From the NCBI GenBank assembly GCA_029378245.1, contig JARKIF010000013.1:930001-994000 (forward strand): a DNA stretch of 64,000 nt, read 5' to 3'. A model generated the notes under the pieces. It had not been told where the DNA came from and made no database searches. It worked only from the letters and a program-made list of their open reading frames with translations. This DNA is from Roridomyces roridus (Eukaryota; Basidiomycota; Agaricomycetes; Agaricales; Mycenaceae). Positions within the stretch are counted from its first letter, which is position 1. Each line of letters opens with the position of its first letter. The translations under genes and the position numbers were made by a program. Shown piece after piece: positions 1 to 64,000 of this stretch.

Positions 1-306
1 GCAACACCGGCGCGATTCAAGCCATTTATTTTGGAATCTCACCTCTGGGTCATCATGGCAACCAACAGCCGACACGATTTTCCGCCCCAGGGCGTGTGAA
101 TGCGTGGTAGTCAACGGGGAGAGCGAAAATGGCGGGCAATGTAGGCACATCGTAGGCACAGAGTCGGCTAAGCCAGGCACAGTTCTGATTTTCTTGCTTA
201 GGCACAGCCAAAATTGATGTGCCTAATGGGGTCGGCACATGTCAGTACTGCTAGAAATAGCTTTGCCTACACGGTCGCGGAATGCAGTGAATGATAATTT
301 CTACAT
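1..306. other. No gene seen
   Basis: No convincing reading frame or structural RNA was found. The stretch ends at the target-site duplication of the first hAT-type element. Confidence 0.5.
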
Positions 307-314
307 TCCACCAG

Positions 315-945
315 TAGGGATGAACGCCGCCCGTCTACGGGTAACGGCCGTCAATCTTACGGCTTGAGACGGTTACGGGCCGTCAAAAAGACGGCCGTCT
401 TTTTCACATTTCAATGGGTCCGACGGGACGGGACGGCAAAATTGACGGGTACGGGCCGTCAAAAGACGGGTCCCGTACGAATGTCATCAAAGTGCCCACA
501 CTTGAACTGTGAAAACCATCTTGCCCTGCTGTAGTGCTCTCTAGAGATGTTGCCAATGTCAGTACATCTTATTCTGGTGAGCCAACCAAGAGTTCACCAC
601 TGTTGACAATGGTTTGATGTAGATTTGGAGTCAGATGTCCCATCAATCAGCCAATAAGAGGCTGATAGTGCCCTCGGATCCAAAGCACATTTTCAACACC
701 TGCTTGCGCCGGTTGTCCGACCACCGGCTCAACAGAGTCCGGTCAAAAATACCTCTGATCCGTCCATCAAGGATGCCAACCCGTAGACGGCCCGTCAATC
801 TGTGAGATTGACGGGACGGACGGCAGTGTTGCCGTCCCGTACCCGTCCCGTATATTTTTTCGGGGAAGGGCCCGACGGGGACGGGTACATACCCGTGTAC
901 GGACGGCCGTCAAACGGGTTGACACGGGTACGGTGTGCATCCCTA
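315..945. mobile_element. hAT-type non-autonomous element (MITE 1)
   Basis: The ends are imperfect inverted repeats: TAGGGATGAACGCCGCCCGT on the left, and a right end whose reverse complement begins TAGGGATGCACACCGTACCC. The element is flanked by a perfect 8-bp direct repeat, TCCACCAG, at 307-314 and 946-953. An 8-bp duplication with TA-start ends is the signature of the hAT superfamily. The interior codes for nothing recognisable. It is packed at both ends with copies of the sequence in its own terminus (variants of ACGGGTACGGGCCGTC), as expected for transposase-binding subterminal repeats. Confidence 0.9.
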
Positions 946-1039
946 TCCACCAGCGTTCCGTTCAAGATAAATGTACATAAGGGAGGTAAATTCTAAACCC
1001 CTCGGGGGAAAAAATGAAGGCTTCAACTCCATGCAAGAG

Positions 1040-1130
1040 GGCGGGAATCGAACCCCAGCGTCCTGCCGTATTTCTAATATCTATACCCGATGAGCAGGCG
1101 TGCGCCGGACACCACACCCAATGAAATTTC
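1040..1130 (-). repeat. tRNA-related SINE-like unit, second copy
   Basis: The minus strand reads GTGTCCGGCGCACGCCTGC, then about 35 nt, then GCAGGACGCTGGGGTTCGAT followed by a T-arm. This is the same D-arm/B-box layout as the neighbouring 1238-1323 unit, but the acceptor stem is decayed. Confidence 0.5.
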
Positions 1131-1237
1131 TCTCTAGCTAAGTAGGACCGTTCGTTCAAGAGTCAGGACACAGGGAAATACCCCTGCGCTTTCGCAAAAA
1201 GATTCAAAATCAATATAAACCCACGAGACCATGATGA

Positions 1238-1323
1238 GGAGTGCGGGGAATCGAACCCCGGCTTCCTGCTTGTTGAATAATTGCCTGGGTAATTATGGCA
1301 GGGTGCGCCGTACGCTACACTCC
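1238..1323 (-). repeat. tRNA-related SINE-like unit
   Basis: Read on the minus strand this 86-nt unit begins GGAGTGT and ends GCACTCC, which pair as a seven-base acceptor stem. It carries a perfect pol III B box (GGTTCGATTCC) in a strong T-arm. The anticodon region is wrong for a working tRNA: the stem CCTGC/GCAGG encloses a 28-nt loop with no clear U33-anticodon. The same layout recurs near 1040-1130 (minus), 46130-46240, 53130-53250 and 53835-53935, so it is a dispersed tRNA-derived repeat and not a tRNA gene. Confidence 0.6.
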
Positions 1324-1359
1324 GAATAGAGTATCGACTCGCTGATTTGGACAAGTGTC

Positions 1360-1812
1360 AAGTGCCAGTCAGCATACATTCCTTGTAAGTGGCAAAATAT
1401 GGAAGTCGCAACCGCCGAATTTCGGTGTGGGATTCGAACCCACGGCTGTTTTGGCGTTCCCTCGAGCGGCGTCGCGAGCTCCTTCCAATCCTTCCAGAAT
1501 CCAAATGCCGATTGACGTTTTGGATTTGAATTTGACTCGGCTTCACTCTGGCCTCGTTAAATGCGAGTCGGTAGTGGGTTGTGTTTCGTGTTTGATCAAA
1601 TCTCGGGCCCGGGAGGTGCTCCGCAAGTGGAAACGGTGATACTCAAGTGCCAGTTGAATACATTCGGAGGTGTGTACAGGCCCGTAAGTGGCAAAAAAAA
1701 AAAAATTGACCCCACATTCGCCCAATTTCCGTGTGGGAATCGAACCCATGGGCCACGGTTGGGCTCGCTGTTAGCTCCAGGTGCCGGAGTGCGCTCGGCC
1801 ACCTACACATAG
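1360..1812 (-). repeat. Two tandem copies of a second tRNA-derived repeat
   Basis: Two related units lie at about 1360-1560 and 1640-1812. Each has, in plus-strand order, CAAGTGCCAGT, a GTAAGTGGCAAA block, then GTGTGGGAWTCGAACCCA, a T-arm in antisense. The second also has a Leu/Ser-type A box on the minus strand (TGGCCGAGCG at its start). The first has decayed on that side. Copies with the same tail words (GTGCCA, AGTGGCA) appear at 52.9-53.7 kb. They are interpreted as a SINE with a Leu/Ser-tRNA-like head. Confidence 0.5.
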
Positions 1813-1984
1813 GAATAACTCTGTTTGGCTTCCTCAACGGTGAATTGTACATCCTAAAGCTGATTTCAACATGATGCCGAGATCGGCAGTTTCTGGGCGG
1901 TGTTTGAGCGAATCTCGGGAGACTCCTTGCCGGAATTCCTCCCCGGAATCCGACTCCCTCAATTGCGTCCTGACTAGCTCAATG

Positions 1985-2072
1985 ACTGGAAAGGAGCGCT
2001 GCGACACAAGGATCGAAGTAAGTATGCCGTCGACATCCCATGTGCGAGGTTCGATTCCCCGGCAGCGCCTTA
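1985..2072 (+). repeat. tRNA-like SINE unit (GTAAGTATGCCG family)
   Basis: The unit contains GCGCTGC near its start and GCAGCGC at its end, a perfect seven-base complement, plus the B-box region GAGGTTCGATTCCCC. The core GGATCGAAGTAAGTATGCCG recurs in inverse orientation at 26036-26100 and, more decayed, at 46015-46100. In all three cases it lies upstream of a monooxygenase copy, so it was probably carried along in their duplication. Confidence 0.55.
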
Positions 2073-2339
2073 TTCATTGGATCCGGATCTTTTTCCTACA
2101 TTTAATTAGATTCCACTGACCTTGGAGGTGGATCGTGCATTCAGTACACGGCTCAGGCGACCAGGGCCGACTTCGCGGGTACTTTTCCGCGACTTCTAAA
2201 ACCTGCGTCTGTACAACCGGCAGTTGATTCTCTATTCCTTCTCTCGATTCCGTTGTTCCCTCAGGTATACACTATTTTCTTTGCTGGCATGAAATCAACT
2301 GGGAAACATTATTCTACGTATCGCCGCTGCCAGTGGCCC

Positions 2340-2760
2340 GGGGGCTCGTGATCAGCAGCTAAGCCGATCAGATGACGTCATCATGTCATGAGGGTTTCGT
2401 GCTTGCCTTTCACCTCCATGTCCGAGGCCGAGGCCGTACCACTGTGCACGGTTAAACGGTCGGTAAAATGGCGACGGGCCAACGATATGCCGCCCGTCTT
2501 CATTTCGGATGCCCAGCATCTGCAAGACTGCAAGTAGTTGAGCTGGAGAAGGATGTTCCGGGGGCATAACAGTGGGTTTTATGAGCCCTTCTGTTTGGAG
2601 TAGAGTGCACTGATAATCTTCCAGGCACACGCTGCCCGCCGCTACCAACTTCATCGCTCCGATCTAGAGCCGGATGTCATATCGAAGCATCTTGGACGGC
2701 TGAACGGAAGGACTTCCACCAAACTCTGGATAAACGGACCTGCGCCCAGTGGTATTTAAG
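2340..2760 (+). promoter_or_regulatory. Conserved 5' flank of the monooxygenase family
   Basis: This non-coding stretch is recognisably repeated, in inverse orientation, upstream of monooxygenase remnants at about 25317-25700, 45430-45650 and 57900-58140. Shared landmarks include CGGTTAAACGGTCGGTA, a block around GCCAACGATATGCCGCCCGT, and GTAGAGTGCACT. It ends in a TATTTAAG box at 2753-2760, 50 bp before the ATG. The same GTATTTAAGCC element precedes the copy at 24553. It is likely the ancestral promoter of the family. Confidence 0.6.
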
Positions 2761-2809
2761 CCATAGCCACCCCAGGGTTTTGCTCTCAACAAGAACGAAA
2801 AGTTTACAC

Positions 2810-4333
2810 ATGTCTCCTACCAGCAACAACTCCAGCTCTCAGCCTCTCACTATTTCCATCGTCGGCGCAGGTATCGGCGGTCTAACAGCGGCAGTTGCGT
2901 TGAGACGGAATGGGCATACAGTTCAGGTACGTTGCTGTTTCCCCCGCGTTCGAGCCACAAATCCTTACATGTCCAGATATTCGAAGCTGCGGATCTCAAG
3001 ACGGAAATCGGCGCTGGATTAGGTGTGCAGGCAAATGCACTCAAGGTCTATGACCACATCGGGTTGTGTAGGGAAAATCTGCATGGGATTCCGTGGCAGG
3101 CAGTGCGTGTTTGCTTTTCCCTTCAATTCGGTGGCTGAGCGACCAACACAGACTGTGAGAATGAGCAGCGACTGTCAAGAGAGAACCATCTGCCCATGGT
3201 TCGTCCCAGGCCTGACGACGAACGTAGGTGCCTCTCCACACATTGGTTCATCTGATTTATAGCCCGCAGGGGCTACTATGTCATCGTATCGATCTCCATG
3301 AAGAGCTGAAGCGGCTTGCGATCGGTGAAGGCCAAGGTCCGCCTGCGATATTGCACCCTGCGACGAAGGTTATTGCGTGCGATCCGGAAGCAGGGACGAT
3401 CACTCTGCAGGGCGGTGAGACCGTCCACGCAGATGCGGTGCTGGGAGCGGATGGAATTCACGTGAGTGTTTAGGCGTTCTAGTGAAAGCTTCAGTCCTCA
3501 AATCTACAGTCTGTCGTGCGCGATCATGTCGTGCAAGATGTCCTCCGCCCGGAAGATACAGGCTTTTCTTGCTTCAGGGCCGTTGTTGATGCCTCGAATG
3601 TGCGTGACATTCCTGAGCTTGAGTGGGTGTATGGCGAGGTCAGTGGGATGCGGAACATTCCCGGAAAGGATGGCTCGCTGCTTGTCGTCTACCCGTGCCG
3701 CGACGGGACCCTTATAAACATCGTGGCATTCTACTCCGACATCTCCGATGCAACAGCTGGTACGTCTAATACACACTCATAATCTGAATACCCAGTGAAG
3801 TCCCCTCGTAGGTTGGTCCGGCCACGCTACAGTTGACGAATTCAAGACCGTATTCCACGAATTTCATCCCAAATTCTTGAACCTCCTCGACCTCCCGCTT
3901 CACAGCCCGATCCACAAATGGAAGCTCCGTGTCCTGCCCCTCCTCCCGACTTGGGTCCGCGGACGGACAGCACTCCTTGGCGACGCGGCACATGCTACGA
4001 TTCCGCATCTCGGGCAAGGCGCGGGCATGTCCATCGAGGATGGCGGGGCGATTGGGTGTTTGCTGCCCGCTGGAACGCGCGCTGAGGACGTCCCTGCGTG
4101 TCTCAAGGCGTATGAGGAGTTGAGGAAGGAGCGTGGGGAGTTCATCAGGGCGGAGTCGGTGGACCAGATGGTGAGGGGATTCGATTTGTACAAGAGTGAG
4201 TGGCTATTTAGATGGTGCCGTGCTTGACTAACCCTTTCGGGCAGATAAAGAGCTGCAGATGAAAATCCTGGGGTATGACCCGATTCGGGCTGTGCAACAG
4301 TTCTATCAGGAGCAGTTCGGTGGGGTCCATTGA
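2810..4333 (+). CDS. FAD-dependent monooxygenase A (salicylate-hydroxylase-like)
   Basis: The spliced exons are 2810-2926, 2977-3102, 3152-3223, 3270-3461, 3510-3759, 3812-4195 and 4245-4333. They sum to 1230 nt and encode 409 residues, with GT-AG introns throughout. The FAD/NAD(P)H motifs of the aromatic-ring hydroxylase family (PF01494) are all present: the Rossmann loop VGAGIGGL near residue 19, the DG motif GADGIHS near residue 170, and the GD motif LLGDAAHATIPHLGQGAG in the C-terminal third. Enzymes of this family insert one oxygen atom into an aromatic or polyketide-type substrate using NAD(P)H. The substrate cannot be read from sequence. It is tandem with a close paralogue downstream. 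The TATTTAAG box lies 50 bp upstream. The gene looks intact. Confidence 0.9.
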
Positions 4334-5175
4334 TACGATACGTTGCATGTTCCCAGTAGAAATAGATAGTGGGTCTTCATTTGACGGTTCACATTTTCGA
4401 TTGCCCCAGACGCTACAGAAGCGCCATATTCTTGCGAATTTGGGTCCCGATCTTTTTTCTTCCTCGATTCTTGTTCGATAATGGATTCGCATGTTGAATT
4501 TCACTGACCTTAGATCTTGCATCCATGTCCACTGCTCAGGCAACCAGGGCTTCGCGAGTACTTTTCAAAGGCATGCGTATGTGCCAAGAAAAAATCAACT
4601 GTGGTTGAATTTGAATTTGAACAGAACCGTGAGAATCAACTTGATCACTCACGTGGTCATCACTGATGAATTATGGATATCAATTCTCTCTCTTCCACCG
4701 ACCACCATGAACACCAGGTACTCCTGTTCGTTCCGGACGTTTCTCGATCCAGGGTTACTCGGGACTCTGATGCTTCCTCTTCTTCTCTCCATTCGACCAG
4801 CCCTTCTCGAACGACCTCGGACGCAACATTACATAATGACTTGGCAGCCTTCTCGACGCTGGAATCATGAATGCCTTCCGCATCCCGTTCGGATACCCCT
4901 CTATGCTATCTTCCTTCCATATCTCACGCTCGGATACCGTCGCTCTGGCCGCTGGTCATGACTCATCTGCCCTTCTGTCCATACGTACGTTGCGAGAGGT
5001 CATGACTCATCATTCGACGTCTGTGCCACCCGTCGTACCCAACGTACGAGTCCGATATGGACGTATCCGAACTATTTAATGACGTCGGAGATGAACGACT
5101 CTGTTGGATAGCCGGACGTAGGGTGCGATCCATAAAGCAAGGACTGGGGAAGCATGCGGACTCGTCCCATCCAAG
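4334..5175. other. Intergenic region between the two monooxygenases
   Basis: The start of this stretch includes a block similar to 2110-2190 (CACTGACCTT, CTCAGGC, CAGGGC), which is part of the family's shared flanking DNA. A short open frame at 4673-4870 has no recognisable domain and I do not call it a gene. An ACTATTTAATGA box at about 5072-5083 lies roughly 95 bp before the next ATG and may be a TATA-type element. Confidence 0.4.
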
Positions 5176-6690
5176 ATGGCGGCAGCACCTTCGCGGCTCC
5201 TCACCATCTCCATCGTCGGCGCAGGTATCGGAGGCCTGACAGCGGCCGTTGCGCTGAGGAGGAATGGGCATATAGTCCAGGTACGTGGCTATCCCCCACG
5301 CTCGAAGTCCTTACATACATTTCCAGATATTCGAAGCAGCGGATTTCAAGACGGAAATCGGCGCTGGATTGGGTTTGCAGGCTAATGCACTCAAGGTCTG
5401 CGACCACATCGGGTTGTGTAGGGAAAACCTACGTGGGGTTCCATGGGACGCGGTTCGTGTTTTGCCTTTTCTTTCAATCTGATGGTTGAACTACTAATAC
5501 AGACTGTGAGACTGAGTAGCGACGGTAAGGAGAGAATCATCTATCCGTGGCTCGTCCCAGGTATGACGACGAACGTAGGTGCCTCTCAACGCATTGATTC
5601 ACTTCGATTTATATCCCGCAGGGACTACTATGTCATCGTACCGATCTCCACGAAGAACTGAGGCGGCTTGCAATTGGTCAAGGTGAAGGTCCCCCTGCGA
5701 AACTGCGGCTTGGATGCAAGGTCATTGCGTGCGATCCGGAAGCAGGGATGGTCATCCTGGAGGGCGGTGAGGCTGTCGAAGCAGACGTCGTTCTGGGAGC
5801 GGATGGAATTCACGTGAGTGTTTAGGCGTTCTAGTGAAAGCTTCAGTCCTCAACTATGCAGTCTGTAGTGCGCAATCATGTCGTGCCAGATGTCCTCCGT
5901 CCGAAGGATACAGGTCTTTCTTGCTTCAGGGCCGTTGTTGATGCCTCGAACATGTGTGACATTCCTGAGCTTGAGTGGGTGTACGGCGAGGTCAGTGGGG
6001 CGCGGAACATTCCCGCCAAGGATGGGTCGTTGCTTGTCGTCTACCCGTGCCGCGACGGGACCCTCATAAACATCGTGGCGTTTAACACGGATGAATCCGA
6101 CGCAGCAGCAGGTGCGCACCTTCCATTCAACTCGTTAAACATCGAATCCGTATGTTTCAGGCTGGACTGGACACAGCACCATCGAAGAGTTCAAGGCCTC
6201 ATTCCAACACAAGTTCCACCCCAACTACCTCCGTCTACTCGACCTACCTGCCCTTGGCCCGATAACCAAATGGAAACTTCGCGTCACGCCCGCGCTGTCG
6301 ACCTGGGTCCGTGGGCGCACCGCCCTCCTGGGCGACGCAGCACACGGTACGCTCCCACATCTGGGCCAAGGTGCCGGTATGGCTGTAGAAGATGCCGCCG
6401 CGTTGGCTTGTTTCCTCCCATCTGGTATTCAGGTGGTAGACGTCCCTGCACGACTGCGTGCCTATTATGAATTTCGGAGAGAACGGGCAGAGTTTGTTAG
6501 GGTTGAATCGGGGAGGCAGCGGTGCAAGGGGTTTGATTTGTATAATAGTAAGTGTGTTGCGTTCGATTTCCCGCACATGCACTGATCTGCTTGCACAGAC
6601 GAGGAGATTCAGAGGTACCTCCTTGACTATGATCCTATTGAGGCTGCACGAGATTTCCTCCGGGAAAAAGCGAGTGTGCGTATTCAATAG
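5176..6690 (+). CDS. FAD-dependent monooxygenase B (tandem paralogue)
   Basis: The exons are 5176-5280, 5327-5452, 5503-5574, 5622-5813, 5862-6111, 6161-6547 and 6599-6690, giving 1224 nt and 407 residues. Intron positions and phases match the upstream copy exactly, so the pair arose by tandem duplication. The motifs VGAGIGGLTAAVALRR, VLGADGIHS and LLGDAAHGTLPHLGQGAG are intact. The N-terminus is four residues shorter and the C-terminus has diverged. The second intron starts with a weak GTTCGT donor where copy A has GTGCGT. The stop lies 43 bp from the stop of the convergent MFS gene. Predicted reaction: NAD(P)H-dependent hydroxylation of an unknown substrate. Confidence 0.9.
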
Positions 6691-6733
6691 GGAAAGCTTT
6701 ATGTACAAGTAATGTAGCTTCAAGTAGCAAGTA

Positions 6734-8531
6734 CTAACCCTCGACCGTCTTCTCCTCCAACTTCCCACCCCCCTGCACCTCCTTCGTAATCCGAATGTTC
6801 TTGATAAACACCGCGGCCAGCAACGCGATCCCCGCCACCGGCACACCCAACACAAAAACAATCCTCAACGCCTCCGCATAGCTCCTCACGACCCCCGGAA
6901 TCAACTCCGGCGCCAAGTCAGTGTAGATGGCTGTAGGCGACTCGCGCACGATGGACACAGGCGCATCAGGCGCGTACTTGCCCAAGTACTTGGTGAGCTG
7001 GGAGGAAAACACCGGCTCGGCTACACCCAGACCAATCGTCCCACCAAGGAACTGAACGAAACTCGCCATCGAGGTCGCTTGTCCGATCAACTTGGGCATA
7101 TCTTTGAATTCGGCCTGAATCGCCAACATGCAGTTCTGCATGCCCAAACCCGTGCCTATACCAGCGAGGATCTGGAATCCGACGAGTCGAGCGACGTGCG
7201 AGTTGGCGTTGAGTGTGTAGAGTAGGCCAGAGCCGATCGCGAGGAATACGGGGCCGGCGAGCAGGAAGGGGAAGTAGTAGCCCGTCAAGCCCACGACCTG
7301 GCCCGAGCCAATGATCGTGATGACCACGCCGAGCATGAACGGCAGCAGGTCAACGCCCGAGTCGGTGGCGGAGCTGTGTCGGGCGGCTTGGTAGAAGATG
7401 GGGATGTAGTACGAGAAGAGGAGGAGAGAGACGCGGGTGAGGAAGGCGTAGAGGATGATTGCGTACACGCTCCGGGAGTGGAAAATGGATGTGGGCACCA
7501 TGGCGCGGTCTTTCTGCCGGATTTCCCAGAAGATGAGCGCGATGGCGAGCACGACGGCGAATACGAAGCAGACGATGACGGCGTAATTACCCCACGCCTT
7601 GGTGTTGCCGCCCCATTGCAGCGCCAACACGAGACTTGTGACCGAGCCCGCAAGCAGGATGGCACCGACAAAGTCCATGCCGAGGAACTGGCAGAGGATA
7701 TCCCGTGGACTGCGTTTCGTAGGATCCGCTCCGAGGGGAAGCTGCGCTTTGAGAATAAAAGTGACGGCTACAAGGGACAGGCCCCCGATAGGGAGGTTTA
7801 TGAAAAACACCCAACGCCATGTTACGTGGTCGGTGAATGCGCCTCCGATGAGGGGACCGATGACCGAGGACAGGCCATAGACGGCGCCAAAGAGACCAAA
7901 GAGGCGCGGTCGGTCTTCAAGGCGGGTAACTTGCACAACAATTTGAAACATGGCGACATCTGGGAAAGTCAGGCTGGTAGCCTACACGAACAGGGAGAGG
8001 ACTCACACATGCCCGCCGCCCCAGCACCTGAGACCGTCCGTCCTGCAATGAGCTGCTCCGCACTCTGCCCCAGGCCGCAGACGAGGGAACCCACTTCGAA
8101 TAGGGTGATGGAGAAAAGCATGATCCATTTCGCAGCCACGACTCGCAGGACCTGCAGGTGGCCATTGGAGGTTAAGGAGCGACGGTGGGTCAAGACAGAC
8201 TAACCTGGCCATAGAAGAGGAGGAACACCGTTTGTGCAAGGATGAAGGCGGTTGAAACCCAGCCCTGGAGACTGAACGCGTCAAAGTCGGACGCGATTCG
8301 AGGGAGGGCGGTCGCGAGGATTGTTTGGTCCAGTGCGATGAGGAGCATGGATAGGAGTAAAGCGACAAAGACGATGGCGAGGTTCCACCCTGTGAGGATT
8401 CCGGACGGGGCGGAGGTTGCCGCAGTGGGCTCATCGCGCTGGGCTGCGTGGTCGGAGGGCGCGGACATGGAGTTCAGAGGAGGGCTGTGGTCTCCCGACC
8501 CGCGAAGAGTCTCGGTTGTTTGTGTGGACAT
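6734..8531 (-). CDS. MFS drug:H+ antiporter, DHA14 type
   Basis: There are three exons on the minus strand: 8531-8205, 8151-8007 and 7959-6734, giving 1698 nt and 565 residues. The first membrane segment carries [17 protein letters not shown], and segment 5 carries the antiporter motif within [20 protein letters not shown]. Both are characteristic of 14-helix fungal multidrug exporters. The polar N-terminal 45 residues are cytosolic. This family exports toxic or secondary metabolites, and the position next to two monooxygenases suggests it exports their product. Introns are short (53 and 47 bp) and in phase. The gene is apparently intact. Confidence 0.9.
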
Positions 8532-8957
8532 GGAAGGAAGGGTAGTTGGGAAAGAGACGGCGCGCGCATGGTGCTATAAGTATATCAAACGAAAGCGTAT
8601 GTCAAAATCAATTTGTCACGATTCGAGCAAAACTTGAAAAAACCAGTCAGTTGCGCGTTTTTTCAGCTGGGAGAAATGCATGCCACATATCCTATGCAGC
8701 TGAACCGGTCCATGTGCGAAGAATTCCCAGTAAAGGCGTCGAAGAGGCAGTAGCAAGCATATCTGGTCCGGCGAAATCTGATATAATTCCGTTTACGCAA
8801 GATCACGGAAGATCGAAAACATTCCGATTGGCAGCAACAGGACAAGAATTGTGCAGGTACCAGTTCAAAGGTGGGTCGATCCTCGAGAAACACTAACCCT
8901 GGATTGTACACCCACAAAGGAGAATCACATAAGAATAAATAATGGACACCCTCACCC
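8532..8957. other. Intergenic, no gene seen
   Basis: No supported coding frame. This stretch separates the 5' end of the MFS gene from the 3' end of the next minus-strand gene, so it holds the MFS promoter. Confidence 0.4.
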
Positions 8958-9900
8958 TCACGCCTGGTGCCAGAACGAATGGTGGTCATCGACATGCGTC
9001 GTATTCTTCGCCATCACCTCCACGGCATGCGCGCTGACCTCGGTGGGTGCTCTCCCGCTGGTCGTGCTGGCACCTTCTACCGTTGTACCCTCCTTCCCCT
9101 CCTTCTCATCGTCCGGCAGCTCCTGTGCCTGTTTCTCGAAGAACGAGACAACCTTGCTCGGGCTCTTGACGGCCTCCTTGTATACGGAGAAGGATGTTGC
9201 GAATTCGCGGTGCTTGCCGACTTGGATGGCGTCGAGGAGCTTCATGGCGTAGATCTGGCAGTTGTTGGTGATGAGGTTGTATGCGGGTTGTTTCTCGCGC
9301 ATTTGGAAGATGGCCATCTCGCCTTGGATGGATGTGTGAGGAGATTAGAGAGAGAGGGAGAGTATAGTAGACGCACCGGCTTCCTGCAGAGCCTCGTCGT
9401 TAAATCGAGTCTTCCCAACCTCAAAAGTGTGCCATTCCTCCTGCTTGACCTTCTCGTTGATATAAATCACATCTAGATGCTCGTCCTAGGACGCTCGCCG
9501 TCAGTTGTTGTCATGGGCGGCCTTGAATCGAGTCAGATTGACTCACCATCCAGAGCTCATGGGCATAGTCTCCGACGATGACTGCCCAATGCTGCGTCGG
9601 ATCGGGGCATCTATGAGTCTTCTCCGTGATGAGCTTGCCGAGGCCCGTCTTCTCCGCGAACCATTTGCCAGCAAAGCCCGCGACGGGGTGCCAGCCAAGA
9701 AGGACCGTGCGCTGCGGGCCCTTGATGTCAGGATCGCTGGGAGGGATGGAGTTGGGCCGTTTTCCCAGTCCGAGGGAGTGTTCGAGCTTTAGTTTGCCTT
9801 TGAGGAGTTCGTCTTTGCCTTTGAGGAGCTCGCCTTTGCTGGTGGATGGAGATTGTCGGTTAGATAGACACGGCGACGGAGAGGACGAGGACGGACAGGA
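8958..9900 (-). CDS. Predicted H/NC-motif protein (LRAT/NlpC-P60-like), 5' end unresolved
   Basis: Three exons are clear: about 9900-9547, 9485-9377 and 9322-8958. The protein contains HWAVIVGDYAHELWM, then a VIYINEKV strand segment, then AYNLITNNCQIYAMKLLDA. The spaced His and Asn-Cys-Gln resemble the catalytic pair of the permuted NlpC/P60 clan (LRAT, PPPDE), but assignment to one family is inference. The C-terminal 50 residues are acidic and Thr/Ser-rich. Both introns have good splice sites in phase. Upstream of 9900 the frame stays open past 10020 without an ATG, so the start lies in an unseen exon or has been lost. Nearby ATGs are out of frame. Confidence 0.6.
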
Positions 9901-10231
9901 ATCCTTGGAGCTTTTCTCGACGCGAGTGGTGGTCGTTCTCGTGCTCGCCTTCTTCGTGGGCGTGGTCTGCGGTGTCGGCCATGGGAAGCACGTTCGACGT
10001 GGTGGTGGTGGGTAATCGACAAGTGGTGGGGTGTAGATCCGGATTACATGAGTACGGATAAGGCCGCAAGCGGCGGGGGCCGAACCTTTTTTGCAGTTCC
10101 GTATCTTGCCGTCCGGTGTCAGCCGCCGATTGCACAGCCACTAACCACGGAAAAGTTCTACTTGGCATTACAGACAAGCGCCCATCAAGCGCCGACACAG
10201 CCACTAACCACGGGACAAGGAATTCTTGTTA

Positions 10232-10963
10232 CAGCGCTATTCAGAAGTATGCGGAAAACGCAATTTTTTTTCCACAGATTCTCACGTCATCTAAATTCGT
10301 CTCAACGATACGTAACGGTACAAAGCCGGTGTATTCGACGCCTTTCGGTGCAGTAGCCTCGTAGTTGGAGCAAATCTGGTATTCAGAGTCAACTGTCCAT
10401 GTTTTGGTATGGATGCAAGATGTCAAAAAAGGGCGGAAGGCGGGAGGGTCGATCACAACCAGGATTGCTGCTATTTCATCAGTGTGCTAGTTGAAGAACA
10501 CTCACCGCCGCAAAGGGCTTCCAAACGTCTGCCAAACACCTCGCATTCCAGTGGCCCATCTATTCAGCCCTTCCCAACGGTTCCCATATCTCCCGAGGCT
10601 TTGTTGAGGCTGGAAGGGTCTGACACTCGGCTCGCGATGGCTCTTGGGTATGCCGCCATCCGAAAAGCCGGCTGAATGTGTGCTCAGGTGGTTATGAGAG
10701 TTGCCACAGTCTTCCGCCGACCCCCAAATGAGGTGCACATCGAGGCGAAGAAGAATAAAGGCACATCAAGTCTCGGGTTTGTGCGTTGCGCTCGGTGTTG
10801 TATTGGTGGCCTTGACAAGCTGAGGGTGGGCAGCCGTGCGCTCCAGGGTATCATACAGACATGTGGGGGTTAGAAAGGACACCCTGGGCCCCGAGAGACT
10901 TTAGATGACGTGAGAATCTGTGGAAAAAAAATTGCGTTTTCCGCATACATCTGAATAGCGCTG
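10232..10963. mobile_element. Mariner/pogo-like MITE with 63-bp inverted repeats
   Basis: The first and last roughly 63 bp are inverted copies with a single visible mismatch, beginning CAGCGCTATTCAGAAGTATG. The ends abut TA on both sides (10230-10231 and 10964-10965), the target duplication of Tc1/mariner elements. CAG-start ends suggest the pogo/Fot group. No transposase is encoded in the 732 bp. Confidence 0.85.
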
Positions 10964-10965
10964 TA

Positions 10966-11956
10966 AGGCCAAACCTAAAGGTTCGGCAATCAGCCGTTGT
11001 TGGCTCACACATCTTGTCCGCTTCTCCCATGGTCTCGACTGGTGGCAATGTCTTCACTCCGTCCATCGAGGCCCTCGTTACATTCTCCATCGCTTCTCTG
11101 ACTGCAAAATTGCTTCTCAAATGCTGGACCTTCTGTCATACCTAACTTAACCGGCGCTCATCTGTATCATCCCGAGCCTTTGCTTCCACGACCCACTTCA
11201 ACAGCACCCTTTCCACCCTTTCCACTGATCGTAAGACTTGGGCTGGTATGGGGCCTCCACGGAATCTTGCTCTCAGCGGCTAATCGAACCCCCTCCACCT
11301 GGCATCTCGTCTCGATCTATCATCGTTGATGCAACCAGAAGTTAGACGCTGGTGAGTGGGAATACGTAGCCCGAGCTCCCCTTTCTCTTTTCTCAGTCGT
11401 GTACTCTGGGAGTATTCATGCATCCCTTGCAGGATTATCGGACGACTTTCGGTGTTCCAAGGGGTTCCGGATGGCACGGCACAATCACTTCTTAGTCTAA
11501 GCCAATGCAACAGTGTGCCTATCCACCCCTCTCCGAGTCGCTATTCTCCGCAGTTCACCGATCCTGCCGTTCAGGGCCCCTCCATCTACGCCACCGTCTG
11601 CTCGAAAAACAGAGGATGTAAGTAGTGGCATGAAATAGATTTGAATCTACTGTTTGAACCAGGAACGGATTTTTTTTCTTTTAGACGTGCTGGTCGTCCC
11701 GTCCCGTTTGCTTGCCTGCTCAGCGCTCAGTAATTAATAGTCAGGAGGGACCCAAGCAGCTATCTGTAGCTCCGTCTCTTGGACTCTCGGTTTAGGCTTC
11801 GCGATCGAGGTTCGATGGTTCGATTCTAACCGAAGGTCGTGCAAATTGTCCAGGCTCCCTTTTTGTTTCGGTGGTGCGAATTGGGAATCCACTCGGGAGC
11901 AGGGAAATGAGATTCATTATACATATACACACATCACGCCGACAACAAGTATGAAC
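10966..11956. other. No supported gene
   Basis: No intact frame was found. A tRNA-arm-like word near 11805-11825 (GAGGTTCGATGGTTCGATTC) suggests another decayed SINE fragment. Confidence 0.35.
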
Positions 11957-12142
11957 TTAGGCGTCCCACTCCCAGCGCTCCAACAACTTGAGTAGCTCCT
12001 CCACAAGCGTCTGCCCATCCCCACCGGCCGCGGCAAGTTACATCCACGGCCCACGCCACTGACTCACAGGCACATCCGTTTGCTCCTTCGAATTCCACTC
12101 GGCAACGCATATTCCAGGCCCGGCGTTGCAGAACAGGTGGTA
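11957..12142 (-). pseudogene. C-terminal fragment of an unrecognised gene
   Basis: Two minus-strand exons join in phase: 12142-12068 (25 codons, starting YHLFCNAGPGICVAEWNSK) and 12010-11957 (ending LLKLLERWEWDA and a TAA). They are linked by a GTGAGT...GGGCAG intron of 57 bp. Nothing upstream continues the frame convincingly, and I do not recognise the family. It could be the tail of a degenerate gene or the 3' end of a gene with very short exons. Confidence 0.4.
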
Positions 12143-13235
12143 CTTAATACGCCGTGGACATGCGCACCATCAGATTCAACTTGTCTGGGCTCGAAGCAGG
12201 AAGGCGGCGAGGTCAACACCTCGGGAGCTCGGGGCAGCTTGATTCATAGACACAGGGAGGTACGGAGGCCCTGTCCTAAATGCGCCAGGTCAATGTTCCA
12301 TTCAATTCGTATACAAAGAAGAGCACGCACGCCCTCCTAATAGCCTTGAAATGAGCCCAGCGCCTTGGTGCGGAGGAGCTCGAAGTAGGTTTAAACGCCG
12401 ACTTGCGGGGAGACGTATCGCTCGAGACGGGTGGCGAGCGCTGCCGAGGAAAATTCGGCTGCGGGGGGATCGGAGTGGGCCTTGGTTGAGTGGGCCTTGG
12501 TTCCAATTGTTCAGATTGCCGAGCCGAAAGAGCAGTCAAAAATGTTTTGAAGGGATACAGCAGCAATTGGCACCAGGAGAAACGACTGACATGGTGGTGG
12601 TAAGAGGCAAAAGAGTTCGGCCATCATGACGAAACTTTGCTTCCAACAACTTCGAAGTTGGAACCGAGCCGATATGCGCACATAAGGACTAGGTCGATGG
12701 CTTGCATTTACCTCCAAATGTGAATCAATTTGAGCTAATATTGAATGCGAGTTTCTTCAGGGTTGCTTCATTGGATGCTTGAGCCTTGGAAACAAGTATT
12801 GAGACTCTGGCAGCGATTTCGTTGCTAAGAGAACTAGCGGCCCAGCCCGGATTTCCTGAGCTCGTCCGCAGTCCACATGGTCGTAGTGGAAACAGGACGC
12901 CCAAGACCGCATGGAATGTTTCAACTTTCGACGGCATTGCTGATGCTGCGGAGCACCAAAATAGTCGACAAGTCTGAATGTTCGGTTGAAGAAATCTATT
13001 TCTTTCGCGGCATTTTCAAAGCCGGGGGCTCCAGTGTGAATTTTCGTGGAATTTTCGAGAGTGCGAAGCTGAAGCCGAGCCGGCAAGATCAACAAAAGTC
13101 ACGGGATAGCCTTTTTTGCTTCCGTCGTGCTAGGCGCGGGGAGGCTTGCCCGCTTCGTCTGCACCTTTTCCGTTCCTCCCTTCTCTTTCTTTCTCTCCTT
13201 CTTCCCTCTATCCCTCGACCTCGTTTCACGCCACG
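12143..13235. other. Intergenic, including the GH5 promoter
   Basis: No supported coding frame. The last 120 bp before the GH5 start are pyrimidine-rich (runs of CCTTCTCTTTCTTTCTCTCC), a common feature of highly expressed fungal promoters and 5' leaders. Confidence 0.4.
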
Positions 13236-16200
13236 ATGATGCAAGAACGCGAGCACGACAACCCATTCGTGCCCTATGCCGATTACACACCGTCCCAGGC
13301 CTCCTCTGCCCATTTCGCGTCGTCCTCGCCTTACAATGGCCCACACGCGCCGGGCCCACTCACTGGCGGGGCTGCTGCCTCTTTCCACGATGATCCGGTT
13401 TATAGATCGTACCCACCTGCGATGTCGCCTTCACCAAACAACTCTGGTGCACTGCTCGGTGCCGCGGGCCCTGCAGGCGGGTATGCCTCTGGATACCCGG
13501 ATCATCGAGCGATTTCGTCTACGGCGGGTGGTGGGCGCGGGGACAGGAGGAAGAGGTTACTCCCGTTTACAGTGCTGGGCATACTCGTGGTCGTCGTCCT
13601 CGCTGTCGTCCTGCCCGTCTACTTTGTCGTCATCAAGCCACACCAAAAGCACTCTTCCAACAACTCGGATGCTAGTACGAGTGGGGGCTCGAGTACGGGC
13701 GCGGGGACCACCACGACTAAAAGTGGTGTCACGACAGGCGGGGATGGGAGTACCGTGACGACGTCCAGCGGCGAGACGTTCGTCTACAGCAACAAATTTG
13801 GGGGCTATTGGGTCGAGAACCTCGATGACCCGTTTAACGACGATGCTGCGCCGAACGACTGGACGCCGCCGCTCAATACGACTTGGGATTGGGGTGTCAA
13901 TAAAATCTATGGTGTCAATCTGGGAGGATGGTTCGTCCTATTCTCTGCTGAACAGATACTATGTGGTATTAACATTTACCTCGTTAATAGGTTTGTCCTC
14001 GAGCCTTTCATCACGCCCGCTTTGTTCCAAAAGTACCCCTCCGCGCCGGACGAGTGGACGCTGACGCAGCTCATGGCGGCCGATGGGACGCTGCAGAGTA
14101 CGATGGAGAATCATTATGATACTTTCATCGTGAGTGCCCTTGCCTTTTTCTGTTTCCCTGTCATCGCAGCCTGCTCATACCTACACGCTCCCCACAGACA
14201 GAACAAGACATCGCGCAGATCGCGGGTGCGGGCCTCAATTGGGTGCGGGTGCCTATTCCGTTTTGGGCTATCAGGTGTGTGGTCTCGCGTACGATTCTTC
14301 TCTTTCTTCTCGCTCCTCCTGCCCACCCGAGCTGGTGTGCGCTTGGGCCTGGGGATACCCTGCCCTACCCTACCTTACCCTACTCGCCTCCTCGTCCTGC
14401 TGTCCCCACTCCCTGCTCCACGTTTTGCCTCCCTCCCCTCCAATCTTCCTCCTCTGTCTCTTTATATCCCACAATAACTGACTCCCTCCCTCCATAGTAC
14501 ATGGTCCGACGTGGGCGTCGCTCCAGACGGAACTGGCGGGGCCACTACGACTACTGTGGCGGAGCCGTTCTTGGAGGGTGTTGTTTGGAAGTGAGTACTA
14601 ACCTTTTCGTTTTTTTTTCCCTTTCTTTGCTTCTTGATGGTTTCGGCGGGTGGTGCGGACCTCGCGTCGTTGCCCCATGGGCTCCCACTCCTGCTGCTGT
14701 CGTGTCGTCGGGGCGGGTGGAGGAGCAGGAGGAGGTCTCAAGGGGCGGGCTTTGGGTGCGGAGCCCTGGGGCGGCGTGTCGTCTGGGTTGTGGAGAGCTT
14801 GGGCTGTCTGGCGGGACGTGCGAGGTGCAGCCGGAGTGGCTAACCGTCCTCTGCTGCCCGTTTTGGCTGCTGTCGCTCGGGTGTGTGCGTCTGGCGGTGC
14901 ACTTGTGGCCTTGCGCCCTTGGGCTACGGTAGTCGGAGAGGTTCCCGCTCCTGCCGGTGTCTGGTCGTCTCCGCTTGCGAATGTGGCAGTTGGTGTGGCT
15001 TGCCAACCCTCTTCTGTTGCCCGTCGCGCTGCTGTGACTCGGGTGCGCAAGACTGGCGATGCGGTTGTGGCCAAGGGCCGAGGGCTACTGTCACATACCT
15101 CCGTGAGCCCAAGTCAATTTTTATTGACACCTGCTCCTGACCGCGGAGTATCGGCGCGCTTTCCCAACGCCTTTGCTGCCCTCGTTGCTGCTGTCCCTCG
15201 CGTGCGCGTTGGGCAAGTAGAGGAATCTTGGCCCATTGTCCCTCGCCACGTCATCACCGTCTGTCGTGTCTAGCGCGTGTGGAGCTCACCCGATTCTGAG
15301 CGGACGCTAATCTTTCTCTCCTCAGATACATCATCCGCATGCTCGGCTGGGCACGCAAGTACGGGCTGCGCGTTAACCTCGATCTCCACACTATCCCGGG
15401 CTCTCAGAACGGTGACGTTACGTTTCTGTTTCGAGGGCCCGCCGTCTTATACCTTACCAGGCTACAATCACTCTGGCAAATTCGGGCAGGTCAACTTCCT
15501 CAACGGTCAGATGGGCGTCGCGAATGCGCAGCGTGCGCTGGACTACATTCGGACGATCACGGAATTCATCTCGCAGCCCGAGTGGAAGAACCTCATTCCT
15601 GTCTTTGGGATTGTGAATGAGGCGCTGCTACACACCATCGGGCGACCGCAGCTGACGAGCTTGTGTGTCTCCTTCCCTCCTGCTCCTGCTCCTCCTGACT
15701 CACGGCTCTGCAGCTACCTGGAGGCGCACGATATGATTCGCGGGATCACGGGCTACGGCGAGGGAAATGGACCGTATATATCGATCCACGACGGCTTTGA
15801 CGGCGTTCCTAACTGGGCGGGCTTCCTCCAGGGCTCAGACCGCATCATCCTCGACACGCACCCGTACTTTGCGTTTGACGGGTCGCCGAACGATGCGCCC
15901 ATTGCTACGGGCACGGACCCAAGCAACGCGGGTGGTATTTGGCCGAAGCAGGCTTGTAATGCCTGGGGGCCGTCCATCAATACCAGGTACGTTTTCTCGA
16001 GAGTCTTTGGACTTGACTAATGTGACTTTTGAAGTCGGACGGCGTTTGGGGTGACGATTGCGGGCGAGTTTAGCAACGGGTACAACGACTGCGGGTTGTT
16101 CTTGAATGGGATTAGTGCCACGGCGCGGTATGGTGGAGACTGCAGTGTCTGGCAGGATTCGACCAATTGGAATGTGACGGTCAAGGCTGGGCTGATGCAG

Positions 16201-16790
16201 TTTGCGCTTGCGAGTATGGATGCCATGCAGGATTGGTGCGTCCCCCACCACTCCTTCTGTTTATGTTGCTGACGGGCTGCAGGTTCTTCTGGACGTGGAA
16301 GATTGGAAATGCGACGAGTGGGATTGTCGAAGCTCCATTATGGTCGTACCAGCTTGGCTTGGAGGGTGGGTGGATGCCGACTGATCCACGGACTGCGGCG
16401 GGGACGTGTGCTCAGCTCGGTGTCGACTCTGCGCCCTTTGACGGTGTGTTCAGCGCGTGGCAGACGGGCGGGGCTGGTGCGGGGACTATTTCACCCGAGT
16501 CAATCTCGAGCTTTGGGCAGTATCCGCCTGCGACGATATCGAATGTGGATGCTGCGGCGCTTGGATTCTTGCCGACGTATACGGCTACGGCTGGGTTGGT
16601 GACGTTGACGTATACGACTCCGCCGGCGAGTGTGACGCCGACGCCGACGCCGACTGTGAGCGTTGGGAATGGCTGGGTGGACCCGAGTGATACGGCGTCG
16701 TTTGTGACTGCTGTGGCGGGGTGCACGTATCCGGATGCGTGGAGTGCGTTGAGTATGCCTCCGCCGACGGCTGCGTGTACGGGTTCGTGA
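13236..16790 (+). CDS. GH5 exo-beta-1,3-glucanase, type II membrane protein
   Basis: There are nine exons: 13236-13930, 13991-14129, 14198-14274, 14498-14590, 15326-15411, 15461-15662, 15714-15986, 16035-16235 and 16283-16790. They total 2274 nt and 757 residues in one frame. The order is a cytosolic Ser/Pro/Gly-rich tail of about 110 residues, a membrane anchor (VLGILVVVVLAVVLPVYFVV), a Ser/Thr/Gly linker, and the catalytic domain beginning near YGVNLGGWFVLEPFITP. The acid/base Glu is in VFGIVNEALLHT and the nucleophile Glu in GVTIAGEFSNGYNDC. A Thr/Pro-rich tail (SVTPTPTPTVSV) follows. The fold and anchor match fungal glucan 1,3-beta-glucosidases (GH5_9) acting at the cell wall. Intron 4 is very long (735 bp). 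The first in-frame ATG was chosen; the next codon is also ATG. Confidence 0.93.
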
Positions 16791-17482
16791 TTTATTTGTT
16801 TCGGGATATACATACACGGACACTCGGTTCGCTTTGTTGACTTTGTAATAAGACTATGGGCTGCGGACTGGAGCACATTTCTATACATACCATTGTAGTG
16901 TAAGTATTGTAGCATCCGATAATTATTGCCTGGAGAATGTCCCACCGGAGCTTCCAGCCCGCTTTCGCTGGCCTGTTGAAAGTTTAAGCCACTGTATTCA
17001 AACCTCACCGTGACCGATCTGCCACCGGTGATTCTCACTACAGCTTTGCTGTGGCCATTGCTTGTTACAGCTTCTGTCGAAATCTGAACAGCCGATGGAC
17101 AGCTTTCCGAATTTAGCTACTGCTCTCACACTGTCACAGAGAGCCGCTAAAAGCCCTCTTCTCCACCCACCACCACCACCACCACGATGAGGCAAGACAG
17201 ACCCATCGGCTCTGACATCCCGACTCACGAGCACAGTGTTCAAGATGAAGTGCCCCGAGAGCCGTAAGAGATGCAGAGAATCACTCAGAACCGGTATCTG
17301 ACTCGAATATACTGCAGCACCACCGGGGCTCTTTTCTTGAACAACAGGGACTTTGTCATTCAGGGGGGGAACTTCACAAACATCAATTACCCGCCTCCAA
17401 GCAAACCACCCAGTTTGTAGTACCACACACCATTTTTGCTCATTTGACTGACTGCACCTTGCAAGACTTTCGCGAGATTCCC
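16791..17482. other. Intergenic, duplicated at 35823-36524
   Basis: No gene. It holds the GH5 3' end and the kinase-like promoter, and aligns along its length with 35823-36524, with scattered substitutions and small gaps. A run of CACCAC repeats near 17170 is shorter in the other copy. Confidence 0.5.
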
Positions 17483-19716
17483 ATGGGAGATCTTATCCTG
17501 AATTATGAAATCCCCGGTGCTTCGAACTCCAAGTGCATTGTTCGGCGGCATAACCGCAAGCTTCCGAACTATGTGCGACGGATATATTCCGCAGAGATTG
17601 TGGGCTTGCAGTCACCAATGACAGCAAGGGTGCTGGAGGGACCGGGTGCAGAGGAGGTAAGTACACACCTATTCTCATCCCGTCTTTCCGGCGCCAAAAA
17701 GCTCCTCTCCAGCAATGGAAAAAAGAAATCACTTTGTACTCAAATCTTCGGTAGGTTCACTTGCCACTCTGAACTTTCCGAATTGACCTTGTCCAAGGAA
17801 TCCCTATGTTCTCCAACTCTATGGCATAGGACGTAGTGGTGGGGTTCATGCCCTTGTCTTCCATGACGGTTAGAATCTTCTTTTATTGCACCACATTGAC
17901 AACTATGACTCATTCTTCAATGGCAGATTTGGTTCCATGGGTTGACTTCCGGAATCATTATGTAGATCCATCGCATTTCACTTGGGTGTACTTTTATGCA
18001 TGTCTGGTGAGGATCTTGAGTTCTTGCCTTTGTTGCCGTTGCCAGTTTTTCAAACTGCTTTCAGGCAGCTCAGCTCCAAGTGAAGCACTCAGTGGTCCTT
18101 CTGACAACTTTCTGATCTTTGTTTTGGTCCAGAGTGGCTGTGAATATATTTCATCCATCTGGGATGCAGAGCTGGTGCGTAATACATCCTTGATTATTTT
18201 GAATCTCAATGACATTTGTAGTCTTGGAACAACTACACAGTTTGGATTCGACTCTCCAAAGGGGTTCTTCACATGGAGCTTGAACCGCCGGAGTCCAGGG
18301 CAGCTGGGTTGGAACTTCTAACTTCTGACCATGCCTCTGACTATGGGTCCTGCTCAATCTCTTCCCTTCTCACTCCGCCACAGACATCCGTGATCATTGA
18401 TTCATTGTCACTGGATTTTTACCATGGCATTTGCCACTGGTATCTGGGTTGGGAGGAATGGTTCACAGTTCCAACCAATTTACCGATTCAGCTGGGATCT
18501 ATCTCCCATGTTCCAATCGGGCAGCTTGACGTGGCCTTCCAAATTGCGGTCCTTCCAGAAGTTCGACCCATCAGTTCCACCTGGGGCTATGAGGATCCCT
18601 ATGTGAGGGATTATTTGCACTGGTCAGTTAAATTTTCAAAGTTCACCATTCTCTTTTCAAGTTTCACTCCAGGATAAAAGAGGACAAGGAGAACGGTATA
18701 TCACTTTTAGATAATGGTTGGATCCGGTATTGTTCAGCATGCTTTCCATCACAGATCACTGACTTGCATGATAGTGTGGATTCTGGGGGTGTTTTGGACA
18801 GATATCGCCACACAGACATTTTGCGGTCAAATGCACACAAAGCCTGGATGGCACAGGCTGCCCATATTCTTAGTGCCCTTGATATCCATTCAAACCTCCA
18901 CCAATACGGTATCTGTTGGCTGAGCTTCATGTGTGTTTGCATGACTAACATTTTGTGTAGCATTCTTCAACGCTTTTCACTGCTTTGTGGACCTAGTGGG
19001 CTCAATTGAGAACTTACCCACGGGCTATCTCTTCCTCTGCCCCGCAAGGGCATTCACAGTTGATGGCAGGGGTCACTACACGATTCCCAACTGTCCTGCA
19101 TACTGGTCGCTGGATCCATCAGGTGAACCGCCGCTGACCGCAGAAGAGGCCAGCAAATTGGGTTTCCCAGAGTTGCGTCTGCAATTGACGATAGCAGTAC
19201 TTCGGTGGAGTGACATGGACTATGCCGAATCCACCAATTTCATGCCAGCAAAGGCTATAATCCCAATGGGCTGGATGTGGCAAGGGAACTGGGATATCCA
19301 ATTCTAGAGTTGGCCTGCACAAAGGAAGAGTTACATGCTCACTGTGAGTGGATTCCCATTAACTGATAGCTCACATATATAATGGGAGGGTAGTGCGAGC
19401 CTTGGGGTTAAACAAAGAATCTGATGAAGATCGCTTTGAAGATGCTGATGAAGATGAAGTGGATGAGGGAACTTCAACTTGGTCTCGGATGGGAATGACG
19501 AGGTCCTGGAGGTTCAGGATGGTGAGATGAGATTCCTCGGATTTTATTCATCGCTGATGACTGATTGTCTATCTGCAGAGGTCGGGCCAAGATCGCACCG
19601 AGAAGACAAACACAAAAAGAAAAGGTTTCTGGTGGGCACTCTTCAAATCACAATCCGTAAGTGGTACCCCGCAGACTCTCCGGCTCTCTGTTGAACACAA
19701 AATCGATCAGCGTTGA
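17483..19716 (+). pseudogene. Kinase-like orphan-family gene, copy 1, frameshifted
   Basis: This is a member of a large agaricomycete family whose N-terminus resembles a protein-kinase N-lobe (RRIYSAEIVGLQSPMTA, then NPYVLQLYGIGRSGGVH and a FHDDLVP segment). The family's function is unknown. Exon structure follows the second copy at 36525-38806. Relative to that copy a 1-bp deletion lies around 19180-19230: the spliced frame runs into a stop at 19305, while the downstream sequence still encodes QFHASKGYNPNGLDVARELG in another frame. The last intron acceptor is also hit by an LTR-like insertion. Most exons otherwise remain open, so the lesion is probably recent. Confidence 0.7.
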
Positions 19717-21281
19717 TACTCAGCGTCACGCGCACTAGTGTATAGTAGATAGCTCGAGTAGGTAATGTCCTAGAAGTAGACCGCGAAGCGATACAACTCC
19801 ACAACACACTAACCACACAACACACACAACACACACACAATTCCTTGACTAGCACGCTGACACCTAACGGTTGAGTTCGGGGTCGTCTGAAGTATACAGA
19901 TAAGACTGATACTCCGCGGTTTGGTTCTCGGAAGCTTGTAGGTTGATTCTCGAGGTTTCACACCAAGTTCAATGTCTTTGAACTAAGAGGAATCTCTTGA
20001 CTGGTTTGTAGACTGCTCACAACGAACACGAGGTTACGATGTTAAAAGGTTTTATATTTTATTGACCGAAACACACAATATCCAAACACCAATACAACTT
20101 CGATACAACACGAAGAGGAACTATAGCACAGAGGGCAACCCACTACCCCTTAAGTATGTTACTATAGCTGACCCAAGTTGAACCAGAGCTCGGGTGCCTT
20201 TGATATTGCGTCTAAGCTAAGAGAAATGATACAACAAATCTCCGCGGAAGTCACAAGACTGCACTATAACCACAGATCAAGCTTCGACCCAATGTCTAGG
20301 CAAGAAGGCGTACAATGCAATGCTGCAAGGGCGGGATCTACAGGCCTTATATACTACTCCCTACTGATCTGATGATATAACTACTATTACGCGCCTGCCG
20401 TCCCTATTTCCGTCCTTTCCCTATAACCCTAGGTGTCCTGTCACCTATATTACATCCCCTCGAACCGCTTCGCGTGGTTCTGCTGCTTATGTCGCTGCTT
20501 GGCCCGTCTGATCGGTGGTCATGCCGTCTTGGCATTCGAGCCGATTGGCCTGGTAATTTGATTCCGTCGTTTCATTACACTCTCTTGCTGAGCCAGCGCT
20601 CATTATGACTATAGCCCTCGACCCAGGTCCATAAATAACCTCGGTCCGCCATCTTCGTCATTCAAGGCTTACTCCTGGCATATCCTGTCAGACGCGATCA
20701 TCGCTCTGATCGTCTGCCGCGACTCCGCCGCTTTTCATGATCATGATCGTACTCGGATCAGTTCTTGATCATACTAGTGTGCCTGCGCGAGTTCGACTCG
20801 CCCACTTGTCATCTCTTTTCTGGGTGTCTCTTCAATACCGGAACGAATGGTAGTATTTCCTCCAACTCGCCTACACGAGCCACTCTGTTTGTATACATAT
20901 ATATATAGACTTATACCGGTCCGCGAGGTACTCCGCGAACCTTGTCATAATAGTACTGCGCGTCCGCGCAACCTTCGTCTTTGCTCTGTAGCTAGTCTAG
21001 CTCATTCCTGAATACACCTGGGCTTGGTATATCTCCTTGGGTATGGTATCTCCACAAGTAGTAGTCCCCGCGAACCGCCTATTGGAGTCACTACAACCGA
21101 CCACTTGAACGAATAGCCAAGCGTAGTGTACTGACGACTTGTACTTGTCTCATTAATACACAAATAGTGACACGGAGCTCAGTCCTATCCCTTATTGTAT
21201 ATCACCTGACAGAGGCATTGGTGTGCGCACCAAAACAGCTAAATAGCCAGATTTCACGCGTGCGAAATACGCAGTCGTATC
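19714..21281. mobile_element. Probable solo LTR or LTR-like insertion
   Basis: This 1568-bp block is absent from the duplicated copy (between about 38770 and 38785). It starts TGATAC and ends GTATC, and is flanked by AGCGT direct repeats at 19709-19713 and 21282-21286 (the longer match ATCAGCGTT is at 19706-19714 and 21279-21287). Inverted TG-start termini and a 5-bp duplication fit an LTR retrotransposon. No gag/pol is present, so a solo LTR is the simplest reading. The interior has an AT-rich stretch (TTTTATATTTTATTG) that may be a polyadenylation region. Confidence 0.65.
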
Positions 21282-22055
21282 AGCGTTAATCATGAAACAA
21301 TCCAACCAGCAACCCAACAAGGCAGAAATAAATTACGGCTCACATCAAAGACTGCTCTTCATCTATCGGGCTTGCCCTTGTTGCCGTGAACTTTGGATTC
21401 CTCATGGACGAGTTGCTGTAAGCAGTGGGACGGTCTTGATATTTCGCTTTAGTGAGGGCATGTCGATGCCTGTATTTAGTTTGGGATCTATTATTGGAGT
21501 TTCTGAACAATTTGGATCATGTCTGAAGCCTGGACATCACCTACAGGCTACGGCCCTGACTTTTGCCCAGACGTCCGGACTGTGACCGGAAGACAATACT
21601 CGCCGTTCAATTTTTTGGGAAGTGTTCAACTTGAAGTTGGTTGGACCTGGTTTCTGGCTCTGAATAACTTCCGTTGTGAGGATTTGATTCTTCCGTACTG
21701 CTTCAGGAGTTTGTGAGTTGTGCATTGGTTCAACCTGATTGGTGTGTGCATATGGCATTGGGTTGGGATCTGCACAACGACTATGAGGTATGTAGGGCTC
21801 CTTGAAGCCTCTCGCTAGCCCATTGCTAGCAGGATCATCAACGACAAATTTCCAACGTGTATTTCTCTTTCTTCCATAAACACCGGGCTCGGCATGTCTG
21901 GAACGATTCTCCAAGATTATGTTTCGTCTGTGCGGCAGAACCTGAATGAATTGAAATATTTGTCGCACTACAGCTTGATCTCCGTTCCCAATACATATCA
22001 GGTTCGGGTTTGGCTGCGACCCTTGGCCGTATTTACATAACACAAAGGAGGGGTG
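21282..22055. repeat. Duplicated spacer and peptide-gene promoter, copy 1
   Basis: This stretch aligns with 38780-40265, except that about 720 bp at 39072-39795 of the other copy are missing here. The last 230 bp (from about 21829) are also repeated at 55995-56235 upstream of the intact peptide gene. The block shared by all three copies includes GACAAATTTCCAACGTGTAT and TCAGGTTCGGGTTTG. Conservation up to the TATA box suggests it is the promoter of the secreted-peptide family. Confidence 0.6.
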
Positions 22056-22063
22056 TATATAAA
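22056..22063 (+). promoter_or_regulatory. TATA box of the peptide paralogue
   Basis: TATATAAA sits 64 bp upstream of the position equivalent to the peptide gene's start codon. The equivalent sequence at 56234-56240 is TATAAAA. Confidence 0.5.
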
Positions 22064-22126
22064 GCTCATTATTAAAGTAGCTGGGAAACAAACCTCTCCT
22101 TCATCCCGAGTCCCAATACCGCTTCA

Positions 22127-22511
22127 ATTCAGTTCAACATTACCTTTGCTTCCATTATCGCCTTGGCTGTAACTCTCATCGCTGCTATGCCCGTGGTCAG
22201 TGAACTCCTTGCAGCTGGCTTGGAATCCTAAATGAGCTAAATAAATAAAAATTCAAACCAGTCTCAGCCAATGGGCAGCGTCGGCATCGTTGACACCCCT
22301 GTTCAAGTTGTCGCCAAGTGTGTACTTACTTGGGGTTCCCAGAAATACATAATACTAAATCAACTTGGAATTCAGGCGTTTTCCACAGCCCAGCTGCACC
22401 GGCGGGGGGTGTGAGCAGGAAAAGGCTGCTTTGGAGATACGGTCAAATTTGCCCACCTTATCCAGAAAAAAAGTCCAAAAAGACCTGCCCCCAGTGCCAG
22501 TGATTACATAG
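22127..22511 (+). pseudogene. Secreted-peptide precursor paralogue, start codon lost
   Basis: This is the paralogue of the intact gene at 56294-56620. Exons 22127-22195, 22262-22317 and 22376-22511 sum to 261 nt with one open frame to TAG. The expected ATG reads ATT, and no other ATG lies between the TATA box and this point. A signal-peptide-like stretch follows (FASIIALAVTLIAAMPV). Exon 3 begins with a Lys-Arg site and holds a single Cys-x4-Cys loop (SCTGGGC) followed by an unrelated Lys-rich tail. In-frame stops in intron 1 confirm the splicing pattern used for both genes. Either it is a recent pseudogene or it starts at a non-ATG codon. Confidence 0.65.
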
Positions 22512-22582
22512 CTTGTTGGGTAACTGGAGTTGAGGAATGTGCAAAGAGCGGGATTTCGATAACTGTAACTGGAGAATTACAT

Positions 22583-22806
22583 TTGACTCGCTCCCTTCAC
22601 GCTTCAAGCCTTGGACGCTCCATCCAAAATACATTTCAAACCCTCCCGATACTCCCTCTCCAACCGCTTCGCAGCAGCAATGCCTCTCTCTTCAAGATCT
22701 TACCATACAGAAGCCCCTCGTTGCGCAGGGGGTCGACACCGCAGATTTGGAGCACGGCTGGCGGGAGGCCGGCGTGTACGGGATGCAGGAGGGGCGAGAG
22801 TGGGCA
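22583..22806 (-). pseudogene. Alpha/beta-hydrolase C-terminal fragment, copy 1
   Basis: The minus strand reads LAPLLHPVHAGLPPAVLQIC, then GVDPLRNEGLLYGKIL. This matches the region preceding the catalytic-His block in alpha/beta-hydrolase fold-3 esterases. The copy at 41850-42075 keeps the following segment with the PHGF catalytic-His motif; here about 65 bp covering it are deleted. No N-terminal part (oxyanion hole or GxSxG) exists nearby. Confidence 0.65.
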
Positions 22807-22811
22807 AACTG

Positions 22812-23888
22812 AAATGATCTGGCTCATCTGGCAGCAGATGGGTCAGACGCGCCAGATCGCCAGAATCACATCTGGCAGCATAATGACACGCCTGGCGCCA
22901 GGAATGACTTCTGGCGCCAGAATACATTTCTAGTGGAATACGGTACAGTGTGATAAAATGAGCTATCGCGTACAGAGCACGCAACAACGCAACAACGCCC
23001 AGCGAGGTTAGCAGTCACCCATCAACCACACAGATACCCGGTCGATGCCATGCAGTCATCCCGATGCCGGCGGATGCGACAACAGCTGATGGCGGATACG
23101 ACAAGGGAAGGAGGGCTGGAGATGCCGCCGCGCACTACGCTCGGGGTCGAGGGGCGCGTGTGAAACGCCGGGGGTGTCAGGGTCGATGCACAACGTACAG
23201 GCAGAAAGAGGTCAGCGAGAGTATTGATTTTGGAGCGGTGTCACGCACCATCCGTCGAGAATCCCGGATCCGTCGCTAGCTACACGACCGCCACGCCACA
23301 GACCGCCCGATATTCCAAGTCACAAAGAGAGCAGGTCTTGAGTTGAGGACACCAGCTTCAGCACAGAGAGCGATGGGTTGAGGCAGGCCTTAAGAGGAGA
23401 ATGAGCTCTTGAGGTAAGGACACTTGAAGCACGTCGAGGGCAACACGAGGATATGCAGTTCTTGTGGGACATAGGAGCTTGAAGACTTGCCGGGTAAAGA
23501 CTTGATTGCGCCAGCGTACAGACAAGGATAGGAAGGGAGGAAGGGGGTGAGGATGGGGGGCAACGAGAAGAGGAGGAGCGGGAAGATGAAGGGAGAGGAC
23601 AAGTGGTGCTGCGGGCGTTTGATCAACAATGGCGCAATTTTTGATCAAATGCCGATCTTCCGTACCACGTGCGCTCGGACTTGTCGTTTTTAAGAACTCC
23701 GTGGCTTCGAGCCACTTCAAGGCAGCGAGCACCAGTACCTATTGGATGACTCTCGATGTGCGGAACCATAGAGAACCATTCCACGGCTTGAAACAGAGGA
23801 ATTTCTGTCAAAACATTTTTGGCCATGTCAACCAGACAGATCAGATGGTGCCAGATCTCGCCAGATGCGCCAGATGGATTGAGTTTTG
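22812..23888. mobile_element. Insertion with ATCTGGC subterminal repeats
   Basis: Comparison with the copy at 42060-42130 shows about 1.08 kb inserted here. Both ends are inverted-repeat-like (CAAACTGAAATGATCTGGC on the left; the right reads CAAAACTCAATCCATCTGGC in reverse) and are dense in GCCAGA/TCTGGC words. The interior is non-coding. Exact ends and target duplication could not be fixed. Its behaviour resembles the hAT-type elements elsewhere in the window. Confidence 0.6.
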
Positions 23889-24337
23889 CTGATGGGTGAG
23901 CCGCCGAGTTGCTCTATCGTAGTTTTGGTGTGACAGTGAGAAGCGAGAGAGTGAGCACAGAAAACACACGATAAAACCATTCTGAATTTAAATTCAAGGT
24001 TCGCCGTGGAAAGCCCAGGGATGACTTCATTCTGCTTGAATAAGGCTAACAAGCCTTTATACCTTTAGAACCACGTCAATCATGAAGACTCGCTATGTTA
24101 AACCGAGTGAGCCGGTGAGCGCAACGCGATCGGAGATTTCAACTGTGGGAACAAATTCTTGGATCCGGAGGTTCCAGGTCTGATCGCACTACTTAACTCG
24201 AGGCGCGCTTTCTCCATTTCCTCATTTTTCAAAACCCCCGCCCAACGACGTCCCGACTTGTGTGCGAAAGAAAGAAAAAAGGAACATCAAATGACGACCT
24301 AATATCTATTTCTAATAGGAACATGTAACGTGTCATA

Positions 24338-24553
24338 TCAATTGACCCCACCGAACCGCTCCTGATAGAACTGTTGCGCAGCCTGAATCGGGTCGTATGC
24401 GAGGAGTTTCATCTGCAGCTCTTTATCTGCTCGAAAGTGTTAGCTCAGCACCGCACCATTGCGTCGCAGGGCGACGGCGGCTGTTAGACCACCAATACCC
24501 GCACCGATGATGGAGATGGTAAGAGGCCGAGAGTTGTTGCTGGAAGCAGACAT
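24338..24553 (-). pseudogene. Monooxygenase copy D collapsed to first and last exons
   Basis: On the minus strand, exon 1 of the family (start ATG at 24553, with ISIIGAGIGGLTAAVALRR) runs straight into a 30-bp remnant of the last intron and then the family's 89-nt final exon (KELQMKLLAYDP to FGGVN and TGA at 24338). Everything between, including the DG and GD motifs, is deleted. The remnant still has GT and AG ends, and exons 24553-24457 and 24426-24338 join in phase to a 61-residue frame. It cannot be an active monooxygenase. A 30-bp intron may be too short to splice. Confidence 0.8.
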
Positions 24554-24683
24554 CTGTAAACTTTTCGTTCTTGCTGAGACCAAAACTCTGGGGTGCCTGC
24601 GGCTTAAATACCTGTGAGAGCAAGTCCGTTTATCCAGAGCTTGCGCAAGTCCCTCCGTTCACCCGTCCGAGATGCGTGATATG

Positions 24684-25316
24684 TAGTGGTGGCAAGGTCC
24701 GGTTCACAAAACGGTTCGAACCTGAACCGAACCTGAACCGGACGCGGGTTCAGCGTTCAGGTTCGGACATTTCCCGAACCTGAACGCAAGTTCGGTTCAA
24801 GGTTCAGTTGTGGGCGCACGCGTTCGAACGCCAAACGCGAAATTGAACGCCAGCGCCGAATTTCGGTGGATTTCGATGTGAATCTGAGGCATTTCGGGGT
24901 GTCTCACCGCCAGTTGCCACGATTATACCATCCGGTCCACCCTCGGCTCTTTTCACCCCATTTTGATGCGGCGGAGACGAGAGAATGATAACCCCGGCTT
25001 CGTGGATGGCGTATCAACGGCGTCGGGAGCCCTTTAGTCGGATGTTTCGGCCCCGGAGGGTGATTAGAGACCCCGATAATGATTCCCGTCGGTACTCACC
25101 AGGTGCTAATGGACCTAGAATATTGTTCTGACCGGCCTTTACTCGGATTGTTGTGTTGAAATTCTTGGGGGTTCGAACGTGTTCGAACGTCGAACCGAAC
25201 GCGAACGCGGATTCAGGTTCAAGGTTCGGGAAATGCCCGAACCGAACGCCAGGTTCAGGTTCGAGGTTCGCAAAAATTGATGCTGAACCGGACCGAACCG
25301 AACCTTGCCACCACTA
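24684..25316. mobile_element. hAT-type MITE 2
   Basis: The inverted ends are TAGTGGTGGCAAGGTCCGGT and its near-perfect complement at 25316. The element is flanked by a perfect 8-bp duplication, GTGATATG (24676-24683 and 25317-25324). Both subterminal regions are made of reiterated GGTTCGAACCTGAACC-type words taken from the element's own ends. The 633 bp are non-coding. It split the conserved 5' flank of monooxygenase copy D. Confidence 0.92.
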
Positions 25317-26035
25317 GTGATATGGTGTCCGCGTCTTGATCGGAGCGATGAAGTTGGTGGCGGCGCAGCCTCTGCTTGCAGGATTATGAGTGCACTCTAC
25401 CACAAAGAAGGGGCTCACAAAGCCTATCTTTACGCCTCCAGAGCGTCCCCCTCAAGCCCAAGTACTTCCAGCTTTCCGATGCTGGCAGCTGGACATCCGA
25501 AATGGAGACGGGCGGCACATCGTTGGCCCGTGGCCATTCTACCGACCGTTTAACCGTGAAGAGTGGTGCCTTTGACGTCCGAGCTGGTGGCGGAGAGATT
25601 GGGGTATAGATGAGAAGTACAGTCTCTCGGCCGCGGACATGGATGATGGAGGTGAGCGGCAAGCACAAGAGGCATCTGATCGGCTGAGATGCTGACTTAA
25701 CTATACCCACGGTTCATTCGGCAGCATCTTGATCACGAGGCGGCGTCGAGGCCACATCCCAGCGGCGCAAAATAATGTTCCCGAGCCGATTCCGTGCCAG
25801 CAAATGAAATATCAATATACCTCACGGAACAGCAGAATCGAGAGACGGAATTAACTGCAGGTTGATGCAGGAATTGTATGGTTCCCCGGCCCGTTCAAAC
25901 ACCGGTTGAGAAGTGGCGGAAAGTAAGGAAGCTGTGGAGATGCACGATGGACCTCCAAGGTCAGTGAAATTTCACATGCGGCCAAAAAAAAAAGGGATTG
26001 GGATCTAATCAATATGGCGCTTCCGAAGTGTCTGG
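25317..26035 (-). repeat. Monooxygenase 5' flank, copy D
   Basis: This stretch matches, in inverse orientation, 1950-2700 upstream of monooxygenase A, and also 45430-46010. Landmarks are GACGGGCGGCACATCGTTGG, CTACCGACCGTTTAACCGTG, and further out CCTCCAAGGTCAGTG. No gene is present. Confidence 0.6.
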
Positions 26036-26100
26036 GGGAATCGAACCTCGCACGTTGGCCGGCATACTTACCTCAATCCTAGTGCCGCCCAACTTACTGA
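26036..26100 (-). repeat. tRNA-like SINE unit
   Basis: Inverse copy of the unit at 1985-2072. The minus strand contains GGCACTAGGATTGAGGTAAG and the T-arm GTGCGAGGTTCGATTCCCCC. Confidence 0.5.
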
Positions 26101-26889
26101 CCTGCATTGACTGAGAGCACAGTTGAGGGAATGAGATTCCCAGTCTGAGGGGAACTACTCAGTACCCACCCCGAGATAGTACGATCAACCACCGGTCCAC
26201 CGCTCATAGCCGACCCTGGCATGTTGAAAGTAAGGGTGGAACTCTTATGGAGTGTGGTGTGCATATGCGATGCTGCGTGAAAGTAGGAAAAAAGTGTCCG
26301 CTGAGAGCGGGAGATGGAAGCTACCGGTGGCAGAGTCGTGGAAGGATTCATCCGTTTCGACGATTGACCAGGCAGCGCAGTGGTCCACCGTTACGTCGTC
26401 CGGGATCGGCCAGGGCTGGAGGGACCAGGTGAGACTGACATCTAAGAAAAACTAGAAGGATTACTTGGATATCCATCGCAGCAAACTGAGACGATTCCCG
26501 AGCGCGAAGACCAGTCCAGAGCAACACGACAATGATTCAGAGGAATGCGGCACGGATGTAGGGTCTACGGGCAGAGCGGAACTGGTGAGCTACGGGGGCA
26601 GGCAGATCTTGAGAAGCCAGCGGGATTTTGGAGTCCATCAGTGCGTGTGAGTAGGGAGTATCGTCGTAGCCGTTGTTTAAATACGATACGTAGGCTGCGC
26701 CGCAGTGAGATGACAGCAGGTGGCGTCAGTTACCATCGAGCTGCGCGCGAGCGAAGGTCCAACCAAGTATTCGATCCCCGCTGGCGTACACGATAAGAAG
26801 GGGGAGTCCAGAGCAGGCAGCGATGCTTCTCGCTCTTCAAATCTAGCCCCTCGAACTCGAGTCTCCAATGTCCATCAGAGCGCAGTCAA
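26101..26889. other. No supported gene
   Basis: Open frames here are short and show no domain or consistent splicing. Confidence 0.35.
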
Positions 26890-27305
26890 TAGAGACTTTG
26901 CGGTGAGCCACCCGGGTGGCTCCAACGGCATGCGGTTCCGAGTGGCTACGTCATATCTGGTGGCTGGATCGGGATGGTTGTATTCAACGACGAGGGTGCC
27001 CTTTTGACCCAGCAATCCTGAATTTGACTTCAGGATGTCATCAACAAATGGAAACTGCAGGATTTTCCCCTGTACCAATAGAGATAATGACAAGTTCCAA
27101 TTGAAATTCATGTTCTCAATGGTTTTCGGGCTTCGACGGGGTGGATAGGCCATTAGGCATCTACATAGACTCATTTAGGTTCAGATACAAGCCACTGGGA
27201 TACAGGAATGCAGCCACCGGTAGGCCACCAGATGACGTAGCCACCCGTTACCGCATGCCGTTGGAGCCACCAGGTGGCGCCTGGTGGCTCACCGCAAAGT
27301 CTCTA
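26890..27305. mobile_element. Inverted-repeat MITE, target duplication not visible
   Basis: The ends are perfect inverted copies for at least 23 bp (TAGAGACTTTGCGGTGAGCC), and similarity continues about 90 bp inwards. TGGTGGC/GCCACC words are repeated inside both ends. The TAGAGAC terminus resembles hAT ends, but the flanks (GCAGTCAA and ATGTCGGT) do not match, so the duplication has decayed or one end has recombined. Confidence 0.7.
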
Positions 27306-28376
27306 ATGTCGGTTTGTGATTGGCTTGTGAGTCGTGACATATATGTCACACGAAAGCCGTATATAGAGCCAGCGAGGGGGAGCTCAAATACTTCCAGTCG
27401 GTTCTATTGGGTGCGTCTTGAGCGCAAATGCAGGCGACAGCAGAGCGCAATCGGCGAGGACTTGGCTCGCCGCCAGCCGGACGATCCATGAACGAAAGTG
27501 CGGTTCAAGAATGCAGCACGTAGTAAAAACTGGTGGATTTGCTGGGACCGCCGGCAAGAGACATCCATCTGGATTCGGTGCTGATGTGGGTGGCGGAAAG
27601 AGAGGTGGTGTCACGTGTTGCAGTGATCTGATTACTTAATTCACCAAAAGCCGAGAAGCGGCATCATAGTACATTGATTCACGGATCAAACGGCAGACAT
27701 GGTGTTCTTCTCAGCTCGCATCGCACTTTCGTCACCGTGTCCGCGTCGTGCAGTGGGTTCTAAAGGTGACCGGGTCCGCAATGAGCGAAACGGGAGTGCC
27801 CTGGACTAGATGTTCATGTTAATGGACATGTAAGTATTTTATATCATTTCAGTGCCATCTACCGGCGATGATTCGTAGATGCACAATGCATTTGATCACT
27901 CGGCGGCGGCGGTTTTACTGACGGCACGTTACTATGAGTATTAGGGGCCGGGCGTAACGCACGGTGCGGAGATGATTAAAAGAGTCTGATGCGAACATGT
28001 CGCGGTCCACGAGAATATGTGGTACATCGTTTGACAAACACAACCCCTATATCATCGCCAGTGATTCTCCAACACGGTCAAAAAAGAGATATTTACCGTC
28101 TGAGCAAACCTAATGTCATCAATGGAGCCACCATGCCATCGAGATGTCATTGTCAAAGGAAGAACACGCGGAATGCTGACTGTGCTCGGAATCTCCCAGC
28201 TGGCCGCGACATATTCTCGCTGGCTGTACAGTGGAATGGTTCGATTGCATACAAGAAGTGCCAACTTCATGTTGAAAATCGTCTTCCACCCGGACCTTCC
28301 GAAGCAGACTTCATCTGGATGTAAGGGAGTTTGGAGCTGCACGACCGTTCAACCGGAGTTCAATCACTGAAGTAGG
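27306..28376. other. No supported gene; jacalin upstream region
   Basis: A 16-bp palindrome, GTGACATATATGTCAC, lies near 27335-27350. No coding frame is convincing. Confidence 0.4.
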
Positions 28377-28384
28377 TATAAAAA
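28377..28384 (+). promoter_or_regulatory. TATA box of the jacalin-like gene
   Basis: TATAAAAA, 47 bp before the ATG. Confidence 0.55.
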
Positions 28385-28430
28385 GTGGGCATCTTGGACA
28401 GAACAACTCATCCTCAGAAAGACACCATCC

Positions 28431-29301
28431 ATGGACGCTGCAGCAACCCAGTACAACACCGCGATCGTCCAATCCCCCACTGTTGGACGCATCCTCGACG
28501 CCGGTCGCTTCAATGATATCGAGCAGGGTATGAGCATCATCGACAGATTCCGCACAAAATTTTGACCTCTAACCAGTCATCTCCTCTGGTGGTCAGGGTG
28601 GTATCAACGCCAACAACCCCATTTCCAAGATTATTGTATTGCACGGCGAAGTGGTAGGTTCAAATGAGCGTTCTCTCGTTTCGGGCTCACTGAGGCTTTA
28701 CAGATCGACGGTCTCGAAATCACTTACAGGAAGACCGACGGTGGAGGGACTGGAGTTCCGGTTCCGCACGGTACATCTACCCAGACGACCGATACAAACC
28801 TGCAGCAGACTCCCGTCGAACTCAAGGGTAAGCAGATCCCGTCGCATTTGAAGAAAAGTCGACATAGTACGCCTTCCAGCCACCGAGCAGATCATTGCGA
28901 TCACTGGGATGCACGGATTGTCCCAGCCCGATGTGCAGTTTGGGCACCGTGTCGTCCGCATCCAGTTTGCAATTTACGACAAGGCTACGGGGGAAATGCG
29001 CGTCACCAAGGCAAGTGAGATCAACGTTCAACCTGCGAAAGCGGCGATGCTAATCAAACGAGTGAGTCTAGGTCTTCGGTAGCAGGAGCTCGACCCCCTT
29101 CGTCGTGACCGCGAACGGAAATTTTGTTTCGTTCGGAGGATATGCCATCAACTCCCTCGACAGTGGTATGTCCGTTGAACATTTCCTGATCAGGCTTTGC
29201 TGACAAGTGCGGGGAATCCAGTCGCTCAAGCTGCGAAGAAGGGAGTCGAAGGCGGCATTTACGGCCTGTTCTTCGACGACGTCGAATACGAGACTGTTTG
29301 A
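28431..29301 (+). CDS. Jacalin-like lectin domain protein
   Basis: The exons are 28431-28527, 28577-28653, 28704-28827, 28880-29010, 29072-29165 and 29222-29301, giving 603 nt and 200 residues. After about 30 N-terminal residues the jacalin beta-prism pattern appears in order: SSGGQGG, a strand with IIVLHGEVIDGLEITYR, a GGGTGVPVPHGT loop, TEQIIAITGMHG, and FGS...TPFVV late in the domain. No signal peptide is seen, so a cytosolic or unconventionally released carbohydrate-binding protein is likely. Sugar specificity cannot be read. Intron 4 begins GCAAGT, a GC-AG intron; the other four introns are GT-AG. A TATA box lies just upstream. Confidence 0.8.
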
Positions 29302-31070
29302 ATTGCTTTGAGCGAGAAGTAGGGGCGTCGAGGTTTGGGTATTCAACTATCCTGTCTGATTCTGAGTAAAATATATTTGTGCGGCCGTTGAATCTGAGCT
29401 GGAGCGTCGGCGGGAGATTGAGAGCTTTAGAGGTGATTCTTGGCGATGATAGCTGCCTCTGGTGGTGTATCGTGGCAAAGATTCCTCTGCGTGAATGGAA
29501 TCCACTTTGGATTAAGAATGAGCACGTACTAACCTGGATGAACCAAGAACGACGGCGCACTGGTGAGACATAGAAGAAAATACACGGACGAACAGACGCC
29601 GCTGGGGAATTAGATCAATGTTTTGAGCGGAATTAATATTGCAACCAGACACTCCTCGGATGCTATTGGGCGCGTACCAGTTCCCTGGTCGAGGTAATGA
29701 GTCCCGCCGTCAGCGAAAACGAATAGCACATACCAGAATTACGCAGATTCGAGCCCAACGAGCCCGAGGGTATGAGATGCAGCACAGACTAAATAAATGG
29801 AACATATCGACCCGGAATTCGACTGCGGATGATCAATTATTTGAGTGGAGTCAATCCCGCATCCAAGTTGAATCTATTTAACTTGCCTGGACCTCGGAGT
29901 TTCCGGAATTGATACCTTTTTCGCATTAGTTCGAGAATATGAAATGGGACCGTTCAAAGTTCAAGACGCAGACAGATCGACGACGCATCAAGTTGAATTG
30001 AATTGTACCTACCTAAACTCGAGTGAAACACAGTAAACATGAGTCGGAACTTGGGACGAGTGGCCACTCATCGAGTACTCATCATCCATTCAACCAACTT
30101 GAAAGGGCGCGCGCCGACGTGGAGTTCAGTGTCGAGCAAGAACCCTCACCTAATGTACCCAATGATCGTAAACCAGAACATGGAAAATTGAACTGGGTTA
30201 GGTATTGCTAATTCGGCCAGGAGGTATACTGCGTTGTTCAGACTGGTTGAGCTCTTGTCGCATACCAGGACGAAGGCAATCAACGTACCGAGTAAATCAA
30301 GTTGACTCCGACACACAGTGCAACGCGAGTAACGGACCTTATCGAACAGAATGGCGGCAACTAGATGCGCAAATGGGAGCTAGTCGGGCGACAAGCATGC
30401 ATTTGAAACGAAGAGACCTTCTGCAATTCGAGTCAACGGTTGTCGACAGGCGGCAAGCAAGTAGCTATAGGGACGCGGTTGACGTACGCATGTTCACGAC
30501 CTGATCCATAATCAACCACCCCTACTTGGCACGGTCTGAGTCTGAATCAAACAGGCGTAGTTGGTGCAAAAGAATAGAGCGGCCGTTCAATCTGAGCTGG
30601 GGCGTTGGCACCGCGAGAAGCGGCCGTTCTGCCATGAGGTTTAAGTTATGAAATCGCCGGATGGAAGAAACTACTCATTCTGTTGAGCACATTCCACCTA
30701 GCCCCAGGTGCGATACATCAAGGAACGCGTCGTGTCAGGACTCGAGAAGGAATTCCGGCGTATCGGGTGCTAGTGGTAGAATTGACACCCATGGAAGCCT
30801 CCAGCCGCGCCTTCCCCTTGTCGCGAAAGTGAAAGAAGAGTGGACGCACCGACGGCACTAAAGATCATCTGCGTCGGACCAAAACCGATGAATCTTGAAT
30901 CAATCACGGCTGTGGGGAGAAGATATAGCCACCAATGGGAGATAACTGGATGACTTGCCGGAGAGAAGACCAGCGGACATGCCAGCAAAGATAGCGTCCC
31001 GGCGTGCGCCCTGAGTGACGTCAAGAGGGCTTTAGGTTCGAGTTAATGTACCCGGCCTTCAGCATCGGCA
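29302..31070. other. Gene-poor stretch
   Basis: No supported gene. The word GCGGCCGTTSAATCTGAGCTGG occurs at about 29380 and again at about 30582 in the same orientation, perhaps the trace of a repeat or an excised element. Confidence 0.35.
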
Positions 31071-31079
31071 GGAAGCGGT

Positions 31080-32450
31080 GTATTCAGGTCGCGGTGGGCA
31101 ACTTCTGAAAGGCGTGGTCGCAGTCGGAAAGCAAGTCGTCTTTGATGCGCCATCACTGATGGTCTACCGTCTGCTCATGACACCCACCAACGACGTTCTC
31201 CTGCAGCAAGTTTTCCCGCTGCTTGTCCTCTTCGTTGGACCCGCCCTATCTATCCTCATCTTTTCATCGCTACGCACCCGACTCTCGTGATCCAGTATCG
31301 CCTTCAGCTCTCTCTTGCCTTAGAACTGGATCTCGGAGACCCACACAAAGGACCGAGACGACTACGACGACTCGATCGAAAAGCGCCCTGTACGCACATG
31401 CGGACAGCAAGTCTTCGCCAAAGGGAACTCTCCAACACTCTTGATAGGAGGGAAGGGTGCTCTGTTCCCGGGTAAGTTGGTGAATATGTCGGGGACGCAT
31501 TGCTAAATTATGGACTCTACGAGTGAGTGCTTATTATCCTACCTGCTGAGACACGGCCTTTCCGAATGTCTCAGACGGACGCGTCATCGCAGCCCTCCTT
31601 ATCCTGTACGTCATCCAGGCCTCGGTCCCTTGCCCTCGCTGCCACCGTACCTCTGCGTAATCCGCACCCGTACTGAGGCCCTCGACATCCCCACGCCCGT
31701 CGTCACCCAACTCGACACACCTACACGACGGTGAGAATGAGGCGGGTGGGGAGGAGGAGGAGATGGGCCCCAGCCCTTTCGATGGCCTGACGGCTACGCG
31801 CCAGGCGGTACACGGCGGCCATCCAGCACTTTGCGTTTGATAGCTTGCAACTCCCGTTGGATTCTACGGGCGGGGTGAGTCGATTGTCTTTCTGTTTCCA
31901 TCTCCGGTCTTCCTGGGTGGTCGACGTCCTCTTTATGTGCCTCAATCTCTATTCTCCGTCCATGCTAACGTCTCCTGTCAGAAGCTAGATAGCGCGGCAA
32001 TGCGCAGACCCTCAGTCGTGGTAAGAGACAAAAGACTGATATATTAAGTACCTAGATAGCGCGGCAATGCGCAGACTACATAGACACTCGTAAGTATGCT
32101 AGATACATAAGAAAGAGATAAAGGCACGTACCCCTCAGTCGTGGTAAGAGACAAAAGACTGAGGGACACGTGTCGATGGCGTGGACGTGGGTAAGGAAGT
32201 GGAGAAGCCGGGTGTGAAGGCCCGGGGTGGATGATAATCAACTTTTGACATCTCCTACAGACTCCCCTCGCCGCCCTCCTGCGTGCCGCGTGCCTAAACC
32301 ACCCTCGAGATCCTACAAGACTGCACCTGCCGACGCTGCGATTTGCGAGTGACCGCAAGGCGACTCGCAGACGAGATCGTCACACTCGAAGCGCCTGCTC
32401 TGCGCATCAATGGCATGATTGTGACGGCTATTTTGACGACGGAGATGTAG
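31080..32450 (+). pseudogene. Ubiquitin carboxyl-terminal hydrolase (USP) pseudogene
   Basis: Fragments of a membrane-anchored USP appear in the correct order but in different frames. They are a hydrophobic N-terminal helix (FPLLVLFVGPALSILIF), the Cys box LVNMSGTHC near 31470-31500, EALDIPTPVVTQL near 31675-31710, IQHFAFDSLQLPLDSTG near 31815-31870, and the zinc-ribbon-like LEILQDCTCRRCDLRVTARR near 32310-32360. Directly after the catalytic Cys the frame meets TAA and is shifted. The order resembles yeast Ubp16/USP30-type enzymes. Assignment rests on motif memory only. The 3' end abuts a GH5 intron fragment. Confidence 0.6.
31984..32163. repeat. Short direct repeats within the USP remnant
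   Basis: AGATAGCGCGGCAATGCGCA occurs twice (about 31986 and 32055), and CCTCAGTCGTGGTAAGAGAC occurs twice (about 32010 and 32132), interleaved in the same order. This points to a local tandem duplication of roughly 70-120 bp. Confidence 0.7.
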
Positions 32451-32471
32451 AAGAGGATGGTCAGGTCGATC

Positions 32472-32536
32472 TGGCGGGACGTGTGTCTCTGTCACATCCG
32501 TCTGCCGATGCTTTTGTGGCGTTGAGCCGAGGGCTA
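32472..32536 (+). repeat. Detached piece of GH5 intron 4
   Basis: These 65 bp match 61619-61682 in intron 4 of GH5 copy 3, with a few substitutions. The intron sequence that should follow resumes only at about 34247, so this is the upstream part of GH5 copy 2's intron, separated from the rest by 1.7 kb. Confidence 0.75.
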
Positions 32537-32926
32537 CATCAGGAAAACCTGAAGTCGCTAATTGTCGGTAATTACCACCATATACCGGAGAATGTCTGAT
32601 TGTACATGATTTTTCTGATGTCTAAGTCCCGATATTTTCGTACAAAATGTTGAATGAATGGCTGACAAGTGTCGACATATGGCCCCATTTGGAACAGGTA
32701 TCTCTGCATTCAGAGCAGATCTCTCTCTTGTTTTTGGACAGATGTACACGAAAGTGAACTATATTGCAGATTAAATACAAGTTATACTGTAGGAGGGTAC
32801 CGGGAAGAGCCTATTTACTAAAGATGAAAGTCCATTGGGTATCTAGACGAGCACGGAACTAGTCATCCAGGTGGAGAAGGTCCATCGCGGCATCATGCAT
32901 CTGAGACCCCGAGCCATAACCCACAG

Positions 32927-33433
32927 CAGTATTCGCCCAGAGGGCTTTGAATCGGGATCCCGGCGGCTCAGAGCCCTTTGCCCTTTGCAAAGGGCTTTGG
33001 CCAAAGCCCATCTCAGAGCCCTAGTATTTTTTATTATTTTATTATTTAAAAGGTCCAGTAGGGATCGCCAGTGTCCCCGGCCATCTACTTAGTAGAGCGG
33101 AATGGGATGATTGGGAATTCCGAATGGGAATGGGAAGCGAGGAAGTGTGGGCATGGGGTAGACAAGTGGGGCTTCATAGGTGTTAGGCCTGCGGAGAGGG
33201 AGGCGGACAATGGCATGCGACGAGGTCGGAGGGGCCCATTGTTCGCTGCGGCTGTCGGCTGTCGGTCAAGCGGTGTCGACGCGTCATTGCGGTGACGCAT
33301 CAGCGATCTGAGTTGCACGTGATCTCAGAGCCCTCTGAAGGGCTTTGAACTCGACGAAAATTTTCAGAGCCCTCTGCACAGAGCCCTCAAAGGGTTCTGA
33401 GCTCAGAGGGCTTTGCCCTTTGGGCGAACACTG
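32927..33433. mobile_element. hAT-type MITE 3
   Basis: The inverted ends are CAGTATTCGCCCAGAGGGC and CAGTGTTCGCCCAAAGGGC. A perfect 8-bp duplication, ACCCACAG, flanks them (32919-32926 and 33434-33441). The interior is built of CAGAGCCCT/AGGGCTTTG words derived from the ends. It is non-coding and 507 bp long. It lies at the 3' side of the DUF6532 fragment. Confidence 0.92.
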
Positions 33434-33499
33434 ACCCACAGTGTTGACGGCGGTGTTGAGGCTGTGTGGAGTGAGCATAGTGGCAACTGAGAAAGAAAT

Positions 33500-34184
33500 A
33501 CGCACGCAGCATTAATGAAGAGCTTCTCCATCAGACCCTCGTATTGCAACGGCTTCTTCTTGTAGATCTTCTCCAAGATGGCCAGGTATGTGTCGTACGC
33601 ATCCTGGACGGTCTTGCCCTCGAAATCCGAGGGGATCAGACTGCCCGAGGCGAGATCCGAGAGGGCGCTGAAGATCTAGAACACGGTAAGCTTGTATAAA
33701 AAACCAGAGGTGAGAAAAGTATGATACCGCCGCGCAAGCCAGAGCCAACAAAGGGCGAAGCATCAGCGGATTCCCTGCCGGGCTGCGGGGCAGGAGATCC
33801 GAAATGCGCCCCATGATGGCGCCTTGGCCACGGTAGAAATGGCCGGCGACATGAGCCACGGCAGGGTTTTCAAACGGCCGTGTATACATCGGCTTACCGG
33901 GCTGTGGGCAAATGTCAATAAACAGAGCTCGATGAGGAACATTACATTCACCTTAAGTGTATTCGTTTCCGGGTCGACAGACTAGGAATGACTTCATTAT
34001 TGTGCGGCAAATATCACATTTGAGGACACTTACGTCGGGTTTATGGAGGTAGATGAAAGTCTGACCATTGAGGAGCTCCTGGACACGAGCGGCGTTGTCC
34101 GACTGCACCTTGTAGTACTGATACAACGCAGCGACGGCACATCTCTTGGCACCGCCGCGGAAGGTGCTGACACGACCATAGAGC
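33500..34184 (-). pseudogene. DUF6532-family fragment
   Basis: Minus-strand exons splice to LYGRVSTFRGGAKRCAVAAL, ...NAARVQELLNGQTFIYLHKP, a short linker exon, KPMYTRPFENPAVAHVAGHF, ...LMLRPLLALACAAIFSALS and ...KPLQYEGLMEKLFINAA. This pattern (RVQELLNGQTFIY, then a helical block) is the DUF6532 domain common in agaricomycetes; its function is unknown. Upstream, the frame runs directly into GH5 intron sequence at about 34246, so the N-terminus is missing. Downstream, a hAT element sits near the expected C-terminus. The remaining exons are open, so this is a truncated piece carried in from elsewhere. Confidence 0.65.
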
Positions 34185-34246
34185 TACAAGTCCCGGTTAG
34201 TACATGACCGGCGACAAGTATAAGGCTTACCAATCCGACGAGGCCT

Positions 34247-35822
34247 TCAGAGAGGCTTCTGCTCCTCTCGGTGTCTTGTCGTCGCCGCTCGCGGATGTGT
34301 GCAGAGGGCAGCCGGTGTGGCTGCTACTGCCCGTCGTGGCTGCTCTCTCGCACATCTGGCGGTGCTTGGCAAGGAATCCTGGCCCATTGTCCTCACCACG
34401 TCATCACCCTCTACCGTGCCTAGCGCGTGTGATTCTCACCAGACGCTAATCTGTGAGGTCACCTTTCTCTTTCGAGGGCCCACCGTCTTATACCTTGCCA
34501 GGCTACAATCACTCTGGCAAATTCGGGCAGGTCAACTTCCTCAACGGTCAGATGGGCGTCGCGAATGCGCAGCGTGCGCTGGACTACATTCGGACGATCA
34601 CGGAATTCATCTCGCAGCCCGAGTGGAAGAACCTCATTCCTGTCTTTGGGATTGTGAATGAGGCGCTGCTACACACCATCGGGCGACCGCAGCTGACGAG
34701 CTTGTGTGTCTCCTTCCCTCCTGCTCCTGCTCCTCCTGACTCACGGCTCTGCAGCTACCTGGAGGCGCACGATATGATTCGCGGGATCACGGGCTACGGC
34801 GAGGGAAATGGACCGTATATATCGATCCACGACGGCTTTGACGGCGTTCCTAACTGGGCGGGCTTCCTCCAGGGCTCAGACCGCATCATCCTCGACACGC
34901 ACCCGTACTTTGCGTTTGACGGGTCGCCGAACGATGCGCCCATTGCTACGGGCACGGACCCAAGCAACGCGGGTGGTATTTGGCCGAAGCAGGCTTGTAA
35001 TGCCTGGGGGCCGTCCATCAATACCAGGTACGTTTTCTCGAGAGTCTTTGGACTTGACTAATGTGACTTTTGAAGTCGGACGGCGTTTGGGGTGACGATT
35101 GCGGGCGAGTTTAGCAACGGGTACAACGACTGCGGGTTGTTCTTGAATGGGATTAGTGCCACGGCGCGGTATGGTGGAGACTGCAGTGTCTGGCAGGATT
35201 CGACCAATTGGAATGTGACGGTCAAGGCTGGGCTGATGCAGTTTGCGCTTGCGAGTATGGATGCCATGCAGGATTGGTGCGTCCCCCACCACTCCTTCTG
35301 TTTATGTTGCTGACGGGCTGCAGGTTCTTCTGGACGTGGAAGATTGGAAATGCGACGAGTGGGATTGTCGAAGCTCCATTATGGTCGTACCAGCTTGGCT
35401 TGGAGGGCGGGTGGATGCCGACTGATCCACGGACTGCGGCGGGAACGTGTGCTCAGCTCGGTGTCGACTCTGCGCCCTTTGACGGTGTATTCAGCGCGTG
35501 GCAGACGGGCGGGGACTATTTCACCCGAGTCAATCTCGAGCTTTGGGCAATATCCGCCTGCCACGATATCGAATGTGGATGCTGCGGCACTTGCGTTCTT
35601 GCCGACGTATACCGCTACGGCTGGGTTGGTGACGTTGATGTATACGACTCCGCCGGCGAGTGTGTGACGCCGACGCCGACGCCGACTGTGAGCGTTGGGA
35701 ATGGGTGGGTGGACCCGAGTGATACGGCGTCGTTTGTGACTGCTGTGGCGGGGTGCACGTATCCGGATGCGTGGAGTGCGTTGAGTATGCCTCCGCCGAC
35801 GGCTGCGTGTACGGGTTCGTGA
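34247..35822 (+). pseudogene. GH5 glucanase copy 2, 5'-truncated
   Basis: This copy starts inside intron 4 and keeps exons equivalent to 34502-34703, 34755-35027, 35076-35276 and 35324-35822. Exon 5 is deleted: intron 4 sequence (GACGCTAATCT) joins directly to intron 5 sequence. Exons 6-8 and their introns are virtually identical to 15461-16360. Exon 9 has an 11-bp deletion near 35512 and a 2-bp insertion near 35662, so about 50 codons are read in another frame before the original C-terminus returns. Both catalytic Glu motifs survive, but the first half of the enzyme and the membrane anchor are absent. Confidence 0.85.
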
Positions 35823-36524
35823 TTTATTTGTTTCGGGATATACATACACGGACACTCCGTTCGCTTTGTTGACTTTGTACCAAGACTGTGGGCTGCGGAC
35901 TACAGCGCATTTCTATACCATTGTAGTGTAAGTATTGTAACATCCGATAATTATTGCCTGGAGAATGTCCCACCGGAGCTTCCAGCCCGCTTTCGCTGGC
36001 ATGCTGAAAGTTTAAGCCACTGTATTCTAAACTCACCGTGACCGATCTGCCACCGGTGATTCTCACTACAGCCTTGCTGCGGCCATTGCTTACAGCTTCT
36101 CTCGGAATCAGGACAGCTGATGGATGACAGCTTTCCAATTTTATCTCCTTCTCTCTCACACTGCCACGGGGAACTGTCAAAGTCCCTCTCTTCTCCCCAC
36201 CACCACCACGATGAGCGAAGACACACCCATCGGTTCTGGCATTCCGAATCAAGCGCACAGTGTTGAAGATGAGGTGCCCCGAGAGCCGTAAGAGTCGAGA
36301 GAATGACTCAGAACCGGTATCTGACTCGAATATCGAATATACTGCAGCACCACCGGGGCTCTTTTCTCCAACAATAGGGACTTTGTCATTGAGGGGGGGA
36401 ACTTCACAAACAACTTCACAAACATCAATTACCCGCCTCCAAGCAAACCACCCAGTTTGTAGTATCACACTCCATTTTTGCTCATTTGACTGACTACACC
36501 TTGCAAGACTTTCGCGAGATTCCG

Positions 36525-38806
36525 ATGGGAGATCTTATCCTGAATCATGAAATCCCCGGTGCATCAAGTTCGAGGTTGATTGTTCGGCGGCATAATCGCA
36601 AGCTTCCGAACTACGTGCGGCGGGTTTATTCCGCACAGATTATGGGTTTGCAGTCACCAATGACAGCAAGGGTAATTGAGGGACCAGATGCAGAGGAGGT
36701 AAGTAGACCCATTCTCATCCTGCCTTTCCGATGCTTGAGAAACCTGCTCTCTAGCAATGGAGAAGAGAAATTGCTTTGTACTCAAACCTTCGGTAGGATC
36801 ACTTGCAACTCTGAACTTTCCGAATTGACCTTGTCCAAGGAATCCCTATGTGCTCCAACTGTATGGCATAGGACACAGTGGTGGGGTTCATGTCCTTGTC
36901 TTCCATGATGGTTATTCTGCTTTTATTGTACTGCAAATTTACAACCATGACTCATTCTTCAACGGCAGATTTGGTTCCATGGGGCAATTTCCGGGATCAA
37001 TATGCAGATCAATCACATTTCTCTCTGGTGTACTTCTATGCATGTCTGGTCAGAATTTTCTGTTCTTGCCTCTGTCGCCGTTGCCAGTTTTCAAACTGCT
37101 TTCAGGACACTCAGCTCCGAGTGAAGCACTCAGTGGTCGTTCTGTCAACTGCCTGACCTTTTTTTCACTCCAGGGCGGGCGTCAATATATTTCATCCATC
37201 GGCGGTGGAGAGCTGGTGTGTAATACATCCTTGCTTATTTTGAATCTCAATGACATTTGTAGTCTTGGAACAACTACACAGTTTGGATTCGACTCTCCAA
37301 AGGGGTTCTTCACATGGAGCTTGAACCGCCGGAGTCCAGGGCAGCTGGGTTGGAACTTCTAACTTCTGACCATGCCTCTGACTATGGGTCCTGCTCAATC
37401 TCTTCCTTTCTCACTCCACCACCGACATCAGTGATCATTGAGTCATTGTCACTGGATTTTTACCATGGCATTTGTAACTGGCATCTGGGTTGGTATACCT
37501 GGTTCACAGTTCCAACCAATTTGCCGATTCAGCTGGGATCCATCTACCATGTTCCAACCGGGCAGCTTGACATGGCCTTCCAAATTGCGGTCCTTCCAGA
37601 AGTTCGACCCATCAGTTCTGCCTGGTGCTATGAGGATCCCTATGTGAAGGATTATTTGCACCAGTCAGTTCAGGTTTTCAAAGTTCATCATTCTCTTCTC
37701 AAGTTTCACTCCAGGATAAAAGAGGACAAGGATAATGGTATATCATTTTTGGATAATGGGTGGATCCGGTATTGTTCAGCATGCTTTCCATCACAGATCA
37801 CTGACTTGCATGATAGTGTGGATTCTGGGGGTGTTTTGGACAGATATTGCCATGCCACAGTCATTTTGTGGTCAAATTCACACAAAGCCTGGATGGCACA
37901 GGCTGCCCATATTCTTAGTGCCCTTGATATCCATTCAAACCTCCACCAATACGGTATCTGTTGGCTGAGCTTCATGTGTGTTTGCATGACTAACATTTTG
38001 TGTAGCATTCTTGGACACTTTCCAGTGCATCATGGACCTGGTGGGCTCAATTGAAAACTTACCCCCAGGCTATCTCTTCCTCTGCCCCAAAGAAATGTTC
38101 ACAGTTAATGGCAGGGGCCACCACACAATTCCCGACTGTCCTGCATACTGGTCGCTGGATCTATCAGGTGTCGCACGGTTGACGGCAGAAGAGGCCAGCG
38201 AGTTGGGTTTCCCGGGGTTACGTATGGAGGTGAAGGTGCACGGAATCTTTTTGGGCGAGAAGGATTGCACGGGAATCCGCCAATTTCATGCTGCCAAAGG
38301 CTATGATCCAGATGGGGTGGACATGGCAAGGGAAATGGGATACCCAATCTTTGAGTTGATCTGCACAAAGGAAGAGTTACATGCTCACTGTGAGTGAATT
38401 CTTCATTAACTGATAGCTCACATATATAACGGGAGGGTAGTGCGAGCCGTTGGGTTAGATGAAGAATCTGATGAAGATCGCTTTGAAGATGCCGATGATG
38501 AACACAAGGCGGAGGAGGGAGCTTCAACTTGGTCCTGGAAAAAGATGGTGAAGTCCTGGAAGTCCCGGATGGTGAGATTTCCCGGATTCTATCCAGCACT
38601 GATCACAAATTGCTCATGCTGCAGAGGTCGGGCCAAGATCAGTCCATCCGCATCGAGAAGAAAAGTGCCAAAGGAAAAGGCTTATGGCAAGCACTGCTCA
38701 AGTTGAAGTCCGTAAGTGGTGTCCCGCAGACTTTCTTACCCCTGCTCTCTCTGAACACAACATCAATTAGCGTCAATCGTCGAGCAACCAGACAAGGCGG
38801 AAATGA
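36525..38806 (+). CDS. Kinase-like orphan-family protein, copy 2
   Basis: Exons 36525-36698, 36755-36792, 36840-36910, 36969-37048, 37106-37132, 37174-37215, 37263-37663, 37715-37953, 38006-38389, 38441-38571, 38625-38711 and 38771-38806 sum to 1710 nt and 569 residues. The protein follows an agaricomycete-expanded family: an N-lobe-like RRVYSAQIMGLQSPMTARV, YVLQLYGIGHSGGVH, a middle VWIRLSKGVLHMELEPPES segment, LFLCP...CPAYWSLDLSG, and QFHAAKGYDPDGVDMAREMG. The C-terminus is acidic and then basic and may carry a nuclear signal. No HRD or DFG motif is seen, so kinase activity is doubtful. Small exons are confirmed by copy 1. The final intron and stop are the least certain part. Confidence 0.7.
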
Positions 38807-40283
38807 GCGACGGCTCACATCCCAGACTGCTCTTCATCTATCGGGCTGGCCCTTATTGCCGTGAACTTTGGATTCCTCATGGACGAGTTACTGTAGTGGG
38901 ATGGTCTTGATATTTTGCTTTAGTGAGGGCATGTACTTTCTTCAATGATGCCTGTATTTAGTTTGGGATCTGTTATTGGAGTTTCTGAACAATTTGGACC
39001 ATGTCTGAGGCCTGGACATCACCTACAGGCTACGGCCCTGACTTTTGCCCAGACATCCGGACTGTGACCGGAAGACCTGGCTTTGAGGCCATTGCTCGCG
39101 TATGGCAGAAACGATTCCGCTTTTGTCAGCATCTCAAATTGCGAGCTTTTCAACATTGCATAGAATACAGGGCCCCAGCTGGTGTCCAACATGATACATC
39201 ACTCGAACCTAGCTATCACGAAGTCGATTGGGAAATGGTCCACTGGCCGCCGCCGGTCGCCGGTTGCAGCATCAAGATGCCGAGCTCGCCGGGCTCCTCT
39301 GGTGCGACATCAATGACGCATTGGGTTAGATACTATGTATGCAGCATGGGACTGGAGATGTCGAAGGCAGTTGAATGCCTCAAGGTCTGTTGGGGCCGAA
39401 AATTCAATCATCAGTGGTACATCTTCGCACCGCAGGCGCCCAGAACTGGAACGGCAGCGTCGGCAAATGTTACTATTAGCGTTGATCAACACCGGCCTTC
39501 TTATTGCCACGCGGATATGTGACAATGTAGAAAACAAGATGCATGGCTCGGATCTGCCATGCCGAAGTATTGAGCATAAGTAGAAGCAAGCCGTGAGATG
39601 TGTTGCCTTCACATCAGATGGGTACTACCTGATACGAGTCGCCGGTTGGTCGCCGGTGCGTCGGAGACAGCTGATTCGGCGATGCATCAGGAAATCTACA
39701 GGTCATGGGATTCGAATTTCCAAATGGGCATCGAGGATGGTTTGATGAAAGGGGGGATTCATAAAGAACGATTCCTAATAAGTAGGAATCGTAACGATAC
39801 TCGCCGTTCAATTTTTTGGGAAGTGTTCAACTTGAAGTTGGTTGGACCTGGTTTCTGGCTCTGAATAACTTCCGTTGTGAGGATTTGATTCTTCCGTACT
39901 CCTTCAGGAGTTTGTGAGTCGTGCATTGGTTCAACCTGATTGGTGTGTGCATATGGCATTGGGTTGGGATCTGCACAATGACTATGAGGTATGTAGGGCT
40001 CCTTGAAGCCTCTCGCTAGCCCATTGCTAGCAGGCTCATCAACGACAAATTTCCAACGTGTATTTCTCTTTCTTCCATAAACACCGGGCTCGGCATGTTT
40101 GGAACGATTCTCCAAGATTATGTTTCGTCTGTGCGGCAGAACCTGAATGAATTGCAATATTTGTCGCACTACAGCTTGATCTCCGTTCCCAATACATATC
40201 AGGTTCGGGTTTGGCGACGAGCCCGGGCCGTGGCCGGACACCCATTTACATAACACAAAGGAGGTATATAAAGCTCATTATTA
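38807..40283. repeat. Duplicated spacer and peptide-gene promoter, copy 2
   Basis: Counterpart of 21290-22080. It has about 720 bp (39072-39795) that copy 1 lacks; that segment ends in a hairpin, CGATTCCTAATAAGTAGGAA. A frame at 39001-39522 (173 codons) is open but unrecognised and starts in the shared part. The conserved peptide-gene promoter block ends at about 40265, where a mariner-like element begins, and no peptide coding sequence follows. Confidence 0.5.
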
Positions 40284-41498
40284 CAGCTAAATGCGGAACA
40301 TAAGGCGCGGCTCGATTTTTGTCAAATTTCTTGAGATTTCGATCACTTGCAGTATCTACGCTGTTCTGAGCTCAATTCTCGTCCGATGGCCTTCAAACAT
40401 GGACCAATCGATTCCCACGGTTGTTCTACAGTGCTTAGGACATGAAAATCAATTACATAATACTGTCATTGGATCTAATCACATCAAACAGTGTTTTTTC
40501 GCTGTTGCGCACTCTGGATGCTATTCCCAGTAGATCATACCATCGGATTGTGCGGAACAGCTAGAGGGAGTATTATTACAGTGCACCAAAGGCTCACTTT
40601 GACAACACCTACCGTCTGTGGGACGAAATACACCTGGGTAATGATGCCCTGTTTCTCCACATACCATGTGCCTCTGGATTGATACCTTGACAAATGAAGG
40701 TCACCACACACTCTGGTATGCTAAGGAGAGTAAATTGACAGAGTCGTGAGACCTAGGAATCCCCCAGTAGGTACTTAGAGTGTAAATGGTTGAAATTCAT
40801 GTCCCCTCATGACATGACCTAGCAAATGATAAGAACAGATAATCTGTGTGCCATAGGGGCTGTAAAACCACCATGGGAATCTATTGGTTCATATCCGAAC
40901 ACAATCGGACAAGAATTGGGCTCAGGACGCCATAATCAGTCTAAAAGATCCAACTTTGACAGACATGTTACGTAAATTGTGACTGACGCCGTCGGGCACC
41001 GTTCTGCTCGATACCCAGGGTGCAGATTACCCCCGGATGCGACGGGATTGTCAGATGGGATGTTTCTGCATGGCGCTGCATGCACAGTTTGAACAAAGTC
41101 GCCTGCCGCGAGTGGAGATGAAGTGGAACAGTAATGGGAGCAGATTTCGACACACCAGCTTTCTCCTTAGTTATCTAGGCACAGAGAAACACCTTGGCGC
41201 ACTTTATTACACCTACCAGAGTACCCCAGTCAAATATCGAGACCCCAGGAGATTCCCTTCCCATACTGGTGTGTCAATAGTCGAAATTGATTATCTGCTT
41301 CTTTATGGCTGACATGTACATGAAATCAATTGACTGGGATACCTCAAGCACTGTAAAAGGATCGCCCGAGTCGTTTGGTCTATGTCCGAAGGCAATCCGA
41401 TGAGAATTACAGTCAGAACAGCGCAATTACTAGAAGTGATCAAAATATCAAGAAATTTGACAAAAATCGAGCCGCGCCTTATGTTCCGCATTTAGCTG
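40284..41498. mobile_element. Mariner/pogo-like non-autonomous element with long inverted repeats
   Basis: The ends read CAGCTAAATGCGGAACATAA in inverse orientation. The first 51 bp are identical, and imperfect similarity extends to about 180 bp. TA flanks both ends (40282-40283 and 41499-41500). The terminus resembles that of the 10232-10963 element (CAGC, then ATGCGGAA). No transposase frame was found. Additional partial repeats inside suggest a composite. Confidence 0.8.
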
Positions 41499-41849
41499 TA
41501 ATGAGAGTTGTGTAATGTAGTTAGTGTTGGGCCCAGGTACATATGAGTAGTTTATGGTCCATGTAGTAGACATCCACACATTGAATGCATCCACTTCTTG
41601 CACTTCTTGCCTTCTTTCCCTTTGCCACCAGAATGAGCCCACAAGCCACAAACCCCGATGAGCAGCAGAGAATGGGTGCTAAATGACTGATAATCTCAAG
41701 ATAATCTACGGTAATTTGCGGTAATCCGGGCTGAGGTTAACCCTCTACCCTAGATTTTGGGTAACATCAGTATTTCAGGGAATTTGGCCGAATTACCTTC
41801 GATTACCGGTAATTGGGGGTAAAATCCCAAAGGAGGCTTTCCCTGATGA
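41499..41849. other. No supported gene
   Basis: Contains several GGTAATT/AATTACC words between 41700 and 41830, possibly a short unidentified repeat element. Confidence 0.35.
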
Positions 41850-42075
41850 ACCCTCCCGATACTCCCTCTCCCATCGCTTCGCAGCAGCAATGTTGGGAAG
41901 GATGTAAGTAAACCCGTGAGGGACGCCGGGGTAGGTATGCCCCCGGGTCTTCACGCCCTCTCTCTTCAAGATCTTACCATACAGAAGCCCCTCGTTGCGC
42001 AGGAATGTCGAGACCGCAGATTTGGAGCACGGCTGGCGGGAGGCCGGTGTGGACGGGATGCAGGAGGGGCGAGAC
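41850..42075 (-). pseudogene. Alpha/beta-hydrolase C-terminal fragment, copy 2
   Basis: The minus strand reads the DPLRNEGLLYGKIL-type block and then EGVKTRGHTYPGVPHGFTYI and PNIAAAKRWEREYRE, which includes the catalytic-His motif PHGF of fold-3 esterases. It is truncated at the same upstream point as the copy at 22583-22806. This shared break shows the gene was already truncated when the segment was duplicated. Confidence 0.7.
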
Positions 42076-42515
42076 GTCTGGCGAGGTGGGGCAGCCGCCG
42101 ATTTGCTCTATCGGAGTTTTGGTGTCACAGTGAGAAGCGAGAGAGTGAGCACAGAGAACACACTATAAAACCATTTGTGAATTCAAGGTCCGCCGTGGAA
42201 AGCTCAGGGATGACTTCATTCTACTTGAATGAGCCTAACGAGCCTTTATACCTTTAGAATCACGTCAATCACGAAGACTCGCTATGTTAAACCGAGTGAG
42301 CCGGTGAGCGCAACGCGATCGGAGATTTCAACTGTGGGAACAAATTCTTGGATCCGGAGGTTCCAGGTCTGATCGCACTACTTAACTCGAGGCGCGCTTT
42401 CTCCATTTCCTCGTTTTTCAAAACCCCCGCCCAACGACGTCCCGACTTGTGTGCGAAAGAAAGAAAAAAGGGACGTCGTTGACGACCCAATATCTATTTC
42501 TAATAGGAACATGTG
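42076..42515. repeat. Duplicated DNA between hydrolase and monooxygenase remnants
   Basis: Aligns with 23890-24335 along its length. No gene. Confidence 0.55.
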
Positions 42516-42693
42516 ACGTGTCGTATCAATTGACCCCACCGAACCGCTCCTGGTAGAACTGTTGCGCAGCCTCAATCGGGTCGTATGCGAGGAGTTCCAT
42601 CTGTAACTCTTTATCTGCATGAAAGCGTTAGCTCAGCACCATACCATTTAATACCCACTCACTCTTGTACAAATCAAACCCCTTCTCCATCTG

Positions 42694-44189
42694 CATCAGC
42701 AAAAGTACAACTTGGCTTTTCTGGCTTTTTTAAGCCAAAAAGCCAGAAAAGCCGAAAGCACTTTTCGGCTTTTAAAGGCCAGGTCCGTTTCCTTTTACAA
42801 GATCCAAGAAGACACGAGAAGCTCTCGAAAGGTGCTAAAAGCAGTTGTGGACCAGGCTCACACAATGCTCAGAAAAGACACAAAAAGGATGAATAAGAAC
42901 ATTATATTGATGCTAATGGATGGTACAACGGATGCTACATACTAGCTATCCTATACAATCATGCAACTTTCACCGAACCAGACGGCTGCTCCACCAATGA
43001 GTGCGCCGATAATGCGCAATCGCAAACAAACGGGGGTGCAATCATGACACGGAACGACCAGCGACGGTGACGTGGGACGACAGCGGGAAGGGGGTGTACG
43101 ACAATGTTCAAAACAAAGGCCACCGAGGGGATCTGACTACGCACCATGCTGTCCTATATCCCAACAGCTGCCAGGAAGCGCCGCATGCTCTCACGCGCGT
43201 TGAGCCAGAAACAGGGACTATGAGACGGGCGGGACAGTCAGCGAGAGACTCGAGAGAGCTGCAATGGTACTCACGTCGCCGACGTTGAAGGGACGCGAGA
43301 CAGCGGACTCGGTTGGAAGCCGGAGTCGGTGTGGGAAGGAGAGCGGCGAAAGTGGCTAGTGTTTGCCGAGACACAAAAGTGAGGAATGTTATGACTGCAC
43401 GCACCGAGTGGTGTTGACGCCTGTCGACATCGACCACCCGCGGTAGCATTCTCAAGGGGAGTCTATGCACAACACGGTCAGTTAGAGGATTTGAGCTCCG
43501 AGAGGACGCACCATGCAGAGAGGCCACCCCGGCATCCGGGAGGGGAGCAGAGGACTCAGGACGGGATGGACACTTGGACTCGGGAGGAGACGAGATGGGA
43601 GAGCGAAGTAAAGAGTTGTTAGCGGCCGTTGCCACGCATGAGTCACCAACCAACAACATCACGTGAAACCGGCCTTGGAAACGCCGATGTCACGTCATCA
43701 TCTCGGCAACGGACTTCAAGAATTTTTGAAGCCCTCCCCAGCCTCCCCCACGACATCGTCGCCTTCACTCACCCCGACGCAACTCTGAGTCTGGCTCTTC
43801 AGCCTCACTGACACTCCCCACGCCGCCGGGCTCTGTACCCGGCAGCGTTGTGGTGTTACTTAGCATCACCCGGGCGGCCGGGCCAGCGCCCAACCAGCGC
43901 CGTCACCCGGGTCAAGTCCTGGATTGCGTGTTAGTAGGGTGTTGGTACTGAATCATGGACCCATACTGATATTATTTGGGTATTTACAACTTGACAAGAA
44001 TACAAAAGAGCAAAAGCCAATAAGGACAAAAAATCCAAGGATCCGAGTCTCGCAGTCTCGAAAGTGCAGAAAAGCCAGAAGCCAGAAAAAGCGGAAGGTC
44101 CTCGAAGACAAAAAAAGCCGCGGGAAGGTGATCGAAGCCAATTTAAGCGTCGGTAAGCGTCTGTAAGCTAACTTGTAGTTTTGCTGATG
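42694..44189. mobile_element. Inverted-repeat element in monooxygenase copy C
   Basis: The terminal inverted repeats are CATCAGCAAAAGTACAACTT and CATCAGCAAAACTACAAGTT. Both subterminal regions are rich in AAAGCCA/TGGCTTT words. The flanking gene sequence implies the empty site CCATCTGGTCCACC, leaving only a 2-bp (TG) duplication, unlike the 8 bp of the hAT-like elements. The 1.5-kb interior contains a GC-rich stretch (43000-43900) with no recognised gene, possibly captured DNA. Confidence 0.75.
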
Positions 44190-44284
44190 TGGTCCACCGA
44201 CTCGGCCCTGATAAACTCCCCACGCTCCTTCCTCAACTCCTCATACGCCTTGAGACGCGCAGGGATGTCCTCTGCGCACGTTTC

Positions 44285-44699
44285 CAGTGATGCTTGAGGG
44301 GCGATAGGGCCTCAAGCGATAGGGGCCCTATCTGGCCCTAAATTAGGGCCCTATCGAGTCTGGGGTCAAGTCATAGGCCCTATTGAGGTCCTAAATCCTA
44401 TCTTATCTTATCTTCACGTGACATTACAGAGGCCAGGAGCCTCTGAGACACCTTGGAAACGGGGAGGTAACAGAGGAGCAAGAACTCACAGCCATCAATG
44501 CAACTGCAGAGTAGATGGAGCCGCAGAAATCAACATATCAGAGCATATCAGAGAATCAAACCCATCACGGACCTATTTCCTTTTTTGGCCACCCGCCTCG
44601 ATAGGGCCCTATCGCGGGGCCCTATTTATAGGGGATTAGGGCCTCATAGGGCCCTATCGGTCGGCGGGGGTCGATTTAGGGGCCCTATCAGCATCACTG
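44285..44699. mobile_element. hAT-type MITE 4
   Basis: The ends begin CAGTGATGCT in inverse orientation. The target duplication is CACGTTTC (44277-44284) and CGCGTTTC (44700-44707), with one mismatch. The interior is made of TAGGGCCCTATC repeats. It is 415 bp long and inserted in exon 6 of monooxygenase copy C. Confidence 0.88.
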
Positions 44700-45430
44700 C
44701 GCGTTTCCGCGGGGAGCAAACACCCAAGCGCCCCGCCATCCTCGACAGCCATGCCAGCGCCTTGCCCAATGTGCGGCAGCGTAGCGTGTGCCGCGTCGCC
44801 CAGAAGCGCTGTGTGACCGCGGATTCAAGTCGGGAGGAGGGGCAGACTGCGGAGCTTCCATTTGTGGATCGGGCTGTGGAACGGGAGGTCGAGGAGGTGG
44901 AAGAATTTGGGGTGAAAGTCGTGGAATTACGGTCTTGAATTCGTCAACTGTGGCGTGGCCGGACCAGCCTACCAGGAAGATTTACTTGGGTGTTCAGAGT
45001 AGGAGTATATTGGACGTACCGGCCGTTGCATCGGAGGTGTCGGAGTAGAACGCCACGACGTTCATGAGGGTTCCGTCGCGGCAAGGGTAGATGTAAAGCA
45101 TCCTGAACGGTCCTTGTGTCGAGACCACGCTACGGGTCCCAACCGCGCCTTCATAAAGCCACTCGAGCTCGGGAATGTCGCGCATCTTGGTGGTTTCGAA
45201 GATCAGGCGAAAGCAAGACAGACCAGAATCCTTCGAATGGACGACTTGTTGTAGGACGTGGTCGCGGACGACGGACTGGGGGGGCACTGAGTGATAAAGC
45301 CAAGGAAGGAGAAATAGGGCGTACATGAATTCCGTCGGCGCCGATAAGCATGTCTGCCTGTGCGACCTCGCCATCCTGCAAGGTAATTGTGGCGGTTTCG
45401 GGGTCACACGCGACCACTTTGGAAAGCCTA

Positions 45431-46240
45431 CCCTTATGCCCCGGAACGTCCCCCTCGAGCCCAAATACTTGCAGGGCTGGATACTTGACCGAGTCCGAAA
45501 TGAAGACGGGCGGCACATCGTTGGCCCGTGTCCATTCTACCGACCGTTTAACCGTGCAGAGTGGTGCCTTTGACATCTGAGTTGGTTGCGGAGAGATTGG
45601 GGTAAGAGGAGAAGTACAGTCTCTCAGCCGCGGACATGAAAGATGGAGGTGAAGGGCAAGCACGCGATGACGGCATCTGATCGGCTGACGCTGCTGGTGA
45701 CTGCATTCTTCATTCGGCAAAACGGCACCAGACGGCACCTGATCGCCCCTATTTGTTGCAGCGGCGAAAAAGACTTGATGTTTCCGAGCCAGTTCCATGG
45801 CCAGCAAAAGAAATATGTCTCGCGGAACAACGGAATCGCGAGACCTCAGCTGCCGGTTGATGTACGGATGCATTAATTGTTCAGACACCAGTTTCAGAAC
45901 TCGCGGAAAAGTATGGTTGTCTGAGCCGTGGAGATGCACAATGCACCTCCGAGGCAGTGGAATTCAACACGGCGATCGAAAGAAAAAGGATGGGGATCTA
46001 ATCAACATGGCGCTTCCGAAGCGTCTGGGGGAATTGAAACTGGCATATTGACGGCGATATACTTGTTTCAATCCTTGTGCCGCAAAACTTACTGACCTTC
46101 CGAGTCATTGAACTGGTCAGAGCACAAATGTCATTGGGTGTTGTGTTCGGCGCACGCCTGCTTCTTGCAAGCAGCGCTTGCTAAAGTATGCACCTGCAGG
46201 AAGCCGGGCGGGGCTCGATAATCGATTCCCCGCATGCCTC
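45431..46240 (-). repeat. Monooxygenase 5' flank copy C with SINE units
   Basis: Inverse homologue of 1950-2700 and of 25317-26100. It includes GACGGGCGGCACATCGTTGG and the flanking tRNA-like unit at about 46015-46100. A tRNA-like unit of the other family (GTTCGGCGCACGCCTGC ... CGATTCCCCGC) follows at about 46145-46232. Confidence 0.6.
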
Positions 46241-47985
46241 ATTCCTCCCAGACTATCCTCCCCCTTTTGGGAGCCCGGCGTTTGAATTGGATTCCCTTCA
46301 GCCTCTTGCCTTAGACGTAACGATTGTGGAAGTTTTCATTGAGTGGTCCTTGTGGTGTATGGCGCCCGCCTGCTTTCGACTCCCCCGCATCCTATTCCCT
46401 TGATTTTCGTCATATTCTGCTCGTCCTCATCGAATCAGGCTGCTTCGCTACGAGAAAGCTGTCTAGTTTCGGTTGATACGCAGGGCGAAACATGACAGGC
46501 AGTAATCATGTAACTTCCATCGGGTCCTGGCCGATATTACATGCTCGACCCGGAAGCCCCAGTGAGACCGACGCCCATACCCGTGGGTTACAAATGCTAA
46601 CGTTCTCAGTTGAGTGACGAGTCCTGTGATCAAGTTGAATCTCCATTGTTTTTTCAGGCGAACACGGATGAAACTAGCGACGCGAGATCATCTATGTTCT
46701 GCGAGACCTTCCTACACCGACAACGATTCATACACTTCATCCAGCATTGTCGAATATTGGTGTTCGATGGCTGCGTGCCTGAGACAGAGCTGTTGGTTCA
46801 GAACAACTGGGTCAGATACACGACACGTACCGCAGATTGCCTTTCATCTACTTGGGGGTCCGGGCCGTTGCAAGCACAGCATATACGAGAACTTGGTTGG
46901 GTTAAAAGTATGGAACATAAATAATTGCTCAACCATTTGAATTGAGCACAAAGTCCTGCAACTTGTGGTTGAGAGACTGCAAGTCATTGATCAGTGATCA
47001 TGATGTGGCCAAGTGGCTGTGTAGAGAACCCGGCTCCCTGTGACGTGACTGTTGTGATGCCTTTCTGGGCTACCTCACTCTGTCTGCAAGCCAAAGCCTT
47101 GAAGAAAAAATGGCTTTTGACTACATGGGAGCACTCACCATAATATGTAGAACCCTTCTATCCCTTGACTTTACCTTACACTGCCAAGCCTAATGGGATC
47201 GGTTCAAATATCTGTGGCCTGTGATTCAGCTGCCATTTGGCCCACTGGGACACTGCAACAGAAAGTGTTAGTGATAGATGTGTGATAGGACTGGTGTGAC
47301 ATAGCCAAGCACTCAACAGACCAGGGTCCAGAAATCCTGTGCCAGCATCCAGGGTTTCAAGGAAAATGTGGGCTCTTCACACATGTCCAGGCGGAGATTT
47401 TGTCTTCAATGTGCTCCAGGACTGCACAGTTGGGGTGAAATCTCAGTGAGGACACTGGAAATCAGTGTTGATACATATGAACACCCATCACAGAATTTCC
47501 CTCATTTTGACTGCGAAGATTTTTTGTAATTTTTCTTGAAGGTGCTTTTAGCAGTAGTTCATGCTCTTCTTCAAGCATGCCCACATGCCAGAAGCCCAGG
47601 GTCTTCGGTGAACTTAGAATGAACTGATCCCAAACCACAAGTAAATCAGCGATATCATATTCAATATTGGAAATGAGACCTCAATCTCAGGTAACAAAAC
47701 TCAAGTCCAGTTACTAAAAGTTTACTTGCAAAATCTCAGGTCATTCTGGCAAAAATTGGATGCTCTGGAGAGAAAGGAAAAATCTGCTGATGGCAGCCGT
47801 CAAAATCAGTGATTGTAGCCGCAAAAAGGAAATGCACAGCCGCCACAATCAAAAGTTGTAATGATGTTAAAAAGTTGCCCAACTTCTGGCCTGACCAAAT
47901 TTTAAAAGAACGAGAACTTAGCAAGTAAGTTCTCGTAAAAGCAAAATGAGTCCCCAGCAACGAACTAGAGATCAAACACACATAC
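46241..47985. other. Gene-poor stretch, AT-rich towards the end
   Basis: No supported gene. A hairpin with CGAGAACT/AGTTCTCG arms lies near 47910-47936. If the NRPS-like gene once had C-terminal exons, they are not found here. Confidence 0.4.
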
Positions 47986-49782
47986 CGTCCTGGGCAGCAC
48001 ACCCTGGTCCACGACGAATATCAACCTCTTATCCGTGATACTCTCCGAGACGTAACATCGGATATTGAACTCGTGCATGCGAGCGAGTATCGTGTCCTTC
48101 AAGCTCTCGTGTTCATGCGGGGAGCCGGCGTTGGGTTCGATGAAAAGAGCTGGGCTGGGTCGAAAAGATCCAACAACGATGCACTGCTTGATGAGGTCGC
48201 CACAGGTCTCATGAACCTTATCTTCGATTGACCTGGAGAACGTATATAGGCTCTCGCTCGTAGACATGGAGCTAGTGTATAATACTCACTTAGTATCGCA
48301 CCAATACGCCGATTTCGTCTTGATCCAATCATCGTTCCGCCCACGGAATACGTACGAGCCATCCGGCTGATCCTCGAAGAGGTCCCCGGAATGAAAATGT
48401 CCGTCGGGGGCCAACAGGTGTGACTGGGGGAGACGGGGGGAGCCAGCAAGGAGGATGAACTCGAAGAGCTGAGTTGATTCATGATCAGCTGCAGACTGAT
48501 CGTCCGTTTTCGAGACAGGATCGAATCTACAAGAAATTGTTGGTATAGGGCGCAGGTAGCGACTGGGTTTTCCGGGGACGGTGGTCATCAGAATACCTAG
48601 TATCCTATCAGTATACGGGTGCATGTTGCAATTTATACAAAGTAGCCGCGCACCACATTCGGTCATGGCATACATACCCTATGAAAGGCTGTCCATCAAC
48701 AGAAACGAAAAAGACAGTGAGCTCACCACCAAATGAATGCCATTGTGGAAACACCAGTCGTCCTCCACAATCGGCAGGTGGACCCCACTGTATGAAATAC
48801 TCCTCATCCCCTTCAGCAGCTCCAATGTTGCCTGATCCCCCATCGCAGCTTGAATATGCGGAGAGAGGAAGGTCCCGAACATGGCCATACGATTCAACCC
48901 ACAGATGTCGACCAACGTAAACAAGTCTTGCGTCGTAGTCGACGTTCTCGGAGGGTACACGATACACGATCCCGTGAAGAGACATACGAGGTATTCTATA
49001 TATAGGTTGTGTCAAGGGCGTATTCAAAGGCGAAGTAGGGATACGTATGCCTCAATACCGTCGCGGAATTAATACTCCCGCGGTTGAGAAAGACGTCCTG
49101 AATGTCGTCCTTGTTGTCGTCCTGCATTGTGTCGACTTCCGCATTGCGGTTCATCGTCACGAAGCGTTGGGTGATCGGGACGAGTTTGGGGCTGCCAGAG
49201 GTAGAGCCTGAAGTAAGATAGATGAAGCACACGTCCGTATCGGATGGAAGATCTTGGATAGATGGCAAGGAGGAGGAGTCGCAGGCGATGTCGTTGATAG
49301 GCGTTATACGTGTGGCCGCGAGTGCATAGTTTGTGATGGAAGACACGAGGGATGCGTCGTACACGATGGCTTTCGTCTCGGCCTTTCGCATAAGCTCGGA
49401 GATGATGGACTCGTCCATTGACCGAGGAGGAATCATCAGGGGCACGTAACCGAGTCGAGACAAAGCAATGGTGTAAACAAAGTCGAGATATGGCCGTCCA
49501 TCCATCCTGTTCAAAGATAAGCGGGCGGCGTAGAATAAACGAGGGGATAAATGACAGCATGCCAATGACAGAGCGAGACGGTATTTCTTTTGCTTGGAGG
49601 TCGGCCAATAGAGTGCATGCCACTTGATCGACCTCGGAGGAAAATACAGCGACGGTAACGTCCACCCACTCCTGAGGGAATCCAGACTTTGGAATTTTGA
49701 AGAGAATTGTACCGCCTCGCGTCAGCGCGCGGTCTTGCAAAAGCGCGATATGATTCAGCTCGAGATCGAGAGTGTTGTCCAT
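47986..49782 (-). CDS. NRPS-like adenylation-domain protein, C-terminally truncated
   Basis: This minus-strand gene begins MDNTLDLELNHIALL at 49782. Later exons include about 49505-49059, 48995-48730, about 48678-48655, about 48604-48288 and 48232-47986. It matches fungal AMP-binding proteins of the NRPS-like/reductase type: YLTSGSTSGSPKLVPIT (A3), MYAMTECG, HSGDLF and RNDDWIKT (A7-A8), and DKRLIFVVDQGVLPRT. Such domains activate a carboxylic acid as an acyl-AMP. The sequence stops at a GT donor just where the A10 lysine (KGN) exon should follow, and no carrier or reductase domain is present. The first intron lacks a clear GT donor. It is likely inactive or recently truncated. Confidence 0.7.
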
Positions 49783-50099
49783 AGTGGGCGGAGCTACAAG
49801 GGCGAAGGTAGGTACCAGAGGACTTTTATCCTCGTTCTCAACGTGGCTTCATTGGAGCTAAAAAGGCGCGGAGCGGGGAGATCACGTATTAATAATGAAG
49901 GTTAGGAGCAAGGAAGTTCCGTTCCTATCGCGCAAGAAAGTAGAATAGCCAGCCCAAAAAGTATTCACTGTCAGGAATGTAAATCCAAGGGATCGTGAGA
50001 GATATCAAATGCCGCACCAAGTTCTGGAAAATTGTGGTGGTGGTCAGAAGCAAGGGTGGACAAATAGACTCAAACTCGCTGTGTACACCCGAGATCCGA
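49783..50099. other. Promoter side of the NRPS-like gene
   Basis: No gene seen. It ends at the target duplication of the large hAT-like element. Confidence 0.4.
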
Positions 50100-50107
50100 T
50101 CGAACAG

Positions 50108-52867
50108 CACCTAGTGCACCTCCGGATTGCTGACTAATGGACCTCGATGGTCCCATTAGATGTTGTTTTGATGGGGCCTTAGAGCTCCCCGCCGGAGGTA
50201 TGTAATGGCGGCGAGCGCAGGTGGGCTATTTTGGGGTGCATCCGCCATGCATCGGAACCTCCGGCGACCACTGTCACGAAGCGGGAGTAGGGGTCTGTAT
50301 GGGGTACAACATGTTTTGTGCCTGTGTTGGATCAGCACGGGTTTTGTTGGGCTCGGGGCGGCGGGAAGAGAGTTTCAGGGCCCTTTAGGCATGCAGTGGG
50401 ACTTCCGCCAACGAGCAGGGCTAGCGCACAGGTCAACATTGGGACATGCTGCATGAGAGACAGGCATATTCGTGAGGCCTGTTTCCCGCGTCGAATTGGC
50501 AGCAGTGGGAGGTGGCAGGAACGCGGTTTCAGCCCAAATTCCAGAACCTCCGCCTGTCAGCGACGGCAGCTTGTAGGCTGTGATTGGGGTCTCTGCACGT
50601 GTGCTAGCGGGTGTTGAGTCGTACACTGCATTGGCGGCAGTGGGAGAGCAGCAGAGCAATTCAAAAACCTGCCTGCCAATTCACGCGAGCCTGAGCGCGT
50701 TTCATCGACTGCAAATGCATCGTAGAGGTCAAGTCAGGTAAGATTTCACTTGAATACTTGATTGGGTTTCCAGGGCAGGCAGCAACCTGCGCACCTCCGC
50801 CGGCCCCGCCATCCGAGTACCTCCGCCACAAAATGTAGCACGGTGCACTTACTTATGCTCATTATTGTGAGTGGTCGGATTGAATTCCAGAGAGGTCGAT
50901 GGTACTTGCTTGCAAGGGGGTTGAGTTAGCTTGGACTCAATTAGAGGATGAGCATGAAGCGGCTTGAATAAAGGGAGCGGAGGTAGCGGAGGTGGCAGAA
51001 TTTCCGCGTGGTTGATCCAGCTGTGTGACTTTGCTGGCTCAATTCCTTTGTCTTTTGGCATGAAATGGATGATTACTTGTATGTTGCCTGCCTCTGGCCG
51101 ATATTTTGAGTCAAGGAAAGTGCATTACACACCTAATATTCCAAACACCACATCTCCAAGAGTTGGTGGTACTTCCAATGCTCACAAGGCTGAATCTTAG
51201 CATTTATAGGCACCTGAAACATCTTGGGTTGAATTCATAACTAAGAATTGGTAGTTTCTGATATGTTCAAACATTCTGGAGGTTTGCATAAATGGCGGAG
51301 GTGTGTCTTGTGGGAGCACAATACAGGATATGGAGTTGTTTTTGAACTCAAAAGGGATATCCGGATTGTATATGAGCTCCATTTCAAGCAGAGAATATAT
51401 GTGGGATTGAACAATACAAGTTGGGTATTTGAACACAAAATCGAACTGCAAACTAGTGTGCTTTCCGGTTGAAACAGAGCACTTCACTTGTATTCCCAAA
51501 GCGAGCCTTTCAAATTGAACAGGCGACCCCAGGCGGCCTCCCAGATGTTATCTTCGCTTGTTCCGAGGCCAAATGCCTTTGTAAAGAATCTTATCGAGTG
51601 TTATCAAGACGATCCTTGTTTTATTCACCTGCTGATTGGCTGATCAAAGATCTACGAGAAGGTCTGAGGCTGTGTGATTGACACCTCCGCCTTCTTTTCA
51701 CCACCGCCGCGCGAGCATCGTCCAAGGCTCCAAGGTTATCTGGAATAGACCCCACATGGCCATGAATTTCAAACCAAAGTCACCCTCACCTCAGTCTTGC
51801 ATTAAACTGTGGCTCGGCTCAAAGCTGCCAATGATCACGATTCCCGACACCTCTGCCACCTCCGCCCCAACTGCTTGGATCACCTACCTTCCGTGACCAG
51901 ACTTGACTCTTTCTGCAGCATGGGACCGGCGGCCAGTACATCAAATTCTCTGTCTCCGGCTCACCGGGCGGTACTGAAGAGGGTTCACAGTTCCAACGGA
52001 GGCTCGGCGCATGGGCGGAGGTAGGTCAATCCCCACTGTGGATATTTGCAACCTGGTATATTTGAATGCTCACTCACATCCCTATTAGGCAAATTAATGT
52101 AAAAGTCGCTGAACAATGTAACCACCAGTCAATGACATTCTACGCAGCGGCCACGATTTCCTGCTACCACCCATTCAGACACAACCTTTGGGAGTGGTGT
52201 GTGCATACCACGATCCGTACAATCCAATACTGCAACCTCCGCCACCTTTGCAAGCGAGCGGAGGTTTCGCCACGGGCCGAAACCGCCCTCCCACTACTGC
52301 AACTCCGGAGTGAGCCCCACCCTCGTGAGGACACGTGTGTAAGGTGTGCGCTGCGGCCTCAAGTCCGGCTCCACGCTACTCCCGCGTGCGCGTAGATCCC
52401 GCCGGGCCGCCGCCGCACATCAAACTGCCTTCCACCCGCCCTCTTGCCGCCTCCAATACAGTGCCCGGCGGCCCATCCCATACCTAACGAGTGTGCTGCG
52501 TGGCATGCCCATTGACTCCAATCCCGACCTGCAAGCTACCCCCGCTCGCAGGCGGAGGTCCTGCGAAAACCGCCCTCTCGTCTTACCTACCGCTCTCTTC
52601 CCACTGCGCTTGACTCGCTGCTTGCGCGACAGGCGTGCACAACGCGTCCATGCCCCAGGGCAGGCCTAGACGTTGCTCCTGCCAACGGCGGTGGTTCCTG
52701 TGGCTCCTGACGGAGGCTCCGTTGGGCGTCGGATGTGCCCCAAAATAGCTGCCTGTGCCATCGCCGCCCTTACATACCTCCGCCGGGGACCTCCAAGGCC
52801 CCATCAAAACAACATATAATGGGACCTTCGAGGTCCATTAGTCAGCTTTCCGGAGGTACACTAGGTG
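50108..52867. mobile_element. Large hAT-like non-autonomous element (2.76 kb)
   Basis: The inverted ends start CACCTAGTGCACCTCCGG and CACCTAGTGTACCTCCGG and remain similar for about 115 bp. A perfect 8-bp duplication, TCGAACAG, flanks them (50100-50107 and 52868-52875). No transposase is seen. The octamer ACCTCCGC or its complement occurs at least a dozen times, spread across the full length and not confined to the ends. The open frames inside are short and unconserved. Confidence 0.88.
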
Positions 52868-52904
52868 TCGAACAGGCGCCCATTTCGGCATGTTGACACA
52901 AATG

Positions 52905-53250
52905 AATGCAGCCGAATCGAAATAATCCGGGTGCCAAGCCAGCTCTCTGCTCGTCGCGCCTCGACACCAACCCAGCTGTGGGCTCGAAGCCCGACACCCA
53001 AATTAGGAGTCGAAGTATGGTCAAGCTGTTTGTCACTTACATCGGAAGACGAAGGCTTCAAAGACTTCCTTAGACTGTACTTATATTGGCACTTGGCAGT
53101 GGGCACTTATCACTTGTGCAAATCACAAAGTAAGTGCTCCACTCGGAGTGTGGTGTTACGTGTACGCCGCTGTACGGCTCTGCCACGAATGCCCGTGCGC
53201 AAATATGTCAGGCAGGAAGCCGGGGTTCGATTCCCCGCCCTCCTCTCATC
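52905..53250 (+). repeat. Two tRNA-derived SINE units
   Basis: Unit 1 (about 52905-53115) has TGTGGGCTCGAAGCCCGACA, the T-arm of the 1360-1812 family, and a tail containing GGCACTTGGCAGTGGGCACT. Unit 2 (about 53130-53250) has GGCAGGAAGCCGGGGTTCGA followed by TTCCCCGC, like the unit at 1238-1323. Confidence 0.5.
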
Positions 53251-53339
53251 ATGAATTGAATCTTTTTCCGGAGCCACGCGTCTCATGAAACCTCAAGTAT
53301 TTCCGATTGACCTGCAGAATGCGTACACAAAGTTCCGCG

Positions 53340-53480
53340 CGTAGACATGGCACTTCGTATCGCACCAGCACGCCGATTACGTCTTGAATGATCCAGCCAC
53401 CCGGCTGACGCTCGACGAAGAGGTCCCCGGAATGAGATTGATCGTCCGTTTTCGAGACGGGATTGAATCTTGGGTAAGGC
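53340..53480 (-). pseudogene. Decayed NRPS-like A-domain fragment
   Basis: The minus strand reads RFNPVSKTDDQS, then HSGDLFVERQPGGWIIQDVI and VLVRYEVPC. These correspond to RFDPVSKTDDQS, HSGDLFEDQPDGS and W-CDTK-like parts of the gene at 47986-49782. The region between the first two blocks is deleted. This small remnant lies inside a cluster of SINE-like repeats. Confidence 0.6.
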
Positions 53481-53499
53481 AAATGATCAAGGCCCTCCA

Positions 53500-53940
53500 G
53501 GTAAGTAAATAAGCCAGCCGTGGGTTTGAATCCCCAGGGAGTAATTATATCACGTTCTTCGTCCTCAAGTTTTTGCCACTGACAAAAGCCTAAAACACTT
53601 CCCCTTGACCCTAAGCTTTTCCTTGGAAGTTGGCACTTACCAGCAGGTACTCCACTCGGAGGTGTACGGCGCACACTTGCCATGTATGGTTGGTTGGGTG
53701 AGGATTGACCCATGTTAGGCATGAAGTTGGTGTTCGGCTCCCCACACTTCCATTCGGTATTGGGGTTGCGGTTTTTTCCAACAGCGCACCGGTGTGAATT
53801 TATCCTTGTCTTGAACGGAACCCACTTACACAGTTGTCATTGAGTGTTGTGTACGCGCACGCCTGGTTCTTGTGAGCAGAAATGGAAGCTCCTTAGGCAC
53901 CGGCAGGATCCAGCCGGGGCTCGATTCCCCGCATCAGGAA
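53500..53940. repeat. Further SINE-like fragments
   Basis: Includes a T-arm (GCCGTGGGTTTGAATCCCC) with the GGCACTTAC tail at about 53515-53645, a head GTGTACGGCGCACACTTGCC at about 53668, and a unit ending GGGGCTCGATTCCCCGC at about 53915-53930. Confidence 0.45.
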
Positions 53941-55298
53941 AAACCTCCCTGGATATTTTATCGCAAATCTTTCAAAAATATCTTGCAGCTCAAATATTTT
54001 GCAGTCATTCTCGAAACTTTTGCCCAATGTTGACAAAGTTTCCAAAATGGAGATTTTGCTTTTCATCAGTATGATATTAGGAACCTGATCAGAATGCAGT
54101 ACATTAAAGGTAGCTGCTGTACACCTGTATAAAGTACCAATTCCAACTGACCAGAGCTTGTCCACTAAAATTTCTGAAAGCTTTGCAAAAATATCACAAC
54201 TTTTTTGGTGAGCCAGAAATTTTGAGGTATTTCTCAGCAAACTGACCAAACTTTTTTTGGTGGGCCAGATATTTTGAGGTATGTTTCAGCAGATTTGCCA
54301 AACTTTCTAGTCATCCATGCACAGCCAGGAAGTCTTGTATTCCAGGTCACCAACTCACCTCAGTCTTCTGGTATAGAGTCTGTGGTGCACCTCAAACAAG
54401 ATCAGTCTCTTTGGAATATGAAGTGGAGGCACATCTGCCCTTGATTGGCTTTCACCTCTCACTAAGCCCATCTTCTGTTGGTGCATAATACTGTTGGACT
54501 CATGGGGTCACATCATGGGAGCTAAGATAGCCAGGCTTATGTCTCTATTGTAGTGTAGTAGTAAGCTTCCCCCTTTGTGTTGTCTGTACCTTTTGCAAGA
54601 GGTCACTCGTTCGACCCCCTTTGAAACACCATTTAATTATCCTTGTCATTTAAATAAAGTAGTCTAAGCCACTGAGATCCCAATCACTTCTGTAACTTCC
54701 TGTCAGTCATTGATTATCAGCTGTGCCCGACTGTTCCTGATCAACAATCAGTGAGCAGGGCTGATGGTAAATATTTTGCTCCCACTGAGATGCAATGTTC
54801 CCCCTCTGCTTCATTCCTCATTTCTGCTCTGTTGGCAAGGTTCAACCAATGCCAATATCCACTCCAAAAGTGCCAAAAGTTTTGGTATTTTTGTTGGGAC
54901 TAACATATTCTTGCTCATTCTTTGGATATTCAGCTATTCTCAATATTTTTGGCAAATTTTGGCAAAATGTACCAAAAATACCTGGGGAGGTGTTTCCTGA
55001 TGCGAATCCCATTCTCGCCGGCCATTCTTAAGTTTTTCGTCGAATTCAGCTCGTGCTGTGCTTCTAGAAAGCCGCGCTAGTGTCGGCTTACACGCAGAGC
55101 AAAACACAGAGCAAATAATTGACGAATAAGATGATGCCGTGTGACCAGTGTTCAATCTTCGAACCCTCACTGCCCATCCAGTCTTTCCACCCTTCCCTGA
55201 TCGTGTATCCACCGTTGCTTCATCTAAGACCTGGCCTTTTCTGAAAACACGTCCCAGAACGACTTGTGGTCCAAAAAAAAAAAAAAAAAAAAACACAC
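53941..55298. other. AT-rich, gene-poor stretch
   Basis: No supported gene. It ends in a poly-A run of more than 20 bases and a short CA repeat (55273-55300), directly next to a hAT-type element. Confidence 0.45.
54197..54305. repeat. Two-unit tandem repeat
   Basis: Two 53-55 bp units share AACTTTTTTTGGTGRGCCAG and TTTTGAGGTAT.TTTCAGCA, with several substitutions. They lie in a gene-poor, AT-rich stretch (53941-55298). Confidence 0.65.
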
Positions 55299-55306
55299 AC
55301 ACCGTC

Positions 55307-55828
55307 TAGGGCTCCGACCCGGCCGTTGACGGCCGTCATGCGAGGTCGGACGGGCCCCACCCGGCCGTCAGACCATGTTGCGAGGCCTCAAAACGGCCGG
55401 GTGGTACCCGTCAGACCCGTCACGGCCGTCATGACGGGTTAGAGCGGTGACAGCCCAGGACAGCCCGTGCCTCCGGCTAAATCGATCATCAAATTGATGT
55501 AAACGTGATGCCGAAGTCAAAATTACGGATTGGCAGTCGTGAAGCCTCCAGAAGCGCAGTAGTGGGCCATCGGGAAGATTGCCGATGACCCAGGTGCGCC
55601 ACCCCTGGAGCATCAAGTGATGATGGCAGCTCGGCATGGGTAGTTAGCCGAGGACCCGTCACCACCCGTCATGGCCCGTCGACGGCCGGGAACGGGTACC
55701 CCGTCAGCCAAGGAACCGGACCCGGACCCGGCCGTCAAAATTGTGGCTTCAGAGGGCTGTACGGCCGGGCCGGCACCCGTCGTGACGGCTCGTTGACCCG
55801 TCATTTTGACGGTCGGGTCGGAGCCCTA
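55307..55828. mobile_element. hAT-type MITE 5
   Basis: The inverted ends are TAGGGCTCCGACCCGGCCGT and TAGGGCTCCGACCCGACCGT. A perfect 8-bp duplication, ACACCGTC, flanks them (55299-55306 and 55829-55836). Subterminal GACGGCCGTC/ACCCGTC words fill both halves. It is 522 bp long and non-coding. Confidence 0.93.
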
Positions 55829-55859
55829 ACACCGTCCTCAGAAGCAAGATCGGGCCAAC

Positions 55860-55985
55860 TGATAGACCTGCCCCGCACCCAACTCACTCTTATCCAAATC
55901 AAACCCCTTCTCCATCTTGTTCACCGACTCGCCTCTAATAAACTCTCCACGCTCCTTCCTCAACACGCGTCCTCGCGCCTTGGAG
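55860..55985 (-). pseudogene. Monooxygenase copy E, 3' piece
   Basis: The minus strand reads RKERGEFIRGESVNKMEKGF and DLDKSEL, the end of exon 6 of the family. The preceding part of exon 6 lies at about 56880-57030, separated from this piece by the peptide gene and a hydrolase fragment. Confidence 0.75.
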
Positions 55986-55994
55986 TCCGAGGTG

Positions 55995-56235
55995 CGTGCA
56001 GGGTCATCAGCGACAAATTTCCAACGTGTATTTTTCCTTCCATACGGCATGTCTGGAACGATTCTCCACAATCGTGTTTAAGTATGTTTCGTCCGTGTGG
56101 CAGAACCTGAATGAATTGAAAATATTTGTCGCACTACTGCTTGATCTCCGTTCTCAATACGCATCAGGTTCGGGTTTGACGGTGACCCCGGGCCGTTGCC
56201 GGTCGCCCAGTTACATACCACAAAGGAGGGATGTA
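55995..56235 (+). promoter_or_regulatory. Conserved promoter block of the peptide gene
   Basis: This is homologous to 21829-22055 and 40010-40265. Shared words include GACAAATTTCCAACGTGTAT, GAACGATTCTCCA and TCAGGTTCGGGTTTG. The intact peptide gene follows. Confidence 0.6.
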
Positions 56236-56240
56236 TAAAA
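56234..56240 (+). promoter_or_regulatory. TATA box of the peptide gene
   Basis: TATAAAA, 54 bp upstream of the ATG. Confidence 0.6.
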
Positions 56241-56293
56241 AGTAGCTTGGATAAAAAGCTTGCCCTCCATCCCAAGTACCAAAATCGCCTCAA

Positions 56294-56620
56294 ATGCAGT
56301 TCAACATCAAGTTTGCTTCCATCATCGCCCTGGCGGTGACTCTCGTCGCTGCTACGCCCGTGGTCAGTGAACTTGCTCTGAATCTTTACTTACATGAAGA
56401 GGCTAAAAATTCAAAACAGGCTGAGCCAAGGGGCATCGTTGACACCACTCTTCAAGTTGTCGCCAAGTGCATATTGCATTTACTTACTTGGGTTCCCAGA
56501 AATGCATAATACTAAATCAACTTGGATTTCAGGCGCAATGACATGCCCTGCACCGGTGTGTCGTGTGAGCTCAAGCGCAATGACAGGCCCTGCACCGGCG
56601 TGTCGTGCCAGCTTAAATAG
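56294..56620 (+). CDS. Secreted Kex2-type repeat peptide precursor
   Basis: Three exons (56294-56362, 56420-56466 and 56533-56620) give 204 nt and 67 residues. The order is a signal peptide (residues 1-20, hydrophobic core FASIIALAVTLVAA), a short spacer (AEPRGIVDTTLQVVAK), then two tandem 14-residue units, RNDMPCTGVSCELK and RNDRPCTGVSCQLK. Each unit is preceded by Lys, so each starts at a Lys-Arg site. Kex2-like cleavage and basic-residue trimming would release two 12-residue peptides, each with Cys-x4-Cys. I know of no named family with this core, and its role is unknown. Intron 1 is 57 bp and could be read through in frame, but the paralogue at 22127 has stops there, supporting removal. 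The gene lies inside decayed monooxygenase copy E. Confidence 0.7.
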
Positions 56621-56728
56621 CGGCGATTAGAGTGTTTTAACCGGAGTTGAGGAAAGCGGGATTTCGATAAGTAACTGTCACTGAACTTGAATTACATTTG
56701 TTTGAGTGGCTCCCTTCAAAGCTTCACG

Positions 56729-56880
56729 CTTCATGCCTCGCCAGGCGCCCCATCCAAAATCCATTTCAAACCCTCCCGAGTCCCGATACTCGCTCTCCCA
56801 CCGCTTTGCAGCGACAACGTTGGGCAGGATGTAATTGAACCCGTGAGGGACGCCGTCCATTCATTTGTGGAATGGGAGGT
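56729..56880 (-). pseudogene. Alpha/beta-hydrolase C-terminal fragment, copy 3
   Basis: The minus strand reads MDGVPHGFNYILPNVVAAKR and then a WESEYRDSG segment, equivalent to the catalytic-His part of copy 2 (41850-42075). Only this last portion remains, between the peptide gene and monooxygenase exon 6. Confidence 0.65.
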
Positions 56881-57840
56881 CGAATCGGAGGAGGGTGCAA
56901 GAATTTGGGATGGAAGTCGTGGAATACAATACGGTCTTGAATATTTATTTCGGCGGGGAGGTCGAGGAGGTGGATGAATTTAGGATGGAAGTCGTGAAAT
57001 ATGGTCTTGAATACCATCGACTGTAGCGTGGCCGGACCATCCTATGAGGAGGATTCAACTAGAGATTCGGAATATGAGTGTAATGGACGTACCGGCCGTC
57101 CCATCGGAGGTGTCGGAGTAGAACGCCACGACATTAATGAGGGTTCCGTGAAGGCACGGGTAGATGTAAAGCATCCTGAGCGGTCCCTGTGTCGAGACGA
57201 CGCTACGAGTACCCACGATGCTGTCATACAGCCACTCGAGCTCGGGGATGTCGCGCATCTTGGCGGTTGGTTTCCAAGACAAACGGAAGGCTGAAGCAAG
57301 ACAGACCAGAATTCCTAGGATTCCGAATGGATGACCGTGCTGCAGGACGACGGACTGGGAGGGCATTGCGTGCTAAAGATAAGCCAGGGGAAACAGGGCA
57401 TACATGAAATTCCATCGTCTGCCAGTACGACCTCGCCATCTTCCAAGGTAATCTTGACAGTTTCGGGATCACACGCAACCACCACTTTGGTATTTACCGA
57501 GGCGCAAATTCGCAGACGGCTCTTGACCCTCAAGACGTTTGAGTTCCTCGTACAAATCGTTGCGATGAACGAATACTTAATCCCTGTAATGAATGAATCG
57601 TCTCCAAAACAAACGGGAACATACATTCGCCTGATGTAGTCAGTCGTCCACCTTCAAAGAACCGAGTTGTTCTGCACCGCCGATCTCTGTCTGTCTTGAT
57701 TTCCACGGCCTCGAATATTTAGAGAACAGGGCTGAGCGGGATGTACATAGAGGAAGAGAAAGAGGAGCGCCGTACCTGGACGTTATGGCCATTGCGCTGC
57801 ATGTTAGACCACCGATACCTGGACGACCAAACTACAAAAT
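56880..57840 (-). pseudogene. Monooxygenase copy E, 5' and middle pieces
   Basis: On the minus strand the pieces are an exon 1 remnant with IGGLT near 57830-57790, an exon 2 remnant with IFEAVEIKTDR near 57715-57670, the end of exon 4 near 57485-57410, a largely readable exon 5 (MRDIPELEWLYDSIVGTRSV) at about 57360-57090, and the start of exon 6. Exon 6 contains a partial tandem duplication: the word for FKTVFHDFHPKF occurs twice between 56890 and 57015. Frames are broken. Not functional. Confidence 0.75.
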
Positions 57841-58160
57841 ACCGGTACCTGTGAGCCCAAGAAGTCCATCCGGATTCCGATTATCCTGTTATGGCGTCCG
57901 TCCGCTTCTAGATCAGAGCGATACAGGTCTGCGTCTGCTTGAAGGATTACGGATATCGATTACGAGTGCACCCCACTACAAAGAAGAGTGCTGAGAAAGC
58001 CTACCTTTATGCCTCGAGCCCAAATACTTGCAGGGCTGGCTCTTGGACATATCAAGAAGGGCAGCGGCAGTGGTGCATTCGACGTCCAATTTGGTTGCGG
58101 AAAGATTGGGATGATACTCACAGTGGACATGGAGGCGGGAACAAAGGCGGGTTCACGTGA
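57841..58160 (-). repeat. Monooxygenase 5' flank, copy E
   Basis: Inverse match to the 5' flanks of copies A, C and D, for example AAGCCTACCTTTATGCCTCG and CAAATACTTGCAGGGCTGG, also seen at 45423-45480. Confidence 0.6.
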
Positions 58161-58245
58161 TACGATACGCCGATCTACAACAAATGTACAAATAAATGGC
58201 TCCTCCTACATACATACACGAAAAATCGTCCATTCCATTCCATCC

Positions 58246-60373
58246 TTACTTTTTCTCCTTCTCCCTCCTCCACGGCCACCCCCTCACCCATCTTTCCATC
58301 CTCTTCTTCACCTCCTCCTCACCCCGCCTCCAGTCCCCAACGCCCTTCAAACTCTTCTTCCCCACAGGAATCGCCCCCCTAAACGGCAGCCCATGCAACT
58401 CAAGCCCACGCTCGCCCTCCCCAGGACCAGGAAACGGCAAACCCGCTACATCAATAGCCACATCCGCCGTCCCTAGAATCCCAGCGATGGCTCCGGAGCC
58501 GAATATCACCTACTCGCCACACGCAGTAGCCACGGACTAGAGATACAGACAAGAGGAAGGAGGAGGGAGGGGAGGGAGAGGAAGAGGAGGAAGAGGAGGA
58601 AGAGGAGGAAGAAGAAGAAACACACCTTGGATATAAACGCCCTAAACTCCTTCTGGGTCCCCGGCAACACCTCCAACGGCACATCCACAATCTTGGCAGT
58701 AACAGCATACGCCGCACCCTCCCCTGTCTTCCGACGGCGCAGGCCCGCTCTGCGAGGGTACCCAGTCCTCGGGGCAGATTCGCGCAAACGCACGTTCGGG
58801 GAGAGGGTCGGGAAGAGGGGGAGAGGTGGGCGGTGATGTGCCCGGGAAGGGGAAGGACCTCAATGTCTGAGAGTCAGAGACCTTGCCGTCAAAGACCAGC
58901 ACGTCAGGAAGTATATGTCCCACATGCAGCTGAATGTCCATTCCCCGTGGGAGCACGACGCGTGCATAGATCGTCCCGCTGGCAGTGAAGGCCCCTCCGC
59001 CTGGTTGATGGACATGTCGTGTATGGTGACATTACGCAGGATGCGCGGGCGTGGATTCGGTGCGGGGAACTCCAAGTTGACAATGGAGAGGTCGGGGATT
59101 AAGGATGTAGAGACGACGATGGGGTTCGGTAGGCCGGAGAGGTAGCGGCTGACAAACGCGGAAAGGAGGGATGTGGATGTAGGCGGCAAGGGGAGGACGG
59201 CCCCGGAAATTTCGAGGGTGATGTTAGGGTGAGTCAGTGTGAATGGGGCGGTGGAGACGGCTGCAATGGGGACAAGGCCGTCAGTAGATGGGAGCGAGAT
59301 GGTAAATGGAATAGATGGGGTCGTGAGATTGAATGTCGTCGGGGCGGGATCGGGGATGGTAGCACACCCGACCAGGCTCAGAGTCTCGGCTGCAGAGTAC
59401 ACACTGAAGGATTGAAGAGTGACGAGATCCGACAGCTGCCCATTGTGGGGTATCCCAGGAATCGGCGGGACTGTAGAGACCTCAGCCAAGAAAATGCAAG
59501 TGAAAGAAGCATCGACGCACTGTGTATCCGGAGCGCAGTCTGCACGTCAGAGAGCTCGCTGTGGATCATACTCCTCCAGCTACTCTCGCCAAGGCCGCCT
59601 CCTCGCACATCCACGTTTCCCACGTCTGCCTTGACAGCAGCTACGCCCTCGCTCCACGCCTCGCGCACAAACTGGAAGAGCGCAGATGTATTGTGCGTCA
59701 GGCGCAGTAACAGCGGGGTGGAGATGCGGGTCAACCACGTCGAGTCCTTGGGCGGGTTGGCTGGAAGCGGGACGACGACAGGCGTAGACTCGATAGTCGC
59801 AAGAACAATGGAAGGGTCGTGCTGCGATGTCAATTGGATGGTAGTCATATTGACCGACACCCGTTCGACGCTGCGCACTCCCCACCGCCCAATACCCTTC
59901 CAAATTCCCTCGAAAAAGCCGTCCCCATCATCCGGAGCAGCATTGACACCAATCACCGCACCAGCGTCAAAACCCACGCGTGCCTCGACGTTGACCCAAA
60001 TCCCGCCCAACCAAGTGACATTCAGGACGTCCACTCGATCTGGACCCTCGAATACCAGACCCTGTTGTAGGATGTCGTCTGCGGAGACATGCGAGGCTCG
60101 GGAGGCGTAGGACAAGCCGAGGAGGGCCAGTGCCACGAGGAGCAGGACGCAGAAGAGGAGCGTCCCGAGGAATACAGCTGCGAGTCGGGGTATTAGTCTC
60201 CTCCGTGTTGATGATGATGATGTAGTGGATGTTGTCGGCGGCAGCTCGTCGTCATCCGCGGGAATGGGGGACCGTGAGCCTCCTAGAAGTGCGGTGCGCT
60301 CGGTGGCTGAGTGGGCTCTGCCCTTTCCCTTGTCGATGGTGGGTGCATCCTCGGCATGCAGTTCGGAGGTGGT
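58246..60373 (-). pseudogene. Tag1-like (DUF3712-type) membrane protein pseudogene
   Basis: The minus strand encodes, in order, a polar segment (DKGKGRAHSATERTALLGG), one membrane helix (LAAVFLGTLLFCVLLLVALA), then a long extracytosolic part with SRASHVSADDILQQGLVFEG, GRWGVRSVERVSVNMTTIQL, LSGLPNPIVVSTSLIPDLSI, ILRNVTIHDM, TIYARVVLPRGMDIQLHVG and GILGTADVAIDVAGLPFPG. This order resembles fungal vacuolar Tag1-type proteins (inference from memory). Two frameshifts are visible, near 58990-59000 (a G run) and near 58720-58735. Upstream, the frame meets GH5 sequence at about 60373 before any ATG, so the start codon is missing. Remaining introns look normal. Confidence 0.65.
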
Positions 60374-62541
60374 CGTCGTCCTCGCTGTCGTCTTGCCCGT
60401 CTACTTTGTCGTCATCAAGCCACACCAAAAGCACTCTTCCAACAACTCGAATGCCAGTACGAGTGGGGGCTCGAGTACGGGCGGGGGTGCGGGCACGACT
60501 ACGACTAAAAGTGGTGTCACGACAGGCGGGGATGGGAGTACCGCGACGATGTCCAGCGGCGAGACGTTCGTCTACAGCAACAAGTTTGGGGGCTATTGGG
60601 TTGAGAACCTCGATGACCCGTTTAACGATGATGCTGCGCCGAACGACTGGACGCCGCCACTGAATACGACTTGGGATTAGGGTGTCAATAAAATCTACGG
60701 TGTCAATCTGGGAGGATGGTTCGTCCTATTCTCTTCTAAACAGATGCTATATGGTATTAACCCGGCCCTCGTTAATAGGTTTGTCCTTGAGCCTTTCATC
60801 ACGCCCGCTTTGTTCCAAAAGTACCCCTCCGCGCCGGACGAGTGGACGCTGACGCAGCTTATGGCGGCCGATGGGACGCTGCAGAGTACGATGGAGAATC
60901 ATTATGATACTTTCATCGTGAGTGCTCTTTCCGTTTTCTCTTTCCTTGCCGAGAGACGCGGGTCTTCGCGCTCGCCCCATTCCCTCCTTCTCTTTCTCAT
61001 GCACGTGCTGATACGCTTCTCCTACAAACAGAACAAGACATTGCGCAGATTGCTGGTGCGGGACTCAATTGGGTGCGAGTGCCTATTCCGTTTTGGGCTA
61101 TCAGGTGTGTGGTCTCGCCGACGATTCTTCTCTTTCTTCTCCTGGCAGAGGACGTCTTCTCGCTTCTCCTGCCCGCACGAGATGGTGTGCGCCTGGGCCT
61201 GGGGGATACCCTACCCTACCCCGTTCTCCTCGTCGTCCTGCTGTCCCCATTCCCTGCTCCACGTTTTGCCTCCCTCCCCTCCACTCTTCCTCCTCTGTCT
61301 CTTTCTCTCCCGCAATAACTGACTCCCTCCCTCCATAGTACATGGTCCGACGTGGGCGTCGCTCCGGACGGGAATGGCGGGGCCACTACGACTACTGTGG
61401 CAGAGCCTTTCTTGGAGGGTGTTGTTTGGAAGTGAGTATTAACTTTTTTCTTTTTTTCCCTTCTTTGTTTCTTGATGGTTTCGGCGGGTGGTGCGTGGCG
61501 GGATGGATACTCAGAGGCTCCTGCTGCTCTGTCGTGTCGTCGGGGTGGTTGGAGGAGCAGGAAGAGGTCTTCCGGCAACCAACCCTGGTGGCAGCGTTTC
61601 GTGAGGGCTTGGTCCTCTGGCGGGACGTGTTTCTCTGTCACATCCGTCTGCCGATGCTTTTGTGGCGTTGGGCCGAGGGCTAGTCGTCAGAGAGGCTTCT
61701 GCTCCTCTCGGTGTCTTGTCGTCGCCGCTCGCGGATGTGTGCAGAGAACAGCCGGTGTGGCTTGCTACTGCCCGTCGTGGCTGCTCTCTCGCACATCTGG
61801 CGGTGCTTGGAAAGGGCTCATGGACCATTGACGATGGCTCCTCACCACGTCATCGCCCTCTACTGTGCCTAGCGTGTGTGATTCTCACCAGACGCTAATC
61901 TTCCTCCCCACAGATACATCATCCGCATGCTCGGCTGGGCACGCAAGTATGGGCTGCGCGTTAACCTCGATCTCCATACCATCCCGGGCTCCCAGAACGG
62001 TGACGTTACCCTTCTCTTTCGAGGGCCCGCCGTCTTATACCTTGCCAGGCTACAATCACTCTGGCAAATTCGGGCAGGTCAACTTCCTCAACGGTCAGAT
62101 GGGCGTCGCGAATGCGCAGCGCGCGCTAGACTACATTCGGACGATCACGGAGTTCATCTCGCAGCCCGAATGGAAGAACCTCATTCCTGTCTTTGGGATT
62201 GTTAATGAGGCGCTGCTACACACCATCGGGCGACCGCAGCTGACGAGCTTGTGCGTCTCCTTCCCCTCCTGCTCCTCCTTCTCGTGACTCACGGCTCTGC
62301 AGCTACCTGGAAGCGCACGATATGATTCGCGGGATCACGGGCTATGGCGAGGGAAATGGACCGTATATATTGATCCACGACGGCTTTGACGGCGTTCCTA
62401 ACTGGGCGGGCTTCCTCCAGGGCTCGGACCGCATCGTCCTCGACATGCACCCGTACTTTGCGTTTGACGGGTTGCCGAACGATGCGCCCATCGCTACGGG
62501 GACTGACCCAAGCAAAGCGGGTGGTATTTGGCCGAAGCAGC
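60374..62541 (+). pseudogene. GH5 glucanase copy 3, truncated at both ends, nonsense codon
   Basis: Homology starts abruptly inside the membrane anchor (VVVVLAVVLPVYFVV) and ends in exon 7 at WPKQ. Exon 1 carries TAG at 60678-60680 where the intact gene has TGG (Trp). Otherwise exons 60374-60718, 60779 onwards, and those at about 61031-62541 are open and similar to copy 1. Intron 4 is 61432-61913, about 250 bp shorter than in copy 1. The upstream sequence is the antisense 5' end of the Tag1-like gene and adds an ATG (60225) in frame with the anchor, but the TAG ends that frame. Confidence 0.85.
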
Positions 62542-62896
62542 AGCACATATAGTAGCTATAACGCGATAAAGGTGGGTTGTAGGCCAGGGGCTTATCGCGA
62601 TAATGGTGGGCAGTTGGCCACCATCAAGAATATTGTTCTGCGGGAGCTCGGCACGCTTGTTGGCAAGTTTCTGATGCCGTGGACGGCCGTTTTGGCGCGG
62701 CCGCAAGCTGTCGGAGTTTCAAATAATGTTGGAGCGATCAAATAGCCAGAAAATAGCCCAAAAAATATATTCGCATCGCCGGCAGGCTCGGCATCTGTAC
62801 CAAACAATAATATACACCCAAAAAATGCGCCCCGTTCCGCGTGCACGCTTGCCAGCCACTCCCCGACGCTATTCATCGACGGTCCGTATATCCCAC
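62542..62896. other. Breakpoint region after GH5 copy 3
   Basis: No gene. An imperfect dyad near 62560-62610 (ATAACGCGATAA ... TTATCGCGATAAT) marks the edge of the GH5 fragment and may be the terminus of an unidentified element. Confidence 0.4.
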
Positions 62897-64000
62897 CTAC
62901 GCCTCCTCGCCCACTGCTGTCTCTGGGTTGCCCTGCGACGCCTGGGACGTCTCGGCAGCGCCTACATTCGTCGGCTCCACCCCTTCCATATCCGTTCCCC
63001 CCTGCTCCTGCTGCTCGATACCTGCACTGCTGCTGCTGGCTGCCGCCGTGGCATCCTCGGCGAGCAGTGCTGCCAGGCCCCTCCGCTTAACTGGGCGTGT
63101 TCTGCCCACCCAGTATTCGGGCGGCCTTAGCGGGGTGATCTTGGTCCGGGGTCTCTGCGACGGCGCTGGTACGATCGTATCGGGGTCGGCCTCTTCTTCG
63201 TCCTCGTCTGGCTCGGTGTCTGCGTAAGAACGCGCCTGCTTCCTCTGCTCCAGAGTCCACAGCACGTCGCGTACCGCGCGTTCCCACTCCTGCCGCTCCA
63301 CGTCCGTCTCGACGCTTGCCTCCCACCACTTCAAGCAGTACAGGACGCTCAGGAGCCTGTTGATCCCAGGCTTCTCGAGCTCCGTCCAGGATCCGCTGCC
63401 CGACTGCACCAGCACACCCTCTTTCACCCTCCACTGCGGGTTTAAGAGGCCCCACCACACCCAGAACTCCGTCGGGAACGTCGCGATGTCCACCGCGTCT
63501 GGCTCTGTTTTGCGACCGCGGCTTACCCAGTAGTGCACCTGCGCCGGTCGTTTCGTCGTTGGCCAGGGTTTCGGCGCCTTTTTGCCCTGCGCCTCCAGTC
63601 AGATTATTGCCCATATCACGAGGACATCAAGCAAGCACTTACCGGCTTGGGGGCCGAGACTTGCGCCTCGTACTCACACCAAAGGTCCACCATCTTCCTC
63701 CAATGCTCGCCCTTCCCTTCCGCGTCCTCAAGCAGCGCGTCCTTCCACTCTATCGCCCAGTTGTCCCAGATGCGCAACGCCGAGCGTGTCTGTGGTCGTG
63801 GCTTTGGGCGTCTCTTCGTCGTCGCTTCCTCCTCCTCCACTCCACTGCGAGTCTCGTCCTCGCTGCCGCTCGACGACGTCTCTCTGCCGCTCTCCCACTC
63901 ATCCTCCCCCTCCTCGTCATCCCGCGCGGTCTTCCTCTTCTTCTTCCCCTTCTCCTGGTCCTTCTTGCCACGCTTACGCTTCTTTGCCTTACCCTCCGTC
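62897..64000 (-). CDS. Agaricomycete orphan-family protein, 5' end outside the window
   Basis: Minus-strand exon 63643 to beyond 64000 (Lys/Arg-rich, then ALRIWDNWAIEWKDALLEDA) joins by a GT-AG intron (63642-63587) to exon 63586-62897. The conserved part has AQVHYWVSRGRKTEPDAV, EFWVWWGLLNPQWRV and INRLLSVLYCLKWW. The C-terminus is acidic, then Ala/Ser-rich. Similar WW...LNP.WR proteins are numerous in agaricomycete genomes and often lie near repeats; their function is unknown to me. The basic N-terminal stretch could be a nuclear signal. At least 348 codons are visible. Confidence 0.6.

Follow-up and report, generated by a model that had tools for sequence, protein, structure and literature searches.

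A clustered family of predicted Lys-Arg-repeat precursors of small two-cysteine peptides in Roridomyces roridus

The gene at positions 56294–56620 of the window, the 64-kb stretch of Roridomyces roridus (Mycenaceae) DNA analysed here, appears to belong to a clustered family of predicted secreted precursors from which a Kex2-type cut after Lys-Arg would release CX4C peptides of 12 to 15 residues; we give this reading a probability of roughly 0.72. The family would fall among the Kex2-processed repeat proteins (KEPs), a known class that is common in mushrooms. The family itself seems to be undescribed and has so far been found only in Roridomyces, meaning that searches of predicted proteins found none elsewhere. 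The DNA establishes the open frame, its repeat units and a set of paralogues, as well as differences between the units of the six-unit copies that are mostly synonymous, and there is good evidence for a working KEP family. A secreted Lys-Arg-repeat precursor, as proposed in the preliminary description, remains the best reading, with paralogues of three, six and six units that keep Lys-Arg and CxGxxC and with differences between the units of the six-unit genes that are mostly synonymous.

When spliced in silico, the three exons of the window gene give one open frame of 67 residues, MQFNIKFASIIALAVTLVAATPVAEPRGIVDTTLQVVAKRNDMPCTGVSCELKRNDRPCTGVSCQLK, arranged as a leader (MQFNIKFASIIALAVTLVAATPV), a pro-segment (AEPRGIVDTTLQVVA), KR-NDMPCTGVSCEL and KR-NDRPCTGVSCQLK (Table 1). 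The earlier term "intact gene" is right for this frame, as predicted from the sequence. The hydropathy of the leader on the Kyte-Doolittle scale, used here in place of a trained predictor, reaches a maximum of 2.86 over the 11 residues IIALAVTLVAA. Signal peptidase follows a small-residue rule at its cut site, and a cut between VAA and TPV in the leader fits that rule. Two paralogues have the same intron 2 junction in their public models (P0001 and P0002), and a branch-like site of the CTAAA type lies 21 nt before the 3' end of this intron in the window gene. The first Lys-Arg is made by splicing, with intron 2 dividing the Lys codon (AA^G) in nine of nine complete gene models of the family. 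A TATA-like box is located 56–71 nt 5' of the ATG in five of the nine models and at 105 nt in a sixth, and none was found within 120 nt 5' of the ATG in L011, L012 and L023.

Table 1. Features of the window gene, of a second family member and of neighbouring genes. Positions are those of the window unless a contig or locus is named.
Feature	Position	Strand	Basis or remark
TATA-box-like TATAAAA	56234–56240	+	60 nt 5' of the window-gene start codon
Exon 1, 23-residue leader, predicted signal peptide	56294–56362	+	hydrophobicity, paralogue leaders
Intron 1, GTCAGT...ACAG, 57 nt	56363–56419	+	junction same in public model P0001 of L007
Exon 2, pro-segment AEPRGIVDTTLQVVA and first two bases of Lys	56420–56466	+	
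Intron 2, GTGCAT...TCAG, 66 nt	56467–56532	+	interrupts the Lys codon of the first Lys-Arg
Unit 1, exon 3, (K)R-NDMPCTGVSCEL	56533–56572	+	
Unit 2, KR-NDRPCTGVSCQLK	56573–56617	+	followed by stop, 56618–56620
L010, second family member in the window	22033–22416	+	73% identical DNA, without start codon
FAD-monooxygenase-like piece directly downstream of the window gene	57091–57261	-	1 of 7 places on C35
Other FAD-monooxygenase-like gene or fragment	3600–3761	+	
Other FAD-monooxygenase-like gene or fragment	5952–6113	+	
Other FAD-monooxygenase-like gene or fragment	45018–45188	-	
MFS transporter frame	6734–7981	-	MFS_1 over Pfam cut-off
MFS transporter frame	L077:2–1015	-	~2.8 kb from six-unit gene L023
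Abhydrolase_3 copies	C35 1079644–1080021, 1118589, 1134059, 1136316, 1138180, 1200696, 1219213, 1221068		

Exon 3 (56533–56620) carries both units, which are 42 nt long and 88% identical and form the sole adjacent 42-nt pair with at least 34 of 42 matches in the 64-kb window; they were not listed by Tandem Repeats Finder, run on the window with a score of 40. As the preliminary description stated, two residues differ between them, M/R and E/Q. The final unit closes with Lys and a stop codon, without Arg, so the predicted peptide has 13 residues, or 12 if the Lys is trimmed. All 17 units of the four multi-unit genes (the window gene, L007, L023 and L060) start with Lys-Arg and contain CxGxxC; two units of L060 have Lys-Lys-Arg in place of Lys-Arg, and the units of L023 and L060 are 17–18 residues long and of the TSPGCLGEGCDHNNSKR type. 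A degenerate DNA pattern for PCTGVSC has five matches in the 90.8-Mb genome (two in the window gene, two in L007 and one in L008, all on one contig), and a control pattern for the reversed motif has none. Three such core patterns, searched in the whole genome, gave 5, 7 and 13 matches, all within the family, and their reversed controls gave 0, 2 and 0. The [M+H]+ values predicted for the disulphide forms are 1266.480 for NDMPCTGVSCEL, 1290.557 for NDRPCTGVSCQL, 1296.454 for NDMPCTGESCEL, 1488.548 for TSPGCLGEGCDHNNS and 1572.605 for TLPECVGQGCDHNDS, the reduced forms having two hydrogens more; by computation NNRPCTGVSCEL is isobaric with NDRPCTGVSCQL.

DNA and protein searches of the R. roridus genome located the leader at 14 places, 12 of them on the window's contig (C35) between 952 and 1,298 kb, a span of ~345 kb, and the remaining two on C475 and C78, where they are close copies of the C35 places at 952 and 1,203 kb. 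Nine places yielded complete three-exon models, which share a related leader, the positions of both introns and the spliced Lys-Arg. The window gene has two units, L007 (1,031 kb, 84 residues) has three, and L060 (1,062 kb, 144 residues) and L023 (1,094 kb, 142 residues) have six each. The other five models keep the leader Lys-Arg only and have no Lys-Arg-separated repeats: L008 (77 residues) contains CIGDGC and CTGVSC cores with no Lys-Arg between them, and L009, L011, L012 and L013 contain a single CTGGGC core each. Not every family member has the Lys-Arg-repeat layout. The conservation of Lys-Arg/Cys units, whose loss in homologues would count against the preliminary description, holds for every unit of the four multi-unit genes and not for these five models. 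The models were made by a script that was applied to all 14 places and required a YAG acceptor, two Cys and a Lys-Arg or Lys-Lys preceded by Ala. It gave no complete model for L010, L029, L031, L032 and L033, and some of these places fail only because of its demands. The translation of L033 has one unit (RISPRCLGKGC) behind the leader, and this place may be undercounted; L009 (C475:124778-125165) is a near-copy of L010 with a complete model. One pattern search gave 15 places, of which those on C1 and C13 were dropped, their translations being without the family leader, and it missed L060, which was recovered separately. Broken stretches that resemble CLGxxC units are present at C109:43006-43098 (-) and C139:9455-9547 (-), on near-identical contigs outside the main cluster, and were excluded from the 14. 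The C475/window pair, the C78/C35-1203-kb pair and an equal-score pair of UstYa matches on C57 and C162 suggest that parts of the assembly contain both haplotypes.

The units were compared by minimum codon changes in a binomial test, for which simulation put the synonymous fraction under neutrality at ~0.26. Synonymous and nonsynonymous changes number 14 and 3 in L023 (p = 1.7e-6) and 17 and 8 in L060 (p = 1.4e-5), p values that assume independent codon changes and would be weakened by gene conversion between units. The corresponding counts are 4 and 4 in L007 (p = 0.12) and 3 and 2 in the window gene (p = 0.11), where the test is too small for one copy. Unit-to-unit pN/pS is 0.09 in L023, 0.19 in L060, 0.28 in L007 and 0.19 in the window gene. 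Units 1–5 of L023 have the same 17 residues despite nine synonymous changes, and their Lys-Arg codons are recoded as AAG CGG, AAA CGG and AAA AGG. These comparisons show selection on the predicted peptide and the predicted cut site in L023 and L060, which are likely to be functional because their repeated peptides are largely constant while the DNA differs; for the window gene, we infer selection.

The leader of L007 is identical to that of the window gene at 23 of 23 residues, and those of six others at 15 to 21 of 23 (eight of the nine models were compared, with L012 omitted). At the DNA level, the window gene was set against L008, L009, L011 and L013, the values below being given in this order as identical over aligned positions in short gapped alignments. 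Exon 1 is identical at 62, 61, 57 and 60 of 69 positions (83–90%), exon 2 at 38/41, 42/47, 43/47 and 30/44, intron 1 at 38/43, 36/57, 42/52 and 36/49 (63–88%), and intron 2 at 49/55, 53/57, 44/53 and 42/54 (78–93%); exon 3 with some 3' flank is identical at 44/69, 46/80, 32/54 and 31/54 (57–64%), with many gaps. In these four comparisons, the core exon has changed more than exon 1 and intron 2, and intron 1 is intermediate. The order is reversed against the nearest paralogue, L007, with 85/88 in exon 3, 50/64 in intron 2 and 57/57 in intron 1. Such a divergence of the core exon would be expected from relaxed constraint as much as from diversifying selection. Conotoxins and MSDIN genes are gene families with a conserved leader and a variable core, and the present family, which is unrelated, resembles them only in the pattern of a leader that is more conserved than the core exon among distant paralogues.

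Two public proteins have the family leader, P0001 (FB45DRAFT_869595) and P0002 (FB45DRAFT_1030853), both annotated as "hypothetical protein" of R. roridus. P0002 is the L008 model residue for residue. P0001 has both introns in common with the L007 model and adds a third that starts inside unit 1; this intron would destroy the units, and P0001 continues into sequence antisense to a hydrolase-like remnant. The third intron is probably a prediction error. Protein searches matched L008 exactly and L007 in a differently spliced form, and found none of the other seven complete models, including the window gene, among public proteins. This suggests that genes of this kind are lacking from public protein sets or wrongly spliced in them, and that surveys based on such sets would undercount the class. 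Homologues outside Roridomyces were absent from the protein searches, which returned two proteins, both from Roridomyces, among 3 and among 2,443 candidates. With the L023 and L060 proteins as queries, 7,992 candidates were scored and none was listed at an E value of 1 or better, a search whose sensitivity is modest because P0001, with its related leader, also went unlisted. Pfam gave weak rows and no credible domain for the window gene, L007, L023 and L060. The row for PF03108 (MuDR) on L060 (25.8 bits against a cut-off of 25, E = 8.6e-6) was rejected, because no stretch passes alone and the score merely adds up an 18-residue match from one repeat to the next. For zf-RING_6 on L060, which had two stretches, the score was 10.9 bits, well below the cut-off of 35. 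A PDB search with L023 gave a single row, at E = 0.82, which was rejected, and no solved relative; Rfam gave no match in the window. The motifs PCTGVSC, CLGEGC and ECLGGGC were absent from the main texts of the papers searched. The earlier statement that the core cannot be matched to a described family agrees with these searches.

The precursors resemble the KEPs of Agaricomycetes (PMC9769878; PMC7329392; PMC6339444) in having a hydrophobic leader, a pro-segment and tandem, near-identical peptides separated by Lys-Arg, and also in having no known domain and sequences found in a single genus. The class is defined by near-identical units of at least 8 residues with KR, KK, RK or RR between them, and the window gene, L007, L023 and L060 have such units, set apart by Lys-Arg. 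Published surveys used annotated proteins and a threshold of at least three repeats (PMC6339444; PMC7329392), which L007, L023 and L060 pass with three, six and six units. The window gene would escape them because its two units are below this cut-off, and the six-unit genes were likely invisible to them because L023 and L060 were not found among annotated proteins. KEP sequences are mostly unique to a genus (PMC7329392), which makes a core without a match nothing out of the ordinary. Neither PMC9769878 nor PMC7329392 uses the words cysteine or disulfide in its main text. Mass spectrometry has revealed peptides from precursors with the KEP layout in Coprinopsis, Lentinula and two Pleurotus species; when six Coprinopsis precursors were knocked out, axenic cultures showed no obvious phenotype, and the authors interpret this as pointing to a role in biotic interactions (PMC9769878). 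Most KEPs are without a known role, and C35 offers a compact, testable set: on a single contig there are precursors of two, three, six and six units, constrained six-unit peptides and predicted masses.

In the proposed mechanism, the hydrophobic core of the leader would route the precursor to the endoplasmic reticulum, and a kexin would cleave after every Lys-Arg. Kexin-type P_proprotein domains exceed the Pfam cut-off at two places in the genome, one of which was seen again on an ORF; a protease domain beside the P domain was not recovered among the five ORFs scanned. A Kex1-type carboxypeptidase would then remove the trailing basic residues, and oxidation in the endoplasmic reticulum would probably close the C-x-G-x-x-C ring. 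The ring is not necessarily the active form in this family, because the disulphide form of the two-Cys α-pheromone of Fusarium oxysporum is inactive (PMC7289986). The peptides would have an extracellular role, most likely that of diffusible factors aimed at other organisms or mycelia. Duplication, changes in unit number and changes in a core exon that follows a conserved leader could generate a set of related peptides.

That same α-pheromone (WCTWRGQPCW) and other two-Cys α-pheromones of ascomycetes are likewise short and secreted, with two Cys and an internal Gly, and come from Kex2 repeat precursors (PMC7289986), and among the α-pheromone-like KEPs reported from basidiomycetes there is one with two Cys (PMC6339444). 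An α-pheromone-like signal, processed by Kex2, Kex1 and STE13 and sensed by a Ste2-type receptor, is nevertheless very unlikely, and the pheromone branch of the preliminary description is not borne out: an STE13 dipeptide (X-Ala or X-Pro) follows Lys-Arg in 0 of 17 units, the spacing is CX4C rather than CX6C, the units have no Trp, and this basidiomycete family consists of several diverging paralogues rather than a single conserved peptide. A search for STE2 had no match in the genome and none in control genomes either, and is hence uninformative. It is still less probable that the precursor is a small cysteine-rich secreted protein that stays uncleaved, its units folding together with Lys-Arg as a linker. 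Cleavage in the family is predicted, and L008 has its two Cys pairs without an intervening Lys-Arg; however, Lys-Arg is retained and synonymously recoded in the six-unit genes, a unit number that varies from two to six suits independent peptides better than one fold, and the Pfam and PDB searches provided neither a credible domain for the four precursors nor a relative of L023. Unlikely, too, is the view that the family is decaying, with the window copy and most paralogues as relics or unexpressed and at most the six-unit genes still working. It draws on the five of 14 places without a complete model, L010 with its missing start codon among them, on the lack of significant constraint in the two-unit and three-unit copies, and on the missing public entry for the window gene. 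In contrast, the window gene is intact in its frame, its two introns and its TATA-like box, its exon 1 has the high identity to L008, L009, L011 and L013 given above, and L007 combines an identical leader with an extra unit.

Modification of the core by neighbouring enzymes, an FAD monooxygenase and an α/β hydrolase, in a ribosomally synthesized and post-translationally modified peptide (RiPP) pathway without UstYa, is unlikely. In its favour, FAD-monooxygenase-like pieces occur at seven places on C35 between 933 and 1112 kb, four of them in the window. The piece next to the window gene has no Pfam or PDB match of its own and is assigned to this class because related window frames match FAD families (6139–6585, FAD_binding_3, 35 bits; 5838–6470, a PDB FAD monooxygenase, E = 0.0012). 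An Abhydrolase_3 family is amplified, with eight close copies on C35 and others on C73, C78 and C1; three copies converge with L008, L011 and L013 within ~2.2 kb, and the two MFS transporter frames of Table 1 would also suit such a pathway. Against it, a stop interrupts one of the three hydrolase pieces that converge with precursors, the monooxygenase piece adjoining L007 contains stops, and the central stretch of the hydrolase is missing beside both the window gene, where only a stretch like the C terminus is present, and L007. Around the six-unit genes, the MFS transporter was the sole Pfam domain in the eight ORFs scanned (61 of at least 100 residues were listed). The co-duplicated monooxygenase and hydrolase genes may encode enzymes that tailor the peptides, or may simply have hitch-hiked on the duplications. 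Dikaritins (ustiloxin and relatives, the UstYa RiPPs) share the arrangement of a leader and cores separated by Lys-Arg, but the 17 units have no Tyr, and of the at least 28 matches to UstYa (PF11807) listed in the genome by an exon-by-exon search whose counts are lower bounds, none is on C35. What C35 offers to the modified-RiPP branch of the preliminary description is the co-duplicated enzyme genes, of putative relevance, and none of the listed UstYa matches. The fullest form of this idea, a Roridomyces-specific arsenal of ring peptides with about a dozen clustered copies (seven complete) that retain the leader, the intron positions and the first Lys-Arg while diversifying selection acts on the core exon, with CxGxxC peptides tailored by the co-duplicated monooxygenases and hydrolases, and hence with a UstYa-free RiPP pathway in a basidiomycete, we regard as decidedly unlikely. 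The Pfam scan of the window covered 48 of its 86 ORFs of at least 130 residues; MFS_1 and FAD_binding_3 exceeded their cut-offs, and AMP-binding and New_glue (two ORFs) were below theirs. The AMP-binding row is a piece of such an enzyme at 48996–49721 (-), with 29.0 bits against a cut-off of 29.9.
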